Positions 1 to 64,000 of a stretch of 64,000 nt of DNA are shown here, piece by piece. The stretch is from Jiangella sp. DSM 45060 (GTDB taxonomy: Bacteria; Actinomycetota; Actinomycetes; Jiangellales; Jiangellaceae). Within the stretch, counting starts at the first letter, position 1; the number at the start of each line of letters is the position of its first letter. The notes below the pieces were generated by a model that had not been told where the DNA came from, did not search any database, and was given only the letters and a program-made list of their open reading frames with translations. The translations under genes and the position numbers were made by a program. The DNA is taken from the NCBI RefSeq assembly GCF_900105175.1, contig NZ_LT629771.1, positions 868,001 through 932,000 of the forward strand. Direction: 5' to 3'.

Positions 1-1
1 C

Positions 2-670
2 ATGCGCGACTTGTCGTTCACGCTGCCGCGCAACGGCATCGTCGGCGTCATCGGCCCGAACGGTGTCGGTAAGACGACGCTGTTCAAGATGATCGTCGGC
101 CAGGAGGAGCCCGACGAGGGCTCGTTCCGCATCGGCGACACCGTCCGGCTGTCCTACGTCGACCAGTCGCGCGGCGGCATCGACCCGAAGAAGAACGTCT
201 GGCAGGTCGTGTCCGACGAGCTCGACCACATCAAGGTCGGCCAGGTCGAGATGCCGAGCCGCGCCTATGTGTCGGCGTTCGGGTTCAAGGGCCCCGACCA
301 GCAGAAGCCGGCCGGCGTGCTGTCCGGTGGCGAGCGCAACCGGCTGAACCTGGCACTGACGCTGAAGCAGGGCGGCAACCTGATCCTGCTCGACGAGCCG
401 ACCAACGACCTCGACGTCGAGACGCTGCAGTCGCTCGAGAACGCGCTGCTCGAATTCCCCGGCTGCGCCGTCATCACGTCGCACGACCGGTGGTTCCTCG
501 ACCGCGTCGCCACCCACATCCTCGCGTGGGAGGGCGACGACGAGGACCCGGCCAAGTGGTTCTGGTTCGAGGGCAACTTCGAGAGCTACGAGAAGAACAA
601 GATCGAGCGGCTCGGCGCCGACGCCGCGCGCCCGCACCGGGTCACCTACCGCAAGCTCAGCCGCGACTAG
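2..670 (+). CDS. ettA: EttA, ABC-F translational throttle ATPase (3' part)
   Basis: This is the C-terminal ATP-binding domain of an ABC-F protein, cut at its 5' end by the window edge. Visible are Walker A (GPNGVGKTT, about residues 18-26 of the visible part), the signature LSGGERNR, Walker B with LLDEPTNDLD, and the H-loop SHDRWFLDR. The tail ending RPHRVTYRKLSRD is typical of EttA. EttA binds the ribosomal E site and couples translation to the ATP/ADP ratio; that role is known for the family and not shown here. There are no membrane segments, as expected for a soluble cytosolic ABC-F protein. A thioesterase gene follows 9 bp after the stop, so the genes may be co-transcribed. Confidence 0.93.
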   Translation: MRDLSFTLPRNGIVGVIGPNGVGKTTLFKMIVGQEEPDEGSFRIGDTVRLSYVDQSRGGIDPKKNVWQVVSDELDHIKVGQVEMPSRAYVSAFGFKGPDQQKPAGVLSGGERNRLNLALTLKQGGNLILLDEPTNDLDVETLQSLENALLEFPGCAVITSHDRWFLDRVATHILAWEGDDEDPAKWFWFEGNFESYEKNKIERLGADAARPHRVTYRKLSRD

Positions 671-679
671 GGGCCCGGC

Positions 680-1132
680 GTGCCGCGCCACGTGACACAC
701 GTGCCCCTGCGCTGGGCCGACATGGACGCCTACGGTCATGTCAACAACGTCGTCTACCTGCGCTATCTGCAGGAGGCGCGCGTCGACATGCTGTTCGTCC
801 ACGCCCCGAAGCAGGGGGCGGAGCAGCTCGCCGAGGGCGTCGTCGTGGCGCGGCACGAGATCAGCTACCACGCGCCGCTGCACTACCGAGCCGCGCCGGT
901 GCGCGTCGAGACGTGGGTGCGGCGGGTCGGCAACTCGTCGTTCGACCTCGGCTACGAGGTGCTCGACGACGACGGCGACGGCATGCGGACGGTGTACGCG
1001 GTGGCGTCGACGGTGCTCGTGCCGTACGACCTCGAGGACGCGCGTCCGCGCCGGGTCGCGCACGAGGAACGGCTGGTGCTCGAGTCGTTCATCGAGCTCG
1101 ACGGGCCGGAGCCGGGGAAGGCGGCCGCGTGA
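680..1132 (+). CDS. Acyl-CoA thioesterase, 4HBT hotdog family
   Basis: A 150-aa single-domain hotdog protein. The N-terminal motif WADMDAYGHVNNVVYLRYLQEAR carries the Asp and the HVNN loop that define 4HBT/YbgC-like acyl-CoA thioesterases, which hydrolyse acyl-CoA to free acid and CoA in the cytosol. The GTG start lies 9 bp after ettA. The stop overlaps the next GTG start (GTGA), which implies translational coupling to a second thioesterase of the same family. The two proteins are clearly paralogous along their whole length. The acyl chain specificity cannot be read from the sequence. Confidence 0.85.
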   Translation: MPRHVTHVPLRWADMDAYGHVNNVVYLRYLQEARVDMLFVHAPKQGAEQLAEGVVVARHEISYHAPLHYRAAPVRVETWVRRVGNSSFDLGYEVLDDDGDGMRTVYAVASTVLVPYDLEDARPRRVAHEERLVLESFIELDGPEPGKAAA

Positions 1133-1533
1133 GACACGTCTACGAGTGCTCCGTCCGGTTCGACGACCTCGACGCGTTCGGGCACGTCAACAACGTGACG
1201 TTCGCCGAATACCTGCAGGAGGCCCGGGTCGACTTCGCGCACCGCCAGCTCAGGTCGGGCAACACGGCGCACGAGGGCTCCGTCGTCGTGCACCAGAGCA
1301 TCGACTACCTCGCGCCGGTCCCGTTCCGCACCGAGCCGCTGCAGGTCGAGGTGTGGGTGACGCGCGTCGGCACCACGTCGTTCGAGGTCGCGTACGAGGT
1401 GAAGGACGCGTCGACGCTGTTCGCGCGGGCCACCGGAGTGCTGGTCGCGTTCGACGTCCGCGCGAACACGCCGCGGCCGGTCAGCCCGGCCGAGCGCGAG
1501 GTGCTCGACCGCTATCTCGAGCCGTCGCCATGA
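1129..1533 (+). CDS. Second acyl-CoA thioesterase, 4HBT hotdog family
   Basis: A 134-aa hotdog protein starting at GTG 1129 inside the stop of the previous thioesterase (GTGA overlap). The motif FDDLDAFGHVNNVTFAEYLQEAR matches that of its upstream paralogue, and both share the later RVGxxSFxxxYEV segment. The pair is a tandem duplication of the 4HBT family. They may form a heteromer or have different acyl preferences, but that is inference. A longer in-frame ORF extends upstream, but it runs through the first thioesterase in another frame and is arginine-rich, so the 1129 start is preferred. The stop overlaps the next ATG by ATGA. Confidence 0.83.
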   Translation: MRHVYECSVRFDDLDAFGHVNNVTFAEYLQEARVDFAHRQLRSGNTAHEGSVVVHQSIDYLAPVPFRTEPLQVEVWVTRVGTTSFEVAYEVKDASTLFARATGVLVAFDVRANTPRPVSPAEREVLDRYLEPSP

Positions 1534-2174
1534 CGTCGTTCGTCCCCGCTCAGCCGGGCGCCGCCGACGACCTCGCGATGTTCGCCCGCCGGGTCGCCAA
1601 GTACGAGCCCGACTCCGTCCTGCGCATCGTCGCCCACGGGACGGTCGCCGGCTGCTTCGCCGAGACGCCGTTCGACGCGCTTGCGCTGCGGGCCGTGGCC
1701 CTCGCCGAGCCCGCCGACTTCGACGTCGTCGTCGAGGCCGGCAACCTCGCCGCCCGGGCCGTCGGTGCGGCCGGGCGGTTCGAGCTGCCGCCGGCGCTGC
1801 CCGCGTTGCGGTGGGCGAGCAGCCTGCCGCCGCGGTCCGGCTGGACCGAACTCGCCCGGCTCCCGCTCACCGCTGTCATCGCCGACGTCGAACGCGGCGT
1901 CGAGGAGTTCCGCACCCGCGCCGTCGGAGTCGCCGACGGCAAGTCGCTGCGGGCGGGGAGGGCGGCACTCGAAGGGCTGGCGACGGAGATCTGGGACCGC
2001 GAGCTCGCGGCCGGCATGCCGCTGCGGCTCGCGCACGCCGCGTCGTCGTACGGGTTCCTCGTCGGGCCGGACGGCGCGGAGGTCGCGCTGCGGACGGTCG
2101 GCGCCTGGTGGCGGCTGGACGCGCCGCACGGTTCCGTGATCGCGCGGACCGGGCTCGCCCTGTTCGCGCTCTGA
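1530..2174 (+). CDS. Conserved hypothetical protein, function unknown
   Basis: A 214-aa protein that starts at an ATG overlapping the previous stop (ATGA), so it is the fourth gene of the ettA-thioesterase run. I do not recognise a domain. The protein is rich in Ala and Arg, has no signal peptide or membrane span, and contains no Cys pair or nucleotide-binding motif. The overlap and continuous codon pattern support a real gene. Translational coupling to two thioesterases hints at acyl-CoA or translation-linked metabolism, but nothing in the sequence demonstrates this. Confidence 0.75.
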   Translation: MTSFVPAQPGAADDLAMFARRVAKYEPDSVLRIVAHGTVAGCFAETPFDALALRAVALAEPADFDVVVEAGNLAARAVGAAGRFELPPALPALRWASSLPPRSGWTELARLPLTAVIADVERGVEEFRTRAVGVADGKSLRAGRAALEGLATEIWDRELAAGMPLRLAHAASSYGFLVGPDGAEVALRTVGAWWRLDAPHGSVIARTGLALFAL

Positions 2175-2279
2175 CGGCTGCAGGCGGGTGTTCAGCAGGA
2201 CCTGGCGCCGGCCGACGGTCGCAGGCAGCGACATCATGCTGATGGACGAGGCGCTCTCCCTCCTCGACCCGCAGGGCGC

Positions 2280-3053
2280 TTATTCGGCGGGACCGATCGT
2301 GGGCACGGGCGCGGCCGGCTCGTCGTCACGAACCGAGCGGTACGTCCAGGATCCGCCGGCGTCCAGCGGCGCCGGTTCGGTACCCGGCTTGGGCATCACG
2401 ACCTTCCAATGCCCGTACGCCGACGGGCCGGCCAGGAAACCGCCGGTCGCGGCCGGACCGAACAGCTCCTCGCTCGGGACGAGTCCGCTGCCGGCTCGGA
2501 ACCAGCCGGAGGTGCGCGTCTTCATGTCCGAATCAGCGCCGACCGCGGTGAGCCAGCCGTCGAACGCCGCGTGCAGGCGGGCGGCCTGCCGGTCCGGCAG
2601 GCGAGCGTCGATCAGCACCCACGCCAGCTGGGGTGATTCGCTGCTCGAGACGTTCAGCCAGGTCCGGTACGCCTCCGTCACGATGCCGTGCTCGACGAAG
2701 ATCCGATGATCGCGGCGCAGATGGGCGTCGCCGAGACGCAGGTTCCGCATCAGCACCACGACCGCGGCGACGAGGAGGACTCCGGCGATCGCGAGCAGCA
2801 CGACGCGCCGGGTCGGCTGCGACAACGGCAACAGTCCTGAGCCGGACACCATCGAGTACCCGGCGCAGAACAACGCCAACCCGGCCAGCAGGGCGGGCGA
2901 GTACCAGGCGGACCGGCGCTGACCGACGCGGACGGCGAACGTGCCGAAGTCGGTCAGATCCGGAACGGGTCGCCGCCGGACCGGTGGCGGAACCGACGGC
3001 TCGGCATCGGTCCAGAACCGGCGCGAGTTGCCCAAGCGGGTCACGTCGTCCAT
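2280..3053 (-). CDS. Two-span membrane protein, function unknown
   Basis: A 257-aa protein with a proline- and arginine-rich N-terminal cytosolic stretch, then two hydrophobic segments at about residues 51-67 and 83-102, joined by a short loop. A roughly 150-aa hydrophilic C-terminal domain follows. Two spans with both tails inside is the simplest topology. The C-terminal part ends in a Pro/Ala-rich tail. No known domain was recognised. Upstream on the minus strand GACACT lies 6 nt before the ATG, a weak match to the leaderless -10 pattern seen elsewhere in the window. The gene converges on the preceding thioesterase group. Confidence 0.72.
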   Translation of the reverse strand: MDDVTRLGNSRRFWTDAEPSVPPPVRRRPVPDLTDFGTFAVRVGQRRSAWYSPALLAGLALFCAGYSMVSGSGLLPLSQPTRRVVLLAIAGVLLVAAVVVLMRNLRLGDAHLRRDHRIFVEHGIVTEAYRTWLNVSSSESPQLAWVLIDARLPDRQAARLHAAFDGWLTAVGADSDMKTRTSGWFRAGSGLVPSEELFGPAATGGFLAGPSAYGHWKVVMPKPGTEPAPLDAGGSWTYRSVRDDEPAAPVPTIGPAE

Positions 3054-3177
3054 GACGCCAGTGTCTCGCCTCGCCGGGTCAGTACGGCGCCGGGTGACGC
3101 TGGGAAGAAGGAAGCCGACGTGGCGAGGCCGCCGCGCGCCCGAGGGATCAGGAGCGTACGGCGGCCTCGGCGCACGG

Positions 3178-4815
3178 TCAGAGCGCCAGCCAGACGGTGG
3201 CGTCGGCGGGCAGCAGGCCGTCAGGGGTGAGGGCGTCGCTGGCGAGGATCACCTCGCGGTGGGCGGGCAGCCGCACCGGGGCCGCACCGAGGTTCACCAC
3301 GCAGACGAACGAGGCGCCGCGCTGGAAGGCGAGCACGTCGGCGTCGGAGGGGAGCCAGGTGAGCGGCTCGGCGGACGGGATGTCGCGCCGCGATCGCAGC
3401 GCCGACCGGTACAGCGACAGCACGGACGAGGGGTCGCTCGACTCGGCCTCGACCGACTGCCGGCCCCAGCCGGACGGCTGCGGCAGCCACGAACCGCCCG
3501 AACCGAACCCGTGCGACGGCCCGGAGACGGCCCAGGGGAGGGGCACCCGGCAGCCGTCGCGGCCACGCTCGGTGCGGCCGGACCGCTCCCAGACCGGGTC
3601 CTGCAGCGACTCCTCGGGCAGATCGAGGACCTCGGCCAGCCCGAGCTCCTGACCCTGGTAGACGTACGCGCCGCCCGGCAGCGCCAGCATGAGCAGCGCC
3701 GCCGCCCGCGCCCGCCGCGTGCCCAGCTCGACGTCGACGGGGCCGGACATGCGCCCGGCGTGGCCCGTGCCGGCCGCCGTCACCGCGCGGCCGTACCTCG
3801 TGACGACCCGCTCGACGTCGTGGTTCTCGAGGACCCACGTGGCCGGGGCGCCGGCCGAACCGAGCACCGTCACCGAGTCGTCGATGGACCGGCGCAGGTC
3901 GGCGGCCGTCCACCCCGACTTCAGGTAGTCGAAGTTGAACGCGCTGTGCAGCTCGTCGTCGCGCAGATAGCGGGCCAGCCGCGACGCGGGCTCGACCCAC
4001 GCCTCGGCGACGTACAGCTTCGGCGGGTCGTAGGAGTCGGCGATCTCGCGCCAGCCGCGGTAGATCTCGTGCACGCCGTCGCGGTCGAAGAACGGGTGGT
4101 CGGCGATGGACGGGCGGTCGAGCAGGCCGGACTCGTCGTACGGGAGATCCGGCCCGTCCATGTCCTTGACCATGCCGTGCGCGACGTCGATGCGGAAGCC
4201 GTCGACGCCGAGGTCGAACCAGAACCGGAGGATGTCCAGGAACTCGGCCCTGACCTCGGGGTTCTCCCAGTCGAAGTCGGGCTGCGAGACGTCGAAGATG
4301 TGGAAGTACCACTGGCCGGGCGTGCCGTCGGGCTCGGTGACGCGCTCCCACGCCGGCCCGCCGAAGACGCTGCGCCAGTTGTTCGGCGGCAGCTCACCGT
4401 CGTCGCCGCGGCCGTCGCGGAAGATGTAGCGGGCCCGCTCGGGCGACCCCGGGCCGGCGGCCAGCGCCTCCTTGAACCAGCGGTGATCCCACGAGCTGTG
4501 GTTCGGGACGATGTCGAGGAGCACCTTCAGGCCGAGCCCGTGCGCCTCGTCGAGCAGCGCCTTCGCCTGCGCGAGGTCACCGAAGCGCGGATCGATGTCG
4601 CGGAAGTCGGCGACGTCGTAGCCGCCGTCGTTCAGCGGCGACGGGTACCACGGGTTGATCCACAGCGCGTCGATGCCGAGATCGTGCAGGTACGGGAGCC
4701 GGTCGCGCAGGCCGGCGATGTCGCCCTCGCCGTCGCCGTTGCCGTCGGCGAAGGAGCGGATGTACACCTGGTAGATGACGGCGTCTCTCCACCAGTCACG
4801 GGAAGCCTGAGTCAC
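3178..4815 (-). CDS. Alpha-glucosidase / oligo-glucosidase, GH13 family
   Basis: A 545-aa TIM-barrel glycosidase of the GH13 oligo-1,6-glucosidase type. It opens with WWRDAVIYQVYIRSFADGNGDGEGD, the usual start of this subfamily. The catalytic residues are visible: nucleophile Asp210 in FRIDVAHG, acid Glu271 in VAEAW, and Asp333 in ENHDVERV. There is no signal peptide, so it should hydrolyse short alpha-glucosides in the cytosol. The frame is open to 4878, but GTG 4815 is chosen because it sits just before the conserved start and 8 nt after a TAGGCT box on the minus strand. The longer version would also overlap the divergent DinB gene. No sugar transporter is adjacent. Confidence 0.9.
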   Translation of the reverse strand: MTQASRDWWRDAVIYQVYIRSFADGNGDGEGDIAGLRDRLPYLHDLGIDALWINPWYPSPLNDGGYDVADFRDIDPRFGDLAQAKALLDEAHGLGLKVLLDIVPNHSSWDHRWFKEALAAGPGSPERARYIFRDGRGDDGELPPNNWRSVFGGPAWERVTEPDGTPGQWYFHIFDVSQPDFDWENPEVRAEFLDILRFWFDLGVDGFRIDVAHGMVKDMDGPDLPYDESGLLDRPSIADHPFFDRDGVHEIYRGWREIADSYDPPKLYVAEAWVEPASRLARYLRDDELHSAFNFDYLKSGWTAADLRRSIDDSVTVLGSAGAPATWVLENHDVERVVTRYGRAVTAAGTGHAGRMSGPVDVELGTRRARAAALLMLALPGGAYVYQGQELGLAEVLDLPEESLQDPVWERSGRTERGRDGCRVPLPWAVSGPSHGFGSGGSWLPQPSGWGRQSVEAESSDPSSVLSLYRSALRSRRDIPSAEPLTWLPSDADVLAFQRGASFVCVVNLGAAPVRLPAHREVILASDALTPDGLLPADATVWLAL

Positions 4816-4823
4816 GGGACACC

Positions 4824-4829
4824 AGCCTA
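4824..4829 (-). promoter_or_regulatory. -10 box TAGGCT of a leaderless gene
   Basis: On the minus strand TAGGCT ends 8 nt before GTG 4815 of the glucosidase, with no Shine-Dalgarno sequence between. This matches the leaderless TANNNT arrangement found at many genes here. Confidence 0.55.
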
Positions 4830-4918
4830 GAACAGTCGCGGGGTCCAGCAGTACGGCCGGCGGCGGATGTGGTGTCATGGCGGTTCACACCGACGCCCGC
4901 GTTGAGGAGTGGTGCACC

Positions 4919-5437
4919 GTGCATGGTCCCGACCTGCTGGTCGATGCGTTCGATCGGATCCGCGAACGGGTCCACGCGACGGTCGGCGGGCTGACGCCGA
5001 GTCAGCTCGCGTACCGCGCCGACCCGGACGCCAACTCGATCGCCTGGCTGGTCTGGCACCTGACCCGGGTCCAGGACGACCACATCGCGGAGCTCGCCGG
5101 CATCGACCAGGTGTGGACGTCGGGCCCGTGGGCGCACCGGTTCGACCTGCCGTTCCCGCCGTCGGCGACCGGCTACGGCCACAGCAGCGCCGACGTCGCG
5201 GCCGTCGTGGTGGACGACCCCGAGCTGCTGACGGGCTACTTCGACGCGACGCACGAGATCACGGAGGGCTTCCTGCGCGAGCTCGACGACGAGACGCTGG
5301 ACCGCGTCGTCGACGAGAGCTGGGATCCGCCGGTGACGATGGGGGTGCGGCTGGTCAGCGTCATCGGCGACAACTACCAGCACGTCGGGCAGGCCGCGTT
5401 CGTGCGCGGCATCGTGACTCGCCTCGGGGTGGCCTGA
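4919..5437 (+). CDS. DinB-family (DUF664-like) protein
   Basis: A four-helix-bundle protein of about 172 aa in the DinB/mycothiol-S-transferase superfamily. The metal-binding histidines typical of the fold are visible in WHLTRVQDDH and in NYQHVGQA near the C-terminus. Actinobacterial members include mycothiol- or bacillithiol-dependent detoxification enzymes; the substrate here is unknown. The start is uncertain. ATG 4877 is in frame and gives 186 aa, but GTG 4919 has a GAGGAG ribosome site 9 nt upstream and begins at the conserved GPDLLVDAF segment, so I prefer it. The gene is divergent from the glucosidase. Confidence 0.78.
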   Translation: MHGPDLLVDAFDRIRERVHATVGGLTPSQLAYRADPDANSIAWLVWHLTRVQDDHIAELAGIDQVWTSGPWAHRFDLPFPPSATGYGHSSADVAAVVVDDPELLTGYFDATHEITEGFLRELDDETLDRVVDESWDPPVTMGVRLVSVIGDNYQHVGQAAFVRGIVTRLGVA

Positions 5438-5452
5438 CGCGGCGACCCGCCG

Positions 5453-5842
5453 TCAGTCCTCGAACGTGTTCACCATGGAGTGGGCCGCCCGCTCGAGGTA
5501 GTCCCACAGGGTGTCGCGGTAGACGGGCGGCAGGCCGAGCTCGTCGACCGCCGTGCGCATGTGCAGCAGCCAGCGGTCGCGCGCCTCAGGGTTGACCTTG
5601 AACGGCGCGTGCCGCATGCGCAGCCGGGGGTGACCGCGCTGCTCGGAGTACGTCGTCGGGCCGCCCCAGTACTGCTCGAGGAACAACAGCAGCCGCTCCT
5701 CCGCCGGCCCGAGGTCCTCTTCGGGGTACATCGGCTTCAGCAGCGGGTCGGTGGCGACGCCCTCGTAGAAGCGGTGCACGAGCTTCGCGAACGTCTCGTG
5801 GCCGCCGACGGCGTCGTAGAAGTTGTCCAGGCGCGTGGTCAC
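5453..5842 (-). CDS. glbO: Truncated haemoglobin, group II (GlbO-like)
   Basis: A 129-aa 2-on-2 globin. [27 protein letters not shown] is the standard group II core, and the proximal-His region [11 protein letters not shown] and the Trp of RDRWLLHM (G8 position) are present. GlbO-type globins bind O2 and handle NO or peroxide at the membrane or in the cytosol. The frame is open further upstream, but GTG 5842 starts directly before [13 protein letters not shown], the family's usual beginning. GACGAT lies 6 nt upstream on the minus strand and may be a leaderless -10. The gene is divergent from osmC, so two oxidative-stress functions share one intergenic region. Confidence 0.9.
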
Positions 5843-5959
5843 CCCACCATCGTCGCCGTCAGGTGACCCGAGATGCAAAGTGCCCCTGGCCACACATCGG
5901 CGGAGCGGACAGGGAAGGATGGACGACGGTCGCTCACACGTCGCATGAGAGGAACGTTC

Positions 5960-6391
5960 ATGGCAACGACCCGCACCGCCACCACGCGCTGGGAAGGCTC
6001 GCTGTTCGAGGGCGCCGGTCGCGTCACGCTCGACTCGTCGGGGCTGGGGACGTACGACGTCACCTGGGCCTCGCGCGCCGAGACGCCGGACGGCAAGACG
6101 TCGCCGGAGGAGCTCATCGCGGCGGCGCACTCGTCCTGCTTCTCGATGGCGTTCTCGAACGGCCTCGCGAAGGCCGGCACGCCGCCCACGTCGCTGGAGA
6201 CCTCGGCGGACGTCACGTTCCAGCCGGGTGAGGGCATCACGGGCATCAAGATCACGGTGCGCGGCGTCGTCCCGGGGATGTCCAACGACGACTTCGTGGC
6301 CGCGGCCGAGGACGCCAAGGTCAACTGCCCGGTGAGCAAAGCGCTGACCGGCACGACCATCACGCTCGACGCGGCTCTGGTCGACGCCTGA
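5960..6391 (+). CDS. osmC: OsmC, organic hydroperoxide reductase
   Basis: A 143-aa protein of the OsmC/Ohr superfamily, the same length as E. coli OsmC. The two redox cysteines are in SSCFSMAF and VNCPVSKAL. The N-terminal [15 protein letters not shown] and the segment [13 protein letters not shown] point to the OsmC subfamily and not to Ohr or YhfA. It reduces organic hydroperoxides as a dimer in the cytosol. The ATG at 5960 has a GAGAGG ribosome site about 8 nt upstream, so it is a leadered gene unlike many neighbours. A strong stem-loop follows the stop. Confidence 0.92.
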
Positions 6392-6407
6392 TCTTCTTCA
6401 TCGACGA

Positions 6408-6452
6408 CGGCGGCAGCTTCCGGTCCCCACGGGGTTGCGGAAGCTGCCGCCG
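6408..6452. terminator. Bidirectional stem-loop terminator, osmC / MscS
   Basis: Perfect 15-bp inverted arms (CGGCGGCAGCTTCCG at 6408-6422 and its complement at 6438-6452) with a 15-nt loop lie between the convergent osmC and channel genes. No clear T-tract follows, which is common in high-GC actinomycetes. Confidence 0.8.
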
Positions 6453-6462
6453 ACGTCGCTGC

Positions 6463-7539
6463 TCAGGAGGGGTTGTCGGTCGAGGTGGCCGGCGGCGGGG
6501 CGACCTGCGGCGCGGCAGAGGTGGCCGGCGGCGGGTTGCTCGGGTCGCTCGCGCCGGTGCCCGGACCGCCCGCCGGCGTCTCCGTGGCGACCGGCAGCGT
6601 GAGCCGCTCCGCGTCGAACCGGCGCTTGATGCGTTCGCGCAGCTCCCGCGCGACCCGCCACTGCTCCAGCGGCTTGGTCTTGACGACGACGCGGATGAGA
6701 ACGCCGTCGGCGGTGAGGTCCTCGACGCCCCAGACCTCGGGGGGTTCGAGGATCAGCTCGGCCCACCGGTCGTCGGCGGCGAGGTCGGTGACGACCTGTT
6801 CGAGCAGCCGCTTGGCCCGGGCGACATCGGCGTCGAGCGGGACGTGGACGTCGAGCAGCGCCCGCGACCAGCCGTAGGACGAGTTGCCGACGCGAACGAC
6901 CTCGCCGTTGCGGACGTACCAGACGGTGCCGTCGACGGAGCGCAGCCGGGTGATGCGCAGGCTGACGGCCTCGACGGTGCCGACGGCGTGGCCCATGTCG
7001 ACGACGTCGCCGACGCCGTACTGGTCCTCGAGCAGCATGGCCGCCCCGGCGAGGAAGTCCTTGACGAGGTTCTGCGCGCCGAAGCCGAGGGCCACCCCCA
7101 GCACGCCGGCGGACGCGAGCACCGGCCCGACGGCGTAGCCGAGCATCTCCAGCGCCGTGACCACGGCGATGGCGCTGATCAGCACCGTCGTGATGCTCCG
7201 CAGCACCGAGCCCATGGTCTCGGCCCGCAGCGCCCGCCGTTCGGAGTAGGCGCCGGCGCCGCCGAACACGATGCGGGCGGCCCGGGCGGACCCCAGGACG
7301 GCCTTCGGCGGCTCCTTCTCGACCGTGCGGCGGACCATGCGGTTGATGAACTTGTGCAGCAGGTACCGCGCGGCGACGGCGATGACGACCAGGCCCGCCA
7401 GCCGCAGCGGGACGTCGAGCAGGACGTCGCGCCACCACTCGGCGGAGTACTGCTCGGCCTCGGTGACGTCGGGCCCGGCGACGATGCCGGCCGTGCTCAG
7501 GACACCGCCCGCCGCGAGCAGGCCGACCATCGGGATCAC
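6463..7539 (-). CDS. Small-conductance mechanosensitive channel, MscS family
   Basis: A 358-aa membrane protein. It has hydrophobic segments near the N-terminus, at about 40-60, and through 120-165, where the pore helix region VLASAGVLGVALGFGAQNLVKDFLAG matches the MscS TM3 glycine/alanine pattern. The beta domain follows with DQYGVGDVVDMGHAVGTVEAVSLRITRLRSVDGTVWYVRNGEV, the MscS signature. The C-terminus is a Pro/Ala/Thr-rich tail of about 45 residues. It would act as an osmotic safety valve in the cell membrane. The start GTG 7539 overlaps the stop of the upstream peptidase gene (GTGA); ATG 7530 is an alternative. Confidence 0.9.
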   Translation of the reverse strand: MIPMVGLLAAGGVLSTAGIVAGPDVTEAEQYSAEWWRDVLLDVPLRLAGLVVIAVAARYLLHKFINRMVRRTVEKEPPKAVLGSARAARIVFGGAGAYSERRALRAETMGSVLRSITTVLISAIAVVTALEMLGYAVGPVLASAGVLGVALGFGAQNLVKDFLAGAAMLLEDQYGVGDVVDMGHAVGTVEAVSLRITRLRSVDGTVWYVRNGEVVRVGNSSYGWSRALLDVHVPLDADVARAKRLLEQVVTDLAADDRWAELILEPPEVWGVEDLTADGVLIRVVVKTKPLEQWRVARELRERIKRRFDAERLTLPVATETPAGGPGTGASDPSNPPPATSAAPQVAPPPATSTDNPS

Positions 7540-9647
7540 CGTGCCTCCAGCCCCAATTGCGCGGCGAGGAAGCCGAGCTGGTCCGCGCTGAGGTCGACGG
7601 TGCGCGAGACGGCCCGGGCGCCGTGCCCGACGTTGGCCTCGGCGCGCAGCAGGATGGGCCGCGTGGCGGGGTCGCCGGACGTGGCGGCCTGCAGGGCGGC
7701 GGCCATCTTGCGCGCGTGCAGGGTGTCGACGCGGCTGTCGCCGTCGAACACGGTGAACAGGACGGACGGGTACTCGACGCCGTCGCGGACGTGGTGGTAC
7801 GGCGAGTAGCCGAGCAGCCACTCCAGCTCGGCCGGGTCGGCGGCGGTGCCGTACTCGTCGTTCCAGGTCGCGCCCAGCCCGAACTTCTCGTACCGGACCA
7901 TGTCGAGCAGCGGCGCGGAGCAGATGACGGCGCGGTACAGCTCGGGCCGCTGGGTCAGCGCGGCCCCGACCAGCAGGCCGCCGTTGGACCCGCCGAAGAT
8001 CGCCAGCTGGTCAGACGTCGTCCAGCCCTGGTCGACGAGGTACGACGCGGCCGCCGCGAAGTCGTCGAACACGTTCTGCTTGTTCTCGCGCATGCCGCCG
8101 CGGTGCCACTGCTCGCCCTCCTCGGAGCCGCCGCGCAGGTTCGCGACGGCCCACACGCCGCCGGCCTCGACCCAGGCCAGGATGCTGGCGGAGTAGGCCG
8201 GGGTGAGCGCGATGTTGAAGCCGCCATAGCCGTAGAGGACGGTGGGCCGCGGGCCGTCGGCGGACCCCGCCGGCGACACGATGACCATGCGCACCTCGGT
8301 GCCGTCCTTCGACCGGTACGTCACCTGCTCCGACCGCACGGCCGGGACGTCGACCAGCCCGGGCGCGTCGGCCCAGGTCGACACCGCGCGGGTGCGGGCG
8401 TCGTAGTGCAGGACGCGCACCGGAACGGTGTGGTCGGTGTAGCCGAACCACGCCTCGTGCCCGCCCTCGGGCCGTTCGGACAGCCCGCCGGCGCTGCCGA
8501 TACCGGGCAGCTCGAGCGTGTGCAGCGCGTCGCCGGTGGCCAGCGCGTGCGCTGTGACCTCGGAGACCGCGTGCCGGGTGCGCGCCGCCAGCAGCACCGG
8601 GGCGTCGAGCTCGGCGCCGTCGAGGATGGCGAAGTCCTCGAGCACCGCCTCGGGGTCCTCGGCCAGGAGGTCGCGCCAGTGCTCGGGCTCGGGCGTCGTG
8701 GGGTCGGTGACGGCGAGCCGGCCGCGCGGCGCCCCGAGGTCGGTCCACACGTACAGCCGGCCGTCGCGGCCCACGTGCAGTCCGGTCTTGGCGTCCTGGC
8801 CGACGACGACGGGGCGCAGCTCGGGCTGCGCGGGGTCGGCGTCGCGGAGGTCGGCCAGCCAGACGTCGTTGCGCGGCGCGGTGCCCTGCGCGGCGGTGAC
8901 CGTCAGCCAGCGGCCGTCGCGGCTGACCGAGACGCCGTAGTAGTTGGTCTTCTCCATGCCGGCGCCGAAGATCTCGACGTCGTCGGCGGGGTCGGCGCCG
9001 AGCCGGTGCAGGTAGACGCGGCGGTGGAACTGCTCCTCGCCCTCGGGGACGGCATCCTTGGGCAGCCGGCGCACGTAGTAGAACGCCTCGCCGCCGGGCA
9101 GCCAGGCGACGGGGGAGTAGCGGGCGCGGTCGATGGGGCCGTCGACCACCTCGCCCGTCGCGACGTCGAGCACGCGCAGCACCGACTCCTCGGTGCCGCC
9201 CTCGGAGACCTGGTACGCCAGCAGCGTGCCCTCCTTGGACGGCTGCCAGGCGTCGAGCGTGGTGGCGCCGGACGGGTCCAGCGCGATGGGGTCGACCAGC
9301 GCCCGCTCGGCCCCGCCGGGGTCGACGGTGAGCAGCACGGCGTGCTCCTGGTCGGGCGTGCGCCGGGTGTGGAACACGCGGTCGCCGCGCCACGCCGGGG
9401 TGCCGACGGAACCGGCCCGCAGCAGCTGCGTCAGCCGCGCGGCGAACGCCGGGCGGGCCGCCCAGCCGGCGCGGTGCTCGTCGAACAGCACGCGCTGCGC
9501 CTTGGACCACGTCTGCGTGACGGGGTCGTCCTCGGGCTCGAGCGCGCGGTACGGGTCGGGCACCGTGACGCCGTGCAGCACGTCGGCGTCGTCGCCGCGG
9601 GGGGCGGGGGGATACGGCTGCGGGGGAGTCGATGCGTCCAAGGCCAC
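7536..9647 (-). CDS. Prolyl oligopeptidase, S9A family
   Basis: A 703-aa serine peptidase: an N-terminal seven-bladed propeller (about 70-430) and a C-terminal alpha/beta hydrolase domain. The catalytic Ser554 lies in FGGSNGG, the likely Asp in the DGDSRVD segment, and His675 in VGHGA. The start motif [26 protein letters not shown] is typical of the family. There is no signal peptide, so a cytosolic peptidase for proline-containing oligopeptides is expected. GTG 9647 lies 6 nt after a TAAGGT box. The downstream MscS-type gene overlaps by 4 bp. Confidence 0.92.
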
Positions 9648-9653
9648 CCTCCG

Positions 9654-9659
9654 ACCTTA
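9654..9659 (-). promoter_or_regulatory. -10 box TAAGGT of a leaderless gene
   Basis: TAAGGT on the minus strand ends 6 nt before GTG 9647 of the prolyl oligopeptidase. CGGAGG abuts the start codon with no spacing, too close to serve as a ribosome site, which favours a leaderless transcript. Confidence 0.5.
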
Positions 9660-10283
9660 CTGACCCCCTCGGACCGGCTCGCGCCACATGGCCGTCAGGG
9701 TGGGGCCGCCGGGCAGGACGATCTCGCCGGCCGGACGGAATCCGTACCGCTCGTAGATCGCGACGTTGCCCGGCGCCGACGACTCCAGATACGCCGGCAG
9801 CCCCTGCGCGTCGGCCCGCGCCAGCCCGTCGCGCAGCAGCGCGCCGCCCACGCCCCGTCCGGGCCGCGCCACCCCGAGCGTCTGCAGGTACCAGTGCGGC
9901 GGCGACGGCGGGTGCGCGTCCTCGATGACCCGGAACGACCGCAGCGCCGCCGGCAGCCCCGTCCCGAACGCCCGCAGCAGGTACCGGCTGTAGCGCAGCG
10001 TCGGCCAGAACCCCGGCGGCCGGGCGCCCGGCAGCCCCCACAGCGCCGCCCCGGCGATCTCGCCGTCGGCCACCGCCACCCACGACCCGTGCGGGCTGAG
10101 CAGCGCCTCGAACGCGAACAGCGCGGTCAGCCGCTCGCGGTACCGCGTCGAGGGCACGACGAAGCGCATCATCGGGTCGGCGTCGAACGCCTCGGCCAGC
10201 ACCCGCGCGACCGTGCCGACGTCGGAGCGCAGCGCCTGCCGGACGACGTGATTCGAAGGCTGCACCACTTGATCATGCGCCAT
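9657..10283 (-). CDS. GNAT-family N-acetyltransferase
   Basis: A 208-aa acetyltransferase. The acetyl-CoA loop is in the stretch LQTLGVARPGRGVGGALLRDGLARA (the GRGVGG type of the R/QxxGxG/A motif), followed by YLESSAPGNVAIYERYGFRPAGE, the usual C-terminal beta strands. The N-terminal part VRQALRSDVGTVARVLAEAFDADPMM fits the family. The substrate is unknown. ATG 10283 is the first in-frame start; the frame is open further upstream, but there it is antisense to the next gene. A second GNAT gene starts divergently 59 bp away. Confidence 0.85.
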   Translation of the reverse strand: MAHDQVVQPSNHVVRQALRSDVGTVARVLAEAFDADPMMRFVVPSTRYRERLTALFAFEALLSPHGSWVAVADGEIAGAALWGLPGARPPGFWPTLRYSRYLLRAFGTGLPAALRSFRVIEDAHPPSPPHWYLQTLGVARPGRGVGGALLRDGLARADAQGLPAYLESSAPGNVAIYERYGFRPAGEIVLPGGPTLTAMWREPVRGGQ

Positions 10284-10327
10284 GACGGAGTCCGCTGTCA
10301 GGGGTGGCCGGAGACGCGGTGGTTGCG

Positions 10328-10333
10328 TAGGTT
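10328..10333 (+). promoter_or_regulatory. -10 box TAGGTT of a leaderless gene
   Basis: TAGGTT ends 8 nt before ATG 10342 of the second GNAT gene; no ribosome site is visible. Confidence 0.5.
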
Positions 10334-10341
10334 CAGGCCGC

Positions 10342-10884
10342 ATGGAGGTTCGTGACGCTGATGAGCCGGTGGTTCGCGGCGCCGAGGTGGCCGACGCCGA
10401 CGCCATCGCCGCGGTGCACGTGGCCGGCTGGCGGCGGGCGTTCGCCGGAGTCGTCGACGCCGGGTTCCTGGCCGGGCTGGACGTCGGCCGCCGGGCGGCG
10501 GTGTGGCGCCGGCTCATCGCGGAGCCCGATCCGCGCTCGACCGTCCTGGTCGCCGTCCGCTCCGGCCGGATCGCCGGGTTCTGCTCGGCCGGCGCCTCCC
10601 GCGACGCCGACGGTTCCGCCGACGTCGGCGAGGTGTACGCCATCTACGCCGACCCCGCCCAGCTGGGGACCGGGGTCGGGCGGGCGCTGATGACGGCGGC
10701 GCTGGAGTTCCTCCGGGCCGAGGGCTTCACGCGGGCGACGCTGTGGACGCTCGAGGGCAACGCGCTGGGGCGGGCGTTCTACGACCGGTCCGGATGGGCG
10801 CCGGACGGCACGCGCCAGGTGGAGCAGGTCGGCCCCGACCTGCTCACCGAGGTCCGCTACGCCCGCGAGCTGCCCGGGCCGTAA
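10342..10884 (+). CDS. GNAT-family N-acetyltransferase
   Basis: A 180-aa acetyltransferase. VRGAEVADADAIAAVHVAGWRRAFAGVV is the usual N-terminal helix pair. The core GEVYAIYADPAQLGTGVGRALMTAALEFLRAEG holds the acetyl-CoA pyrophosphate loop (LGTGVG), and ATLWTLEGNALGRAFYDRSGW is the C-terminal catalytic strand and helix. It acetylates an unknown amine or peptide. Transcription is probably leaderless from TAGGTT at 10328. The 3' end converges on a frameshifted gene whose open frame runs antisense under this one. Confidence 0.87.
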   Translation: MEVRDADEPVVRGAEVADADAIAAVHVAGWRRAFAGVVDAGFLAGLDVGRRAAVWRRLIAEPDPRSTVLVAVRSGRIAGFCSAGASRDADGSADVGEVYAIYADPAQLGTGVGRALMTAALEFLRAEGFTRATLWTLEGNALGRAFYDRSGWAPDGTRQVEQVGPDLLTEVRYARELPGP

Positions 10885-10900
10885 GCTGGCGGGGGCCCCG

Positions 10901-11652
10901 CTAGATCGGCCAGCGGCTTCGTCCGGCATGCCGGGGTAGAGCACCGGGGAGATGCCGAGCTCTTTCGCGGCGAACCGGAGTTTGCGTTTTGCGCGGTTGG
11001 CCGACGTGAAGTCGGTCGATGGCGCGGCCCGCCCACACCATGCTCGCGGCTGCCGCATGAATGCCCAAGACCGCGGTGCGCTCCAGAGCCGCGGCAACCT
11101 CGGAATGGTGGACGCGGTCCCGAACATGAGGGCCACACTGGAGAACGACGGGTGCGTGTGCGCGCAGAACAGGCGATACGCGACGTACAACTTGGGGTGG
11201 AACAGGGTGCAGAGCTGGTGCATCTTGCTGAGTTGGTTCTCCAGATCGTTCGCTTTGGGCAAGTCCATGTCTGCCTGAGTCAGGGCATCAGCAGGCACGA
11301 CGATCTCTGCATCGTGGATCGACTGCGAAAGAGCCCGGGTGGCCCGCAGGCCTTTCGTGTGGAAGGTGGCGTCTGCCTTGGGTTCCTGCGCGACCCACGA
11401 GGCGGTGAGGGCGTAGTCGAAGGCCCGGCGGGCGGCGTTGACGCAGTCGCTCAAGAGCCCGGCGTCGAACAGCATGTCGGCACTCTTCGCGGCCTGGGCG
11501 ACGTGGTTCGCGAGGCCGACAGCAAGGCGGGTACGCCTCTCGTTCTTGACCTTGGTCTCGATGTCGTTCTCTGTGTCGTAGTCGTCGATCAGGCGGGTGA
11601 GCACACGCCGAATGACGTGTACTTCGTCTGCGTCCAACGACCAATCGTTCAT
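10901..11652 (-). pseudogene. Uncharacterised gene with probable frameshift near its 3' end
   Basis: From ATG 11652 a natural-looking protein of about 170 aa (start MNDWSLDADEVHVIRRVL) can be read, with RAFDYALTASWVAQEP and LYVAYRLFCAHTHPSFSSV. It may resemble DUF5677-type proteins, but I am not sure. The frame then has no stop until 10333, running antisense through the whole GNAT gene. Near 11105 the adjacent frame becomes protein-like (AALERTAVLGIHAAAASMVW) and ends at a TAG at 10901-10903, just after the GNAT stop. The original frame looks natural again around 10,930-10,990 (KELGISPVLYPGMPDEAA), so two compensating shifts are possible. Codon use is less GC-biased than in neighbours, suggesting transfer. 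A sequencing error is the alternative. Confidence 0.5.
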
Positions 11653-11659
11653 GGTGGTG

Positions 11660-11665
11660 ACCGTA
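11660..11665 (-). promoter_or_regulatory. -10 box TACGGT of a leaderless gene
   Basis: TACGGT on the minus strand ends 7 nt before ATG 11652, supporting that start and a leaderless transcript. Confidence 0.45.
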
Positions 11666-11754
11666 TGGCGTCCTTCCGACACAGCCAGGTGCGCTCGGAC
11701 TACTCGGGCCGCCTTGCACGCGGTCGTCGTGTCACCCAGGCCTGAGCGATCGAC

Positions 11755-11784
11755 TTGACACCTCTCGAACATGTGTTCGACGAT
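11755..11784 (+). promoter_or_regulatory. SOS promoter with LexA box in the spacer
   Basis: A perfect -35 TTGACA (11755-11760) is followed after 18 bp by GACGAT (11779-11784), which ends 6 nt before GTG 11791 of imuA'. The spacer holds TCGAACATGTGTTCGA (11765-11780), a match to the actinobacterial LexA consensus TCGAAC-N4-GTTCGA. LexA bound here would cover the RNA polymerase site, so the operon should be silent until DNA damage. Confidence 0.88.
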
Positions 11785-11790
11785 GGACGG

Positions 11791-12492
11791 GTGACGGTTC
11801 GCGGGCGCGACCAGGCCGAAGCGGCACTGGCCAGAGCGGGTTTCGCCGTCCAGCCGGTCGAGCTGGTCGCGGTGCTGCCGGCCCTGCGCACGCTGCTCGG
11901 CGGGCTGCGCCGGGGACAGGTGGTCGCGGTCGACGGCATGGGGGCGCTGCCGCTGGCGCTGCTGGCCGGGGCCACGGCGGCCGGGGCGTGGACGGCGGTG
12001 GTGGGGCTGTCCGAGTTCGGCGTGCTGGCGGCGTCCGGTCTCGGCGCCGACCTCGGCCGGGTGGTCGTCGTCGAGGAGCCGGGGGCGCAGTGGGCCGAGG
12101 TGGTGGCGGTGCTGCTCACGTCGGTCGAGGTGGTGGTGGTGCGCCCGCCGGTCCAGGTCGGCGGGCAGCTGTCCCGGCGGCTCGTCGCGCTGGCGCGGCG
12201 GCACGGGACGGCGCTGGTGTGCGTCGGCGACTGGGAGGGCGCGCAGACCCGCCTGCGGGTGGCGTCGTCGCTGTGGGTGGGCCCCGAGCACGGCCGCGGC
12301 CACCTGCGCGGCCGGCGGGTGAAGGTCGAGGCGTACGGACGGGGCGCCGGCGCGCGGCCGCGGTCGGCGTGGCTGTGGCTGCCCGGGCCCGACGGCACGG
12401 TGTCCGGCGCCGACCTCGAAGCGCTGGACACCGCCGATCCGGCGAGCCCGGCCGGACCACCGAGCCCGGCCGGCCTGGAGGTGGCCGGATGA
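11791..12492 (+). CDS. imuA': ImuA', RecA-like accessory protein of the mutasome
   Basis: A 233-aa protein with the fold and position of actinobacterial ImuA', a shortened RecA/SulA-like partner in damage-induced mutagenesis. The N-terminal FAVQPVELVAVLPALRTLLGGLRRGQVVAVDG corresponds to the RecA-like core entry, but a canonical Walker A is absent, as is usual for ImuA'. The start is set at GTG 11791, 10 nt after the LexA box and 6 nt after the -10, so the mRNA is probably leaderless. The C-terminus is a Pro/Ala-rich tail. The stop overlaps the imuB start (ATGA). The assignment rests on operon context as much as on sequence. Confidence 0.87.
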   Translation: MTVRGRDQAEAALARAGFAVQPVELVAVLPALRTLLGGLRRGQVVAVDGMGALPLALLAGATAAGAWTAVVGLSEFGVLAASGLGADLGRVVVVEEPGAQWAEVVAVLLTSVEVVVVRPPVQVGGQLSRRLVALARRHGTALVCVGDWEGAQTRLRVASSLWVGPEHGRGHLRGRRVKVEAYGRGAGARPRSAWLWLPGPDGTVSGADLEALDTADPASPAGPPSPAGLEVAG

Positions 12493-14063
12493 GCCGCCGG
12501 CGGGTGCTGGTCGTGTGGTGCCCGGACTGGCCGGTGGTCGCCGCCGTGGCCGAGGGCGACGTCGGCCAGGGCGGCGCCGGCCAGGGCGGCGGCCAGAGCG
12601 ACGCCGGCGGCGACGCGCCGGTCGTGGTGCTGGCCGCGAACGCCGTCGTCGCCTGCAACGAGGCGGCCCGGGCCGAGGGCGTCCGCCGCGGCATGCGCCG
12701 CCGCGACGCCCAGTCGCGCTGCCCCGAGCTGATCCTCGTCGACCACAACCCCGATCGCGACGCCCGGGTGTTCGAGCCGGTGCTGGTGGCGGTCGAGCAG
12801 CTGCGGCCGGGCGTGGCGCCGCTGCGGCCGGGGCTGCTGGCGGTGCACGCGCCGGGCCGGTTCTACGGCGGCGAGGAGTCCGCGGGCGCGCTCATCGCCG
12901 AACGGCTGGTCCGGGCCGGCGTGTGGGACTGCCGCATCGGCATCGCCGACGACCTGTTCACCGCCGAGCGGGCGGCGCGGCAGGCCGGCCCGCAGGAGAC
13001 GGTGGTGGTCGCGGCGGGCGGGTCGGCGGCGTTCCTGCGCGGCCTCCCGGTCGGGGTCATCGACGACGACGAGGTCGCGGGCCTGCTGCGGCGGCTGGGG
13101 CTGCAGACGCTCGGCGACTTCGCCCGGCTCGACCCCGACGACGTCCAGGCGCGGTTCGGCGGCTACGGCGCCAAGGTGCACCGGCTGGCCCGCGGCGAGG
13201 ACGCGTCCCGGCTCGGCGCCCGCACGCCGCCGCCCGACCTCGAGTGCCAGGTCCGGTTCGAGCCGCCGCTCGACACCGTCGAGGCCGTCAGCTTCAGCGT
13301 CCGCCAGAGCGCCGACCGCTTCGTCGCCCAGCTGGCCTCGCGCGGGCTGGTCTGCACCGAGGTGCTGATCGAGGCCGAGTGCGACCACGAGATCGCGTCG
13401 TCGCGGGTGTGGGCGCACTCGCGCTGGTTCAGCGCGGCCGACCTCGTCGACCGCGTCCACTGGCAGCTGCGCGGCGCCCAGGGCGTCACGAAACCGGTCG
13501 AGCTGGTCCGGTTCGTCCCCGACACCATCGAGCCGGCCGGCGCGCACGCCGCCGCGCTGTGGGGCGGCGGCACCGACGAACGGGTCGAGCGGGCGGTCGC
13601 GCGGGTCCAGGGCATGCTCGGCCCGCACGCCGTCACCGTCCCGGCGGTGCAGGGCGGCCGCGCGCCGGCCGACCGCCAGGCGCTGGTCCCGTGGGGCGAG
13701 CGGCCGGTCGGGCTGCGGCCGGACGACCTCCCGTGGCCGGGCAGCCTCCCGCCGCCGGCGCCGGTGCGGGTCTACGCCGAGCCGCGCCCGGCCACCGTCG
13801 TCGACGACCGCGGACAGCTGGTGTGGGTGAGCGAGCGCGGCGTGGTCAGCGCCCCGCCGACCCGGTTCCGGCAGACGACGGGCGACGCAGGCGGCGGCTG
13901 GCACCCCATCGGCGCGTGGGCGGGTCCGTGGCCGGTCGACGAGCTGTGGTGGGAGCACCCGGCCGGCTGGGTGGCCCGGTTCCAGATCGTCGGCGTCGAC
14001 GGCCGGGCCTGGCTGATGACCTGCGCCGACGACGGCTGGTACATCGAGGCCGCCTATGACTGA
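12489..14063 (+). CDS. imuB: ImuB, catalytically inactive Y-family polymerase homologue
   Basis: A 524-aa Y-family protein. The first catalytic motif of active Y polymerases (DxD near the N-terminus) is replaced by LVVWCPDWPVVAA, and the SxDE motif by RPGLLAVHAPGRF. This is the known ImuB pattern: it has lost polymerase activity and acts as a hub linking DnaE2, ImuA' and the beta clamp. The helix-hairpin-helix-like stretch VAGLLRRLGLQTLGDFARLDPDDVQARFG and the little-finger region follow. It starts within the imuA' stop. DnaE2 begins 11 bp downstream, so the three genes form one SOS operon. Confidence 0.93.
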   Translation: MSRRRVLVVWCPDWPVVAAVAEGDVGQGGAGQGGGQSDAGGDAPVVVLAANAVVACNEAARAEGVRRGMRRRDAQSRCPELILVDHNPDRDARVFEPVLVAVEQLRPGVAPLRPGLLAVHAPGRFYGGEESAGALIAERLVRAGVWDCRIGIADDLFTAERAARQAGPQETVVVAAGGSAAFLRGLPVGVIDDDEVAGLLRRLGLQTLGDFARLDPDDVQARFGGYGAKVHRLARGEDASRLGARTPPPDLECQVRFEPPLDTVEAVSFSVRQSADRFVAQLASRGLVCTEVLIEAECDHEIASSRVWAHSRWFSAADLVDRVHWQLRGAQGVTKPVELVRFVPDTIEPAGAHAAALWGGGTDERVERAVARVQGMLGPHAVTVPAVQGGRAPADRQALVPWGERPVGLRPDDLPWPGSLPPPAPVRVYAEPRPATVVDDRGQLVWVSERGVVSAPPTRFRQTTGDAGGGWHPIGAWAGPWPVDELWWEHPAGWVARFQIVGVDGRAWLMTCADDGWYIEAAYD

Positions 14064-14074
14064 GGGGACCTGAC

Positions 14075-17000
14075 GTGGGGTGGAACAACCCGCCGATCCC
14101 GTGGGGTGAGCTGGAGCGCCGGTTGTCCGACCGGCCGACGGTGCCGCCCGAGGACGGCCCGGGGTCGCGCAAGCGCAAGCCGTACAAGCGCAAGGCCGAG
14201 GTGGTCCGGCCGGACGAGCCGGTCGTGCCGTACGCCGAGCTGCACGCGCACAGCAACTTCAGCTTCCTCGACGGCGCCAGCGGGCCGGACCGCCTGGTCG
14301 AGGCCGCCATCGAGCTGGGGCTGCACGGGCTGGCGCTGACCGACCACGACGGCTTCTACGGCGCGCCGCTGTTCGCCGAGATCGCCCAGAAGTACGCCGC
14401 CGAGAACCTGCGCACCATCTACGGCGCGGAGCTGTCGCTGGGCCTCGACGCGCCGCAGAACGGCGTCCCCGACCCCCGCGGGCAGCACCTGCTCGTGCTG
14501 GCCCGCGGCGTCGAGGGCTACCACCGGCTGGCCGGCGCCATCACCGACGCGCAGCTGAAGGGCGAGGAGAAGGGCAAGCCCGAGTACGACCTCGACACCC
14601 TCGCCGGCACCGGTCGCGGGCACTGGCTGGTGCTCACCGGCTGCCGCAAGGGCGCCGTCCGCTCCACCCTGGCCGGACGCGGACCGGCCGCTGCCGCCAC
14701 CGAGCTGGACCGGCTGACCACGCTGTTCGGCCGCGAGCACGTCGTCGTCGAGCTGTTCGACCACGGCCATCCCAGCGACGACGACGTCAACCGGCTGCTG
14801 GCCGGCCTCGCCGCCGACCGCGGACTGCCCGTCGTCGCCACCAACAACGTCCACTACGCCGACCCCGGCGACCACCGGCTGGCCTCGGCCATGGCGGCCA
14901 TCCGGGCCCGGCGCAGCCTCACCGAGATGAACGGCTGGCTGCCGGCGTGGGGCGCGGCGTCGCTGCGCACCGGACGCGAGATGGCCGACCGGTTCGCCGG
15001 CTACCCGGGCGCCGTCGCGCGCTCCGTCGAGCTGGCCGGCGAGCTCGCGTTCGACCTGCACAAGGCCAGCCCGCGCCTGCCGAAGGAACACATCCCTGAC
15101 GGCCACACCGCGATGAGCTGGCTGCGCATCCTGGTCGACCGCGGCTTCCAGCGCTACTACCGCGGCGTGAAGCACGAGCGGGCGGCCCGCGAGCGCGTCG
15201 ACTACGAGCTGGAGATCATCGACAAGAAGGACTTCGCCGGCTACTTCGTCATCGTCCACGACATCGTGGCGTTCGCCCGCGACGAAGGCATCCTCTGCCA
15301 GGGACGGGGCTCGGCGGCCAGCTCGGCGGTCTGTTACGCGCTCGGCGTCACCGCCATCGACCCTGTCTTCCACGACCTGCCGTTCGAGCGGTTCATCTCC
15401 GTCAACCGCGACGAAGAGCCCGACATCGACGTCGACTTCGACTCCGACCGGCGCGAAGAGGTCATCCAGAAGGTCTACGAGTGGTACGGCCGGCGCAACG
15501 CCGCCCAGGTCGCCAACGTCATCAGCTACCGGCCGAAGATGGCAGTCCGCGACGCCGCCAAGGCGCTGGGCTACTCGCCGGGACAGCAGGACGCGTGGTC
15601 GAAGCAGACCGACAGCTGGTCCGCGGTCGCCGGTCAGGACGTCGCCGACCACGAGATCCCCGGGCCCGTCGTCGACCTCGCCAACCAGCTCATGCGCGCG
15701 CCGCGGCACCTGGGCATCCACTCCGGCGGCATGGTCCTGACCGAGCGGCCGATCGGCCAGGTGTGCCCCATCGAGTGGGCGCGCATGGAGAACCGCACCG
15801 TCCTGCAGTGGGACAAGGACGCCTGCGAGTCGATGGGGCTGGTCAAGTTCGACCTGCTCGGCCTGGGCATGCTGAGCGCGCTCAACCACGCGTTCACCAT
15901 GATCGCCGGGCACCTCGGCGAGGCGTGGGAGCTGCAGAGCGTCCCCAAGGAGGAGCCGGCGGTCTACGACATGCTCTGCCGGGGCGACTCCATCGGCGTG
16001 TTCCAGGTCGAGAGCCGGGCCCAGATCGGGACGCTGCCGCGGCTGCGGCCGCGCAAGTTCTACGACCTCGCCATCGAGATCGCGCTGATCCGCCCCGGCC
16101 CGATCCAGGGCGGCGCCGTCCATCCGTACATCCGCCGCGCCACCGGCAAGGAGGAGGCCACCTATGTGCACGACGACCTGAAGCCGGTGCTGGAGCGGAC
16201 CCTCGGCGTGCCGCTGTTCCAGGAACAGCTCATGGGCATGGCCATGGCCGTCGGCGACTGCACCCCCGACGACGCCGACCTGCTGCGCCGGGCCATGGGC
16301 TCCAAGCGCGGCATCGAGCGCATCGAGAGCATCAAGGAGAAGCTGTACAAGGGCATGGCCAGGCGCGGCATCACCGGCCCCGATGCCGACCAGCTCTACG
16401 CCAAGATCCTCTCGTTCGCGAACTTCGGCTTCGCCGAGAGCCACGCGCTGTCCTTCGCCAAGCTCGTCTACGTCAGCTCGTGGCTCAAGCTGCACTACCC
16501 GGCGGCGTTCCTGGCCGCGCTGCTGCGGGCCCAGCCGATGGGGTTCTACTCGGCGCAGTCGCTGGTCCACGACGCCCGGCGGCACGGCGTGCGGGTGCTG
16601 CGCCCCGACATCGCGTCCTCCGGCGCCGTCGCCGGTCTCGAGCCCGACGGCGACGCCCGGCCGGGCAGGCTGGCCGAGTGCCTGCGCCCGGAGCACGAGG
16701 TCGCCGAGTGGGTCCCGGGCACTCCCGACCCGACGCCGCGGCACCGCCGCGACACCGGCTTCGCGGTCCGGCTCGGCCTCGACTCCGTCCGGGGCATCAG
16801 CAAGGACGTCGCCGAGGCCATCGTCGAGGCCCGCGAGGAGCGGCCGTTCCGCGACCCCACCGACCTCTCCCGCCGGGCCGCCCTCGACGCCCGGCAGCTG
16901 GAGGCGCTGGCCACCGCGGGCGCGTTCGACGGTTTCGGCCTCACCCGCCGCGAGGCGCTGTGGAACGCCGGCTACGTCGAGACCGCCGGTCAGCTGGAGG

Positions 17001-17479
17001 CCGTCACCGCCACTCCCGCGCCGCCGGCGCTGCCGGGGATGAGCGACGTCGAGCTGACCCTGGCCGACCTGTGGGCCACCTCGATCTCACCCACCGGCCA
17101 CCCCATCGCGCACCTGCGGCCGCTGCTGCGCAGCGAGGGCATCCTCGCCGTCGAGGACCTCGCGACCGCCGAGCCGAACCGCCGGGTCACCGTCGCCGGG
17201 GTGGTGACGCACCGGCAGCGGCCCGGCACCGCGGGCGGCATCACGTTCCTCAACATCGAGGACGAGACCGGCATGCTCAACGTCGTCTGCGGCGGCGGGC
17301 TGTGGCAGCGGCACCGGCGGGTGGCCCGCAACGCCGCGTGCATGATCGTCCGCGGCATGCTGGAGCGCAAGGACGGCGTCATCAACCTGGTCGCCGACCG
17401 GCTGGCGTCGCTGGAGGAGCTGCACCCCGAGGCCGCCCGCGCCCTGCACGCCCGCCACCGCTCCCGCGACTTCCACTGA
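14075..17479 (+). CDS. dnaE2: DnaE2, error-prone DNA polymerase III alpha-type subunit
   Basis: A 1134-aa C-family polymerase. The N-terminal PHP domain shows ELHAHSNFSFLDGAS and ALTDHDGF. The palm motifs include GRGSAASSAVCYALGVTAIDP and the catalytic aspartates in PDIDVDFDSDRR. FGFAESHALSFAKLVY belongs to the fingers/tandem-HhH region, and an OB fold with VTVAGVVTHRQRPGTAGGITFLNIEDETG ends the protein. The length and lack of a C-terminal tau-binding domain fit DnaE2 rather than DnaE1. It performs translesion synthesis with ImuA' and ImuB. GTG 14075 has a GAGGGGA ribosome site at about 14062. Confidence 0.96.
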   Translation: MGWNNPPIPWGELERRLSDRPTVPPEDGPGSRKRKPYKRKAEVVRPDEPVVPYAELHAHSNFSFLDGASGPDRLVEAAIELGLHGLALTDHDGFYGAPLFAEIAQKYAAENLRTIYGAELSLGLDAPQNGVPDPRGQHLLVLARGVEGYHRLAGAITDAQLKGEEKGKPEYDLDTLAGTGRGHWLVLTGCRKGAVRSTLAGRGPAAAATELDRLTTLFGREHVVVELFDHGHPSDDDVNRLLAGLAADRGLPVVATNNVHYADPGDHRLASAMAAIRARRSLTEMNGWLPAWGAASLRTGREMADRFAGYPGAVARSVELAGELAFDLHKASPRLPKEHIPDGHTAMSWLRILVDRGFQRYYRGVKHERAARERVDYELEIIDKKDFAGYFVIVHDIVAFARDEGILCQGRGSAASSAVCYALGVTAIDPVFHDLPFERFISVNRDEEPDIDVDFDSDRREEVIQKVYEWYGRRNAAQVANVISYRPKMAVRDAAKALGYSPGQQDAWSKQTDSWSAVAGQDVADHEIPGPVVDLANQLMRAPRHLGIHSGGMVLTERPIGQVCPIEWARMENRTVLQWDKDACESMGLVKFDLLGLGMLSALNHAFTMIAGHLGEAWELQSVPKEEPAVYDMLCRGDSIGVFQVESRAQIGTLPRLRPRKFYDLAIEIALIRPGPIQGGAVHPYIRRATGKEEATYVHDDLKPVLERTLGVPLFQEQLMGMAMAVGDCTPDDADLLRRAMGSKRGIERIESIKEKLYKGMARRGITGPDADQLYAKILSFANFGFAESHALSFAKLVYVSSWLKLHYPAAFLAALLRAQPMGFYSAQSLVHDARRHGVRVLRPDIASSGAVAGLEPDGDARPGRLAECLRPEHEVAEWVPGTPDPTPRHRRDTGFAVRLGLDSVRGISKDVAEAIVEAREERPFRDPTDLSRRAALDARQLEALATAGAFDGFGLTRREALWNAGYVETAGQLEAVTATPAPPALPGMSDVELTLADLWATSISPTGHPIAHLRPLLRSEGILAVEDLATAEPNRRVTVAGVVTHRQRPGTAGGITFLNIEDETGMLNVVCGGGLWQRHRRVARNAACMIVRGMLERKDGVINLVADRLASLEELHPEAARALHARHRSRDFH

Positions 17480-17485
17480 CCCGCG

Positions 17486-18490
17486 TCAGCCGGCGGTCCA
17501 GTCGACCAGCACGCCGACGACTGAACGGTCCCCGTCGCCCAGCCGGCCGTACAGCCCCGGCAGGTCGCCCGGCGCGATGCGGTCGGTGACCACGGGTGCC
17601 AGCGACAGCCGCCCCCGCGCGACGCTCTCGAGGAGGTACCGCACCGAGCGCTGGACCGACCATCCGCCCGCTTCGACGTCGTCCGCGTCCCGCCACGGAT
17701 GGTTGGCGCAGCCGACGACCCGGATGCCGTCGTAGTGGAACCTCGCCGGGAAGCTCAGCAGCTGCCGATGCAGCGCGGCGCCGGTCCGCGCGTCCGGCAG
17801 GTCGCGGTACACGCCGAGCACCGCGATGCGGCTGCCGCGCCGGCACACGCGGGCGGCGGTGTCGAGCCCTCGCCAGCTCCCGCTCGTCTCGACCACGAGG
17901 TCGACGCCCTCGGGCGAGACGCGCCGCACGTCGCCGGCCAGAGCCGAATCGCGCCCGTCCCACGTGGGCAGGCCGAGGCCGGCGGCGAACCGGAGACGGT
18001 GGTCGTCGGCGTCGATCGCGTGCGTCCGGGCGCCGCACGCCGTCGCCACCAGCGCCGCGCACAGCCCGACGACACCCAGCCCGACGACCGCCACGTTCTC
18101 GCCGGCCGCGTACTCGCCGGCGTGCAGGCAGTACAGCCCGAGGCTGGCGAGGTAGCACAGGACCGCCTCGTCGAAGGGCACCTCGTCGGGCACCGGGACG
18201 ACGCGGTGCGCGGGCACGATCGCCGCGTCGCCGTGCGGGGCCGCCGCGAAGACGCGGTCGCCGGGACGGACCGAGGCGACGCCCGCGCCCGTCTCGAGCA
18301 CCCGGCCGGCCGCGAGGTAGCCGGGCTCGTCCATGAAGCCACTCGGCCCGGACCGGTACGCGTGCAGCTCGCTGCCGGCGCTGACGGCCGTGAGCTCGAC
18401 GCCCACCAGCACCTCGCCGGCGCCTGGCCGGGGCGTCTCGGTCTCGCGCAGCTCCAGCCGCCGCTCGCCGGTGATCGTCCATCGCCTCAT
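17486..18490 (-). CDS. Medium-chain dehydrogenase/reductase, zinc alcohol dehydrogenase-like
   Basis: A 334-aa MDR-superfamily protein. The N-terminal GroES-like domain (about 1-110) contains RPGDRVFAAAPHGDAAIVPA. The Rossmann domain begins at NVAVVGLGVVGLCAAL, with ID in the second strand suggesting NAD(H) use. The four-Cys structural zinc lobe is missing and the usual GHE zinc motif reads PGYLAAGRV, so it resembles the atypical sugar-alcohol or bacteriochlorophyllide-type MDR group. The substrate is unknown. It ends 7 bp from dnaE2 in convergent orientation and has no obvious partner gene. Confidence 0.82.
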   Translation of the reverse strand: MRRWTITGERRLELRETETPRPGAGEVLVGVELTAVSAGSELHAYRSGPSGFMDEPGYLAAGRVLETGAGVASVRPGDRVFAAAPHGDAAIVPAHRVVPVPDEVPFDEAVLCYLASLGLYCLHAGEYAAGENVAVVGLGVVGLCAALVATACGARTHAIDADDHRLRFAAGLGLPTWDGRDSALAGDVRRVSPEGVDLVVETSGSWRGLDTAARVCRRGSRIAVLGVYRDLPDARTGAALHRQLLSFPARFHYDGIRVVGCANHPWRDADDVEAGGWSVQRSVRYLLESVARGRLSLAPVVTDRIAPGDLPGLYGRLGDGDRSVVGVLVDWTAG

Positions 18491-18535
18491 GCGCTGGCAG
18501 TCAAGGCGGAACGGTGTTCCATGTCAACGGGACGG

Positions 18536-18541
18536 TAGCGT
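18536..18541 (+). promoter_or_regulatory. -10 box TAGCGT of a leaderless gene
   Basis: TAGCGT ends 6 nt before GTG 18548 of the hydrolase-phosphotransferase fusion. This supports the GTG start. Confidence 0.5.
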
Positions 18542-18547
18542 CGGGGC

Positions 18548-20191
18548 GTGCCTGTCTACCGCGCCGACGACGCCACGACGCTGCACTACGACGAGCTGGC
18601 CGGGGCGGCCGCCGCGGGCCCGCCGATCGTCGTCCTCGCCGGGGGAGCGGCCCGGCACCCGGTGTACCTGGGCGATCTCGCCGGGCTGGCCGAGCGGCAC
18701 CCGCTGGTGATCCCGCACCTGCGCGGCGTCGGGGCGTCACCGGCGCCGGACGAGCCGGAGGCGGGCTCGTACTGGCGGCAGGCCGACGACGTCGAGGCGC
18801 TGCGCCGGCACCTCGGGCACGACCGCCTGCTGGTCGCCGGGCACTCCGCCGGCACCCGGCTGGCCGTCGCGTATGCCGTCCAGCATCCGGAGCGGGTCGC
18901 CGCGCTGCTGCTGGTCACGCCGCCGTCGACGCACCTGGTCGAGGTGGCGCCGGACACCGCGGCGATCGCCGCCCGCCGCACCGACGACGCGTTCACCCAG
19001 GCATGGGCGGCGCTGCAGGCCGCCCCGTCCGAGCTCGACGACGACGGGTTCGGCGACTGGCAGCGCCGGGTCGCGCCGGCCGGCTACGCGCACTGGGGCC
19101 CGGCCGAGCGGGAGCACGCGACGCAGGGCGGCTGGGACCTCGCCGCCGGCCGCGCCTACTTCAGCGTCGACCCGCCCGCCGACCTCGCCGCGCGGCTCGC
19201 GTCCGTCACGGCGCCGGTCCTCGTGGTCGCGGGCGCCGACGACGCCCTGACGGGGTTCGCGCCGGTCGCGGCGCTGGCCGAGCGGTTCCCGTCCGGCCGC
19301 GTGGCCGTCGTCGAGGACTGCGGCCACTACCCGTGGGTCGAGCGGCCGGCCGAGTTCCGCGCCGCCGTCGACGCGTTCCTGGACGACGTCGTCGAGGTGC
19401 CGCTGGTGGGCGGCGACGTCAGTGACGGCGTCGTCCGCGTCGGCGGGACGGTCCGGCGGCACCCGGGGCGCGCCGCGGCCGCCGTCCACGCCTACCTGCG
19501 GCACCTGGAGGCGGCCGGCTTCCCGTACGCGCCGCGATTCCTCGGGTTCGACGACCGCGGCCGCGAGATCCTCACCTTCCTCGACGGCGAGATGGGCGGG
19601 CGGCCGCTGGCGCCGTGGGCCGTCACCGAGGACGCGCTGCGCGAGATCGCCGTCATCCAGCGCCGCCTGCACGACGCCGCCGCCGGCTTCACGCCGCCCG
19701 ACGGCGTCGGCTGGCCGGTGGGCGTCGAGCTGCCCGGCGTGCCGTCGCTGTTCGACGCCCCGGACGTCGTCGGGCACAACGACATCACCTTCGAGAACAC
19801 GATCTTCGTCGACGGGCGGCCGGCCGGCATCATCGACTTCGACCTCGCCGGGCCCACCACCCGGCTGCTCGACGTCATCACGACGCTGCGGCACTGGGCG
19901 CCGATGGCCGCTCCGGCCGACCGCGACCCCGCCCTGCGCGACGCCGACGCCGGCCGGCGCATGCGCATCTTCGTCGACGCCTACGGACTCGACGACGACC
20001 GTCGCGCCGCACTCCTCGACGTCGCCGACCGCCGCTACACCCGCGTCTGGCACGTCATGAAGTACCGCGCCGAGACCGACGGCGGCGGCTGGGCCCGCAT
20101 GTGGGAGGGCGGCGCCGGCGACGCCATCAAGCGGGCGCACGACTGGTTCCGCGCCGAGCGCGACACGCTGGCCGCGGCGCTCACCGGCTGA
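18548..20191 (+). CDS. Fusion of alpha/beta hydrolase and APH-type phosphotransferase
   Basis: A 547-aa two-domain protein in one uninterrupted frame. Residues 1-280 are an alpha/beta hydrolase: nucleophile Ser in [11 protein letters not shown], Asp in [10 protein letters not shown], His in [11 protein letters not shown]. From about 285 ([21 protein letters not shown]) an aminoglycoside-phosphotransferase-like kinase domain follows, with the catalytic loop [13 protein letters not shown] (HxDxxxxN) and metal-binding GIIDFDLAG. The two domains meet with almost no linker, and GTG codons near 19,400 could start the second domain alone. Hydrolysis plus phosphorylation of one small molecule is a reasonable guess; substrates are unknown. 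GTG 18548 follows a TAGCGT box. Confidence 0.87.
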
Positions 20192-20228
20192 TATCCGGGA
20201 CGTGCTCGGCGCGGCCCGCCGCGCCGTC

Positions 20229-20234
20229 TAGAGT
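20229..20234 (+). promoter_or_regulatory. -10 box TAGAGT of leaderless nucS
   Basis: TAGAGT ends 7 nt before GTG 20242 of nucS; no ribosome site is visible. Confidence 0.55.
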
Positions 20235-20241
20235 CGTGGCG

Positions 20242-20931
20242 GTGAGGATCGTCATCGCGCGCTGCCAGGTCGACTACGCCGGCCGGCTGACCGCCCACCT
20301 CCCGCTCGCGACCCGCGTCATCATGGTGAAGGCCGACGGCAGCGTGCTGGTCCACTCCGACGGCGGCTCGTACAAGCCACTGAACTGGATGAGCCCACCC
20401 TGCACGCTCACCGTCCGCGACCCCGAGCCGGACGAGGACGGCGTCGCCGCGGTGTGGACGGTGCAGAACGGCAAGACCGACGACCGCCTGGTGATCAGCC
20501 TGCACGAGGTCCTGCACGACTCCAACCACGACCTCGGCGTCGACCCCGGCCTGGTGAAGGACGGCGTCGAGGCGCACCTGCAGGTGCTGCTGGCCGAGCA
20601 GGTCGAGACGTTCGGGTCCGGCTGGCGGCTGGTGCGCCGCGAGTACCCGACGCCGATCGGCCCGGTCGACCTCCTCTGCCGCGACGAGCAGGGCGTCGCC
20701 GTCGCCGTCGAGGTGAAGCGGCGCGGCGAGATCGACGGCGTCGAGCAGCTCACCCGCTACCTCGACCTCCTCAACCGCGACCCGCTGCTCGCCCCGGTGC
20801 GCGGCGTGTTCGCGGCCCAGGAGATCAAGCCGCAGGCCCGCACGCTCGCCGTCGACCGCGGCATCACCTGCCTCACCGTCGACTACGACGCCCTCCGCGG
20901 CGTCGACGACCCCACGTCGCGGTTGTTCTGA
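20242..20931 (+). CDS. nucS: NucS (EndoMS) mismatch-specific endonuclease
   Basis: A 229-aa protein close in length to mycobacterial NucS. The N-terminal beta-rich DNA-binding domain ([40 protein letters not shown]) and the C-terminal PD-(D/E)xK nuclease domain are clear: GPVDLLCRD and [21 protein letters not shown] give the Asp and ExK. NucS with the beta clamp performs non-canonical mismatch repair in Actinobacteria that lack MutS/MutL. The start is GTG 20242 after the TAGAGT box. It lies only 2.8 kb from the mutagenic DnaE2 gene on the same strand. The 3' end converges on the WXG-type operon. Confidence 0.95.
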
Positions 20932-20940
20932 CCGCCGCCG

Positions 20941-22863
20941 TCAGGTCCGGCCCAGGAACGTCTGGGCGCCCTGCCAGCCACTGTCCCAGGCGTCGGTGCC
21001 GGCGTCGGCCATGTCGTCCAGGGCCGGGACGCTCTGGACCCACTCCATGAACTGCCGGCGCAGCTCCGGGTCGCCGTAGATCTGGTCCATCGGCAGCAGC
21101 TCTCCGTACTGTCCCTTGATCGCGTCCGGCGCGGAGTCCATGACGTGCGACTCGGGCGTGGAGCCGACACCGTTGCCGATCATCGCGTGCACCGTCATGT
21201 ACCAGCGCAGTTGTGCCGCGTCGGTGTTCTCGGCGATGACGGCGCCCTCGGTGTTCGTGCTGTTCGCCCACTGGTCGAGCTTCCCGCCGACCCCCTGGTG
21301 CAGCAGCCAGAAGCCGAGGCCGGGGGGCAGCACCGCGCCGGTCCCCTCGGTGAAGATCTTCGCGACGGCGCCCTTGCGGGCCTTCTCCCGCTCGTCGAAG
21401 TCGGCGGCGAACTCGCGCTGGCCCTCGAAGTACAGCGTGGCCGCGGCGCCGAACAGGCTCATGACGTCGTTCACCCGGTTGCCGCCGTCGGCCTTGTCGG
21501 CGGCGATCGCGTCGGCGAGGGAGCTGTTGTACAGCGACTCGACGGCGACCTCGAACGGCGCGGAGTACTCGATCTGGTCCTGGAAGCCGCCGAGGAAGCG
21601 GTGCACGGCGCGCGGGCTCAGGTAGAAGTCCGGGCTCAGGCCGGTGCCCTGGGGGAAGTCCGCCGGGACTCCCGTCATCGACGAGCCGCGGTCGCCGGGC
21701 ATCTCGCCGCCGTCGATGAACGAGCCGGCCACCAGCTCGTCGACGTACGCCGCCGCGATGCGGGCGGTCGAGTCCTTGATCGCCGGCGGGATCTGCTGGT
21801 GGTCGGCCGAGCCGGTGATGAACTCGAACGCCAGCGCCGCCTGCTCCGGCGTGTGCTCGGTGTTCGGCGGGTCGCCCTGCGAGCCCGTGGCGGCCTCGAT
21901 GGCCAGGCCGAAGCTGTCGGCCAGGTCGGCGCGCTGGGCCGGGTCGCCCGCCGCCGCGTAGACGCGGTGCGTCAGCTCCTTGGCCGAGATGTCCTGCTCG
22001 GACAGCACCTTCGTCGCCAGCCCGGGATAGCGGGCGAGGGTGTTGAAGGCCAGCGCGGTGATGTCCTCGGTCAGGCCGACCGCGGTGTCGCCGTCGCCGA
22101 GGGTCTTGGTCGAGATGTTGTTGGGGTCGGCCCAGTCCTTGTCGGAGAACGCGTCGAGCGCCGTCCCGTTCACGGTCTGCTCGACGAACGCCTGCTGGCC
22201 GGAGAAGTCGCCGTACTGCAACAGCGCCAGCCGGCCCCAGGCGACCTGCGGATCGTCCGTCGCCAGCCCGAACTCGCTGAACGCGCTCATGCCCTCGGGA
22301 GGGGTCTCGTCCATCATCGCGGTGCCCAGGCCGATGCTCAGCAGCTTCAGGTACTCCTGGGCGTTCTCGCCGACGCCGGACTCGGGCATGCCCATGGACG
22401 CGGCCAGCCGGGCCGCCATCTCCGGGCCGAGCTCGGCGTAGAACCCGGCCATCGCGTCCGGGTCGTACGCGATCTGCTCGAGCTCCTCCATCATGTCCGC
22501 GTCGACCTCGCCGGCCTCCTTGACCCGGGTGGCGAGGTCGCGGCCCTGCCGCTCGGCCAGCCCCGGCTCGAGGTCGGTCGTCGCGTTCTCCTCGATCTGC
22601 ACCATGGGCGCGTTCGGCTGCTGGTGCTGGATCGCCCGGGCGAGACCCAGCCGGCGCTGCGTCTCCTGCAGCGCCGACTCGACCCACTCGTGGACGACGG
22701 CGAGGTCGTCGAAGCCGGTCGACGTCACGTCCAGCCGGTTCATGTCCGCCCGGACCGATCGCTCCGTGGTGTAGCCGAGGAAGTCGTCCATCTCTCGCCG
22801 GGCGATCTGCAGCTTGGCGACGAGGTCCTCGAGGCCGGTCACCGAGACGGAGGAGAACGTCAT
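20941..22863 (-). CDS. Large WXG-operon protein, candidate type VII secretion substrate
   Basis: A 640-aa hydrophilic protein without signal peptide or membrane span. Its first 90 residues are predicted helical and rich in Arg/Glu/Leu ([19 protein letters not shown]), like the partner helices of WXG100 proteins. The rest is acidic, with many Asp/Glu/Ala/Gly, and has no recognised enzymatic motif. It resembles the WXG-associated DUF6571-type proteins of actinomycetes, although I cannot confirm this. The ATG overlaps the stop of the upstream WXG-like gene (ATGA), a layout typical of ESX substrate pairs. No secretion machinery is in the window. Confidence 0.7.
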
Positions 22864-23114
22864 GCCGGCGGCTCCTCCGCGGGGGCCGCGGACACGGCGG
22901 CGGCGATGTCCGCGACGATGGCGTCGGCGCCCTTCTGCAGGACGCTCTTGTGGATGTCGAGGGAGGTGCCGAAGCCGTCGGCGCGGGTCCCGGTCCACGC
23001 CTCGCCGGACGCCATGATCGACAGCGGCCCGTCGAGTGCCGCCTTGAGGTCGCCGATGATCCGGCCGACCTGGATCTGCAGTCGTTCGAGGTCGGCGCGC
23101 GTGGTGTCGTTCAC
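22860..23114 (-). CDS. WXG100-like small protein
   Basis: An 84-aa helical protein with the central turn [11 protein letters not shown], a W-x-G motif at about residues 40-42 between two amphipathic helices. This is the hallmark of ESAT-6/WXG100 proteins, which form helical hairpin dimers and leave the cell through type VII secretion. The length fits the family, but a C-terminal YxxxD/E signal is not seen, so the large downstream protein may carry the export signal of the pair. GTG 23114 is the only reasonable start. It is divergent from lpdA. Confidence 0.75.
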
Positions 23115-23176
23115 AACGTCCCAGTGAATACCGAGGTGGATTCACATCGGCTTCACGACTGCGTCATCGCAGGATC

Positions 23177-23182
23177 TAGGCT
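23177..23182 (+). promoter_or_regulatory. -10 box TAGGCT of leaderless lpdA
   Basis: TAGGCT ends 7 nt before ATG 23190 of lpdA; no ribosome site is visible. Confidence 0.6.
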
Positions 23183-23189
23183 GTCCATC

Positions 23190-24590
23190 ATGAGTGCGCA
23201 CTTCGATGTCGTCGTCCTGGGCGCCGGCCCCGGCGGGTACACCGCGGCCGTCCGCGCGGCCCAGCTGGGCAAGTCCGTCGCCGTCGTGGAGTCCAAGTAC
23301 TGGGGCGGCGTCTGCCTCAACGTGGGCTGCATCCCGAGCAAGGCGCTGCTGCGCAACGCCGAACTGGCCCACATCGTCAAGAACCAGGCCGACACCTTCG
23401 GGCTGGTCTTCGAGGGCGAGGTCAAGGCCGACTACTCGAAGGCGTACGAGCGCAGCCGCACCGTCGCCGACGGCCGCGTCAAGGGCGTGCACTACCTGAT
23501 GAAGAAGAACAAGATCACCGAGTTCGACGGCTGGGGGACGTTCACCGACGCCACCACGCTCGACGTCCGCCTGAACGACGGCGGCAACGAGACGGTCACG
23601 TTCGAGCACTGCATCATCGCCGCCGGCGCCACCACCCGCCTGCTGCCCGGCACGTCGCTGAGCTCGCGCGTCGTCACGTACGAGGAGCAGATCCTCGAGA
23701 GCGAGCTGCCGCGGCGCATCGTCATCGCGGGCGCCGGCGCCATCGGCGTGGAGTTCGGCTACGTCATGGCCAACTACGGTGTCGAGGTCACCATCGTCGA
23801 GTTCCTCGACCGCATGCTGCCGCTCGAGGACCCCGAGGTCTCCAAGGAACTGGCCCGCCAGTACAAGAAGCTCGGCGTCGACGTCCGCACCTCCACCCGG
23901 GTCGAGTCCATCGACGACTCCGGCGACTCCGTGCGTGTCACGGTGTCGTCCGGTGACAAACAGGAGGTCATCGAGGCCGACAAGGTCCTGCAGGCCATCG
24001 GCTTCGCCCCGCGCGTCGACGGCTACGGCCTCGACAAGACCGGCGTCCGGCTCACCGAGCGCGGCGCCATCGAGGTCGACGACCACCTGCGCACCAACGT
24101 CCCCAGCATCTACGCCATCGGCGACGTCACCGGCAAGCTGCTGCTCGCGCACGCCGCCGAGGCCATGGCCGTCATCGCCGCCGAGACCATCGCCGGCGCC
24201 GACACCATGCCCGTCGACTACGCCATGATCCCGCGGGCCACCTACTGCCAGCCGCAGGTCGCCAGTTTCGGCTACACCGAGGAACAGGCGCGCAAGCTGG
24301 GCCACGAGGTCAAGGTCTCGAAGTTCCCGTTCATGGCCAACGGCAAGGCGCACGGCCTCGGCGACCCCGTCGGCTTCGTCAAGATCATCGCCGACGCCGA
24401 GCACAACGAGCTGCTCGGCGCCCACCTCATCGGCCCTGACGTCACCGAGCTGCTGCCCGAGCTGACCCTCGCCCAGCTCTGGGACCTCACCGCCGACGAG
24501 GTCGGCCGCAACATCCACGCCCACCCGACGCTGTCCGAGGCGGTCAAAGAAGCCATCCACGGCATCTCCGGCCACGCGATCAACATCTAG
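23190..24590 (+). CDS. lpdA: Dihydrolipoyl dehydrogenase (E3)
   Basis: A 466-aa flavoprotein disulfide reductase. It has the FAD-binding [21 protein letters not shown], the redox disulfide Cys42/Cys47 in [15 protein letters not shown], the NAD-binding [14 protein letters not shown], the second FAD motif [16 protein letters not shown], and the active-site His-Glu pair in [13 protein letters not shown]. It regenerates lipoamide for pyruvate, 2-oxoglutarate and branched-chain dehydrogenase complexes. It stands alone, as the main E3 gene does in mycobacteria. ATG 23190 follows a TAGGCT box. Confidence 0.96.
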
Positions 24591-24624
24591 CGACGGTGCC
24601 CCTGACCTCTGGTCTCCGATCGCG

Positions 24625-24978
24625 ATGAGTGCGAGCGCAGCGCAGGCGGCAGCCTTCTACCGCGAGGCCATGCGCGAAGGCGCGGTCTGGGGTGTCCGAG
24701 ACGAGACCGGGTTCGCCGCGCCACTGACCGGCGACGGTGTGCGCGCCATGCCCTTCTGGTCGCTGCGATCGCGAGCCGAGAAGGTCATCCAGAACGTGCC
24801 GGCCTATGCCGGGTTCACGGTGGCGAAGATTCCGCTGACTGAATGGCGTGAGCGGTGGCTGCCCGGCATGATCGATGACGGCCTGTTCGTTGGCATCAAC
24901 TGGTCCGGCGAGCATGCCACCGGCCATGACGTACAGCCGGCCGAGGCGGAGGCGGCCCTTGCGGCGACGGAGCCTTGA
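24625..24978 (+). CDS. DUF2750-type protein
   Basis: A 117-aa cytosolic protein. The pattern AAAFYREAMREGAVWGVRDETGF, then PFWSLRSRAEKVIQNVPAYAGF and LPGMIDDGLFVGINWSGEHATGHDVQP, matches the DUF2750 family of small proteins of unknown function. It starts 34 bp after lpdA and could be read from the same transcript. There are no cysteines or membrane spans. Codon use is a little less GC-biased than in lpdA. Confidence 0.75.
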   Translation: MSASAAQAAAFYREAMREGAVWGVRDETGFAAPLTGDGVRAMPFWSLRSRAEKVIQNVPAYAGFTVAKIPLTEWRERWLPGMIDDGLFVGINWSGEHATGHDVQPAEAEAALAATEP

Positions 24979-25044
24979 GCTCGCGCGTCCTGACGCGTCC
25001 CGGCGTCCCGGCACCGGCCGGCCCACCGGGAACAGATGGAGACC

Positions 25045-25634
25045 ATGAGAAGCATCTACGTCGTCACCCACCCCGAGGCCACGCACCACGTCGACGGCCT
25101 GGTGGGCGGGTGGTACGACTCGGAGCTGACCGACCGTGGCGTCCGGCAGGCCGGGGCGATCGCGGACGTCCTCGCCGGCCGGCTGGGCGCGGCGGCCGAG
25201 GTGTACTCGTCGCGGGGCGGCTCGGCATGGACCTGACGATCGACGCCGACCTGCGGGAGAAGTCGTACGGCGAGGCGGGCGGCCGGCCGCAGGCGTGGCT
25301 GGACGCCCGCTTCGTCCCGCCACCGCGCGACGGTGAGCGCCTGCGCCACGACGAGGGCGTGGCGGGCGCGGAGACGCAGCTGGACCTCGCCGTCAGGGCG
25401 TACGCGGCGATGGAGCGCGTGCTCGGCTCCGCCGCCGAGGAGCAGGTGATCGTGACCCACGGCGGCACGGCCACATATCTCTTCGCGGCCTGGATCGGCA
25501 TGCCCGTCGACGCCGCGGGCCGGGTGCACTTCCGGGTGTCGTCCGGCGGCATCAGCCTGCTGCGCGAGGACGACCGCTACCACAGCCGTCAGCTCGCCCG
25601 GCTCGACGAGACCGGTCACCTCGACGGCTGGTGA
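25045..25634 (+). pseudogene. Histidine phosphatase family gene with internal deletion and frameshift
   Basis: ATG 25045 (ribosome site GGAGACC just upstream) opens a phosphoglycerate mutase-like protein: [32 protein letters not shown], ending at EVYSS near 25215. The frame then hits a stop at 25236. The rest of the family, [31 protein letters not shown] through VIVTHGGTATYLFAAWIGMP, continues in the next frame to 25634. The segment that normally joins the two (YSSDLxRxxxTAE) is missing. The simplest reading is a deletion of about a dozen codons that also shifted the frame, so the phosphatase is dead. ATG 25227 could still start the C-terminal half. Confidence 0.8.
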
Positions 25635-26167
25635 GGCCGTAAGTCCTCGGCCTTCTGCTCGATCTCGTCCGTGACGACGCCGTCGACGCAGCGCAGGCGG
25701 ACCTCGACCTCGACGGCGTCGCTCTCGAACTTGACCTGCGGGTGGTCGTCGGCGTCGTCGTCATCGGCGTCGGCCTCGTAGCCCTGGGCCGGGGTGACGG
25801 CGAGGATCCGGACGGTGCCGTCGGCGTTGCACTGCGCGGTGACGGTGCCGGCGCCGAGCGCGTTCACGACCCGCGCACGGGCGGGCGGCGGCGTGGCCGG
25901 GGGAGTCGTGGACGGCGGAGTTGTGGACGGCGCCGTGGTCGGCTCGGCGGACGGCGTCCCGGGGTCGGTCGCGCCGGTGGTCTGGCCGGTGGTGGGCGCG
26001 GCGAGGCGCTGCTCGACCTCCGCCTGGGTGAGCGGGTCCTGGCTGGAGCCGAAGATGTCGCTGCCGATCATGCCGACCGCCGCCATCCCGACCGCCGTCG
26101 CCCCGGCCGCGGCGGCGAGCCACAGCAGCACGCCGGTGCCCACCCGCACGACCCTCGGACTCGTCAT
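25616..26167 (-). CDS. Exported or membrane-anchored protein next to a two-component system
   Basis: A 183-aa protein with one N-terminal hydrophobic segment (about 12-35), then a Thr/Pro/Ser-rich linker (about 55-95) and a small beta-rich domain (VVNALGAGTVTAQCNADGTVRILAVTPAQGYEADADDDD) with two cysteines. An N-in anchor with an extracytoplasmic domain is likely. No family was recognised. It is divergent from the response regulator gene, and the intergenic region holds paired TAAGG half-sites, so it is a likely target of that regulator. Its 3' end overlaps the end of the broken phosphatase gene by 19 bp. CATAGT lies 6 nt before the ATG. Confidence 0.7.
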   Translation of the reverse strand: MTSPRVVRVGTGVLLWLAAAAGATAVGMAAVGMIGSDIFGSSQDPLTQAEVEQRLAAPTTGQTTGATDPGTPSAEPTTAPSTTPPSTTPPATPPPARARVVNALGAGTVTAQCNADGTVRILAVTPAQGYEADADDDDADDHPQVKFESDAVEVEVRLRCVDGVVTDEIEQKAEDLRPHQPSR

Positions 26168-26190
26168 GGCCCCACTATGCCCGGCACCCG

Positions 26191-26209
26191 GGTTAAGGGA
26201 CGGCTAAGG
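26191..26209 (+). promoter_or_regulatory. Direct-repeat operator, likely for the adjacent response regulator
   Basis: GGTTAAGG and GGCTAAGG lie 11 bp apart start to start, the helical spacing used by OmpR/PhoB-type regulators. The site lies between the divergent exported-protein and regulator genes. A related site in the opposite orientation is upstream of the PepSY gene (28242-28260). Confidence 0.6.
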
Positions 26210-26267
26210 CGACCTCAACGGACGTCTGAGGCAGGGCGATCCGGCCGGAACGGCGGCGCCGGTGCCC

Positions 26268-26273
26268 TAGGGT
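26268..26273 (+). promoter_or_regulatory. -10 box TAGGGT of a leaderless gene
   Basis: TAGGGT ends 7 nt before ATG 26281 of the response regulator gene. Confidence 0.55.
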
Positions 26274-26280
26274 CGTCGGC

Positions 26281-26964
26281 ATGGCTCAGGTGCTCGTCGT
26301 CGAGGATGATGCGACGATCAGGTCCGCGCTGATCCGCGGGCTGACCGAGCGCGGCCACGCCGTGCGGTCGGCGCCCACGGCGATGGCGGGGCTCGAGCAG
26401 GCGGTGGGCGACCGGCCGGACGTCGTCGTGCTGGATCTGGGGTTGCCGGACCTCGACGGGACGGCGATGCTGCGGATGCTCCGGGGCGTCAGCGACGTTC
26501 CCGTCATCGTGGCGACGGCGCGCGACGACGAGAGCGAGGTGGTCGCCGTCCTCGACGCGGGGGCGGACGACTACGTGACGAAGCCGTTCGGGGTCGCGCA
26601 GCTCGACGCGCGCATCCGGGCGGTGCTGCGGCGCGGCGGCGACGAGCAGCGCGACCAGGCGGTCACCGTCGGCGGGCTGCGCATCGACCCGCGTTCGCGG
26701 CAGGCCACGCTCGACGACGACACGCTGGACCTGACGCCGCGCGAGTTCGACCTGCTGCACTACCTGGCCGCCCGCGCCGGCGAGGTCGTCAGCAAGCGCG
26801 AGCTGCTGACGGAGGTCTGGCAGCTCCCGTACGGCGGCGCCGACAAGACCGTCGACGTCCACCTGTCCTGGCTGCGCCGCAAGCTCGGCGAGACCGCGCA
26901 GGACCCCCGCTACCTGCACGCCGTCCGCGGCGTCGGGGTGCGGCTGGCCGCGCCCGAGGGGTGA
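26281..26964 (+). CDS. Response regulator, OmpR/PhoB family
   Basis: A 227-aa regulator. The receiver domain has the acidic pair in VVEDD, the phosphorylated Asp52 in LDLGLPDLDG, Thr in VATARDDE and the conserved Lys in DDYVTKPF. The winged-helix domain (about 130-225) shows LDLTPREFDLLHYLAARAGEVVSKRELLTEVW and KTVDVHLSWLRRKLGE. It is followed 4 bp later by its sensor kinase gene. The similar 11-bp-spaced repeats upstream of this pair and of the PepSY gene suggest autoregulation and control of PepSY. Confidence 0.94.
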   Translation: MAQVLVVEDDATIRSALIRGLTERGHAVRSAPTAMAGLEQAVGDRPDVVVLDLGLPDLDGTAMLRMLRGVSDVPVIVATARDDESEVVAVLDAGADDYVTKPFGVAQLDARIRAVLRRGGDEQRDQAVTVGGLRIDPRSRQATLDDDTLDLTPREFDLLHYLAARAGEVVSKRELLTEVWQLPYGGADKTVDVHLSWLRRKLGETAQDPRYLHAVRGVGVRLAAPEG

Positions 26965-26968
26965 CGTC

Positions 26969-28258
26969 GTGCGTCGCCGGCTGCTCGTCCTCGTCGCCGC
27001 CACCACGACGCTGGTCCTGGTGGCGTTCCTGGTGCCGCTGGCGCTGCTCGTCCGCGACGTCGCCGCCGACCGCGCGGTGCAGGCGGCCACCGTCGAGGCG
27101 CAGGCGCTGACGTCGGTGGTCGCGACGGCGCAGGGCGAGCCGCTGGCGATCACCGTCGACCAGGTCGACGCGACGTCCCGGTTCGACGTGACGGTGTTCC
27201 TGCCGGACGGCGAGCGGCTGGGCGCCGATGCGGACCGGACGCCGCTGGTCGAGCTGGCCGAACGCAGCTCCAGCGCGTCCGCCGAGGCCGACGGCGGCCG
27301 CGAGATCGTGTTCGCCGTCGGCGGGTCCGACGGCGGCGTCCGCGTCATCCGCACGTTCGTCCCGGACGCCGAGCTGCGCCAGGGCGTCGCCCGCGCGTGG
27401 CTCGCGCTGGCCGGGCTGGGTATCGCGTTGCTGCTGGTCGGGCTGGTGGTCGCGGACCGCCTCGGCCGGCGGCTGGTGCGCGGCGCGACAGACCTCGCGG
27501 CGGTGTCGCACCGGCTCGGCCGCGGCGAACTGGACGCGCGCGCCGACCCGTCCGCGCCGGGCGAGCTCGGCGTCGTCGCGACGGCGCTGAACGGGCTGGC
27601 CGGGCGCATCACCGACCTGCTGCGTGAGGAGCGCGAGACCATCGCCGACCTCTCGCACCGCGTTCGCACGCCCCTGACGACGCTGCGGATGGACGCCGAG
27701 GCGCTGCCCGCCGGCGAGCAGTCCGAGCGCATCGTCGCCGATGTCGACGCGGTCGACCGGGCGGTCACCGACGTCATCCAGCAGGCCCGGCGGCGCGGCG
27801 CGGGACCCGCGACGGTGACGGCGGACGCGGCGGACGTGGTGCGCGAGCGGGCCGCGTTCTGGGCGGTGCTCGCCGAGGACACCGACCGCGAGCTGACGGT
27901 CGACGTCGCGTCCGGGCCGCTGCCGGTCGCGCTGGCCCGCGGCGACCTCGAGGCGTGCGTCGACGCGCTGCTCGGCAACGTCTTCGCGCACACCCCCAAC
28001 GGGACGGCGTTCACGGTGCGGCTGGAGCCGCGCGACGGCGGGGGCGCCCGGCTGGTCGTCGCGGACGAAGGGCCGGGGCTGCCGTCCGGTTCGACGACGG
28101 GGGTGCTGCGACGGGGGGTCAGCGGGTCCGGGTCGAGCGGCCTGGGGCTGGACATCGTCCGGCGGGCGGCCGAGCAGTCCGGCGGCGGCGTCCGCCTGGA
28201 CAGCCCGGCGGCCGGCGGGCTCACCGTCGTCGTCGAGCTCGGCTTAGGTCCGCGTTAA
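26969..28258 (+). CDS. Sensor histidine kinase
   Basis: A 429-aa membrane kinase: TM1 at about 6-28, an extracytoplasmic sensor of about 110 residues, TM2 at about 143-162, HAMP (163-215), then the dimerisation domain with phospho-acceptor His230 in LSHRVRTPL (HRVRTP in place of the common HELRTP). The ATPase domain has an N-box GNVFAHTPNG, G1 VADEGPGLP and G2 SSGLGLDIV. The periplasmic part has no recognised ligand fold. It starts at GTG 26969, 4 bp after the regulator stop, so the pair is one operon. Confidence 0.93.
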   Translation: MRRRLLVLVAATTTLVLVAFLVPLALLVRDVAADRAVQAATVEAQALTSVVATAQGEPLAITVDQVDATSRFDVTVFLPDGERLGADADRTPLVELAERSSSASAEADGGREIVFAVGGSDGGVRVIRTFVPDAELRQGVARAWLALAGLGIALLLVGLVVADRLGRRLVRGATDLAAVSHRLGRGELDARADPSAPGELGVVATALNGLAGRITDLLREERETIADLSHRVRTPLTTLRMDAEALPAGEQSERIVADVDAVDRAVTDVIQQARRRGAGPATVTADAADVVRERAAFWAVLAEDTDRELTVDVASGPLPVALARGDLEACVDALLGNVFAHTPNGTAFTVRLEPRDGGGARLVVADEGPGLPSGSTTGVLRRGVSGSGSSGLGLDIVRRAAEQSGGGVRLDSPAAGGLTVVVELGLGPR

Positions 28259-28260
28259 CC
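28242..28260 (-). promoter_or_regulatory. Direct-repeat operator upstream of the PepSY gene
   Basis: On the minus strand it reads GGTTAACGCGGACCTAAGC, with the half-site core (T/C)TAA repeated at 11 bp. It agrees with 26191-26209 in the key bases (12 of 19). It overlaps the end of the kinase gene, about 70 bp before the PepSY start. Confidence 0.5.
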
Positions 28261-28331
28261 GTCGCCCAGCGCGGCGCTAGGGCGGCCGGCGGGAATGTGG
28301 TGGCATCGCACCGAACTGGAGGGACACCACC

Positions 28332-28895
28332 ATGAACCGCAACCGACTGATCTCTGCCGCGGCCGCCGCGGCCGCCCTGCTCGTCACCGGCGGCGTCGCG
28401 TTCGCCGTCACGACGTCCGACGACGGCAACGCACCGCGCTCCTCGGTCGTCGACGACAACCCGTCGCTCAGCGACGTCACACCGGACGACTCGCCCTCGA
28501 CGGCGGCGACCCCGGACGACTCGCCCTCGCCCTCGGCGACCCCGGACGACTCGGCCACCAGCGCGCCCGCCCCGCCCAGCGGCGACGAGATGGGCAGCGG
28601 CGAGGCCGAGCAGATCGCACTGGCGCACGTCGGCGGCGGCACGGTCACCGAGATCGAGCGCGAGTGGGAGCACGGCCGGCTGGAGTGGAAGATCGAGATC
28701 CACCTCGACGGCGTCGAGCACGACGTCCGCGTGGACGCCGCCTCCGGCGACATCACCCGCGTCGACGTCGACGACGACCGGGACGACGATCGCGATGACC
28801 GGGACGACGATCGCGATGACCGGCACGACGACCGCGATGACGACGACCGCGACGATGACGACCACGATGACGACAAGGGTGGCGACCGCGACTGA
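28332..28895 (+). CDS. Exported PepSY-domain protein with acidic repeat tail
   Basis: A 187-aa protein. It has a signal peptide or anchor at 1-27 (LISAAAAAAALLVTGGVAFA), a Ser/Pro/Asp linker with TPDDSPS repeats, and a PepSY domain (about 88-143: EAEQIALAHVGGGTVTEIEREWEHGRLEWKIEIHLDG). It ends in about 45 residues made almost only of Asp and Arg with some His. PepSY domains often inhibit proteases or sense envelope conditions. The tail could bind divalent metal, which is inference. ATG 28332 has a GGAGGGA ribosome site. Location and operator make it a probable output of the upstream two-component system. Confidence 0.85.
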   Translation: MNRNRLISAAAAAAALLVTGGVAFAVTTSDDGNAPRSSVVDDNPSLSDVTPDDSPSTAATPDDSPSPSATPDDSATSAPAPPSGDEMGSGEAEQIALAHVGGGTVTEIEREWEHGRLEWKIEIHLDGVEHDVRVDAASGDITRVDVDDDRDDDRDDRDDDRDDRHDDRDDDDRDDDDHDDDKGGDRD

Positions 28896-28906
28896 CCCCC
28901 GGTCCC

Positions 28907-28939
28907 CGGCGCCGGCGAGTCCCCCGCTCGCCGGCGCCG
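28907..28939. terminator. Bidirectional stem-loop terminator
   Basis: Perfect 13-bp arms (CGGCGCCGGCGAG, 28907-28919, and its complement at 28927-28939) with a 7-nt loop separate the convergent PepSY and SDR genes. Confidence 0.75.
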
Positions 28940-28945
28940 CCGCGC

Positions 28946-29821
28946 TCAGAACACCGGCTTCCCGCCGGTCACGCCGAGGACGGTGCCGGACACGTAGCTC
29001 GCGTCGCGCGGCGAGGCGAGGAACACGAACGCCGGCGCGACCTCGGCGGGCTGGCCGGCCCGGCCGAGCGGGGTGTCCTGGCCGAACTTCTCGACCTTCT
29101 CCGGCGGCTGGGTGGCCGGCTGCAGCGGCGTCCAGATCGGGCCGGGCGCGACGGCGTTGACGCGGATGCCGCGCGGTCCCAGCTCGGCCGCCAAGTTGAC
29201 GGTGGCGTTGTTGATGGCCGCCTTCGTGCTGGCGTAGTCGAGCAGCGACACCGACGGGTCGTACGCCTGGATCGACGAGCAGTTGACGACGCAGCCGCCG
29301 GCCTTCAGGTGTGCCAAGGCCTCCTGCGTCATCCAGAACAGCGCGTAGAGGTTGGTCTTCATGACGCGGTCCAGCCGGTCCGGGTCGATGCTCTCGATGC
29401 CGCCCTCGCGGGCCATCTGGTAGCCGGCGTTGTTGACCAGCACGTCCAGCCCGCCCAGCTCGGCGGCGGCCCGGGCGACGACGTCGGCGCAGGCGTCGTG
29501 CGTGCGGAGGTCGGCGGCGTACGCGTAGCCGTCGCGGCCGGCGGCGCGCACCAGCTCCATCGTCGCGTCGGCGTCGTCCTGTTCTTCGGGCAGGTACGTG
29601 ATGGCGACGTCGGCGCCCTCGCGGGCGAAGGCGAGCGCGACCGCGCGGCCGATGCCGGAGTCGCCCCCGGTGATGAGCGTGCGCAGGCCGGTGAGCTTGC
29701 CGGACCCCTGATAGCTCTGCTCGCCGTGGTCGGGCACCGGGGTCATGGCGGCGGTCGAGCCGGGCGGCTCCTGCTGCTGGCGCGGGAACTCGCGCGGCCG
29801 GGCGGTCTGATCGGTCGTCAT
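28946..29821 (-). CDS. SDR-family oxidoreductase, general-stress type
   Basis: A 291-aa classical-type short-chain dehydrogenase with an extra N-terminal stretch of about 45 residues. It has the cofactor loop TLITGGDSGIGRAVA, the structural motif NNAG, the catalytic Ser in NCSSIQAYDPS and YASTK with the active Tyr and Lys. The N-terminal TPVPDHGEQSYQGSGKLTG is shared with the GSP39/YdaD-like stress dehydrogenases of Gram-positive bacteria. The substrate is unknown. The nitroreductase-like gene lies 38 bp upstream on the same strand and may be co-transcribed. Confidence 0.88.
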   Translation of the reverse strand: MTTDQTARPREFPRQQQEPPGSTAAMTPVPDHGEQSYQGSGKLTGLRTLITGGDSGIGRAVALAFAREGADVAITYLPEEQDDADATMELVRAAGRDGYAYAADLRTHDACADVVARAAAELGGLDVLVNNAGYQMAREGGIESIDPDRLDRVMKTNLYALFWMTQEALAHLKAGGCVVNCSSIQAYDPSVSLLDYASTKAAINNATVNLAAELGPRGIRVNAVAPGPIWTPLQPATQPPEKVEKFGQDTPLGRAGQPAEVAPAFVFLASPRDASYVSGTVLGVTGGKPVF

Positions 29822-29859
29822 GACGGCCCTCTACCCGCCCGGCGCGCGCGGAAACGGCG

Positions 29860-30306
29860 TCAGTCGGTGAGGCGGGTCAGCACGAAGACAGGGATGACGC
29901 GGCTGGTCTTGGTCTGGTAGGCCGCGTAGTCGGGCCAGACGGCGACGGCGCGCTCCCACCAGAGGTCGCGCTCGTCGCCGGTGACCTCGCGGGCGAGGTA
30001 GTCGTGCCTGGCGTCCCCGTCCTGGAGCTCGACGTGCGGGTTGGCCTTGAGGTTGTGATACCAGACGGGGTGCTTCGGTGCGCCGCCGAGCGAGGCGACG
30101 ACGGCGTACTCACCGTCGTGCTCGACCCGCATGAGGGCGGTCTTGCGGAGCTTGCCGGTCTTGGCGCCGACCGACGTGAGGACGATGACGGGCTGGCCGC
30201 GCAGCGTGGTGGCGGTGGTGCCGCCGGACTCCTCGTACTTCTCCGCCTGCTTGCGGGCCCAGTCAGACGTGCTCGGCTCGTACTCTCCGGTGAGGGGCAT
30301 GTCCAC
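29860..30306 (-). CDS. Deazaflavin-dependent nitroreductase-family protein (DDN-like)
   Basis: A 148-aa split-barrel protein. [55 protein letters not shown] is the hallmark of the F420-dependent DDN/FDOR-B family, which reduces quinones and nitro compounds with the deazaflavin cofactor F420. It implies F420 synthesis elsewhere in the genome. The first 15 codons overlap the 3' end of the upstream permease gene by 44 bp on the same strand; ATG 30300 is a second possible start. Confidence 0.88.
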
Positions 30307-32371
30307 GCCAACCCGGCCGCCGCGGCGCGGTATTCCCCCTGGTCCTGGTGCGGTACAGCAGCCAGACGAAGTACGGGGCGCCGACGATCGCGGTGACCAG
30401 CCCGGCCGGCAGCTGGGCCGGCGCGATCACCGTCCGGCCCAGTGCGTCGGCCAGGCAGACCAGCGACGCTCCGAGCAGCGCGGCCACCGGCAGCATCCGC
30501 CCGTGCCGCCGTCCGACGAGGGCCCGCGCGGCGTGCGGCGCGACCAGTCCGACGAACCCGATGACGCCGACCCCGGCGACGGCGGCGCCGGTCAGCACGA
30601 CGGCGCCGGCCAGCAGCGCGAGCCGGGCCTTCGGCACGTGCACGCCCAGGATCCGCGGCGTGTGGTCGTCGACGGAGAGCAGGTCCATCGTGTGCCGCAT
30701 GCCGTAGAGCAGCGGGACGGCCAGCGCGACGGCCAGCGCCATCGGCACCAGGTGCTCGAACGAGCGCCCGTACGTCGACCCGGCCAGCCAGGTCAGCGCC
30801 TTCGTCTCGTTCCACGGGTCGGTCAGCGTGATCATCACGACGATCAGCGACTGCGCGGCCGCCGACACCGCGACGCCGGTCAGCACCAGCCGGTCGCTGG
30901 CGAAGCCGCCCCGCGCGGCCAGCGCGAACACCAGCGTCGCCGCCAGCGCGGCGCCGAGTCCGGCCGCGCCGGCCAGCGCCCAGAAGCTCGCGGTCGACAC
31001 CAGCGTGATCATCGTGACGGCGCCCACGCCGGCGCCGCCGGCCACGCCGATGATGCCGGGCTCGGCCAGCGGGTTGCGCGCCACCGCCTGGATGATCGCG
31101 CCGGCCAGCGCCAGCGCGGCGCCGGCCAGCAGCCCGGCGGCGACGCGGGGGAGCCGGGTGTCCATGACGGTGCTGACGATCGGCCCGGCCTGCCCGGACA
31201 GCCAGTTGACGACGTCGCCGAGCAGCAGGACGGAGTCGCCGAGCAGGGTGGCGCCGGCGGCGACCGCCACCGTCACGACCGCCATCGTCGTCAGCACGGC
31301 GCCGAAACGCCGCCGCGTCACGCCGCCGCGCACCCCCGCGGCCGGCGGCTCGCCGACGGTGTCGGACACGCGGATGCGCCGGGCCAGCGTGATGAGGAAG
31401 ATCGCGCCGAGGATCGTCGTGATGACGCCGGTCGGCACCTCCAGCGCGCCCTGCGACCCGATCGCCGCCCGCAGCCCGACGTCCGCCGCGAGCAGCATCA
31501 GCACGCCCGTCGCGGCCGACACCGGCAGCAGGACGGCGTGCCGGTGCAGCCCGGGCACCACGGGCGTGGCCAGCCGGACCACGGCGGGCGCGGCCAGGCC
31601 GACGAAGCCCACCGGTCCGGCCAGCGTCACGGCGCAGGCGGCGAGCAGGACGGCGAGGACGATCGAGCCGGCGCGCACGCGGCGCACGTTGACGCCGAGC
31701 ATGCGGGCGTGGTCGTCGCCGATGAAGACGAGGTCGAGCTTGCGGCCGAGCAGGAGCAGCCCGGCCAGGACGATGGCGACCACCGGCGCGATGGTGCGGA
31801 TGCCACCGAGCCCGTTCTGCCCGAGCGAGCCCTCGCCCCACGCGAACAGGCCGCGCGTCTCCTCGGAGAACAGGATGATCAACGCGCTGGTCAGCGACTG
31901 CAGCGCCAGCGCGATGGCGGTACCGGCCAGCACCAGCCGCACCGCGCCGGTGCCGCCGAGCCCGGACAGCGCCAGCACCAGGGCGGCCGCGGCCAGCCCG
32001 CCGGCGAACGCCAGCCCGGCCGCGCCCAGCAGCGGCAGCGTGAACCCGGCCGTCGCGGCCACCACCAGCGCCAGGTGCGCGCCGGCGTTGACGGCCAGCG
32101 TGTCCGGCGAGGCCATGACGTTGCGCGACACCGACTGCATGACGGCGCCGGCCGCGCCGAGCGCGACACCGACGACGACCGCGGCGAGCAGCCGCGGCAG
32201 CCGGGAGGCCAGCACGATCGCGCCGGCCTCGTCGCTGCCCTGCCCGGTCGCCCAGCGCAGCACCTCGCCGGCGCCGACCTGTGCGGTGCCCTGCATGAGG
32301 TGGACGACCGCCAGGCCCGCGATGAGCACCGCGAGCCCGGCGGCGACCAGCCCCAGGCGGCCGGACTTCAC
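30263..32371 (-). CDS. Fused FecCD-type iron-siderophore ABC permease
   Basis: A 702-aa membrane protein made of two FecCD permease halves in tandem (about 1-335 and 345-680), the FhuB arrangement. Each half has about ten membrane spans and the conserved cores [24 protein letters not shown] and [39 protein letters not shown]. The coupling regions [15 protein letters not shown] and [17 protein letters not shown] contact the ATPase. One polypeptide thus supplies the whole channel. The last 20 residues are basic and read over the start of the next gene. The binding protein gene ends 13 bp upstream. Confidence 0.94.
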
Positions 32372-32384
32372 GAGTGGGACCGCC

Positions 32385-33401
32385 TCAGCCGAGCGCGTCG
32401 ACGGCGGCGTCGACGTACTGCATCATCGACGTCGGGCCGCCGAACATCCACAGCGAGTCGGGGAGCCGGACGACGTTGCCCGACTGCACGAACGGCAGCG
32501 AGTCCCAGATCGCGTTGCCGGCCAGGTTGTCGGCGAAGGCGTCGCCGCCGTCGTTGTCATTGGCCATGTACCAGAAGCGGACGTCGCCGGGCAGCGCCGT
32601 CAGACCCTCGACGTCGGTCTGGGCCAGGCCGTACGCGGGGTCGCCCTCCAGCTGCCACGGGTTCTCCAGGCCGATCTGCTCGAACACGTCGGAGACCAGC
32701 GAGCCCGGCGCGAACGGCCGGATGCTGACGCTGCCGGCGTCGACCCAGCCGTCGGCGAAGGCGACCGGATCGCCGGCGGCGCCGGCCTCCTCGACCGCGG
32801 CCTTGCCCTCCTCGACCTTCGCGTCGAACTCGTCGCGCAGTTCCTGGGCGCGGTCCTGGGTGCCGGTGAGCTCGGCGATGAGGTCGAGGTTCGCGAACAT
32901 CTGCCCGATGTTGTCCTGAACGTCGCCGCCCGGCATGACGACGACCGGCGTCGTGGCCTCGACCTGCTCGATCGCGCCCTCGATCAGGCTGTCCGTGACG
33001 ACGACCAGGTCGACGTCGAGGGTGGCGAGGGTGTCCATGCTCGGCTCGCCGCGGGTGCCGATGTCGGTGACGGTGTCGTCGAGCGGCGCGCCGCTGACCC
33101 AGTTCTCGTAGCCCTTGATGTCGGACACGCCGACCGGCATCACGCCGAGCGACACGAGGTTCTCGACGGCGTTCCACTCGGTGGCGGCGACCCGCACGGC
33201 GGGCTCGTCCAGCGTGACCTCCACGCCGCGGGCGTCGGTGACGGTGATCGGCCCGCCGTCGCCGGTGGTCTCGCCGGTGGTCTCCTCGCTGGTCGACCCG
33301 GCCTCCGTGGGGTCGTCGGACGCGTCCTCCGTCGTGCCGCAGGCGGTGGCGAGCAGCACGAACGCGACGGACAGGCCCGCGAGGGCGCGCGCTCTTCTCA
33401 T
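32385..33401 (-). CDS. Iron-siderophore ABC transporter binding lipoprotein
   Basis: A 338-aa substrate-binding protein with a lipoprotein signal (lipidated Cys21 in LLATACG), an acidic Ser/Thr linker and a FecB/FhuD-type fold: ITVTDARGVEVTLDEPAVRVAATEW, then DIGTRGEPSMDTLATLDVDLVVV. It would capture ferric siderophore outside the membrane and hand it to the fused permease. ATG 33401 has a GAGGTACC ribosome site. It lies between the ATPase gene (34 bp upstream) and the permease gene (13 bp downstream). The particular siderophore is unknown, and no biosynthesis genes are near. Confidence 0.92.
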   Translation of the reverse strand: MRRARALAGLSVAFVLLATACGTTEDASDDPTEAGSTSEETTGETTGDGGPITVTDARGVEVTLDEPAVRVAATEWNAVENLVSLGVMPVGVSDIKGYENWVSGAPLDDTVTDIGTRGEPSMDTLATLDVDLVVVTDSLIEGAIEQVEATTPVVVMPGGDVQDNIGQMFANLDLIAELTGTQDRAQELRDEFDAKVEEGKAAVEEAGAAGDPVAFADGWVDAGSVSIRPFAPGSLVSDVFEQIGLENPWQLEGDPAYGLAQTDVEGLTALPGDVRFWYMANDNDGGDAFADNLAGNAIWDSLPFVQSGNVVRLPDSLWMFGGPTSMMQYVDAAVDALG

Positions 33402-33435
33402 GTGGGGTACCTCGTGATCGATGGGTTCGAGTGGG

Positions 33436-34269
33436 TCAGACGGTGGCGCGCGGGCGGACGTCGTTGTGCCGGCCCACGGCGCGGGTGGAGATGCGCCCGT
33501 CGACCGGATCGACGTCGACGTCGACGCGGATGCCGTAGGCACGGCTCAGGTTCCCGGGAGTCAGCACCTCGTGCGGCGCGCCGTCGGCCGTGACCGTCCC
33601 GCCCTCGAGCAGCAGGACGCGGTCGGCGATGGCGGCCGCCTGGTCGAGGTCGTGCAGCACCAGGCCGACGCCGATGCCGTGGTCGTCGGCCAGCTCGCGC
33701 ACGACGTCGAGGATCTCGATCTGGTAGCGCAGGTCGAGGAAGGTCGTCGGCTCGTCCAGCAGCAGCAGGCCGGTGTCCTGGGCGAGGCAGCTGGCCAGCC
33801 AGACCCGCTGCGCCTGCCCGCCGGACAGCGCCTGCACCGGCCGGTCGGCCAGCGCCTCGATGCCGGTGAGCGCCATGGCGCGGGCGATGGCCTGCTCGGC
33901 GCCGGGGTCGCGGCCGCTCCACCGGGCGCGGTGCGGGTGGCGGCCGTACTCGACCAGCTCGCGCACGCTCAGCCCGCCCGGCGTGCTGCGGCTCTGCGCC
34001 AGCAGCGTGACGCGGCGGGCCAGCTCGCGCGGGTCGAGACTCAGCACGTCGGTGCCGTCGTCGAAGCTGATCGCGCCCGTCGTGGGAAGGTGCAGCCGGG
34101 CCAGCGCCCGCAGCAGCGTCGACTTGCCGCTGCCGTTCGGCCCGATCAGCGCCGTAACCAGCCCGCGCCGCAACTCGATCGTCGCCGCCCGCACCACCAC
34201 GTCACGCCCGTACGCGAGGTCGACGCCGCGCGCGGCGAGCCCTTCGGGCAGAGCAGGCGAAATGGTCAC
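33436..34269 (-). CDS. Iron-siderophore ABC transporter ATP-binding protein
   Basis: A 277-aa FepC-type ATPase. Walker A is LIGPNGSGKSTLLRAL, the signature LSGGQAQRVWLA, Walker B LLLLDEPTTFLDLRYQ, and the H-loop VLHDLDQA. It is the first gene of the three-gene uptake operon (ATPase, binding lipoprotein, fused permease). GTG 34269 is chosen because the frame further upstream is a run of intergenic repeat sequence. An iron box lies 10 bp before the start, so expression should rise when iron is scarce. Confidence 0.93.
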   Translation of the reverse strand: MTISPALPEGLAARGVDLAYGRDVVVRAATIELRRGLVTALIGPNGSGKSTLLRALARLHLPTTGAISFDDGTDVLSLDPRELARRVTLLAQSRSTPGGLSVRELVEYGRHPHRARWSGRDPGAEQAIARAMALTGIEALADRPVQALSGGQAQRVWLASCLAQDTGLLLLDEPTTFLDLRYQIEILDVVRELADDHGIGVGLVLHDLDQAAAIADRVLLLEGGTVTADGAPHEVLTPGNLSRAYGIRVDVDVDPVDGRISTRAVGRHNDVRPRATV

Positions 34270-34279
34270 GGCGCCAACG

Positions 34280-34298
34280 TAAGGTACGCCTAAGCTAA
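34280..34298 (-). promoter_or_regulatory. DtxR/IdeR-type iron box
   Basis: On the minus strand TTAGCTTAGGCGTACCTTA matches the consensus TTAGGTTAGSCTAACCTAA at 15 of 19 positions. It sits directly upstream of the siderophore-uptake operon, which fits iron-dependent repression. Confidence 0.8.
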
Positions 34299-34335
34299 TT
34301 CGCAAGCCACGGCTCCTGGCTGATTCGTCACGTCG

Positions 34336-34400
34336 GCGCACGTTGTCGGTGCCCGCCCGTAGGGTGGGAAGCCCTCCCAGCCGGGCGGGGACCGTACTCC
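34336..34400 (+). repeat. 65-bp dispersed repeat, copy 1
   Basis: Identical over 65 bp to 34640-34704. Its core of 29 bp (34340-34368) recurs inverted at 63209-63237. The copy can fold: GCCCGCCC pairs with GGGCGGG about 30 nt later, with a second inner pairing of the GGG and CCC runs. Confidence 0.85.
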
Positions 34401-34639
34401 TCGGCGAACTGGACCGCGTTCCGCGCGGGGCGGGTGTCGGGGGAGTGTGCGTCAGCCGGCGCGAGCGCGTCGCGGGTGGTGCCTTGGCGCCGTGGCGCGG
34501 CCGATGCGGTCTCGCGCGTGCCGGCGTGGGCGAGCCGCGTCGTGATCGGGACGGTCGAGGCCGGAGTGCGTCGGCCCGGCCTCCCGGATGGGTCGGCCGT
34601 TTCGCGGATGGGTCGGCCTGCCTCGCGGGTGGCCAATTC

Positions 34640-34704
34640 GCGCACGTTGTCGGTGCCCGCCCGTAGGGTGGGAAGCCCTCCCAGCCGGGCGGGGACCGTA
34701 CTCC
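34640..34704 (+). repeat. 65-bp dispersed repeat, copy 2
   Basis: Same orientation and sequence as 34336-34400. Similarity continues for about 7 bp beyond (CGGCGAA) after a one-base indel. Confidence 0.85.
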
Positions 34705-34815
34705 CGGCGAAGCGCGAACCGCACTGCGGCACGAGCGGCAGCCGCCTCCCGCGCGAGCGGGCGACCGTGCGCCCGCCGAGCGGCGACCGCGCCCTCGGCC
34801 GCAGCGGGCCGGACC

Positions 34816-34821
34816 TAGACT
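34816..34821 (+). promoter_or_regulatory. -10 box TAGACT of a leaderless gene
   Basis: TAGACT ends 7 nt before ATG 34829 of the 3-hydroxyacyl-CoA dehydrogenase gene. Confidence 0.6.
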
Positions 34822-34828
34822 GCGCCGC

Positions 34829-36391
34829 ATGGGTGCGCAGATCGCCACGGTGGGCGTCGTCGGGCTGGGGACCATGGGGGCGGGCATCGCGGAGGTGTTC
34901 GCGCGGGCCGGCCTGAGCGTCGTCGGGGTGGAGCGGGACGACGCGGCGCTGGAAGCTGGCCGCGGGCACGTCGACACGTCGACGGGGCGGGCGGTGAAGC
35001 GGGGCAAGCTGACCGCCGACGAGCAGGCCGCGCTGGTCGGGCGCATCGAGTTCACCACCGACCTCGCCGCGCTGGCCGCCGCCGACCTCGTCGTCGAGGC
35101 GGTGCCGGAGCGGCTCGAGCTCAAGCGCGACCTGTTCGGCCGGCTCGACGGCGTCGTCGGCGCCGGCACGATCCTCGCGACCAACACGTCGAGCCTCTCG
35201 GTCACCGAGATCAGCGTCGCCGTGTCGCACCCGGAGCGGGTCGTCGGCCTGCACTTCTTCAACCCGGCGCCCGTGCAGGAGCTGATCGAGGTCGTCCGCA
35301 CGGTCGTCACCGCGCCGGAGGTCGCCGACGCCGTCACCGGGCTCGCGCGCCGGCTGGGCAAGACGCCGGTCACGTGCGGCGACCGCGCCGGCTTCGTCAC
35401 CAACGCGCTGCTGTTCGGCTACCTCAACCGGGCGGCCGCGATGTACGAGAGCGGTCACGCGAGCCGCGAGGACATCGACGCGGCGATCACGGCGGCGCTC
35501 GGCTACCCGATGGGGCCGCTGGCGCTGCTCGACCTGATCGGGCTCGACACCGCCTACGAGATCCTGGGCACGATGTACCGGCAGGGCCGGAATCGGCTGC
35601 ACGCGCCGGCGCCCGTGCTGGGCGAACTGGTGACGCTCGGGTTCCTGGGCCGCAAGTCCGGTCGCGGCTTCTACGACTACTCCGGAATTGACGGTATCGG
35701 CGCGAGCTCCGCTGTGGTCGCCCCCGAAGGGGACCGGACCCGCCGCGTCGCGTTCCTCGACCCGTCGCCCGGACCGTTCGCCGATGCGCTCGCGAAGGCC
35801 GGCCACGACGTCGCCGGAGCCGCCGGCGCCGCGACCGCCGAGCTCGTCGTCGCCCCGGGCGACCCGGACACGTTCGCCCGCATCGCCGCCGACGCACCCG
35901 CCGGCGCCGTCCTCGTGGCCACCGGCGCCGGGCCGGTCGTCGCCAGCGCCGCCGCCAGCGGGCGACCGGCCGACGTCGTCGGGCTGCACCTGGCCGGGAC
36001 CGGCGGCGCCGTCGCCGAAGTCGTCCGCACCGTCGTGTCGGCGCCGTCCGCCGTGGCCACGGTCGCCGCCGTCGCCGCGTCCGCCGGGCTCACGTCCGTC
36101 GTCTGCGCCGACCGCGCCGGCTTCGTCGTCGACGCGCTGCTGGTGCCGTACCTCAACGACGCCGTCGCGATGCTGGAGACGGGGTACGCGTCGGCGGCCG
36201 ACGTCGACACCGCGATGCGGCTCGGCTGCCGGCTGCCCGCGGGGCCGTTCGAACTGCTGGACGCGCTCGGGCCGGCCGCCGCGCTGGCGACGCTGGAACG
36301 GCTGCAGGCCGAGGTCCGCGAGCCCGGCCTGGCGCCGTCGCCGCTGCTCAGCCAGCTGGCGACCACCGGCCTGCGGTTCGCCGACCTCTGA
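34829..36391 (+). CDS. 3-hydroxyacyl-CoA dehydrogenase with degenerate internal duplication
   Basis: A 520-aa protein. Residues 1-285 are a normal enzyme: NAD loop VVGLGTMGAGIAEVF, catalytic His in GLHFFNPAPVQELIEVV, and the C-terminal dimerisation domain GFVTNALLFGYLNRAA through YPMGPLALLDLIGLD. Residues about 305-520 repeat the same order, with GLHLAGTGGAVAEVVRTVVSAP, DRAGFVVDALLVPYLNDAVAML and LPAGPFELLDALG, but no NAD loop. It oxidises 3-hydroxyacyl-CoA in beta-oxidation or phenylacetate-type pathways. The second half may be structural. It is a lone gene with a leaderless promoter. Confidence 0.9.
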   Translation: MGAQIATVGVVGLGTMGAGIAEVFARAGLSVVGVERDDAALEAGRGHVDTSTGRAVKRGKLTADEQAALVGRIEFTTDLAALAAADLVVEAVPERLELKRDLFGRLDGVVGAGTILATNTSSLSVTEISVAVSHPERVVGLHFFNPAPVQELIEVVRTVVTAPEVADAVTGLARRLGKTPVTCGDRAGFVTNALLFGYLNRAAAMYESGHASREDIDAAITAALGYPMGPLALLDLIGLDTAYEILGTMYRQGRNRLHAPAPVLGELVTLGFLGRKSGRGFYDYSGIDGIGASSAVVAPEGDRTRRVAFLDPSPGPFADALAKAGHDVAGAAGAATAELVVAPGDPDTFARIAADAPAGAVLVATGAGPVVASAAASGRPADVVGLHLAGTGGAVAEVVRTVVSAPSAVATVAAVAASAGLTSVVCADRAGFVVDALLVPYLNDAVAMLETGYASAADVDTAMRLGCRLPAGPFELLDALGPAAALATLERLQAEVREPGLAPSPLLSQLATTGLRFADL

Positions 36392-36493
36392 CCGCGCGGT
36401 GAAATCCGGGTGAAGGGGAGGCGGCGCACCCTGGTGCACACCGGACATTCTTGACAGTCTGGGTGACCCCCGGCCAACCAGGAGGTCACCGTC

Positions 36494-37114
36494 ATGCGCC
36501 GAGCCGTCCTCACCCTCCTCGCCACCCTCGCCGTCCTCGTCGGGCTGGTCACCGCGGCCCACGCCTATCCGCCGGACCCGCCGTCGCCGTCGGAGTCGGC
36601 CGCCCAGCTCGACCAGCTCACCGTCGCCGCGCCCGGTTCCAGTGACGGCTACTCCCGCGACCGGTTCCCGCACTGGAGTCCGGCCGAGGGCACCTGCAAC
36701 ACCCGCGAGATGGTCCTCGTCAGGGACGGTTCCGGCGTCGAGACCGGCGCCGACTGCTACCCGACCGACGGCCGGTGGTACAGCGTCTACGACCAGGTCT
36801 GGATCGAGGAGCCGAGCGACGTCTCCGTCGACCACATGGTGCCGCTGGCCAACGCCTGGCGCTCCGGCGCCAGCGAGTGGACCGAGGAGCGGCGCGAGGA
36901 CTTCGCCAACGACCTCGCCCGCGGCCAGCTGATCGCCGTCACCGCGTCCAGCAACAGCTCCAAGGGCGACAGCGACCCGTCCGAGTGGAAGCCGGCCAAC
37001 CAGGGCTGGTGGTGCTACTACGCCCGGCACTGGACCGACGTGAAGTACGACTGGGACCTCACGATCACCAGCGCGGAGAAGTCCGCATTGCGCGACATGC
37101 TGGGCACTTGCTGA
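36494..37114 (+). CDS. Secreted HNH-family nuclease
   Basis: A 206-aa protein with a signal peptide (about 1-24, cleavage after AHA). The mature part has the HNH/GmrSD-C-like core: SVDHMVPLANAWRSGAS with the catalytic His, then NDLARGQLIAVTASSNSSKGDSDPSEW with the Asn-Asp-Lys set, and four cysteines probably forming two disulfides. Proteins of this type are small exported nucleases common in actinomycetes, likely for nucleic-acid scavenging. The ATG has an AGGAGGT ribosome site about 7 nt upstream. Confidence 0.9.
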   Translation: MRRAVLTLLATLAVLVGLVTAAHAYPPDPPSPSESAAQLDQLTVAAPGSSDGYSRDRFPHWSPAEGTCNTREMVLVRDGSGVETGADCYPTDGRWYSVYDQVWIEEPSDVSVDHMVPLANAWRSGASEWTEERREDFANDLARGQLIAVTASSNSSKGDSDPSEWKPANQGWWCYYARHWTDVKYDWDLTITSAEKSALRDMLGTC

Positions 37115-37139
37115 CAATCCAGGCCCATCGCGCTATAAC
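37111..37139 (+). promoter_or_regulatory. Promoter of the sortase operon
   Basis: CTGACA (37111-37116), a 17-bp spacer and TATAAC (37134-37139) form a near-consensus housekeeping promoter. Transcription would begin near 37146 and leave a leader of about 47 nt before GTG 37193. Confidence 0.65.
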
Positions 37140-37192
37140 ACTGGGGGCCGTGTTCTCGTCAGCGGCCACGCAATGTCACGTCGGGGGGCGTC

Positions 37193-37867
37193 GTGCGAGG
37201 ACTGCGGGTGCTGCCGGCCACGGCCGCGGTGGCGCTGCTGCTGGCTGTCCTGCCCGCCGCGGCCGACGGCCGCGCGGGCTGCGACGACCTGGGCGGATCG
37301 GACGTCACCGGCAGCGACGCGATCAGGGCGTCGCTCTCGCGGGGCGACACGCGGCTCAGCGTGACGGTGCGCGACCAGCGGTACCGGATCACCGCGGTCG
37401 GCGTGCGCGGCTGGGGCGACTACGTCGTCTACACGACGGCGCCGTTCACCGGGCTGACGGCCGAGCCACGGCCCAACGACCGGCCGAGCGAGATCGACGA
37501 CTGGTTCGTCTGCGCCCGACGCGACGGCGACGAGCCCGATCCGCCGGACGACGACTGGGTCACGCCGACGCCGACCCCGACGCCCACCCCGACCGCCAGC
37601 CCGTCGCCCACTCCTACTCCCACGCCCACGCAGACTCCGACCCCGACGCCCACCCCCACGCCGACGCCGACCGAGACGGCGACGCCGACGCCGACGACCC
37701 CGGCGGTCCCGGTGCCGACGGCGATCCCCGCGGGCGGCCCGGCGGCGGGGGCCGCGGCCGAGCCGGACGACGACCGCCGCGGGCCGCTGCCGTTCGCCGT
37801 CATCGGCGCGGGCGCCGGGCTGGCCCTGGCCGGATGGGCGCTCAGCAGGGGGCGGCGTGCCGTCTGA
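37193..37867 (+). CDS. Exported Thr-Pro-repeat protein, candidate sortase substrate
   Basis: A 224-aa protein: signal peptide (about 1-25), a small extracellular domain with two cysteines (about 28-105), a (TP)n linker of about 50 residues, the segment VPVPTAIPAGGP, and a C-terminal hydrophobic helix followed by SRGRR. A motif, a membrane span and a basic tail form the layout of a cell-wall sorting signal, but no LPxTG is present. Its stop overlaps the start of a sortase gene, which makes it the obvious candidate substrate. It may simply be membrane-anchored. Confidence 0.78.
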   Translation: MRGLRVLPATAAVALLLAVLPAAADGRAGCDDLGGSDVTGSDAIRASLSRGDTRLSVTVRDQRYRITAVGVRGWGDYVVYTTAPFTGLTAEPRPNDRPSEIDDWFVCARRDGDEPDPPDDDWVTPTPTPTPTPTASPSPTPTPTPTQTPTPTPTPTPTPTETATPTPTTPAVPVPTAIPAGGPAAGAAAEPDDDRRGPLPFAVIGAGAGLALAGWALSRGRRAV

Positions 37868-38642
37868 CCTGCCGCCCCCACCACCGCCGCCGCCCGTCCC
37901 GCCGCCTCCGCCGCCCTCGTCCGGCAACACGCCGAAGGGCAGCACGCCAGCCGGCAGCACGCCGGCCGGCAGCACGCCGGCCGGCAGCACGCCGGCCGGG
38001 CCCGCCCGCACGCCGCCCCGGCACCGCCGGCCGCGACCCCGGCTACTGCCGTGGCTGGCCGCGCCGGTGCTGCTGGCACTGGCCGCGTGGTGGGGCCTCG
38101 ACCAGCTCGACGGCGGCGAGCGGCCGGCCGCGGCGATCACGCCGGAGCCGTCCGACACGTACGACCCGTTCGAGCAGTCCGCCGTCCCCGGCGAGCCGGT
38201 CGGCGGGGTCGAGGGCCGTTACGACCTGCTGCTGCCGCTGTCCGGGGCGCGGGCGCCGGTGATCGAGATCGGCGGCACCGAGGACCGCGTGCTGCTGCCG
38301 CCGAAGGACCCGCTGCTGGCCGGGTGGTGGCGCGACGGCGCGGCGCCGGGCGCCGAGACCGGCACCGCCGTCATCGTCGGCCACGCCGTCGAGGGCGGCG
38401 AGGCCGTCTTCAACGAGCTCGCCGGGCTCGACCCGGGCGCCAAGGTCGTCGTCAGCGGCGAGGGGATGAACCAGTGGTACCGGGTCGGCGCGGTCGAGAC
38501 GATGTCGCCGGAAGAGCTGGCCGCCCGCGCCGGCGACCTGTTCGCCCAGGACGTACCCGGCCGGCTCGCGCTCGTGACCTGCACGGACTGGGACGGGACG
38601 GCGTTTCGCTCCAACGTGGTGGTGACCGCCGCGCCGATGTGA
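37857..38642 (+). CDS. Class F-type sortase
   Basis: A 261-aa sortase. The N-terminal cytosolic part is unusual: a run of prolines and five STPAG repeats, then a basic patch and a single membrane span (about 63-82). The catalytic domain (about 115-261) has the His in AVIVGHAVEGG, the Cys in LVTCTDWDG and the Arg in FRSNVVV. Sortases join proteins to the cell wall. The GTG start lies inside the preceding gene (11-bp overlap), so the two are translationally coupled. The proline-rich head resembles interaction tails of other actinobacterial membrane proteins. Confidence 0.88.
   Translation: MPSDLPPPPPPPPVPPPPPPSSGNTPKGSTPAGSTPAGSTPAGSTPAGPARTPPRHRRPRPRLLPWLAAPVLLALAAWWGLDQLDGGERPAAAITPEPSDTYDPFEQSAVPGEPVGGVEGRYDLLLPLSGARAPVIEIGGTEDRVLLPPKDPLLAGWWRDGAAPGAETGTAVIVGHAVEGGEAVFNELAGLDPGAKVVVSGEGMNQWYRVGAVETMSPEELAARAGDLFAQDVPGRLALVTCTDWDGTAFRSNVVVTAAPM
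37932..37999 (+). repeat. 15-bp tandem repeat encoding STPAG
   Basis: About four and a half copies of a 15-bp unit (CAGCACGCCGGCCGG type) inside the sortase gene encode the repeated STPAG. In-frame copy number may vary between strains. Confidence 0.75.
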
Positions 38643-38649
38643 GCCGCGC

Positions 38650-38901
38650 GTGTACGACGATGGAGTGGTGCACGAGAGCATCGAGTCCGGGCCCGACGGT
38701 GAATGGGTGGTCCGCCGCATCACCGGCAGCGCGTCGACGAAGGCGTACCGGTGCCCTGGCTGCGACCAGCTGATCCGCCCGGCCACTCCGCACATCGTGG
38801 CCTGGCCGACGGTGAGCCTCTCGTTCACCGGTGAGGGCATCGACGAGCGGCGGCACTGGCACACCGGCTGCTGGCGATCGCGCTCCACCCGCCGCCGTTA
38901 G
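38650..38901 (+). CDS. Small zinc-ribbon-like protein, function unknown
   Basis: An 83-aa protein with CPGCDQLI followed by HIVAW, RRHWHTGCW: the Cys/His spacing (CxxC ... H ... HxxC) suggests one bound zinc. Short proteins with the start WVVRRITGSASTKAYRCPGCDQ are common in actinomycetes and sometimes annotated as ATP/GTP-binding, for which I see no motif. The start GTG 38650 lies 7 bp after the sortase stop, so it may belong to the same transcript. Confidence 0.7.
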   Translation: MYDDGVVHESIESGPDGEWVVRRITGSASTKAYRCPGCDQLIRPATPHIVAWPTVSLSFTGEGIDERRHWHTGCWRSRSTRRR

Positions 38902-38940
38902 ACCGGCGCCCGCTGTCGCACGCGCACCACTCGCCGCCGC

Positions 38941-38946
38941 TAGTGT
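38941..38946 (+). promoter_or_regulatory. -10 box TAGTGT of a leaderless gene
   Basis: TAGTGT ends 7 nt before ATG 38954 of the hydrolase gene. Confidence 0.6.
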
Positions 38947-38953
38947 CGGCGGC

Positions 38954-39685
38954 ATGAGCCTGCCGCTCGTCCTCATCCACGCGTTCCCGCTGACGCCGGC
39001 GGTCTTCGACGACCTCGCCGAGCGGCTGACCGGCACGACGCTGATCCGCCCGGCGCTGCGCGGCTTCGGCGGCCCGCCGCTCGACGACGCCGAGCCGTCG
39101 GTGGACGTCTATGCCGACGACGTCGCCGCGGAGTTGCGAGCCCAGGGGATCGAGCGGGCGATCGTCGGCGGGCTGTCGCTGGGCGGGTACGTGACGATGG
39201 CGTTGCTGCGCCGCCACCCGGACCTGGTCGCGGGCGTCGTCCTGGCCGACACCAAGGCGAGCGAGGACACCGCGGAGGCGAAGGCGAACCGGCTGCGCAT
39301 GGCCGACGCGGTCGAGCGGCACGGCAGCCGGGCGCTGTGGCCGATGCTCGACACCCTGCTGGGCGAGACCACCCGACGCGACCGCGCCGACCTCGTCGTG
39401 CGGGTCAGGGACTGGCTGGACGCCGCACCGCCGGACGGCGTCGCCTGGGCGCAGCGCGCCATGGCCGCGCGCCCGCCGTCGTTCGGCACGCTGCGCGAGG
39501 CGGCCGCCCGCGGGCTCACGACCAGCACCGTCATCGTCGGCGCCGAGGACTCCGTCACCGGCCCGGACGAGGCCGGCGCCATGGCCGCGGCCCTCGGCGG
39601 GGTGACGGTGCACGTCGTCGACGGCGCCGGGCACCTCAGCCCGCTGGAGCACCCGGACGCCGTCGCCGAGATCGTCAGCCCTTGA
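38954..39685 (+). CDS. Alpha/beta hydrolase
   Basis: A 243-aa hydrolase. The oxyanion turn is LIHAFPLTPAVF, the nucleophile Ser in VGGLSLGGYVTMAL, the Asp in GAEDSVTGPDEA and the His in VDGAGHLSPLEHP. The shape is that of an esterase or lactonase of the 3-oxoadipate enol-lactonase type, but the substrate cannot be inferred. ATG 38954 follows a TAGTGT box. The 3' end overlaps the convergent permease gene by 11 bp. Confidence 0.87.
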   Translation: MSLPLVLIHAFPLTPAVFDDLAERLTGTTLIRPALRGFGGPPLDDAEPSVDVYADDVAAELRAQGIERAIVGGLSLGGYVTMALLRRHPDLVAGVVLADTKASEDTAEAKANRLRMADAVERHGSRALWPMLDTLLGETTRRDRADLVVRVRDWLDAAPPDGVAWAQRAMAARPPSFGTLREAAARGLTTSTVIVGAEDSVTGPDEAGAMAAALGGVTVHVVDGAGHLSPLEHPDAVAEIVSP

Positions 39686-40607
39686 TCGCGCCCGCCGTCA
39701 GCCCCTTCGTCACCTGGTTCTGCAGCAGCGCGAACACCAGCAGCACCGGCACCACCGTGATCATCATGCCGGCGAACAGCGTCACCCAGTTGGTGCCGTA
39801 GTCGGCGGCCTGGCCGAGCTGGAACAGCCCGAGCGGCAGCGTCATGCGGTCGGGCGAGTGGATCAGCACCAGCGCGTAGAAGAACTCGTTCCAGTTCTGC
39901 AGGAAGCTGATGATCGACACCGACGCCAGGCCGGGCCCCATCAGCGGCAGGATCACCCGCAGGAACGTCCGCACCGGGCCGGCGCCGTCGACGGCCGCGG
40001 CCTCCTCCAGCTCTCCCGGCAGCGTCTTCATGAACCCGACCAGCACGAACACGTTGAACGGCAGGTTGTACGTCGCGTACACCAGGGCCAGCCCGAGCCG
40101 GCTGTCCAGCAGCCCGAGGTCCTGCATGGTCATGTACAGCGGGATGAACGTGACCATCCACGGCACCATCAGGCCGAGCAGGAACACACTGAGCACCAGC
40201 CCGCTGCCCCGGAACGGGATGCGCGCCAGCGGGTACGCGGCGAGCGCCGCGAGCGCGACGCCCAGCACCGTCGCCGACACGCTGACGATGACGCTGTTGC
40301 CGAAGAACGAGCCGACGTTGGCGCTGGACCACGCGTCGGTGTAGTTCTGCCAGCGCCAGTCCTCGGCGATCGTCCACGGGCGGGTGCCGATGAACTCGCT
40401 GTTGGTCTTCATCGACACGTTGAAGACCCAGGCGAACGCGCCCGCCGTCGAGAACGCGAACGCGCCGAGCAGCAGGTAGATGATCAGGTGGAACCGGCGG
40501 AACGGCGCGCGGTCGCTGCCGCGGCGGCCCCCGCGACGACGACGCGACGACGGCGGCGTGGGCGGGCCGGCGGACGGCGCCGGGCGGACGTCAGTACTGG
40601 AGCTCAT
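39675..40607 (-). CDS. Carbohydrate ABC transporter permease (MalG type)
   Basis: A 310-aa membrane protein with a basic cytosolic N-terminus and six spans. The EAA loop is visible at LPGELEEAAAVDGAGPVRTFLRVILPLMGPGLA, which docks to the ATPase. It is the second permease of a family-1 sugar importer and starts 17 bp inside the end of the first permease gene. No cognate ATPase gene is nearby, so a shared MsiK-type ATPase encoded elsewhere probably drives it, as is known in actinomycetes. It belongs to the operator-A transcription unit. Confidence 0.93.
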   Translation of the reverse strand: MSSSTDVRPAPSAGPPTPPSSRRRRGGRRGSDRAPFRRFHLIIYLLLGAFAFSTAGAFAWVFNVSMKTNSEFIGTRPWTIAEDWRWQNYTDAWSSANVGSFFGNSVIVSVSATVLGVALAALAAYPLARIPFRGSGLVLSVFLLGLMVPWMVTFIPLYMTMQDLGLLDSRLGLALVYATYNLPFNVFVLVGFMKTLPGELEEAAAVDGAGPVRTFLRVILPLMGPGLASVSIISFLQNWNEFFYALVLIHSPDRMTLPLGLFQLGQAADYGTNWVTLFAGMMITVVPVLLVFALLQNQVTKGLTAGAIKG

Positions 40608-41469
40608 CGCGCTTCATCACCTTGTTGACGATCTGGGTCACGACCAGCATGATCACGATGAGGGCGACGCCCATGGCGGCCGCGTAGCCGAACTCGTAGC
40701 GTTCGAACGCGACCCTGTACATCAGTGTCCCGACGATGTCGGTCGACCCGTACGGCCCGCCGTTGGTCATGATGAACACGAACGCGAACGCCTGCATCGT
40801 CTGCACGATCCACAGCACGACCAGGATGCGGAACAGGTCGCGCAGCATCGGCAGCATGACGCTGCGGAACAGCCGCCACTCGCCGGCGCCGTCGATGCGC
40901 CCGGCCTCCAGCACGTCGGGTGGCAGCCGCTCGAACCCGGCCGACAGCAGCACCACCCAGATGCCGATGCCGTGCCAGACGGTCGTGAACGCGACCGCCG
41001 GCAGCGCCGTCGACGCGTCGCCGAGCCAGGTGCGGGCCAGCGCGCCGAGGCCGAGACCCTCCAGCGCCGGGTTGATCAGCCCGAGCGTCGGGTGGTAGAT
41101 GAACTTCCACATCAGCGCGACGACGGCCGCGCTCAGCACCACCGGCGCGAACACCACGAACCGGAAGAACTTCTCCCCGTGGATGCGCTGGTTCAGCGCC
41201 CACGCGATGGCGATCGCCACCGGGAACAGCATGCAGCCGCCGACCAGTGTGAACAGGAACGCGTTCTTCAGCGCGTTCACATAGCCGGGGTCGTCGAACA
41301 ACCGCGTGTAGTTCTCGATGCCGACGTAGCTGGAGTTGCCCGTGCGGGTCCACTCGGTGAACGAGATGTCGATCGTGCGCACCAGCGGATAGAGGAAGAA
41401 CACCCCCAGCAACAGGAGCGCGGGCAGCAGGAACGGGATGATGATGCGGCGTTGTGCGGCTCGGTGCAT
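40591..41469 (-). CDS. Carbohydrate ABC transporter permease (MalF type)
   Basis: A 292-aa membrane protein with six spans. The start IIIPFLLPALLLLGVFFLYPLVRTIDISFTEW and the EAA motif LPPDVLEAGRIDGAGEWRLFRSVMLPML are standard for the MalF-like sugar permeases. It pairs with the following MalG-type gene and the preceding binding lipoprotein. ATG 41469 has a GAGGAGT ribosome site. The sugar is unknown; context suggests uptake of the compound processed by the neighbouring aldolase, enolase and dehydrogenase. Confidence 0.93.
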   Translation of the reverse strand: MHRAAQRRIIIPFLLPALLLLGVFFLYPLVRTIDISFTEWTRTGNSSYVGIENYTRLFDDPGYVNALKNAFLFTLVGGCMLFPVAIAIAWALNQRIHGEKFFRFVVFAPVVLSAAVVALMWKFIYHPTLGLINPALEGLGLGALARTWLGDASTALPAVAFTTVWHGIGIWVVLLSAGFERLPPDVLEAGRIDGAGEWRLFRSVMLPMLRDLFRILVVLWIVQTMQAFAFVFIMTNGGPYGSTDIVGTLMYRVAFERYEFGYAAAMGVALIVIMLVVTQIVNKVMKRDELQY

Positions 41470-41502
41470 CGTGACTCCTCTCGTCCTGCCGCCCGCGAAA
41501 CC

Positions 41503-42846
41503 CTAGTTGCCGTGCACCCGGCGCAGTCCCTCGTCGAGCCGCTCCAGCGTTTGCTGGGCGTCCTGCTCGCCGAAGAGGAGCCGGGCGATCTCCGGGTAGA
41601 TCACGTCCATGGCCGGGCTCTGCGTGATGCCGTAGTCGCGCGGCTCCAGCGCCTCGGCCTCGGAGATGACCTGGTCGATGCCGGGGATGCCGGGCGGGCT
41701 GGGGACGTCGACGACCGCGGAGACCTCGCCGATCTCCTCCGCCCGCCGGGTCTGGGTGTCGACGCTGGTCAGCCGGCGCGACCACTCCAGCGCGAGCGGG
41801 ATGTTCTCGCTCTCGGCGGCGATGGAGATCTCCTGCAGCGCCGCCATGACGGCGCCCTGGTCGCCCGCGCCGCCCTCGACGGCCGGGAACGGGACGACGC
41901 CGAGCTGGAAGTCAGGCGGGATGACGTCGGCCATCTCGCTGACCAGCCAGGTGCCCATGAGGATCATGCCGGCGTCGCCCTGGAAGAACTGCGCCTGGGC
42001 GGCGGTGAAGTCGGTGCCCTCGAAGCCGGTGAGGAACGCGCCCTGGTCGCGCAACTCCTGCAGCTTCTCCAGGCCCTCCAGGAAGCCGGGATCCTCGGTG
42101 ATGTGGCCCTCGCCGCCGGTGAGCACGGCCCGCGCCTTGTCGTAGCCGACGGTGCGCAGCCACAGGTGGTCGCTCCACATGCCCATGTACGGCTCGAACA
42201 GCCCGGTGACGGCGATCGGGTCGACGCCGGCGGCCTTCAGGGCCGTGTTGGCGGCGAGGAGGTCGTCCCAGGTGCGCGGCGGCTCGATGCCGAGCTCGGT
42301 GAACAGGCCCGCGTTGTAGAACAGCACGTGCAGCGACAGCTCGGACGGGATGCCGTAGATGCCGCCGTCGGACGGGTTCTCCATGAACTCGCGGACGGTC
42401 GGGCTGAAGCGGTCCAGCCACGGCTCGCCGGTCTCGGGGTCGTCCTGCTCGAGGTACGGGCGCAGGTCGAGCAGCGCGCCGTCGTCGGCCCAGACCGTCA
42501 GCGCCGGGTTGGTGCCGTCGAACATGCCGTAGTCGACGTCGAGGGGGTCGCCGGAGCGCCAGCGCTGCTCGATGCCGGGGCGGGCGTCGGTGTTGGCGAA
42601 CGTCAGGGTGACGTCGGCGCCGTCGTAGTCGGCCTCGAGGCCGTCGGCCAGCTCCCGCAGGATCGCCAGGCCCGGCGTGCCTTCGGCCGACAGCACGCCG
42701 ACCTCCAGCGGGGACCCCTCGATCTCCTCGTGCCAGCTGCCCGCCTCGGGCCCGGTGTTCGCGGTGTCGTCGTCGCCGCCACCACTGCACGCGGCGAGCG
42801 CAAGGCACCCGGCGGCGAGCGGGGCGACGAATCGCATCGTCTTCAT
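41503..42846 (-). CDS. Carbohydrate ABC transporter binding lipoprotein
   Basis: A family-1 extracellular solute-binding lipoprotein of 447 aa. Its lipobox LAAC gives the lipidated Cys20, followed by a Gly/Asp-rich linker. Typical stretches are ADVTLTFANTDARPGIEQRW and AAQAQFFQGDAGMILMGTWLVSEM, the latter a hallmark of sugar-binding members. ATG 42846 has a GGAAGG ribosome site; a longer in-frame start at 42873 lies inside operator A and is rejected. It heads the importer operon and has its own operator, 69 bp after the aldolase gene. Confidence 0.93.
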   Translation of the reverse strand: MKTMRFVAPLAAGCLALAACSGGGDDDTANTGPEAGSWHEEIEGSPLEVGVLSAEGTPGLAILRELADGLEADYDGADVTLTFANTDARPGIEQRWRSGDPLDVDYGMFDGTNPALTVWADDGALLDLRPYLEQDDPETGEPWLDRFSPTVREFMENPSDGGIYGIPSELSLHVLFYNAGLFTELGIEPPRTWDDLLAANTALKAAGVDPIAVTGLFEPYMGMWSDHLWLRTVGYDKARAVLTGGEGHITEDPGFLEGLEKLQELRDQGAFLTGFEGTDFTAAQAQFFQGDAGMILMGTWLVSEMADVIPPDFQLGVVPFPAVEGGAGDQGAVMAALQEISIAAESENIPLALEWSRRLTSVDTQTRRAEEIGEVSAVVDVPSPPGIPGIDQVISEAEALEPRDYGITQSPAMDVIYPEIARLLFGEQDAQQTLERLDEGLRRVHGN

Positions 42847-42867
42847 GTGCCTGCCTTCCGTGGGTAA

Positions 42868-42883
42868 CTTCAATATTTCGAAG
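42868..42883 (-). promoter_or_regulatory. Candidate IclR operator A (sugar importer)
   Basis: CTTCAATATTTCGAAG, an imperfect 16-bp palindrome of the YTTCG-N6-CGAAR type, is centred 30 nt before the binding-protein ATG. On the minus strand TTGACG lies upstream and could be the -35. Confidence 0.65.
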
Positions 42884-42915
42884 ATAGTTGCGTCAATTCG
42901 GAGAATTTACTCCGG

Positions 42916-43887
42916 TCAGCCGAGATGCGGAAGCATGGCGTCGAACTCGGTGAGGAACCGGTCGACCATGCGGATCTCCTCGGCATCGAGCCGGTGACCC
43001 GGCTCGCGGCAGTACGGGTCGGCGAACAACCCGCGGCGCGCCGAGATGAGCTTCTCGGCCGCGATGATCAGCTCGGTGTCGAGCATCCAGTACGAGATGA
43101 AGGGCAGCAGGCGGCGGTGCAGCTCGTCGCCGCCCGCGTGGTCGCCGGCCTCGTAGCGGCGCCAGATCTCCACGTAGATCTCGGTGAACGAGCAGCCCGG
43201 CTGGGTGCCGACGGCGCCGCGGCGGAACGCGTCGGGCAACTGGACGCCGGCGTAGCCCTCGACCGACGGCAGCGGGGGCTCCGCGGCGGCCAGCTCGGCG
43301 ATGAGCTGTCCGGGCGGGCTCGACTCCACCTTGACCAGCCGCAGGTTCGGGTGCTCTCCGGCCAGCTCGCGCAGGGTCGCCGCGTCGAGGCTGGTGCCGG
43401 TCTCCGACGGCGCGTACTGCAGCACCACCGGGGTCGGCGCGACGGCGGCCAGGACGGCGCCGACGTGCTGGTGGATCGCCCGCCGCGACGGCGACAGGTA
43501 GTGCGGCGGGAGCAGGTTGATGAGGTCCGCCCCCGCGTCGACGGCGGACCGGGCGCGCTGCGCGGCCAGCCGGGTCGCGTGGTCCTGCACGGCGACGATC
43601 GCCGCGACGTCGGCGCGGTCGCGGGTGCGCGACAGCAGCACGTCGGTCAGTTCGGCCCGCTCGCCCTCGGAGAGCTTGTGGTACTCCGAGGCGAAGCCCG
43701 GGAACATCACGCTGCTGACGCCGGTGCCCAGCACGTAGTCGACGACGCGGCCGAAGCCGGCCACGTCGACCGCGCCGTCGGCGTGGAACGGCACCTCCAG
43801 CACCGGCGAGACGCCACGCACCAGCTGTGCCGCATCGGCGGTCGTGGTGCCTCCGTCCGGTGTCGGCCGAGTGTCCAGTGCTGCCAT
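42916..43887 (-). CDS. DHDPS-family aldolase/hydratase (DapA superfamily)
   Basis: A 323-aa TIM-barrel lyase. The Schiff-base Lys lies in LRLVKVESSPPG and the catalytic Tyr in VVLQYAPSETG; VMFPGFASEYHKLSEGERAEL corresponds to the substrate-binding TT/S loop. Members cleave or form 2-keto-3-deoxy sugar acids, N-acetylneuraminate or dihydrodipicolinate. In a catabolic island a 2-keto-3-deoxy-acid aldolase is the best guess. ATG 43887 has a GGAGGGG ribosome site; an upstream start at 43920 would place operator B inside the gene and is rejected. Confidence 0.88.
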   Translation of the reverse strand: MAALDTRPTPDGGTTTADAAQLVRGVSPVLEVPFHADGAVDVAGFGRVVDYVLGTGVSSVMFPGFASEYHKLSEGERAELTDVLLSRTRDRADVAAIVAVQDHATRLAAQRARSAVDAGADLINLLPPHYLSPSRRAIHQHVGAVLAAVAPTPVVLQYAPSETGTSLDAATLRELAGEHPNLRLVKVESSPPGQLIAELAAAEPPLPSVEGYAGVQLPDAFRRGAVGTQPGCSFTEIYVEIWRRYEAGDHAGGDELHRRLLPFISYWMLDTELIIAAEKLISARRGLFADPYCREPGHRLDAEEIRMVDRFLTEFDAMLPHLG

Positions 43888-43911
43888 GCCGCCCCTCCGG
43901 GTCCGCTTAAG

Positions 43912-43940
43912 TTTCGACATTTCGAAATCATCTTCTGAAT
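43912..43940 (-). promoter_or_regulatory. Candidate IclR operator B (aldolase)
   Basis: TTTCGACATTTCGAAA (43912-43927) is a clear palindrome 25 nt before the aldolase ATG. It is followed by ATCTTCTGAAT (43930-43940), which recurs as its complement next to operator E. A TATATT at the far side may be the -10. Confidence 0.75.
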
Positions 43941-44008
43941 ATAGAGAGTAGTTGACGCGGGTGTGGCTGTCGAGACCGGCGGCCACCCGATCGGGCCCCG
44001 ACGCCCGC

Positions 44009-44014
44009 TAGGGT
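44009..44014 (+). promoter_or_regulatory. -10 box TAGGGT of a leaderless gene
   Basis: TAGGGT ends 6 nt before ATG 44021 of the VOC-family gene. Confidence 0.55.
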
Positions 44015-44020
44015 GGGCCG

Positions 44021-44455
44021 ATGGCATCGGTCAGGCAGGTCCAGGTCACCTTCGACTGCGCTGAGCCCGAGCGCGTCGCCCGCTTCTGGTGCGAGGTCCT
44101 GGGGTACGTCATGGCGCCGCCACCTGCCGGGTTCGCCGGCTGGGACGAGTTCAACGCCACGCTGCCGCCCGAGCAGCGCGGCGAGGCGTCGGCCTGCGTC
44201 GATCCCACCGGTGTGGGCCCGCGGCTGTTCTTCCAGCGCGTTCCCGAGGGCAAGGTCGTGAAGAACCGGGTGCACCTCGACGTGCGGGTCGGCACCGGGC
44301 TCGTGGGTGCGGAACGCCTCGCCACCCTCCAGGCCGAGTGCGACCGCCTGGTCGCGCTCGGCGCGGTACTCGTGCGCGTTCTGCCCGCCGACGAGGTGAA
44401 CGAATCGTGCATCGTCATGCAGGACATCGAGGGGAACGAGTTCGATCTCGACTGA
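44021..44455 (+). CDS. VOC-superfamily (glyoxalase-like) protein
   Basis: A 144-aa two-module beta-alpha-beta-beta-beta protein. VRQVQVTFDCAEPERVARFWCEVLGYVMAPPP and PRLFFQRVPEGKVVKNRVHLDVRV carry the usual metal-site His/Glu positions of glyoxalase-like proteins. It is the common actinobacterial form with the PPEQRGEASACVDPTGVGPRL loop, whose substrate is unknown. It has its own leaderless promoter and no copy of the island's palindrome, so it probably belongs to a separate regulon. Confidence 0.82.
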   Translation: MASVRQVQVTFDCAEPERVARFWCEVLGYVMAPPPAGFAGWDEFNATLPPEQRGEASACVDPTGVGPRLFFQRVPEGKVVKNRVHLDVRVGTGLVGAERLATLQAECDRLVALGAVLVRVLPADEVNESCIVMQDIEGNEFDLD

Positions 44456-44476
44456 GCGGCCGCGACGGGCATGCGG

Positions 44477-45208
44477 CTAGCCGAGCAGGCCGGCCAGCGT
44501 GCCGCCGAGCACGGCCGCGCGGTCGTCGTCCGGGATCGGCCAGCCGGTGATCCGGGCCAGCTCCGCCTCCGGCGCCGTGTAGGGCGCGTCGGTCGAGAAC
44601 ACCAGCCGTCCGGCGCCGATCTCCGGGTCGCGGGCGAACTCCGAGAGCACGGTGTCCCACGGCGCGTAGCAGGTGTCGCCGTACAGATTCGGCGCGTGGC
44701 GCAGCGCCGGAGCGGCGTCGATCCAGAAGTCGGTCGCGCCGCTGCGGCCCATGACGAACGAGAGCTCCGGCCAGCGCCGGGCCAGCGACGCCAGCGGCAG
44801 CGGAACCGCGTGCGGCGGCGTCCCCGTGCGCACGTAGACGAGCCAGCCGGACTCCTGGGCGAACGCCAGCAGCGGGTCGATCAGCCCGTCCAGCAGCTCG
44901 AACCCCTGCAGGGCGGCGTCGACGGCGAGCGCGCGGGCGCCGAGGTCACGGGCCCGGGCCAGCTCGGCGACGGCGTCGGCGCCGGCCCACGGGTTGGCGA
45001 CGGCGTACGCGACCAGCCGGCCGTCCGAGGCCGCGGCCGCCGCCGTCGTGAGGTCGTTGCCGGCGCGGTTGTCCCAGGCAGTGGCGTACTCGCCGGGCGC
45101 GACCAGCGCACGGTCGATGCCGAGCCGGTCCATCGTGGCCGTCAGCCCGGCGACGTCGAGCGAGGCGGACCGGCCGGGTCCGAGCCGCACGTGCGCGTCG
45201 ATGATCAC
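44477..45208 (-). CDS. Amidohydrolase-2-like protein lacking metal-binding histidines
   Basis: A 243-aa TIM-barrel protein clearly related to the gene at 47183-47941. The ligand positions differ: HxH of the relative becomes HVR (IIDAHVRLG), its LLSHDGTPPY becomes VYVRTGTPPH, and GHGGLHDLW becomes GRSGATDFW. Only the Asp in VFSTDAPY remains. The three losses, all His to Arg, suggest it no longer binds the usual zinc and is a pseudoenzyme or has a changed activity. GTG 45208 overlaps the preceding stop. It is the last gene of the six-gene operon. Confidence 0.82.
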   Translation of the reverse strand: MIIDAHVRLGPGRSASLDVAGLTATMDRLGIDRALVAPGEYATAWDNRAGNDLTTAAAAASDGRLVAYAVANPWAGADAVAELARARDLGARALAVDAALQGFELLDGLIDPLLAFAQESGWLVYVRTGTPPHAVPLPLASLARRWPELSFVMGRSGATDFWIDAAPALRHAPNLYGDTCYAPWDTVLSEFARDPEIGAGRLVFSTDAPYTAPEAELARITGWPIPDDDRAAVLGGTLAGLLG

Positions 45209-46086
45209 GAGGTCTCCTCGAGGGACAGGCCCAGCGCGCCCAGCGCGTCGGCGTGGATGATCTGCTCGATCACCTCGTCGGGGATCCGCGGCAGCGCGGT
45301 GCCCTCGGTGATCGCGTTGACCCGGCGCAGCCCGGCCATCGCCTCGCCGGTGTTGGCGATCGGGAAGTCCGAGCCGAGCAGCAGCTTGTGCGCCGCGCCC
45401 CACTCGACGGCGGCCAGCAGCGACTCGTAGCAGACCCACGGGCGCAGGTAGATCGACGAGACGTCGGCGTACACGTGCGGGTGCTTGCGGATCGTCACCA
45501 CCGTCTCCTTGCCCCACGGGTGGCCCATGTGCGCCATGACGATGCGCAGCTCCGGGAAGGCCAGCGCGATCTCGTCGGTGACCAGCGGGTACGTGTAGCG
45601 CAGCGGCGCGTGCCTGATGGGGGAGGCGCCCTGGTGGAACAGGATCGGCAGCCCTTCGCGCTGGCAGTAGCCGTAGAACGCGGTGGCGCGCGGCGAGAGC
45701 GGGTCGAAGTCCTGGTAGTTCGGGCCGAGCTTGACGCCGACGAGGCCCAGCTCGCGGCACCGCTCGGCCTCGTCGACGGCGTCGGCGGCGGTCGGGTCGA
45801 CGGACATGAAGCCGATGCGCCGGGCCGGGTCGGCGGCGACGAACGCCGCGGTGGACGTGTTGGTGTCCTCCGGCCGGTACGGCAGCCCGGTGGCCGCCTC
45901 GGGGTCGTCGACGGCGATGTTGAAGACGATCGAGACGTCGGCGTCGGCCATCGCCTCGTCGTAGTCGGCCCACGAGTTCGTCGTCGTGACCGGCCGGTCG
46001 GTGCGCCAGCCGGTGTAGACGCGCCGCTCGTCGTCGGGGACGGCGTCGCGGTGCGTGGGGGTGTGCGCGTGCACGTCGACGATCAT
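45205..46086 (-). CDS. Amidohydrolase-2 family metal-dependent hydrolase
   Basis: A 293-aa TIM-barrel hydrolase with a full ligand set: HAH in VDVHAHTP, His in PILFHQGAS, His in IVMAHMGHPWG and the Asp in LLLGSDFP. The family includes lactonases for sugar acids and aromatic lactones as well as decarboxylases. Start and stop overlap the neighbours by 4 bp (ATGA and GTGA), so synthesis is coupled to the enolase upstream. Context favours hydrolysis of a sugar-acid lactone, which is inference. Confidence 0.88.
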   Translation of the reverse strand: MIVDVHAHTPTHRDAVPDDERRVYTGWRTDRPVTTTNSWADYDEAMADADVSIVFNIAVDDPEAATGLPYRPEDTNTSTAAFVAADPARRIGFMSVDPTAADAVDEAERCRELGLVGVKLGPNYQDFDPLSPRATAFYGYCQREGLPILFHQGASPIRHAPLRYTYPLVTDEIALAFPELRIVMAHMGHPWGKETVVTIRKHPHVYADVSSIYLRPWVCYESLLAAVEWGAAHKLLLGSDFPIANTGEAMAGLRRVNAITEGTALPRIPDEVIEQIIHADALGALGLSLEETS

Positions 46087-47186
46087 CGGAACTCCCGCAG
46101 CAGGTCGTCTCGGAGGGTGACGCCGAGGCCCGGCTCGGCGCCGAGCCGCACGACGGCGCCGTCGCCGGCCAGCGGCTCGGCCAGGATGTCCTCGGCGTAG
46201 TAGTGCGCGCCGATGACGTCCGACGGGATCGCCGACAGCCGCGGCAGCGCGGCCGCGACGTGCAGCTGCGCGGCCGCGCCGAGGCCCAGCTCGCCGTTCG
46301 ACCCGATCAGCACGTCCAGCCCGGCCGCGTCGGCCTGCGCCGCCATCGCGACCGCCCGGCCCGGGCCGCCGCTCTTGCCGACGTAGAGGCTGACGACGTC
46401 CGCGGCGCCCGCCTCGACGACCCGCGTGAGGTCGGCGGTGCCGAACACCGACTCGTCCGCGACGACCGGCAGCCCGAGGTCGCGCAGCGAGCGCATCCCG
46501 GCGAGGTCGTCGGGGCGCACCGGTTGCTCGGCGAAGGCGGGGCCGTACGGCGTCAGCGCGCGGATCGCCCGCGCCGCGTCGGACCGCGACCAGCCGCCGT
46601 TCGCGTCCATGCCGAGGAACGCCTGGTCGCCCACCAGGGACCGCGCGTGCGCGAACCGTTCGACGTCGCCGTCGACGCCCAGCCCGACCTTGACCTTGAA
46701 GGCACCGAACCCGGCGGCGACGGCGGCCGCGTGCGCCCGCTCGAGCTTCTCGCCGTCGCCGGACAGCGACAGCTTGACCGGCACCTCCGTCCGGTACGGC
46801 CCACCCAGCGCGACCGCGAGCGGGACGCCGAGCGTGCGCGCCCACGCGTCCCACAGCGCGATCGAGACGCCGGCCTTGGTGAACGGGTTCTGCGCGAGCG
46901 CGACGTCCATCAGCCGCTCGAGCCCTCCGACCGGCGTCAGCGGCCGGCCCACCAGCGCCGGCGCGAGGATCGTCTCGACGAAGTGCCGCGCGGTGACACC
47001 GTCCTCGCCGCTCCAGATCGGGGTGGCGCTGACCTCGCCGAAGCCCTCGACGCCGTCGCTCGTGACGACCTTCACCAGCAGGAAGTCGGAGCGGTCGTGC
47101 GCGCCGCGGGCGCCGTGGACCACGAGGTCCGGGTGTGCGGCCAGGCTGACGGCCGCCGTCTGCACGGCCGCGACGGTCGCCGTCAT
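46083..47186 (-). CDS. Enolase-superfamily enzyme, MLE subgroup
   Basis: A 367-aa protein with an N-terminal capping domain and a modified TIM barrel. The KxK motif is in FGAFKVKVGLG, metal ligands Asp, Glu and Asp in GMDANGGW, AFAEQPV and VVADES, and the opposite-face Lys in SLYVGKSGG. This arrangement is that of the muconate-lactonizing-enzyme subgroup (cycloisomerases, dipeptide epimerases, OSBS) and not of the sugar-acid dehydratases. The reaction is an abstraction of an alpha proton from a carboxylate. It overlaps both neighbours by 4 bp. Confidence 0.9.
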   Translation of the reverse strand: MTATVAAVQTAAVSLAAHPDLVVHGARGAHDRSDFLLVKVVTSDGVEGFGEVSATPIWSGEDGVTARHFVETILAPALVGRPLTPVGGLERLMDVALAQNPFTKAGVSIALWDAWARTLGVPLAVALGGPYRTEVPVKLSLSGDGEKLERAHAAAVAAGFGAFKVKVGLGVDGDVERFAHARSLVGDQAFLGMDANGGWSRSDAARAIRALTPYGPAFAEQPVRPDDLAGMRSLRDLGLPVVADESVFGTADLTRVVEAGAADVVSLYVGKSGGPGRAVAMAAQADAAGLDVLIGSNGELGLGAAAQLHVAAALPRLSAIPSDVIGAHYYAEDILAEPLAGDGAVVRLGAEPGLGVTLRDDLLREFR

Positions 47187-47941
47187 GCGGCGTCCAGCAG
47201 CCGCGCGGGGTTCTCGACCAGCATCGCCTGCCGCTGCTGCGGCGTGATGCCCCAGCCGTCGATCTCGCGCACCCGCGCGACCGCGTAGTCCTGGCTGGCC
47301 TTGTCGGACAGTCCGGCGTCGGTGCCGAACAGCACCTTGTGCGCCGGCGCCTCGGCCAGGATGTTCCGGGCGGCGTACGGCGGCGTGCCACAGATGCACA
47401 GGTACAGGTTCGGCGTCTCCTGGATCATCGCCAGCGCCTCACGCCACAGGTCGTGCAGGCCGCCGTGGCCGAGCACCACCGGCAGCCGCGGGTGCCGCCG
47501 GGCCAGCGCCGCGATCTGCGACGGCGTCGAGTACGGCGGGGTGCCGTCGTGGCTGAGCAGGACGCCGCCGGCGCCCTGGACGATCTCGCAGATCGGGTCC
47601 AGCGCCGGTTCGTGCAGGCTGAATCCCTGCAGCCACGGATGCAGCTTCATCCCTCGAAGGCCCAGCTCGCCGAACATCCGCTCGGTCTCGGCGACGGCGT
47701 TCCGGTCGCGCGGGGTGACGGTGCCGAAGCCGGTCAGCCGGTCCGGGTACGCGCGGACGAACGCCGCGAGGTCGTCGTTCGCGGCGGGCGTCGGGTTGAA
47801 CAGGCCGTCGTGGCTGAGCACGACCGCGCGGTCGATGCCGGACGCGTCCATGAACGCGACGAACTCGTCCGCGCCGAAGGTCGCGCCGCCCAGCCAGCTG
47901 ACGGTGTTCCAGGCCGGCGTGTGGGTGTGGAAGTCGATCAC
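47183..47941 (-). CDS. Amidohydrolase-2 family metal-dependent hydrolase
   Basis: A 252-aa TIM-barrel hydrolase with complete metal ligands: HTH in IDFHTHTP, His in VLLSHDGTPPY, His in VVLGHGGLHDLW and Asp in VLFGTDAGL. It is the intact relative of the His-to-Arg protein at 44477-45208, sharing TGTPP/DGTPP, PNLY and the strand order. GTG 47941 lies 7 bp after the creatininase-family gene. The likely role is lactone or amide hydrolysis in the same pathway. Confidence 0.88.
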   Translation of the reverse strand: MIDFHTHTPAWNTVSWLGGATFGADEFVAFMDASGIDRAVVLSHDGLFNPTPAANDDLAAFVRAYPDRLTGFGTVTPRDRNAVAETERMFGELGLRGMKLHPWLQGFSLHEPALDPICEIVQGAGGVLLSHDGTPPYSTPSQIAALARRHPRLPVVLGHGGLHDLWREALAMIQETPNLYLCICGTPPYAARNILAEAPAHKVLFGTDAGLSDKASQDYAVARVREIDGWGITPQQRQAMLVENPARLLDAA

Positions 47942-47948
47942 ACGGTCC

Positions 47949-48677
47949 TCACAGGGTCTCGGTCAGGTCGGCGAGGCAGGCGGCCAGACCGGCGACGACT
48001 GTGTCGAGGCGCGCGGCGCCGTCGTCGGCGGTGGCCCGCTCGGGGTGGTCGGTGTAGCCGTCGATGGACGTCCAGAGCGCGGCGTCGTGGACGGTGGCGC
48101 CGGAGGTCGAGCTGATGTCGGGCAGTGGGTAGGCCCGCGGCGGGACGGGGCCGGCGGCGTCCGGGCGGACCGCGCTGACCAGGGAGGTCTCGAACTCGCC
48201 GGCGTGCCCGGGGACCGTGGCGGCGGCGTCGGCGAACCGCCAGTAGTCGACGTGCGCGACGGCCAGCCGGTGCCGGGTCGACGCGGCCGCCGCGGCGGCG
48301 TGGCAGACACCGACGTTGCCGCCGTGCCCGTTGACCAGCACCACCCGGCGCCCGCCGTCGGCCGCGACCGACCGCAGCAGGTCGAGCAGCACCGCCAGCA
48401 GTGTCTCGGGCGTCAGCGACAGCGTGCCGCCGAACGGCAGGTGGTGGTCGGACGCCCCGAACTGGAGGGTGGGCGCGAGGACGAGCGGGCGCCCGGCCCG
48501 CTCGGCGGCGAGGGTCGCGGCCCGCTCGGCCGCCGTCGCCGCCAGCAGCGCGTCGGTGCCGGTGGCGAGGTGCCGGCCGTGCTGCTCGATGGCGCCGACC
48601 GGGAGGACGACGAGCGCCTCCGGCAGCACCTCGTTCAGCGTCTCGCGCGACACGTCGGCCCAGTGGATGAGGGTCAT
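47949..48677 (-). CDS. Creatininase-family amidohydrolase
   Basis: A 242-aa protein. VVLPVGAIEQHGRHLATGTDALLA, VNGHGGN and PGHAGEFETSLV are the three metal-binding stretches of the creatininase family. Members open ring amides and, in inositol or riboflavin-related routes, hydrolyse ring ketones or formamides. Creatinine itself is unlikely without creatinase genes. ATG 48677 overlaps the stop of the preceding dehydrogenase (ATGA). Confidence 0.9.
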   Translation of the reverse strand: MTLIHWADVSRETLNEVLPEALVVLPVGAIEQHGRHLATGTDALLAATAAERAATLAAERAGRPLVLAPTLQFGASDHHLPFGGTLSLTPETLLAVLLDLLRSVAADGGRRVVLVNGHGGNVGVCHAAAAAASTRHRLAVAHVDYWRFADAAATVPGHAGEFETSLVSAVRPDAAGPVPPRAYPLPDISSTSGATVHDAALWTSIDGYTDHPERATADDGAARLDTVVAGLAACLADLTETL

Positions 48678-49660
48678 GCGGTGACTCCTTGCGTCGCGAC
48701 CTGCTCGGCGAGGGCCAGTGCGGCGAGGCCGGCGGCGAGGTCGGGGTCCGGCCGGTCCGCGGCGCCGCGGACGAGGGCGGCGAAGCGGGCCACCTGCAGG
48801 TCGAAGTCGCGGGTCGTCCGGTCGCCGGGGAACTCGGCGGTCTCCTCGCCGGCGGCGGTCGCGAGCCGCAGCGCGAACGTCGACCCGTCCAGGGTGGCCA
48901 GCCCGCGCGGCCCGAGGAAGGTCAGCTCGCACCGCGGCAGCGCGTCGGTCAACCAGCCGAACTCCACCAGCACCTGGTGCCCGCCGGGGTGCCGCAGCCG
49001 TGCGCCGGTGAGGTTCGGCGCCGGCAGGCCGGGGTCGGTGCGCAGCGACCACGCGTCGTCGACGGTGAGGGCGCCGGGTCCGAGCAGGTGCGCCAGCCAG
49101 TCGAAGACGTGCGCGCCCTCGTGCACGACCGGCGTCCCGTGCTCCAGCGTGCGCCGCATCCGGGCCAGGTGCTCGGCGTCGCCGGCCACCCGGGGCTCGT
49201 CGTACACGTGCGCGCGCACCAGCAGCGGCCCGCCGAGCACGCCGTCGTCGATCCATGTCTTGAGCCGCGCGAGCGCGGGGTCGTGCCGGTAGGTGAGGCC
49301 GATCTGCAGCCGCCCGCGCTCGGCGTCGGTGAGCGCCGAGTACACCGCGGCGGCTGCCACCGACGTCGCGACGGGCTTCTCGGCGAGGACGAACCGGCCG
49401 GCCCGCAGCGCGGCGATGGCCAGCTCCGGCGTCGCCCACGGCGGGGTCGCCAGCACGACGCCGTCCGGCCCGGCGCCCAGCGCGTCGTCCAGGCTCGCCC
49501 CGACGACCACGTCGGCGCCCACCAGGGCCTCGACCGCCTCGCGGTGGGCCGCGACCGGGTCGGCGACGGCGACCAGGCGGACGTCGGGGGAGCGCAGCAG
49601 GGCGGGCAGGTGCGCGCCACGGCCGATGTCACCGAGGCCGACCAGCGCGACCGCGACCAT
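48674..49660 (-). CDS. Gfo/Idh/MocA-family oxidoreductase
   Basis: A 328-aa NAD(P)-dependent dehydrogenase, the first gene of the six-gene operon. The Rossmann motif is VALVGLGDIGRGAHLPAL, the catalytic Lys in VLAEKPVATS, and the C-terminal beta-sheet domain begins at IGLTYRHDPALARLKTWIDDGVLG. Substrates in the family are sugars, inositols and their acids. ATG 49660 is chosen for its GGGGGA ribosome site 6 nt upstream; TTG 49672 is in frame. Operator C lies directly before it. Confidence 0.9.
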   Translation of the reverse strand: MVAVALVGLGDIGRGAHLPALLRSPDVRLVAVADPVAAHREAVEALVGADVVVGASLDDALGAGPDGVVLATPPWATPELAIAALRAGRFVLAEKPVATSVAAAAVYSALTDAERGRLQIGLTYRHDPALARLKTWIDDGVLGGPLLVRAHVYDEPRVAGDAEHLARMRRTLEHGTPVVHEGAHVFDWLAHLLGPGALTVDDAWSLRTDPGLPAPNLTGARLRHPGGHQVLVEFGWLTDALPRCELTFLGPRGLATLDGSTFALRLATAAGEETAEFPGDRTTRDFDLQVARFAALVRGAADRPDPDLAAGLAALALAEQVATQGVTA

Positions 49661-49673
49661 CCCGTCCCCCAAG

Positions 49674-49689
49674 TTTCGTTATATCGAAA
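49674..49689 (-). promoter_or_regulatory. Candidate IclR operator C (six-gene operon)
   Basis: TTTCGTTATATCGAAA, a clear 16-bp palindrome, is centred 21 nt before ATG 49660. TCTTCGTATTCG farther upstream on the minus strand resembles an extra half-site. Confidence 0.75.
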
Positions 49690-49747
49690 TTAGAAACGCG
49701 AATACGAAGATAAGGCACGGCGTCGCGCCCCGCAAGAGGCCGCGGCG

Positions 49748-50560
49748 TCAGCGCAGGTCGTCGAAGCCCAGCTTCCGCGAGACCGTCTTGCCGATCTCGA
49801 CGACACCGGCGATGGCCTCTTTGCGACGCTGGCCGGTGAGGTCGCGGGAGAACCCGGTGACGCCGACGGCGCCGGCCACCAGGCCGCCGGCGTCGAAGAA
49901 CGGCGCGGCGACGCAGGCGATCTCGGCCTGCTCCTCCTCGTCCTCGAGCGCGTAGCCGCGCTTGCGCACGCCGGCCAGCTCGGCGAGGAACGCCTCGCGC
50001 GTCGGCTCGGCGGCGCGCGGGCCGCGGCCCGGCGTGAGGTGGCCCAGCAGCGGCTCGAGGTCGCGCTCGGGCAGGTGGGCGGCGATGGCCTTGCCCAGCG
50101 CGGTGAGGTTGTACGGCGCCACCTTGCCGGGATAGGTGTCGAACTGGATGAACCCGGGCGTGGCCGCCTTCGCGACGTAGACCACGGAGTCGCCGGTGAG
50201 GACGCCGATGTGCACCGGCATGCCGACGAGGTCGGCGAGGTCACGCAGCTCGCGCTGCGCCACCGAGGAGAGGTCGACCTTGCGCACCAGCTGCGTGGCC
50301 AGGCCGTAGAGGCGCAGCGTCGGCCGCCAGAAGTGGCTGCGCCCGACCACCCGCCGCTGCGCGTAGCCGCGCTGCTCCAGCGTGTAGACGATGGAGGCGC
50401 ACGTGGCCAGCGGGATGTTCGTGCGCTTGGCCAGCGCGGTGAGGGTCATGCCGTCGTCGGACTCGACCAGTGTCTCCAGCACGGTCAGCGCCCGCGCGAC
50501 GGCCGGCGACGGTGCGCGGTCCTGGCCCGCCGTGCCCTCGTTGACGTCTTTGCCCGGCAT
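49748..50560 (-). CDS. IclR-family transcriptional regulator
   Basis: A 270-aa regulator. The winged helix lies at about 18-80 (AVARALTVLETLVESDDGMTLTALAKRTNIPLATCASIVYTLEQRGY) and the effector-binding domain at about 90-265, with ALGKAIAAHLPERDLEPLL and AAPFFDAGGLVAGAVGVTGFSRDLT. IclR proteins bind palindromes and release or activate on binding a pathway metabolite. It sits in the middle of the catabolic island, divergent from ridA. Two starts compete; ATG 50560 has a GGGAG ribosome site, while ATG 50575 lies 5 codons upstream. Confidence 0.93.
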   Translation of the reverse strand: MPGKDVNEGTAGQDRAPSPAVARALTVLETLVESDDGMTLTALAKRTNIPLATCASIVYTLEQRGYAQRRVVGRSHFWRPTLRLYGLATQLVRKVDLSSVAQRELRDLADLVGMPVHIGVLTGDSVVYVAKAATPGFIQFDTYPGKVAPYNLTALGKAIAAHLPERDLEPLLGHLTPGRGPRAAEPTREAFLAELAGVRKRGYALEDEEEQAEIACVAAPFFDAGGLVAGAVGVTGFSRDLTGQRRKEAIAGVVEIGKTVSRKLGFDDLR

Positions 50561-50637
50561 TCGTGCTCCCTGCATCCGAGGCCCCGAGCCTACGGGATCT
50601 CACCTGTGTCACTCTATCTTCTGTTTGCCGTAGTCAA

Positions 50638-50653
50638 GTTCGATAGTCCGAAG
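50638..50653 (+). promoter_or_regulatory. Candidate IclR operator D (ridA and IclR gene)
   Basis: GTTCGATAGTCCGAAG, a weaker copy of the palindrome, lies 10 nt before GTG 50664 and about 78 bp from the divergent IclR start. TATCTTCTG 20-30 bp upstream resembles the accessory element of operator B. Confidence 0.6.
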
Positions 50654-50663
50654 GAGATGTCAC

Positions 50664-51128
50664 GTGACCAGCGACGACCGTCACGCGTCCGCGCCCGCCG
50701 TCCCGCCGCCGGCCGGGCCGCAGCGCCCGTCCATCGCCCGCGCCCGGCAGATCGGCGACCTGCTCGCCACGTCCGGCCAGACGGCCGTCGGCCCCGGCGG
50801 CGCGCTGATCGCGTCCGGCCGGCTCGGCGACCAGGTCGACCTCGAGACCGGACGGCAGTGCGCGTGGCAGTGCGCCGCCAACGTGCTCGAGGCCGTCCGT
50901 GCCGAACTCGGCAGCTTGGAGCGGGTGGCGGAGGTCGTCAAGCTGACGGTCTTCGTGGCCAGCGCGCCGGGCTTCATCGAGCAGCACCTCGTGGCCGACG
51001 CCGCCACCGCCTACGTCCAGCACGTGCTCGGCCCGGACGCCGGCGTGCACGCCCGCTCGGCCATCGGCGTCGCCGAGCTGCCCACCGGCAGCCCGGTGGA
51101 GGTGGAGGCGCTGGTCCGCGTGCGCTGA
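50664..51128 (+). CDS. RidA (YjgF/YER057c/UK114) family protein
   Basis: A 154-aa trimer-forming protein. LLATSGQTAVGPGGALIASGRLGDQVDLETGRQCAWQCAANVLEAVRAELGSLERVAEVVKLTVFVAS and the C-terminal VHARSAIGVAELPTGSPVEVEALVRV, with the Arg that holds carboxylates, place it in the family. RidA proteins deaminate reactive enamines/imines from PLP enzymes or act on related ketone intermediates. It carries operator D and so appears to be part of the island's regulon. The ribosome site AAGGAGA lies 7 nt before GTG 50664. Confidence 0.88.
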   Translation: MTSDDRHASAPAVPPPAGPQRPSIARARQIGDLLATSGQTAVGPGGALIASGRLGDQVDLETGRQCAWQCAANVLEAVRAELGSLERVAEVVKLTVFVASAPGFIEQHLVADAATAYVQHVLGPDAGVHARSAIGVAELPTGSPVEVEALVRVR

Positions 51129-51139
51129 CCGCCGACCTC

Positions 51140-51205
51140 TTGTCGGGTTCATGGGTTCACCGCTATCGTCTCGGTTATTCAGAAGATAACTTCGAAATAT
51201 CGAAA
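51140..51205 (+). promoter_or_regulatory. Promoter and candidate IclR operator E (glycosidase-like gene)
   Basis: A possible promoter TTGTCG-N18-TATCGT (51140-51169) is followed by ATTCAGAAGAT (51177-51187) and the palindrome CTTCGAAATATCGAAA (51190-51205). Both elements recur at operator B, in the same relative order on the opposite strand. They lie after the predicted start of transcription, which fits repression. Confidence 0.7.
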
Positions 51206-51227
51206 AATCAACTTCTGAGGAGACGCC

Positions 51228-53729
51228 GTGGCGCCACACCTGACCCGAAGAACGGCACTGACCCTCGGCGGCGCTCTCGCCGGTGGGCTGATCGCGAATC
51301 CGGGTGCGGCCGCGGCCGCACCCGGACCGGCCGTCCGGACGGCCGCAGCAGCAGCCGCCGGGCCGCACGGCTCCGGCGAGCCGACCGCCGAGGAGGCGAA
51401 GACCTGGTGGACGCCGCAGCGTCAGGTCTGGACGCCGATCGGCTGGAAGGGGCACCTCTTCCGGTTCGACCAGTTCTACAACGGCACGACGGTGTGCCAG
51501 CCGGCCATCGCGCTGCCGCCCAGCGGCGCGGCCACGCTGAAGCCGTACCTCGCGCAGTACCGCGGCATGGACTTCCAGGTCACGCCGGTCATGCCGCAGG
51601 GCGGCGGCTTCCCGCCGCTGGGCGAGGAGCCGTACTACCTGCACCGCTCCGACTTCGGTGTCGGCATCCAGGGCTGGCGTGAGGACGTCGAGACGCCGGT
51701 CCTGTGGACCGAGTGGCGCCGCCAGGAGGGCCTGGTGCTGCGTCAGTACGCGTTCGCGCACGTGCCGGGCGGGCAGCCGATCGACGAGCCCGGCGGGCCG
51801 ATCTACGCGTGGCAGCGCTACGCCGTCGAGTGGGTCGACGCGCACGACAAGCCGGACACCTTCCAGTTCGTGCTGCGGCTGAGCCGCGTCTACCTGCAGC
51901 ACCACATCGGGCCGCCGGAGCAGCAGGAGGCGTTCGTCACGATCCAGGCGACGCCGGCCGCCGCGCCGCTGGCCGGGTCGCTGCGCACCGACCGCATCTG
52001 GAACCCGGACGGCCGCCCGCTCACCGTCCGCGTCTACGACGAGACCGGCGCCGTCCGGATGGTCGTCGGGACGCCGGCCGGCGCCACCATCGCGCTGGTC
52101 GAGGCCGAGAACCACCCCGGCGTCTACGACCTGCGCCTCGCCGTCCCCGCGGTGGAGGGCACGCACCTCGACCTGCTGCTGCCGATGCTGGCGCAGCCGG
52201 TCGCCGACGCGGACGCCGAGTGGGCGCTGGGCTGGGACGGCGCGCTGGCCGAGTGCGAGGAGTTCTGGTCGCCGCAGCCGGAGACGGCGTCGGTCATCTC
52301 GACCGGTGAGCACCAGGTCGACCAGTTCTTCCGGCGCAGCGTCCAGCTGGCCGAGATCATCGCCGAGAAGAGCCCCGACAGTGGGCAATTCACGTTCCTC
52401 ACCGGGTCGTTCGGCTACGACCTGCTGTGGAGCACGCCGACGTCGATGGTCAGCCACATGTTCCTCGACCTGCTCGGGCGGCACGAGGTGGTCGACCGCC
52501 ACACCGACCTGTTCCGCGCGGCGCAGGGCGTGCGGCAGCCGCCGGGCGCGGCGTACCGCAACTTCAGCGCCGACGGGTTCTTCGCGACGCCGCTGTCGCT
52601 GCAGTCCTTCGACTGGCTCGGCGACCACGGCGCGATCCTGGAGGGCGCCGCCCGGCACGCGCTGCTCAGCCACGACGACGCGTTCCTGGAACGCTGGCTG
52701 GACCCGATCATCGCCGGCTGCGACTTCATCAAGCGGGCCTGTGAGTACACCGACCACGAGGGCGTGCCCGGGCTGATGCCGGCGGCGGCGTCCAACGACA
52801 CCGGCGTCGAGCAGCAGTCGATCTGGATCCAGGTGTGGAACTACAAGGCGCTGGCCAGTTCCGTCCAGCTGCTGCGGCGGATCGGGCACCCGCGGGCGGA
52901 CGAGTTCGGCGCCGTCGCCGACCGGTTCCGGACGGCGTTCGGCGACGCACTGCGGGCCGCCGCCGCGGAGGCGCCGACCTGGACCGACCCGGACGGCGAC
53001 GAGCACCCCGTCCTGCCCACCAAGTTCCACGGGCCGGCCAGCCCGTGGCCGTTCCTGGAGGCGTTCGACACCGGCGCGCTGACGGCGGTGTGGGCCGGCC
53101 TGCTCCCCGCCGACGACCCGCTGATGCGCTCGTACGCCGACTTCTTCCGGGTCGGCCCGAACACCCGCCTCTTCGACCCGCACCACCACACCGCGCTCGA
53201 CCGCGTCGTCCTCGACCACGAGCAGAGCAGCGGCGAGCCCTGCTACAGCTGGAACCTGTTCCACAGCTGGCAGCTCGGCGACCGCGACCGCTACCTCGAA
53301 GGCATGTACGGGCTGATCAGCGGCGCCGTCTCGCCGGACACCTACATCGCCTGCGAGCACCGCAACGCGATGTACGGGTCGCTGTTCGTGCAGCCGCTGA
53401 TCACCTGGACCGCGCGGCACGCCGTCATCGACGACAGCCTGGTCGACGACGAGATCCACCTGCTGCGGCTGTGCCCGCTCGCGTGGGTGAGCGCGGAGCA
53501 CGAGACCACGTTCGAGCGGATGCCGACGCTGCACGGCCCGGTGTCGTTGCGGTTCCGGCTGTCCGAGGACGGGAAGTCGCTCACCGTCAGCTACGACGGC
53601 GACTGGGCGAACCGCGGTCCGCGCCGGACGCTGCTGCACCCGCCGGCGTTGCCCGGCCTGAAGTGGGTCCTGGTCAATCGGCAGCGCTACGCCGCCGATG
53701 ACGTCATCGTTCTCAAACCCGGCCGATAG
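51228..53729 (+). CDS. Tat-exported glycoside-hydrolase-like protein
   Basis: An 833-aa protein with a twin-arginine signal (LTRRTALTLGGALAGGLIA) and an Ala-rich cleavage region near residue 33. An N-terminal beta-sandwich-like part (about 60-330) is followed by an alpha-helical region (about 350-720) with motifs such as LTGSFGYDLLWSTPTSMVSHMFLDLL, GLMPAAASNDTGVEQQSIWIQVWNYKAL and CYSWNLFHSWQLGDRDRYL. This is the layout of six-hairpin (alpha/alpha)6 glycosidases, but I cannot name the GH family. It likely works outside the cell on a polymer or glycoside. The ribosome site is GAGGAGA. Confidence 0.78.
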   Translation: MAPHLTRRTALTLGGALAGGLIANPGAAAAAPGPAVRTAAAAAAGPHGSGEPTAEEAKTWWTPQRQVWTPIGWKGHLFRFDQFYNGTTVCQPAIALPPSGAATLKPYLAQYRGMDFQVTPVMPQGGGFPPLGEEPYYLHRSDFGVGIQGWREDVETPVLWTEWRRQEGLVLRQYAFAHVPGGQPIDEPGGPIYAWQRYAVEWVDAHDKPDTFQFVLRLSRVYLQHHIGPPEQQEAFVTIQATPAAAPLAGSLRTDRIWNPDGRPLTVRVYDETGAVRMVVGTPAGATIALVEAENHPGVYDLRLAVPAVEGTHLDLLLPMLAQPVADADAEWALGWDGALAECEEFWSPQPETASVISTGEHQVDQFFRRSVQLAEIIAEKSPDSGQFTFLTGSFGYDLLWSTPTSMVSHMFLDLLGRHEVVDRHTDLFRAAQGVRQPPGAAYRNFSADGFFATPLSLQSFDWLGDHGAILEGAARHALLSHDDAFLERWLDPIIAGCDFIKRACEYTDHEGVPGLMPAAASNDTGVEQQSIWIQVWNYKALASSVQLLRRIGHPRADEFGAVADRFRTAFGDALRAAAAEAPTWTDPDGDEHPVLPTKFHGPASPWPFLEAFDTGALTAVWAGLLPADDPLMRSYADFFRVGPNTRLFDPHHHTALDRVVLDHEQSSGEPCYSWNLFHSWQLGDRDRYLEGMYGLISGAVSPDTYIACEHRNAMYGSLFVQPLITWTARHAVIDDSLVDDEIHLLRLCPLAWVSAEHETTFERMPTLHGPVSLRFRLSEDGKSLTVSYDGDWANRGPRRTLLHPPALPGLKWVLVNRQRYAADDVIVLKPGR

Positions 53730-53738
53730 GAGCTCCCG

Positions 53739-55505
53739 ATGAGACGTTCCCTCCCGTTAGCCCTCGCCGCGGTCCTGGTCGCCGGCCTCGGCGCCGCCGC
53801 CGTGCCGTCGTCCGCCGCGCCCCGCCCGAAGCCGCACCGGGTGGCCGACCTGGACGTCGCGTGGAAGGCGCCGCTGCGCGCGCAGTCGTCGCGGACCTTC
53901 GCCGCCACCGTCCCCGGTGACGTCACCGGCGACGGCCTGGCCGACGCCGTCGTCCGCGACCCCGGCCCGGACAGCGGCAGCCTGCGCCTCTACGCCCACG
54001 ACGGCAGCGCCGCCGGCACCAACCCGTGGCCGTCGTTCACCGTGACGTCCGGCGACTGGGACTTCGCCGACGTCCTGCAGCTGGCCGACGTCACCGGCGA
54101 CGGGCTGCTCGACGTCGTCGCCCGCGATCCTGACGTGGGCAACGGCACGCTCTGGATCTACCCGAACGACGGCTCCGGCGGCGACGACCCGTGGCCGACG
54201 CGGGTGTCGGCCGGGCGCAACTGGAACACCTACGACCAGATCCTGCTCGGCGACGTCACCGGCGACGGCCGGCCGGACCTGCTCACCCGCGAGCCCGGCG
54301 CCGCAGCTGGCACGTTGTGGCTGCACCCGCACAACGGCGCGGCCACCGGGAACCCGTGGACCCGGCCGCGGTACTGGGCTGGCACCGGCTGGAATCTCGC
54401 CAACGTCATGACCTCGGCCGACATCACCGGCGACGGCAACGCCGACATCGTGGTGCGCGACGGCGGGGGAGCGCTCTGGGTCTACCCGCACAACGGCAAC
54501 ACCAGCACCAACCCGTACACCTCGCGCTACGGCGCCGGCACCGGCTGGAACCTGGCGACGCTGCTGATCACCGCCGACGCGACCGGCGACGGGCGGCCGG
54601 ACGTCGTCGCGCGCAACGCCGGCGGCGGGCTGCTGGTGTACCCGCACAACGGCGCGGGCGCCGGGAGCAACCCGTACACCGTCGCCCCGTACTCCGCCGG
54701 GACCGGCTGGGACGCGTCCGACGCGCTGCTGGCCGGCGACGTCACCGGCGACGGCCGCGACGACGTGCTCGGCCGGGCGAAGGCGGGCGACCTGTGGGTC
54801 TACCCGACGGGCGCCGGCGAGCCGTGGTCGGAGCGGTTCGCGGCCGGTTCGACGTGGGCGTTCGAGAACGCGCTGCTGCTCGGCGACGTCAACGGGGACG
54901 GGCGGCCGGACCTGGTGGCGCGGGACCGCGCCGCGACCAACGGCACCCTCTGGGTCTACCCGAACACCGGCGCGACGACGTCGAACCCGTGGACGGCGCC
55001 GCGGTACTTCGGCGGGACCGGCTGGAACACCGTCACCCAGCTGGCGCTGGGCGACCTCACCGGCGACGGCTGGCCGGACATCCTGGCCCGTGACCGCCGC
55101 GGCGAACTGTGGATCTACCAGCACAACGGCAGTTCGGCGGCGGTGAACCCATGGACCGCGGGGCGCCACTGGGCCGGTAGCGGCTGGACCACCGCGACGA
55201 CCCTGAAGCTGGCCGACGTCGACGGCGACGGCCGCCCCGACCTCGTCGACCACGAGCAGGACGGCACGCTGTGGGTCTACCCGACCAACGGCGCGGCGCC
55301 GATCCGGATCGGCGGCGACTGGTCGGTCGCGGACGTGCTCGCCACCGGCGACGTCACCGGTGACGGCCGTCCCGACCTCGTCAGCCGCGACGCCGCCGGC
55401 GACCTGTGGCTGCACCCGCACGACGGCTCGACGACGTCCGACCCGTGGACGACCCGCGAGCCGGCCGGCGCCGGCTTCGACTGGGCCTCGGCGCTGCTGC
55501 TCTGA
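53739..55505 (+). CDS. Secreted FG-GAP/VCBS-repeat propeller protein
   Basis: A 588-aa exported protein with a signal peptide (about 1-25). About eleven repeats of roughly 50 residues each carry the calcium-binding motif D(V/I)TGDGxxD(L/V)xxRD followed by GTLWVYPHNG. These are FG-GAP/VCBS repeats that fold into a beta-propeller and often bind carbohydrate or mediate adhesion. It starts 9 bp after the glycosidase-like gene with an AGGAG ribosome site, so both are one transcript under operator E. It may be a targeting partner of that enzyme. Confidence 0.9.
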   Translation: MRRSLPLALAAVLVAGLGAAAVPSSAAPRPKPHRVADLDVAWKAPLRAQSSRTFAATVPGDVTGDGLADAVVRDPGPDSGSLRLYAHDGSAAGTNPWPSFTVTSGDWDFADVLQLADVTGDGLLDVVARDPDVGNGTLWIYPNDGSGGDDPWPTRVSAGRNWNTYDQILLGDVTGDGRPDLLTREPGAAAGTLWLHPHNGAATGNPWTRPRYWAGTGWNLANVMTSADITGDGNADIVVRDGGGALWVYPHNGNTSTNPYTSRYGAGTGWNLATLLITADATGDGRPDVVARNAGGGLLVYPHNGAGAGSNPYTVAPYSAGTGWDASDALLAGDVTGDGRDDVLGRAKAGDLWVYPTGAGEPWSERFAAGSTWAFENALLLGDVNGDGRPDLVARDRAATNGTLWVYPNTGATTSNPWTAPRYFGGTGWNTVTQLALGDLTGDGWPDILARDRRGELWIYQHNGSSAAVNPWTAGRHWAGSGWTTATTLKLADVDGDGRPDLVDHEQDGTLWVYPTNGAAPIRIGGDWSVADVLATGDVTGDGRPDLVSRDAAGDLWLHPHDGSTTSDPWTTREPAGAGFDWASALLL

Positions 55506-55516
55506 CCCACGCACGA

Positions 55517-55565
55517 CGACGGCCGGCCGGCGCCCTGCCTCGAGGAGGGCGCCGACCGGCCGTCG
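55517..55565. terminator. Bidirectional stem-loop terminator
   Basis: 20-bp arms with one mismatch (55517-55536 and 55546-55565) around a 9-nt loop lie between the convergent FG-GAP and coiled-coil genes. Confidence 0.82.
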
Positions 55566-55578
55566 GTGTCTGTGCCGG

Positions 55579-56850
55579 TTACTTGTCCGAGCCGGGGTCG
55601 TCGACCAGTTCGGCGTCGACGACGTCGTCGGACTTGCTGGAGCCGCCGACCGCGGGGGTCGGGTCGACCGGGGCCAGGCCGCCCAGCAGGCTACGCAGCT
55701 GGCTGAGGTGCGCGGTGATGCTGTCGCGCTGGCGGTTCAGCTCGGCCACCTCGCGCTTGGCAGCGGTCAGCGTGGACGTCGCCTCGGACTTGGCCTCGCC
55801 GACGGTGTTCTCGGCGTGCGCCTTGGCCTCGGCGACCAGCTGCTCGGCGTTGCGCTTGGCGCCGGCCACCAGGGCCTTGGCCTGCTCGTCGGCCTCGCGG
55901 CGGACCTTCTCGGCGCGCTCGTGCGCGGCGGCCGCACGGGCCTCGGCGTCGGTGGCGCGGTTCTCGGCGTCGTGCACCAGCTTCTGCGTCTCGGCGACGG
56001 ACGCCTCGTACCGCTCGTTGATCTCGCGCTCGAGCTCTTCGCGCTTGGCGACCAGGCGCAGCTCGTGCTCGGTGTTCTCCTTCTCGGCCTTCAGCTGCGC
56101 CTCGTCGAGGATCGCCTGGGCCTTGGCGCGCATGGCCTCGGCCTCGCGCTTGGCGGTGGTGCGCTGGTCGTCGACCTCGCGCTTCGCCGTGGCGCGCAGC
56201 TCGGTGACCTCGCGCTCGGCGACCGCACGCAGACGGCTCAGCTCGCGCTCGGCCTGCGCCCGGCGCTCGCTGGTCTCGTGCTCGATGGCCGAGCGGACCT
56301 TGGCGGCCTCGCGCTTGGCGGTCTCGACGAGGTTCGAGGCCTCGCGGTTGGCGGCCGAGCGGACCTCCTCGGCCTCGATGCGGGCCTCGTCGATGAGCTC
56401 GTCGGCGGACCGCTTGGCGTTGGCCTGCAGCTCGCTGGCCTCGTTCTCGGCCGCGGTGCGCAGCTCGGTGGCGATGACCTGCGCCTCGGCGCGGGTCTCG
56501 CTGGCCTCGGCGTCGGCCTGGGCGATGAGCTCGCTGGCCTGCTCTTCGGCGAGACGCAGCAGCTGCTCGATGCGGGCGCCGAGGCCGGAGTAGGTCGGCC
56601 GCTCGACCTCGCGGAGCTCGGTGCTGGCCTCGGCCAGCTCCTGGCGGAGCCGGACGACCTGCTTGTCGAGATCGTTGGCGCGGCCGCGCGTCTGCGCGAG
56701 CGTCGCCTCCAGTTGCCGTACGTGCTGCTCGACCTGGACACGGTCGTAGCCACGCATCGCGATCGTGAACCCGCCCGTCGGCGAGCCGTCGAAGATCGAC
56801 AGGCCGTCCGCGCCCGTCTCCCTGACCGCCACTTCCCTTACCTCGCTCAT
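55579..56850 (-). CDS. DivIVA/Scy-FilP-like coiled-coil protein
   Basis: A 423-aa protein. The short N-terminal segment GGFTIAMRGYDRVQVEQHVRQLEATLAQTR resembles the DivIVA membrane-targeting domain. From about 50 to 385 it is an unbroken Ala/Glu/Arg coiled coil with repeats of the AKREAxxxRxxAxxE type, and the last 40 residues are acidic and flexible. Such proteins (Scy, FilP, 'cellulose-binding' in old annotations) form scaffolds at growing tips or poles of actinomycetes. ATG 56850 has a GGGAGA ribosome site; the in-frame ATGs farther upstream are less likely. Confidence 0.85.
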   Translation of the reverse strand: MSEVREVAVRETGADGLSIFDGSPTGGFTIAMRGYDRVQVEQHVRQLEATLAQTRGRANDLDKQVVRLRQELAEASTELREVERPTYSGLGARIEQLLRLAEEQASELIAQADAEASETRAEAQVIATELRTAAENEASELQANAKRSADELIDEARIEAEEVRSAANREASNLVETAKREAAKVRSAIEHETSERRAQAERELSRLRAVAEREVTELRATAKREVDDQRTTAKREAEAMRAKAQAILDEAQLKAEKENTEHELRLVAKREELEREINERYEASVAETQKLVHDAENRATDAEARAAAAHERAEKVRREADEQAKALVAGAKRNAEQLVAEAKAHAENTVGEAKSEATSTLTAAKREVAELNRQRDSITAHLSQLRSLLGGLAPVDPTPAVGGSSKSDDVVDAELVDDPGSDK

Positions 56851-57198
56851 GTTCTCCCTCATCGGGGGTGCCACCCCGCGGGGCAGGCACACGTCATTGG
56901 TAGTCGAAATCCGTCGAGGTGCTTGCCCGGGTCTTCCCCGTCACGGACGCCGAGCCCCTCAGATAGCAACGCAGAGTACTCCGAAACTGCGTCGGTGCCG
57001 ATGGCGGTGGAGCGTCCGCACACCGCGGGCTGACGGCTTCGAGGGTTCGGTGGGGGTGGTCGGGCTGGGGCATCCCTCCGGAGGTCGACATCTGGCCTCC
57101 AAGGTGGACACGTTAGTTGTCCAAATGCGAACTCACCACCGGTTGGGGCAGATCCGCCGAATTCTCGTCCGGCCGTCTCAGCGCCGTAATGTTCAGGC
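56851..57198. other. Intergenic region of about 350 bp
   Basis: It lies between the divergent coiled-coil and epimerase genes. I see no gene. It holds the TAATGT box of the epimerase gene and, around 57,110, an AT-richer patch (GTTAGTTGTCCAAATG) that may be a promoter for either side. Confidence 0.5.
57187..57192 (+). promoter_or_regulatory. -10 box TAATGT of a leaderless gene
   Basis: TAATGT ends 6 nt before ATG 57199 of the epimerase gene. Confidence 0.55.
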
Positions 57199-57633
57199 AT
57201 GGGGCTGTTCACGACGATCGACCACGTCGGGGTGGCCGTCGCCGACCTCGACGCCGCCGTCGAGTGGTACCGCGAGCACTTCGGCATGGTGCTCGAGCAC
57301 GAGGAGCGCAACGAGGAACAAGGTGTGCGCGAGGCGATGCTGCGGGTGTCCGACGGCGACGACGGGCCGCGGCTGCAACTGCTGGCGCCGCTGACACCCG
57401 ACTCCGCCATCGCGCGGTTCCTCGACACCCGCGGGCCCGGCATCCAGCAGCTGGCCTACCGCGTCGACGACGTCGAGGCGGCGGCCGCGACGCTGCGTGA
57501 GCGAGGGCTGCGGCTGCTCTACGACACCGCCCGCCGCGGCACGTCCGGGTCGCTGGTGAACTTCGTGCACCCGAAGGACGCCGGCGGGGTGCTCGTCGAG
57601 TTGGTCCAGTTAGGCTCGAAGCAAGCGGAGTGA
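57199..57633 (+). CDS. Methylmalonyl-CoA epimerase
   Basis: A 144-aa VOC-fold enzyme. [59 protein letters not shown] and GVLVELVQL give the metal ligands (His, Gln, His, Glu) and the usual length of the family. It interconverts the S and R forms of methylmalonyl-CoA, between propionyl-CoA carboxylase and the mutase. A thiolase gene follows 19 bp later and MeaB after it, matching the common actinobacterial order. Confidence 0.92.
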
Positions 57634-57652
57634 CCTGAGTCGAGGAGGACGC

Positions 57653-58818
<1,166 letters not shown>

Positions 58819-58822
<4 letters not shown>

Positions 58823-59775
58823 CACCGCCCCTGGCCGGGGCCGGCCTGGTCGAGCGGGCGGCCGGCGGCGACCCCCGCGCCGTCGCCCGGCTGGTCACGC
58901 TGGTCGAGAACGGCGCGCCCGACCTGCGCGAGCTGACCGCCGAGCTCGTCGCGCACGCCGGTTCCGCGGCCGTCGTCGGCATCACCGGGTCGCCCGGCGT
59001 CGGCAAGTCCACCGTCACGTCGGCGCTGGTCGGGGCGTACCGCGCGCAGGGCCTGCGGGTCGGCGTGCTGGCCGTCGACCCGTCCTCCCCGTTCACCGGC
59101 GGCGCGCTGCTCGGCGACCGCGTGCGCATGCAGGACCACGCCACCGACCGCGGCGTGTTCATCCGGTCCATGGCCACGCGCGGGCACCTCGGCGGGCTGG
59201 CGTGGGCCACACCGCAGGCGGTGCGCGTGCTCGACGCCGCCGGCTGCGACGTCGTGCTGGTCGAGACCGTCGGTGTCGGGCAGTCCGAGGTCGACGTCGC
59301 CGCGCTGGCCGACACCACACTGGTGCTGCTCGCGCCCGGCATGGGCGACGGCGTCCAGGCGGCCAAGGCCGGCATCCTCGAGGTCGGCGACGTGTTCGTC
59401 GTCAACAAGGCCGACCGCGACGGCGCCGACCAGGTCGTCCGCGACCTCCGCGGCATGGTCCGGCTGGCCGAGCGCGCGCCGGGCGACTGGCGCCAGCCGA
59501 TCGTCAGCACCGTCGCCGCCCGCGGCGAGGGCATCGACGACGTCGTCGAGGCCATCGCCGCGCACCACACCTGGGCGGCCGGCAGCGGCGAGGCCGAGCG
59601 GCGCCGGGTCCGCCGCGCCCGCGACGAGATCGAGGCGATCGCCGTCACCGACCTCCGCCGCCGCTTCGCCGGGGTGCACGGCGACGAACGGCTCGACGAC
59701 CTCGCCCGCGCCGTGCTGGCCGGCGAGCTGGACCCGTACGCCGCCGCGGAGAAGATCGTCGACGCCGTGTCATGA
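58819..59775 (+). CDS. meaB: MeaB, methylmalonyl-CoA mutase-associated GTPase
   Basis: A 318-aa G3E-type GTPase of the MeaB/ArgK family. Walker A is [59 protein letters not shown] is the family's most conserved stretch; NKAD is the base-specificity motif. It loads and protects adenosylcobalamin in methylmalonyl-CoA mutase. GTG 58819 overlaps the thiolase stop. The start of a mutase-family gene lies 4 kb downstream at the window end. Confidence 0.95.
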
Positions 59776-59879
59776 TCCGGCGTGGCGCTGGGGACTTTGG
59801 CCCAACGTGAGGTACAAAGTCAGGAAGCAGCGCGCGTGGCGGGCCTCGTCCGCGTGCCCCGGTACGAAAGGATGATGCA

Positions 59880-60032
59880 GTGAGGAAAGCGCTCATCATC
59901 CTGGGTATCGCGTTTCTGGTGTACTTCGTGCTGACCGAGCCCGAGGGCCTGGCCGACCTGCTCGGCGAGATCGGCAACGGCATCGCCGACTTCTTCGACG
60001 CCGTGATGACCTTCTTCACCGAGTTGTTCTGA
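59880..60032 (+). CDS. 50-aa membrane protein, function unknown
   Basis: A short gene with an AAGGA ribosome site about 8 nt before GTG 59880. The product VRKALIILGIAFLVYFVLTEPEGLADLL... has one N-terminal membrane helix (about 3-18), then an amphipathic region with DFFDAVMTFFTEL at the end. It lies 10 bp before the PH-domain gene, likely in the same transcript. Codon positions and the good ribosome site support a real gene; I have no functional assignment. Confidence 0.72.
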   Translation: MRKALIILGIAFLVYFVLTEPEGLADLLGEIGNGIADFFDAVMTFFTELF

Positions 60033-60042
60033 GCCCGGCGCC

Positions 60043-60741
60043 ATGTGGACGCCCAGGAGGACGGTCGACGGGCTGACCGACGGGTTCGTCCGGTGGCTCG
60101 ACCGCGTCGCCGAGGACGGCCTGATCAGGCTGTTCTGGCGCAACTTCACGTCCTGGTTCGGGCACCGGCTGGTCAAGCGCAAGCTGGTGGCCGGCGAAGA
60201 GATCGTCGCCGAGTGCAAGCACAGCGCCATCCTCTACGGCCTGCCGGCGCTGGCCGCGCTGGGCGGCGTGCTGCTGCTCGTCGTCGCGCCGTTCATGCAG
60301 GCCCGCACCGCCTGGCTGCCCCTGGCCGGCGCGGCCGGGCTGCTCGGGTACGCGCTGATCAAGTCGTTGTACATCGCCCGCGACCGCTTCGTCGTCACCG
60401 ACTCCCGGGTGTTCCGCGTGTGGGGGCTGTTCTCCCTCAACGAGGCCGAGATGGAGATCGTCCGGCTGCTCGACATCACCGTCGTGCGGCCGTGGTGGCT
60501 GCGGCCGTTCCGTTCCGGCCACCTGGTGCTCGAGAACGCCGCCCAGGAACAGGGCGTGCGCGACATCCACTTCATCCCGCGGCCCAACGACGTCGCCCGG
60601 GTCATCCACGCGCTGCGGCGCGAGGCCACCGGCGCGTCGGCGCCCGCGGCCGAGGAGCCCAAGAAGAAGAACCCGCGGCGGCCGGACCATCCGCGCAACC
60701 CGGGACCGGCCACCGCCCGCCGCCGCCAGGGCGTCTACTAG
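60043..60741 (+). CDS. Membrane protein with bacterial PH (DUF304-like) domain
   Basis: A 232-aa protein. After about 50 soluble residues come EEIVAECKHSAILYGLPALAALGGVLLLVVAPF and AAGLLGYALIKSLYIA, two membrane spans, and then RDRFVVTDSRVFRVWGLFSLNEAEMEIVRLLDITVVRPWWLRPF, the strand pattern of the bPH/YdbT-like domain. A basic, proline-rich tail ends the protein. Such proteins are poorly known and may act in envelope sensing. The small membrane protein gene lies just upstream. Confidence 0.85.
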   Translation: MWTPRRTVDGLTDGFVRWLDRVAEDGLIRLFWRNFTSWFGHRLVKRKLVAGEEIVAECKHSAILYGLPALAALGGVLLLVVAPFMQARTAWLPLAGAAGLLGYALIKSLYIARDRFVVTDSRVFRVWGLFSLNEAEMEIVRLLDITVVRPWWLRPFRSGHLVLENAAQEQGVRDIHFIPRPNDVARVIHALRREATGASAPAAEEPKKKNPRRPDHPRNPGPATARRRQGVY

Positions 60742-60744
60742 GTT
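60739..60744 (+). promoter_or_regulatory. -10 box TAGGTT of a leaderless gene
   Basis: TAGGTT (overlapping the stop of the PH-domain gene) ends 8 nt before ATG 60753 of the MarR gene. Confidence 0.5.
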
Positions 60745-60752
60745 GGGTGCCC

Positions 60753-61259
60753 ATGGCCGAGCCATTGGACCTGGATTTCGACCCGATCGAGCGCGCCGCG
60801 TCGATCTGGCGGGAGCGGTTCGGCCCGTCCGAGGCCATGGCCGCCGCCACGTCGATCATGCGGGTGCAGCAGCTGCTGATCGGTGAGTTCGACCGCATCT
60901 GCCGGCCCTACGGCCTCACCTTCGCCCGCTACGAGGCGCTCGTGCTGCTCAGCTTCAGCCGCACCGGTGCGCTGCCGATGGCGAAGATCGGCGAGCGGCT
61001 CATGGTGCATCCCACCAGCGTCACCAACACCATCCAGCGGCTCGAGGGCGCCGGCTTCGTCACCCGCGAACCCAACCCGCGCGACGGCCGCGGCACGCTG
61101 GCCCGCATCACGCAGTCCGGCCGCGATGCCGTCGGCCGCGTCACCACCGAGTTGATGGAGGCCGAGTTCGGCCTGCGCGCCCTCGGCGGCGACGACCGCA
61201 AGCAGGTGTTCGACATCCTGCGCGGGCTGCGCGTGGCGGCCGGCGACTTCAGCGACTGA
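60753..61259 (+). CDS. MarR-family transcriptional regulator
   Basis: A 168-aa regulator. The winged helix is at about 55-115 (LTFARYEALVLLSFSRTGALPMAKIGERLMVHPTSVTNTIQRLEGAGFVTREPNPRDGRGTLARITQSG). Helices at both ends form the dimer. No ligand is known. The C-terminus overlaps the end of the convergent TetR gene by 11 bp. It is preceded by a leaderless-type promoter within the end of the PH-domain gene. Confidence 0.9.
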   Translation: MAEPLDLDFDPIERAASIWRERFGPSEAMAAATSIMRVQQLLIGEFDRICRPYGLTFARYEALVLLSFSRTGALPMAKIGERLMVHPTSVTNTIQRLEGAGFVTREPNPRDGRGTLARITQSGRDAVGRVTTELMEAEFGLRALGGDDRKQVFDILRGLRVAAGDFSD

Positions 61260-61839
61260 TCGCGCTGAAGCCGTCGAGGTAGTCGTCGGTGTCGATGCCG
61301 AGCAGGTGCCGCTGGGCGACGAAGCCGATCATGACGCCGTACATCGTGCGGGCGACCTGCTGGCTGTCGGCGTCGGCGGCGAGGTAGCCGGCCTCGCGCC
61401 AGCGGTCGGCCAGCTCGGCCCACAGGCCGATGATGCGGTCGGCGATGGTGGTGACGATGCCGCGGATCTCCATGTCGCGGACCGCCTCGGACCACACGTG
61501 CAGCGCCATCTTCGTGCGGTCGACCTCGCCGGCGGTGACGTGCTCGGTGATGTGGACGAGGGCGCGTCGCAACGCCTCGTCCGGCCGGGGGACCGGATCT
61601 TCGCCCAGCAGCTCCTGGAACGCGTCCTCGGCGGTGCCCGCGATGCCCTCGGCCGTCGTGCGCACGAGGTCGGCCTTGCTGGGGAAGTACCGGTACACAG
61701 CGCCGGCGGACAAGCCCGACTCGGCGAAGACGTCCTGCATGGACGTGGCGTGGAAGCCCTGGCGGCTGAAGCAGCGCCAGGCGGCTTCGAGGATCTGCAG
61801 ACGCCGGGCGGCGAGGTGGGCTTCGGAGACACGGGGCAT
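61249..61839 (-). CDS. TetR-family transcriptional regulator
   Basis: A 196-aa regulator. The DNA-binding helices are in RRLQILEAAWRCFSRQGFHATSMQDVFAESGLSAGAVYRYFPSKADLV (about 12-60), and the C-terminal ligand domain is typical of one-component efflux regulators. ATG 61839 is set by the TACGAT -10 box 6 nt upstream, giving a leaderless gene. The divergent membrane protein gene and two near-identical operators make it the probable local repressor, also of itself. Confidence 0.92.
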   Translation of the reverse strand: MPRVSEAHLAARRLQILEAAWRCFSRQGFHATSMQDVFAESGLSAGAVYRYFPSKADLVRTTAEGIAGTAEDAFQELLGEDPVPRPDEALRRALVHITEHVTAGEVDRTKMALHVWSEAVRDMEIRGIVTTIADRIIGLWAELADRWREAGYLAADADSQQVARTMYGVMIGFVAQRHLLGIDTDDYLDGFSAISR

Positions 61840-61845
61840 GCCCCC

Positions 61846-61868
61846 ATCGTAAAACGAACGATCGTTCT
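61846..61868 (-). promoter_or_regulatory. TetR gene -10 box and TetR operator 1
   Basis: TACGAT (61846-61851, minus strand) is the -10 of the TetR gene. Operator TAAAACGAACGATCGTTCT (61850-61868) overlaps it and touches TTGACA (61868-61873), the -35 of the divergent gene. The core GAACGATCGTTC is a perfect palindrome. Confidence 0.75.
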
Positions 61869-61908
61869 TGACACCTCGGCGGTTCTGGGAGGAGAGTGGT
61901 GCCATTGG

Positions 61909-61927
61909 AGAACGGTCGTTCGTTTTA
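61909..61927 (-). promoter_or_regulatory. TetR operator 2
   Basis: On the minus strand TAAAACGAACGACCGTTCT differs from operator 1 by one base. It lies downstream of the expected transcription start of the membrane protein gene, 17 nt before its ATG. Confidence 0.75.
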
Positions 61928-61943
61928 GCTTGTTGGAGGAACC

Positions 61944-62930
61944 ATGCGCAGGGTCATCGGCATCGCGCTGGGCCTGTCCATCGCCATCGGAGTTCTGGTC
62001 ACCGCGTTCGTGTGGCCAAGTTCGGAGATCGCGCCACGCGACGTGCCCATCGCCGTCGCCGGGCCACCCGAGGCGGTCGCCGCGGTGTCCGAGCAACTCG
62101 ACGAGGCGGTGCCGGACGGCTTCTCGGTCGACGCCGTGTCGTCGGAGGAGGAGGCGCGGTCCGCCATCGCCGACCGGGATGTGTACGGGGCGATCGTCCT
62201 GTCGCCGTCCGGCCCGCCGTCCGTCGTGACCGCCTCCGCCGCCAGTCCCGTCGTGGCGCAACTCCTGGAGAGCGTGGCCAGGTCGATGGCGGCCTCGTCC
62301 GGGTCGTCGTCCGGGCCGGTGATCGAGGATGCCGCGCCGCTGCCGTCCGACGACGCGCGCGGCACCGGATTCAGTGCGGGCGCGCTGCCCATGGTGTTCG
62401 GTGGTATCGCGATCGGCGCCGCGATGAGCTTCGTCGTCTCCGGGGTCTGGCGCCGGGTGGCCGGTGCGACCATGGCGGCGATCGGCGGCGGAGCGATGGC
62501 CGTGCTGGTCATGCAGAGCTGGCTCGGCGTGCTCGACGGCAACTGGTTCGCGAACGCGGGTGTGTACGCGTTGATCCTCGGTGCGACCTCGTTCACGCTG
62601 ATCGGCTTGAACGCGGCGCTGGGTCACCCTGGAGCGGCGCTCGGTGCCGCGGCCATGCTGCTGCTGGGCAACCCGCTGTCCGGCGTGACGTCGGCGCCGG
62701 AGCTGCTGCCGTCCGGGTGGGGGACGCTCGGCCAGTTCCTGCCGCCGGGCGCGGGTGGGACGCTGCTGCGGTCGACGGCCTTCTTCGACGGAGCGGGGGC
62801 GCTGCAGCCGGTGCTGGTGCTGTCCGGCTGGGTGGTCGTGGGCCTGCTGCTGGCGGCGGTGGGGGCGCGGCGTGGCGCCCCGGTGGCCTCCGATCCTGTT
62901 CCCGTCGGGGAGGCCACGTTCGCCAAGTAG
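61944..62930 (+). CDS. Integral membrane protein with large extracytoplasmic loop
   Basis: A 328-aa protein: one N-terminal span (about 4-24), an exported domain of about 120 residues (VPIAVAGPPEAVAAVSEQLDEAVPDGFSVDAVSSEEEARSAIADRDVYGAIVL), then about five spans to residue 305. This is the layout of ABC-2/YhgE-Pip-like permeases in shortened form. No ATPase is near. Under control of a divergent TetR regulator, efflux or a toxin-like export role is plausible but unproven. The ribosome site TTGGAGGA lies 6 nt before the ATG. Confidence 0.78.
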   Translation: MRRVIGIALGLSIAIGVLVTAFVWPSSEIAPRDVPIAVAGPPEAVAAVSEQLDEAVPDGFSVDAVSSEEEARSAIADRDVYGAIVLSPSGPPSVVTASAASPVVAQLLESVARSMAASSGSSSGPVIEDAAPLPSDDARGTGFSAGALPMVFGGIAIGAAMSFVVSGVWRRVAGATMAAIGGGAMAVLVMQSWLGVLDGNWFANAGVYALILGATSFTLIGLNAALGHPGAALGAAAMLLLGNPLSGVTSAPELLPSGWGTLGQFLPPGAGGTLLRSTAFFDGAGALQPVLVLSGWVVVGLLLAAVGARRGAPVASDPVPVGEATFAK

Positions 62931-62948
62931 CCTGCCGGGTTGCGCCTG

Positions 62949-63078
62949 CCCCCTGCTGCTCTCGATTGTCGGGGGCGCGGGCGGCCGCCTCAAGCGGACC
63001 TCTTGATGTGGCGCTTCGCGCCGGCGGAGGACCGCTTGACCCGGCCGCCCGCGCCCCCGTTTCAGCAGCGTCAGGGGG
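62949..63078. repeat. Large inverted repeat with nested hairpin
   Basis: Arms 62949-62997 and 63032-63078 pair over most of their length; the inner 28 bp match at 26 positions. The 34-nt loop holds a second perfect hairpin (GGCGC-TTC-GCGCC, 63010-63022). Confidence 0.8.
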
Positions 63079-63208
63079 CCGGCCGGAAAATGGGCCCGGG
63101 CCTCCAGCCCTGCTGGGGTTCGGGTCCGCTGGCCGCTCACTGGTCATCGGGCGTTCCGGCTGCCGGCTCTGATGTGGGTTGCGTCGACCCCTCCCGGCCC
63201 GGGTGGGG

Positions 63209-63237
63209 CCCACCCTACGGGCGGGCACCGACAACGT
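63209..63237 (-). repeat. Dispersed repeat core, copy 3 (inverted)
   Basis: The 29 bp are the exact complement of 34340-34368. Beyond them this copy diverges but keeps a GC-rich folded flank (GGGTGGGGCCCACCC). Confidence 0.8.
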
Positions 63238-63259
63238 CGCGCGCAACCGGGCGGTTCGT

Positions 63260-63311
63260 GTGATCATCCAGGATCCGACCACGTAGAGGGGGTCGGATGC
63301 TGGATGATCAC
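63260..63311. terminator. Strong hairpin, probable terminator
   Basis: 21-bp arms with one mismatch (63260-63280 and 63291-63311) and a 10-nt loop lie 11 bp after the stop of the Rrf2 gene on the minus strand. Confidence 0.65.
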
Positions 63312-63321
63312 GCGGCCGGGG

Positions 63322-63789
63322 TCAGCGACGGGTCCAGGAGTCGGGGCGTTTCTGCAGTTCGATGACGTGGTCCGGGAGGCGGTCGGCGATGACGTCGGCG
63401 ACGGTGGTGTGCTCCAGTACCTCGCGCAGGCTGGCCCGGACCGCCACCCACACGCGGGTGAGCGGCTGCGCCGGCCCGGGATAGATGGTGTCCTCGGGCG
63501 GCATGCCGCGCACCGCGGCCAGCGGGCCCTCGGTGGCCCGGACGATGTCGGCGAGGGTGATCTCGGCCGGCGGTCTGGTGAGGCGATAACCGCCCGTGGC
63601 GCCGCGCTGGGCATCGAGGATGCCGGCCCGGCGCAGGTCGCCGAGGATGGTCTCGAGGAACTTGCCGGGGATGTCCTGCGCCTCCGCCAGCTGCTGCCGG
63701 GTGGCCGACGACGGCTGGAGGGAGGCGAGCTGGACCACCGCCCGGACGGCGTAGTCGGCGCGCGCTGTGATGTGCACGAGCCCGATCAT
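63322..63789 (-). CDS. Rrf2-family transcriptional regulator
   Basis: A 155-aa regulator. HITARADYAVRAVVQLASLQPSSATRQQLAEAQDIPGKFLETILGDLRRAGILDAQRGATGGYRLTRPPAEITLADIVRATEGPLA is the standard Rrf2 winged helix. The three-Cys cluster of iron-sulfur members (IscR, NsrR, RsrR) is absent, since no cysteine is present in the protein, so it should not be an Fe-S sensor. ATG 63789 is used; GTG 63777, just before HITARADY, is at least as likely. It is divergent from the acyl-CoA mutase gene with a palindrome between. Confidence 0.9.
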   Translation of the reverse strand: MIGLVHITARADYAVRAVVQLASLQPSSATRQQLAEAQDIPGKFLETILGDLRRAGILDAQRGATGGYRLTRPPAEITLADIVRATEGPLAAVRGMPPEDTIYPGPAQPLTRVWVAVRASLREVLEHTTVADVIADRLPDHVIELQKRPDSWTRR

Positions 63790-63814
63790 CCCACTGCGGG
63801 TACGATGGAGCCAG

Positions 63815-63834
63815 TTACTAGGACGTCCAACTAA
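63815..63834. promoter_or_regulatory. Candidate Rrf2 operator
   Basis: TTACTAGGACGTCCAACTAA is a 20-bp palindrome (8 of 10 bases per half, centre GGACGTCC) between the divergent Rrf2 and mutase genes. It overlaps TAAAAT (63832-63837), a good -10 for the mutase gene. Confidence 0.65.
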
Positions 63835-63849
63835 AATGGAGACCCCATC

Positions 63850-64000
63850 ATGGATGCCCGTGAGATCGAGGACGGCCGCCGACGCTGGCAGGCCAGGCTC
63901 GACGCCGCGGTCGCGGCCGGCAAGGTCCGCGACACCGACTTCACCACGCTGTCCGGCACCGAGGTCGACCCCGTCTACGGGCCGCCCGACGGCGTCGACG
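63850..64000 (+). CDS. Acyl-CoA mutase large subunit, methylmalonyl-CoA mutase family (5' part)
   Basis: The first 50 residues of a protein that runs out of the window. MDAREIEDGRRRWQARLDAAVAAGKVRDTDFTTLSGTEVDPVYGPPDG matches the start of the adenosylcobalamin-dependent acyl-CoA mutase large subunits (methylmalonyl-, isobutyryl- or ethylmalonyl-CoA mutases); which one cannot be decided here. TGGAGA near 63836 is a possible ribosome site, but the TAAAAT -10 leaves only a very short leader. Epimerase and MeaB genes lie upstream, so the methylmalonyl pathway is the natural context. Confidence 0.8.
   Translation, partial: MDAREIEDGRRRWQARLDAAVAAGKVRDTDFTTLSGTEVDPVYGPPDGVD

Follow-up and report, generated by a model that had tools for sequence, protein, structure and literature searches.

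Proteins in which two small-molecule enzymes share one chain have been described before, and AAC(6')-Ie/APH(2'')-Ia, encoded by a mobile gene in which the partner of the kinase is an acetyltransferase, is the classic bifunctional fusion in antibiotic resistance. Kinases with the APH fold usually hold an ATP-anchoring lysine in the short third strand of the N-lobe. Small-molecule kinases also take part in cobamide biosynthesis: according to one paper (PMC6249242), CbiB couples aminopropanol phosphate to cobyric acid, aminopropanol phosphate derives from L-threonine via a kinase and a decarboxylase, and PduX and BluE are the L-threonine kinases demonstrated so far. In another (PMC6461909), annotations of pduX and cobD are described as missing in most verified cobamide producers.

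The locus analyzed here, from Jiangella sp. DSM 45060, encodes an alpha/beta hydrolase and an APH-fold kinase in one reading frame (Table 1). The window, i.e., the whole 64,000-nucleotide stretch under analysis, is part of one 7.49 Mb contig. The frame ends in a TGA and is not interrupted by any stop, and the single protein matches both Abhydrolase_1 and APH above the curated Pfam cut-offs, which bears out the original prediction of a real single-frame fusion. The full-length AlphaFold model has a mean pLDDT of 79.8 and a pTM of 0.71. Among named organisms, other species of Jiangella come closest, J. muralis with 89% identity across the full length.

Table 1. Features of the fusion locus (window positions) and of the related cbiB-linked kinase loci.
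Feature	Position	Strand	Basis or remark
Error-prone DNA polymerase (dnaE2-like), upstream neighbor	14075..17479	+	profile match, synteny
Zinc-type dehydrogenase, divergent neighbor	17486..18490	-	in G000, G005, G007
TAGCGT, -10-like box, 6 bases upstream of the GTG	18536..18541	+	suggests leaderless transcription
Fused CDS, alpha/beta hydrolase + APH-fold kinase	18548..20191	+	547 aa, GTG start
Hydrolase half, residues 1-279	18548..19384	+	Pfam, motifs, fold search
GHSAG nucleophile elbow (S100), residues 98-102	18839..18853	+	motif
DD 231-232, triad acid; D232 nearly invariant	19238..19243	+	motif
GH 259-260, catalytic His	19322..19327	+	motif
Joint, hydrolase C-terminal helix directly into kinase N-terminus (10 residues)	19385..19414	+	alignment, model
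Kinase half, residues 280-547	19385..20188	+	Pfam, alignment, fold search
TVRR (301-304), N-lobe strand; Arg in the usual Lys place (position tentative)	19448..19459	+	alignment, model
HNDITFEN catalytic loop (D412, N417), residues 410-417	19775..19798	+	motif
IIDFD metal-binding motif (D430, D432)	19829..19843	+	motif; DFD = residues 430-432
nucS, downstream neighbor	20242..20931	+	profile match, synteny
APH-fold kinase directly before cbiB	L102-L112, L114-L118, L082		17/17 loci

In the hydrolase half, the Abhydrolase_1 profile (PF00561) covers residues 25-266 with 88.8 bits against a cut-off of 25.8, and this score together with the conserved nucleophile, acid and histidine positions places it in the alpha/beta hydrolase superfamily; its top Foldseek ranks are esterases and an AHL lactonase. 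In the kinase half, the best stretch of the APH profile (PF01636) lies at residues 400-470 and scores 40.4 bits (Pfam cut-off 23.2), and H131, D133, N138, D151 and D153, in kinase-half numbering, are invariant in 14/14 aligned relatives. No lysine is seen in what appears to be the third strand of its N-lobe, where the alignment has R24 and R25 (same numbering) and the model is too weak to locate the site, and R304 of the full protein is invariant in all 14 relatives, fused and free. The original prediction had held both catalytic sets to be intact, which is shown for the hydrolase triad, the kinase catalytic loop and the metal site, but not for an ATP lysine. Given the invariant arginine in a strand where no lysine is seen, the kinase probably works through an atypical contact to the nucleotide. 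Its catalytic core is the least certain and most poorly modeled region, and a kinase-only model (pLDDT 68.1), which brought no improvement over the full-length one, matched choline kinases, amicoumacin kinase and APHs, the best PDB match having an E-value of 2.5e-3. Homoserine kinase families stayed below their NCBIfam cut-offs (thrB_alt, 12.6 vs 255.9 bits; PRK05231, 18.7 vs 271 bits). The kinase half is matched by PHROG 32649 at 9.8e-29; the 18 stretches of viral contigs matched by the kinase alignment included zero relatives, and phage records gave zero matches. Trifolitoxin immunity was set aside as a label for the kinase, as usable literature support was not found.

Twenty-two genomes of the family were searched, 12 of them from the same genus as the window, and the same domain order, which the original prediction had suggested looking for, was recovered as a full-length match without internal stop in 10 of these 12, the window included. 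The other nine fused genomes show 72-93% identity to the window; six named Jiangella loci (L009-L014) seem to duplicate genomes of this set and were counted once. The catalytic motifs are retained in all 10 fused members with minor variants, namely HNDLTFEN for HNDITFEN in two genomes and IVDFD in one, and, in one genome each, SGHY, CGHF, and GTDD, CADD, CTDD or GAED for GADD in the hydrolase. Among nine fused genomes (G014 was excluded, as dnaE2 is not on its fetched contig), median dN/dS by the Nei-Gojobori method was 0.384 for the hydrolase, 0.383 for the kinase, 0.285 for DnaE2 and 0.169 for NucS, and was below 1 in 36/36 pairs for each of the four genes. Both halves are under purifying selection, which is looser than that on the adjacent repair genes.

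The order dnaE2-fusion-nucS was observed wherever the flank was available, and the DNA repair neighbors look like bystanders. Other features of the neighborhood vary. The divergent dehydrogenase shares the upstream region of the fusion and is absent from the genus loci compared other than those listed in Table 1 (in G014 the contig ends there). In the window, 50 bases (20192-20241) separate the fusion from nucS, whereas in several relatives the interval is about 390 bases long and includes a short frame on the reverse strand with, by eye, one hydrophobic segment. Beyond nucS, a reverse-strand protein of 734 residues (20941-23145) gave zero Pfam or NCBIfam matches, and was itself matched in 7/11 loci of the genus, with a partial match at one more. 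The synteny marker "ORF477", for which there is no Pfam match, probably runs antisense to a gene resembling dihydrolipoamide dehydrogenase (by eye, L054), and the argument makes no use of it.

Two genomes of the genus depart from this arrangement. G007 encodes a 284-residue hydrolase that ends with a TAG exactly at the joint, and the DNA past this stop matches the post-kinase DNA of eight relatives at about 80-85%, from which we infer that its kinase half was deleted. The G007 hydrolase groups with those of G009 and G014 (95/93) among the fused members, G008 branching off outside them (97/96), a nesting that comes from the hydrolase tree alone, since the tree of DnaE2 and NucS is mostly unresolved; on this nesting, the loss of the kinase in G007 is secondary. 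The dN/dS of the G007 hydrolase is 0.26 against G009 and 0.24 against G014, so that change remains conservative, and the retention of a hydrolase alone under such conservative change indicates that it is independent of the kinase. In G011, neither half lies between dnaE2 and nucS, and as its sister in the DnaE2 and NucS tree (97/100) is the fusion-bearing G008, this absence looks like a loss too. Where the fusion would lie, G011 carries two short frames on the reverse strand, which by eye resemble an antitoxin and a small toxin (L072:3430-4374).

Outside the genus, the two halves were found as separate genes. In evenly drawn samples of the phylum (396 genomes) and the class (393 genomes), with E <= 1e-45 and scoring limited to three candidates in each genome, the genus of the window was the only one to give full-length matches (1/396 and 10/393, respectively). 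P. limicola has a free kinase in the same dnaE2-nucS place with 67% identity across the half and no hydrolase nearby, and dnaE2 and nucS are adjacent in G001 and G017 of the family. Free hydrolases occur in Kibdelosporangium (59%) and in Microbacterium, Agromyces and Citricoccus (40-45%). A kinase was found near a free hydrolase at one of 17 loci (14 distinct, L036-L038 being the same places as L076-L078), and this one, at L022, is a weak 50-residue match to a paralogue in a separate gene; a hydrolase was found near a free kinase at none of 20 loci (16 distinct, as four pairs overlap). At L087, outside the latter set, a hydrolase match of 33% lies about 2.5 kb away from the kinase, on the opposite strand. 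Judging from these gene neighborhoods, in which the free genes do not adjoin each other, the fusion does not descend from a widespread operon. We propose that the kinase was ancestrally a gene of its own in the dnaE2-nucS interval, the state seen in P. limicola, and that a hydrolase gene was inserted directly before it, the frames being joined before the sampled fused members of the genus diverged. Several further candidates for fusions were rejected, including the 540 aa frame of G482 and the long frames of G717, G664, G498, G470 and G456, in all of which the upstream extension does not match the other half, and G432, where the match with two stops covers the kinase only and a hydrolase match is absent.

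Leaderless transcription is known in actinomycetes. A TANNNT box lies 6-8 bases upstream of the start codon in 12/12 loci, comprising the 10 fused ones, G007 and the free Kibdelosporangium hydrolase, and the exact 6-base spacing occurs at 56 of 127,600 window positions on both strands. The box supports the start at 18548, and suggests that the fusion mRNA is leaderless.

We regard it as rather probable that the fusion is a genuine bifunctional enzyme, i.e., one polypeptide with a probably metabolic role. One mRNA, probably leaderless, would yield a polypeptide whose N-terminal half acts as an esterase/lactonase-type serine hydrolase (Ser100-Asp232-His260) and whose C-terminal half, a kinase of the APH/choline-kinase fold, transfers phosphate onto a hydroxyl of a small metabolite. 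Both halves would be catalytically active, the kinase substrate may be an amino acid, an amino alcohol or a similar primary metabolite, and the two reactions would lie on one route, with hydrolysis followed by phosphorylation. Against this reading stand the poorly modeled kinase core with its weak PDB match, the lack of a recognizable ATP lysine, and the hydrolase of G007, which does without the kinase; moreover, the two genes do not adjoin where they occur free, so that a shared pathway gains no independent support. The same separation of the free genes favors the alternative that two unrelated enzymes were joined by chance, each acting alone with the tether serving co-expression only, to which we assign somewhat less than an even chance; the loss of the kinase half from G007 with the hydrolase kept, and the tolerance of additional residues inserted at the joint in G008, point in the same direction. 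However, the retention of the fusion across most of the genus, with both halves constrained, disfavors a chance joining.

A more specific function, which we consider unlikely, is in the cobalamin linker: the kinase half would phosphorylate L-threonine or 1-amino-2-propanol toward the aminopropanol phosphate that CbiB uses, and the hydrolase would provide or edit the substrate of the kinase. This idea comes from the nearest large branch of free kinases, whose 17 loci all have the kinase directly before cbiB and form one clade (97/83); the kinases of Jiangella, P. limicola and G717 make up a clade beside it, not inside it. The 17 loci are from 16 genomes of the f90 family and one Nonomuraea record, the second copy in G672 not being included. 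Of the 19 f90 genomes with a match, 16 have the kinase directly before the CbiB gene, often with CobQ next (CbiB and CobQ were confirmed by Pfam at L097), and the remaining three (G584, G703, G741) have a more distant kinase copy alone (43-44%); a second copy in G680 (L113) shows no cbiB linkage. The Nonomuraea row nested among the f90 kinases suggests that f90 represents Streptosporangiaceae rather than Streptomycetaceae. For two members of the branch the best curated scores were to homoserine kinases, far below cut-off, and from these weak scores and the cbiB adjacency it is a fair guess that the cbiB-linked branch consists of amino-acid or amino-alcohol kinases.

The case for such a role is weaker for the Jiangella kinase, because the cob operon lies elsewhere and has a cobalamin riboswitch at the two Jiangella loci tested, such a riboswitch is absent from the window, and G007 and G011 have cob genes without the kinase. 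In favor of the role, a CbiB match was found in 11/12 genomes of the genus (one is a fragment below cut-off). In the cob operon of the genome analyzed here (L134:10809-12410), CobU and CobC of the threonine-phosphate decarboxylase type are in one frame, which G009, G011, G008, G007 and G014 match over both parts; this CobU-CobC fusion also counts in favor; no relative of the kinase was seen beside it. G007 and G011 retain CobU-CobC and CobT, and G001, G002, G016-G018, G020 and G021 have cbiB without a kinase of orthologue-level similarity. A joint loss of cbiB and the kinase in G007 was dropped as an argument, since the contig ends inside cobS and cbiB is likely merely unassembled. Still more doubtful is the wider proposal that the kinase lineage is an unrecognized cobamide L-threonine/1-amino-2-propanol kinase of some actinomycetes and that the Jiangella copy with its hydrolase is a new two-step salvage enzyme. 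Were it true, one chain would cleave an ester, amide or lactone to release a compound with a hydroxyl group and would then phosphorylate that compound. The cbiB-tied branch of APH-fold kinases is a candidate for the poorly annotated aminopropanol-linker step of cobamide synthesis, which is of more general interest than the fusion.

The original prediction of a detoxification or resistance enzyme found no support in the comparison with curated resistance families, all of which fell far below their NCBIfam cut-offs, both for macrolide esterases (mleBRB, 22.0 vs 585 bits; mleBCA, 19.6 vs 570 bits) and for aminoglycoside APH(3') families (14.5 vs 625 bits for APH(3')-Ia; 11.3 vs 400 bits). An antibiotic-inactivating bifunctional enzyme, e.g., a macrolide esterase joined to a phosphotransferase, is thus improbable, even though known resistance enzymes are built from domains of these types and a macrolide esterase appears at rank 46 of the hydrolase fold search. 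The gene is chromosomal, genus-wide and flanked by DNA repair genes, and among the 188 matching plasmid records of 72,556 none contained 80% of the query at a single site.

Lower still is the probability that the kinase is additionally made alone from an internal GTG. GTG codons do occur at the joint in the window, as had been pointed out, but a start codon there is not conserved: ATG, GTG and TTG are all absent from the joint stretch in 6/10 fused genes, and the codon following the joint Glu is ATC, GTC or ACC in 8/10. A separately made kinase is therefore unlikely; in the full-length model, hydrolase helix 267-281 continues directly into the kinase. That a sequencing or assembly error fused two genes, which a stop among relatives was expected to betray, has practically no probability left, as a stop at the joint occurs in just one relative, G007, which is without the entire kinase half and continues past the stop with the sequence found downstream of the kinase in its relatives, and as the agreement of 10 genomes on one frame rules out such an origin.

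The fusion combines two well-known families and, across the genomes sampled, is restricted to one genus of soil bacteria and selectively maintained; no report of the hydrolase-kinase combination was found in the open-access papers searched. G007 (kinase deletion), P. limicola (free kinase in the same place) and Kibdelosporangium (free hydrolase) provide natural controls. Among described proteins, the esterase Est816 (PDB 5egn), an alpha/beta hydrolase, is the best solved match to the hydrolase half by sequence and fold, and the Ser-Asp-His triad is common to both; fold-match identity to such esterases is at most 25%, and the C-terminal kinase sets the fusion apart from them. With the APH family (PF01636), including choline kinase, AmiN and APH(3'), the kinase half has the H-x-D-x4-N loop and D-x-D in common, whereas it differs from the solved members in its short N-lobe, an Arg for the usual Lys, the absence of an equivalog and an identity of only about 10-18%. 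The Methanosarcina mazei protein MM2060, a kinase/decarboxylase of cobamide synthesis according to the title of a reference cited in PMC6461909, is also bifunctional with a small-molecule kinase, but the partner of the kinase is a decarboxylase in MM2060 and a hydrolase in Jiangella. Like the Jiangella fusion, AAC(6')-Ie/APH(2'')-Ia is a single chain of two small-molecule enzymes, the C-terminal one an APH-fold kinase, and its kinase half is among the fold matches of the Jiangella kinase half; in contrast to that product of a mobile gene with its acetyltransferase, the Jiangella fusion has a hydrolase as partner, is chromosomal and carries no resistance signal.

Follow-up and report, generated by a model that had tools for sequence, protein, structure and literature searches.

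A conserved, apparently metal-less amidohydrolase-fold protein of Jiangella, encoded with an intact paralogue, as a candidate pseudoenzyme subunit

Gene A lies in the 64,000-nucleotide stretch of the Jiangella sp. DSM 45060 genome analysed in this study (referred to as the window) and encodes an Amidohydro_2 protein in which, judged from its residues, the canonical mononuclear metal site is absent and cannot form. We propose, at roughly even chances, that A is a non-catalytic pseudoenzyme subunit with an anion-binding pocket, and that it belongs to a hetero-oligomer with an intact paralogue, C, or, less likely, with a second intact amidohydrolase, B.

Results

Gene A (positions 44477 to 45208 of the window, minus strand) begins with a GTG codon and specifies a protein of 243 amino acids. 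It scored 74.1 bits against the PF04909 Amidohydro_2 profile (cut-off 26.4), and its intact relative, gene C (47183 to 47941, minus strand; 252 amino acids), scored 128 bits (cut-off 26). Gene C carries the motifs HTH, SHDGTPPY, GHGGLHDLW and GTDAG. Translation of the minus strand agreed with the preliminary description of this region, according to which the first three of these have become HVR, VRTGTPPH and GRSGATDFW in A while the last Asp is kept. The three arginines are found in H6-V-R8 (codon CGG, 45185 to 45187), V-R127-T-G-T-P-P-H (CGC, 44828 to 44830) and G-R155-S-G-A-T-D-F-W (CGC, 44744 to 44746), and the retained Asp is in S-T-D207-A-P-Y (44588 to 44590).

In ACMSD, the single Zn ion is bound by both histidines of the HxH motif, the strand-5 His and the strand-8 Asp, and the strand-6 His (His228) is catalytic, activating the metal-bound water (PMC11650718). 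By this numbering, A has exchanged the catalytic His and two of the four ligands of the metal, and only the leading His of HxH and the strand-8 Asp are left. The earlier statement that three metal-binding histidines had been exchanged for Arg is thus right as to the three histidines, but only two of them correspond to metal ligands. The strand-4 Lys is gone as well (GMKLHP has become ALAVDP). An ACMSD-type catalytic site was found neither in A nor in any of its 17 orthologues, and the protein is presumably without metal. A search of NCBIfam placed none of A, B and C in a family, and the plasmid collection gave no match.

The orthologue set came from eight other Jiangella genomes and eight other actinobacterial genera (Micromonospora, Amycolatopsis, Rhizohabitans, Actinocatenispora, Sinosporangium, Mumia, Nakamurella and Nonomuraea), making nine genera of soil bacteria in total. 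The A orthologues were 67-98% identical (n = 17), and HVR, VRTG[TS]P, GRSGATDFW and TDxPYT were invariant in all 17 sequences, with no histidine restored nearby at the motif positions. One transition (CAC to CGC) is enough to turn His into Arg, so each exchange costs little; it is the conservation of the exchange in 17 orthologues that goes beyond chance. Among seven Jiangella copies, dN/dS of A was 0.09-0.30, no higher than that of the intact C (0.17-0.45). Catalytic and ligand residues are therefore missing from a protein under purifying selection, the combination that characterizes a pseudoenzyme. The invariant motif across nine genera together with the low dN/dS values indicates that A is not a decaying gene, as the preliminary description had argued.

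An AlphaFold model of A gave a full (beta/alpha)8 amidohydrolase barrel (pLDDT 93.2, pTM 0.92). The predicted fold matched PDB entries 3cjp and 3irs over the whole chain with Z scores of about 25-26 (for 3cjp, Z 25.9 over 229 residues, rmsd 2.4), and ACMSD, LigW and resorcylate decarboxylase followed with Z scores of 22-24. With the barrel mouth approximately defined as the predicted strand ends plus a few residues, 44 of the 65 mouth positions of A were invariant versus 66 of 178 elsewhere (Mann-Whitney test on column entropies, p = 1.5e-5); the corresponding counts for C were 47/65 and 70/187. By this measure the pocket of A is as conserved as the working site of C. The suggestion of a metal-free active site, for which a structure prediction with a comparison of the pocket had been recommended, gains support from the invariant motif, purifying selection, the conserved pocket and the intact predicted fold.

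Three genes lie directly upstream of A on the same strand: B (45205 to 46086; 293 amino acids; HAH, FHQG, AHMG and GSD), a gene for an enolase-superfamily (MR/MLE) protein (46083 to 47186) and C. B was 76-97% identical across the orthologous operons. Four-nucleotide overlaps of stop and start codons are present at the C-enolase (ATGA), enolase-B (ATGA) and B-A (GTGA) junctions, so the four genes are probably translationally coupled. Farther upstream are genes for a creatininase-family protein (47949 to 48683), a Gfo/Idh/MocA oxidoreductase (48674 to 49672) and an IclR-family regulator (49748 to 50575), all on the minus strand and, like the enolase-superfamily gene, identified by profile searches. 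Downstream on the same strand are a DHDPS-family aldolase/lyase gene (42916 to 43845), identified by a profile search and a conserved neighbour of A in the comparison of loci, and a sugar-type ABC importer with two permeases and a substrate-binding protein (39675 to 42873), recognized by inspection of the sequence. C and B were found beside A in 7/7 loci outside Jiangella with enough DNA, where the remaining genes were mostly present too. A adjoins B rather than C in the window, and in relatives it lies between B and the DHDPS gene. A scan for promoters and terminators found nothing. A glyoxalase-like (VOC) gene (44021 to 44455, plus strand) is convergent with A and was absent from the orthologous operons compared.

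This gene content looks like that of a non-phosphorylative route for sugar or sugar-acid catabolism, a scheme of which is given in PMC6336799; that article also cites an L-fucono-1,5-lactonase of the amidohydrolase superfamily. By analogy, the ABC importer would bring in the substrate, the Gfo/Idh protein would serve as dehydrogenase, an amidohydrolase as lactonase or hydrolase, the enolase-superfamily protein as dehydratase and the DHDPS-type protein as aldolase, with IclR exerting control.

Of the 394 class genomes, nine had A, and precisely these nine also had C. These nine belong to one genus and are phylogenetically dependent, so they represent one lineage rather than nine independent events. 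Distances within A and C were mirrored (r = 0.98, 11 A/C pairs), although a shared species history alone would largely raise this value. A is thus encoded with an intact relative and inherited together with it, as a pseudoenzyme/enzyme hetero-oligomer would require.

The same genome carries a second, diverged copy of the module on the contig at about 3.03 Mb (L010:6710-11543). It consists of a DHDPS gene (6710-7642), a metal-less A2 (7639-8370) directly upstream of an intact C2 (from 8376), a Gfo/Idh gene (9119-10129) and a creatininase gene (10794-11543), together with a GntR regulator and a divergent B2; an enolase gene was not present in the stretch read. A2, with 47% identity to A, is likewise metal-less but by other residues: it has HVA, VVTG and GRSG, with the Asp kept. 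Since A shares with A2 only the Arg of strand 6 (GRSG) and the Asp, the triple arginine is specific to the A clade. It was likewise in all 17 A orthologues that a survey for the HxR/VRTG/GRSG combination, proposed earlier, recovered it; the triple arginine as a general rule of the lineage was rejected, given the HVA/VVTG/GRSG of the sister clade. In the tree, A and A2 formed one clade (support 100/99) and C and C2 another (100/99), and these two clades were sisters (91/69), which places the pseudo/intact split before the two modules.

Pairs of this kind also occur in distant bacteria. A degenerate amidohydrolase gene lay directly upstream, on the same strand, of the intact match in 12/12 loci with enough upstream DNA (L050-L059, L061 and L062; the pseudo copy of L052 is partly seen), L060 being outside this count owing to its short upstream DNA. 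These loci come from four phyla, Planctomycetota, Latescibacterota, Armatimonadota/WS1 and Bacillota. In most of the upstream proteins HxH is gone; an Asp lies near the position of the strand-5 His, the strand-6 motif is often of the GYR type, and Gly usually stands in place of the last Asp. These proteins represent a second metal-less clade (GYR/FGTG), different from A/A2 and supported at 100/100. Further such pairs were found in Jiangella and members of its family (L020-L025, L069), and a search with the second pseudo clade found more in other actinobacterial genomes (L091-L093, L095-L097, L099). Among the lower-scoring intact matches in L100-L119, a pseudo neighbour was absent within the 1.5-kb flanks, so pairing is not a general habit of PF04909.

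Several other arrangements were seen. The genome of the window has two more pseudo/intact pairs with the pseudo gene upstream, both of the GYR/FGTG clade (L005:334-2235, plus strand; L006:1504-2957, minus strand). An Oscillospiraceae locus (L062:9213-14562) has a run of seven consecutive amidohydrolase genes, of which three are metal-less and the other four intact. A Jiangella relative (L036:707-2253, genome G008) has a pair in which one member carries HVHV, with Val, Asn and Ala at the remaining positions, a different degeneration. Two metal-less genes (L111:1291-1998 and L116:1498-2175) lack an intact partner within their 1.5-kb flanks and may be exceptions to pairing.

A single origin of A/A2 and the second pseudo clade was recovered in 9% of bootstraps, the tree placing A beside C, but the AU test gave no grounds to reject it (p = 0.555). 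We lean towards two origins of these metal-less amidohydrolases.

Discussion

When a metal-less chain is conserved and its gene always accompanies that of an intact paralogue, the most fitting interpretation is a subunit without catalytic activity. A retains its predicted barrel together with the strand-8 Asp, whereas the metal site has been given up and filled with arginines; in the proposed arrangement, it would pair with C, the intact paralogue of the same coupled operon, in a hetero-oligomer. The arginine-lined pocket might hold an anionic ligand of the sugar-acid type, or it might shape or stabilize the active site of the partner. Alternatively, Arg-Asp pairing might replace the metal within the pocket, and the anion could be a substrate or a product. 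The arginines may bind a carboxylate, as suggested in the preliminary description; in the sister clade, however, just one of the three is present. The idea of a pseudoenzyme partner, raised there as well, is supported indirectly by co-occurrence, by a second module with its own pair, by mirrored trees and by the distant pairs; the physical A:C complex and its ligand are inferred. C appears the more likely partner, because A2 adjoins C2, A groups with C as its sister, and in the other pairs, too, paralogues lie next to each other. As A touches B in the window, B is still a candidate.

Two precedents make a hetero-oligomer plausible. In ACMSD, Arg239 is supplied in trans by the neighbouring subunit (PMC11650718), and an inactive dihydroorotase chain (pDHO) is required for the aspartate transcarbamoylase (ATCase) of P. 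aeruginosa (PMC7053772), so that pseudoenzymes are already known in the amidohydrolase superfamily. A clear counterpart of the trans-acting arginine of ACMSD and LigW was not found in A or C when the motif after strand 6, at the expected spacing, was looked for by inspection.

A highly conserved pocket would also fit an active metal-free enzyme, and this is the main rival, which we consider rather unlikely but well ahead of the others. Asp207 would act as the general base, and the arginines would bind carboxylates and polarize the carbonyl, much as in LigI, the 2-pyrone-4,6-dicarboxylate (PDC) lactonase of cog3618. LigI reportedly works without a metal; it has an amidohydrolase fold, carboxylate-binding arginines and the strand-8 Asp, with its histidines kept. 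A and A2 both have the Asp without exception, three arginines stand at former metal-site positions in A, and the mouth of A is conserved as in C; moreover, the structures with folds close to that of C include PDC lactonases, some of them Asp248 mutants, and those close to A include two PDC-hydrolase entries. However, A2 has Ala and Val in place of two of these arginines, so the set does not make up a conserved catalytic apparatus. LigI itself retains its histidines, and the fixed pairing with an intact paralogue would be left unexplained.

A stand-alone role for A in ligand binding or regulation, or as a scaffold of the entire enzyme cluster, without any particular link to C, is improbable. 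The conserved pocket would suit such a role, as would the position of A next to B in the window, or between B and the DHDPS gene in relatives. On the other hand, A2 adjoins C2, the sister clades A and C are paired in two diverged modules, and the other pseudo/intact pairs are adjacent too. We regard as highly improbable a metalloenzyme with a site rebuilt from other residues: HxH still has its first His, and the Asp is retained, but no His, Cys, Asp or Glu occupies the aligned positions of the lost ligands in any orthologue, and arginines are unlikely ligands. A decaying, functionless duplicate, to which the loss of catalytic residues alone would point, is refuted by conservation and dN/dS, and the open frame with its coupled start in the operon speaks against it as well.

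If the pseudoenzyme subunit reading is extended beyond this operon, two-gene amidohydrolases consisting of a catalytic and a metal-less chain may be general in bacteria. Tentatively, and with less assurance than for A itself, they would have arisen at least twice (A/A2 and the widespread GYR/FGTG clade), with the pseudo chain as an obligatory subunit needed to determine specificity or to complete the active site. Profile searches label genes like A plain "amidohydrolase" despite their inability to hold the usual metal. If the two chains are obligate partners, intact members expressed alone would show misleading activity or none, and this could help to explain why so many Amidohydro_2 enzymes of catabolic operons lack an assigned substrate. 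The pair, present in two diverged modules of the same genome, offers a clean test case for the conversion of a dead paralogue into a subunit. We found no account of paired pseudo/intact Amidohydro_2 genes in the literature, although subscription journals were mostly outside the search, making this weak evidence of absence.

Among known systems, ACMSD, LigW (5-carboxyvanillate decarboxylase) and resorcylate decarboxylase resemble A in fold, core length and the strand-8 Asp, but the HxH motif and the strand-5 and strand-6 histidines that they carry are lost in A. LigI resembles A in its amidohydrolase fold and strand-8 Asp, and may resemble it in carboxylate-binding arginines and metal-independent chemistry, but it differs in its histidines; we know of no paired paralogue of LigI. 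The pDHO of the Pseudomonas ATCase parallels the role proposed for A, as an inactive dihydroorotase-like chain needed by the enzyme with which it assembles (PMC7053772), but the enzyme it supports is a transcarbamoylase rather than an active paralogue of its own, and it belongs to another branch of the superfamily. The prozyme of trypanosomatid AdoMetDC (PMC6221367) is a dead paralogue that forms an active complex with its living sister. Such pseudoenzyme heterodimers have an unrelated fold, and their complex has been demonstrated, whereas that of A with C is a proposal.
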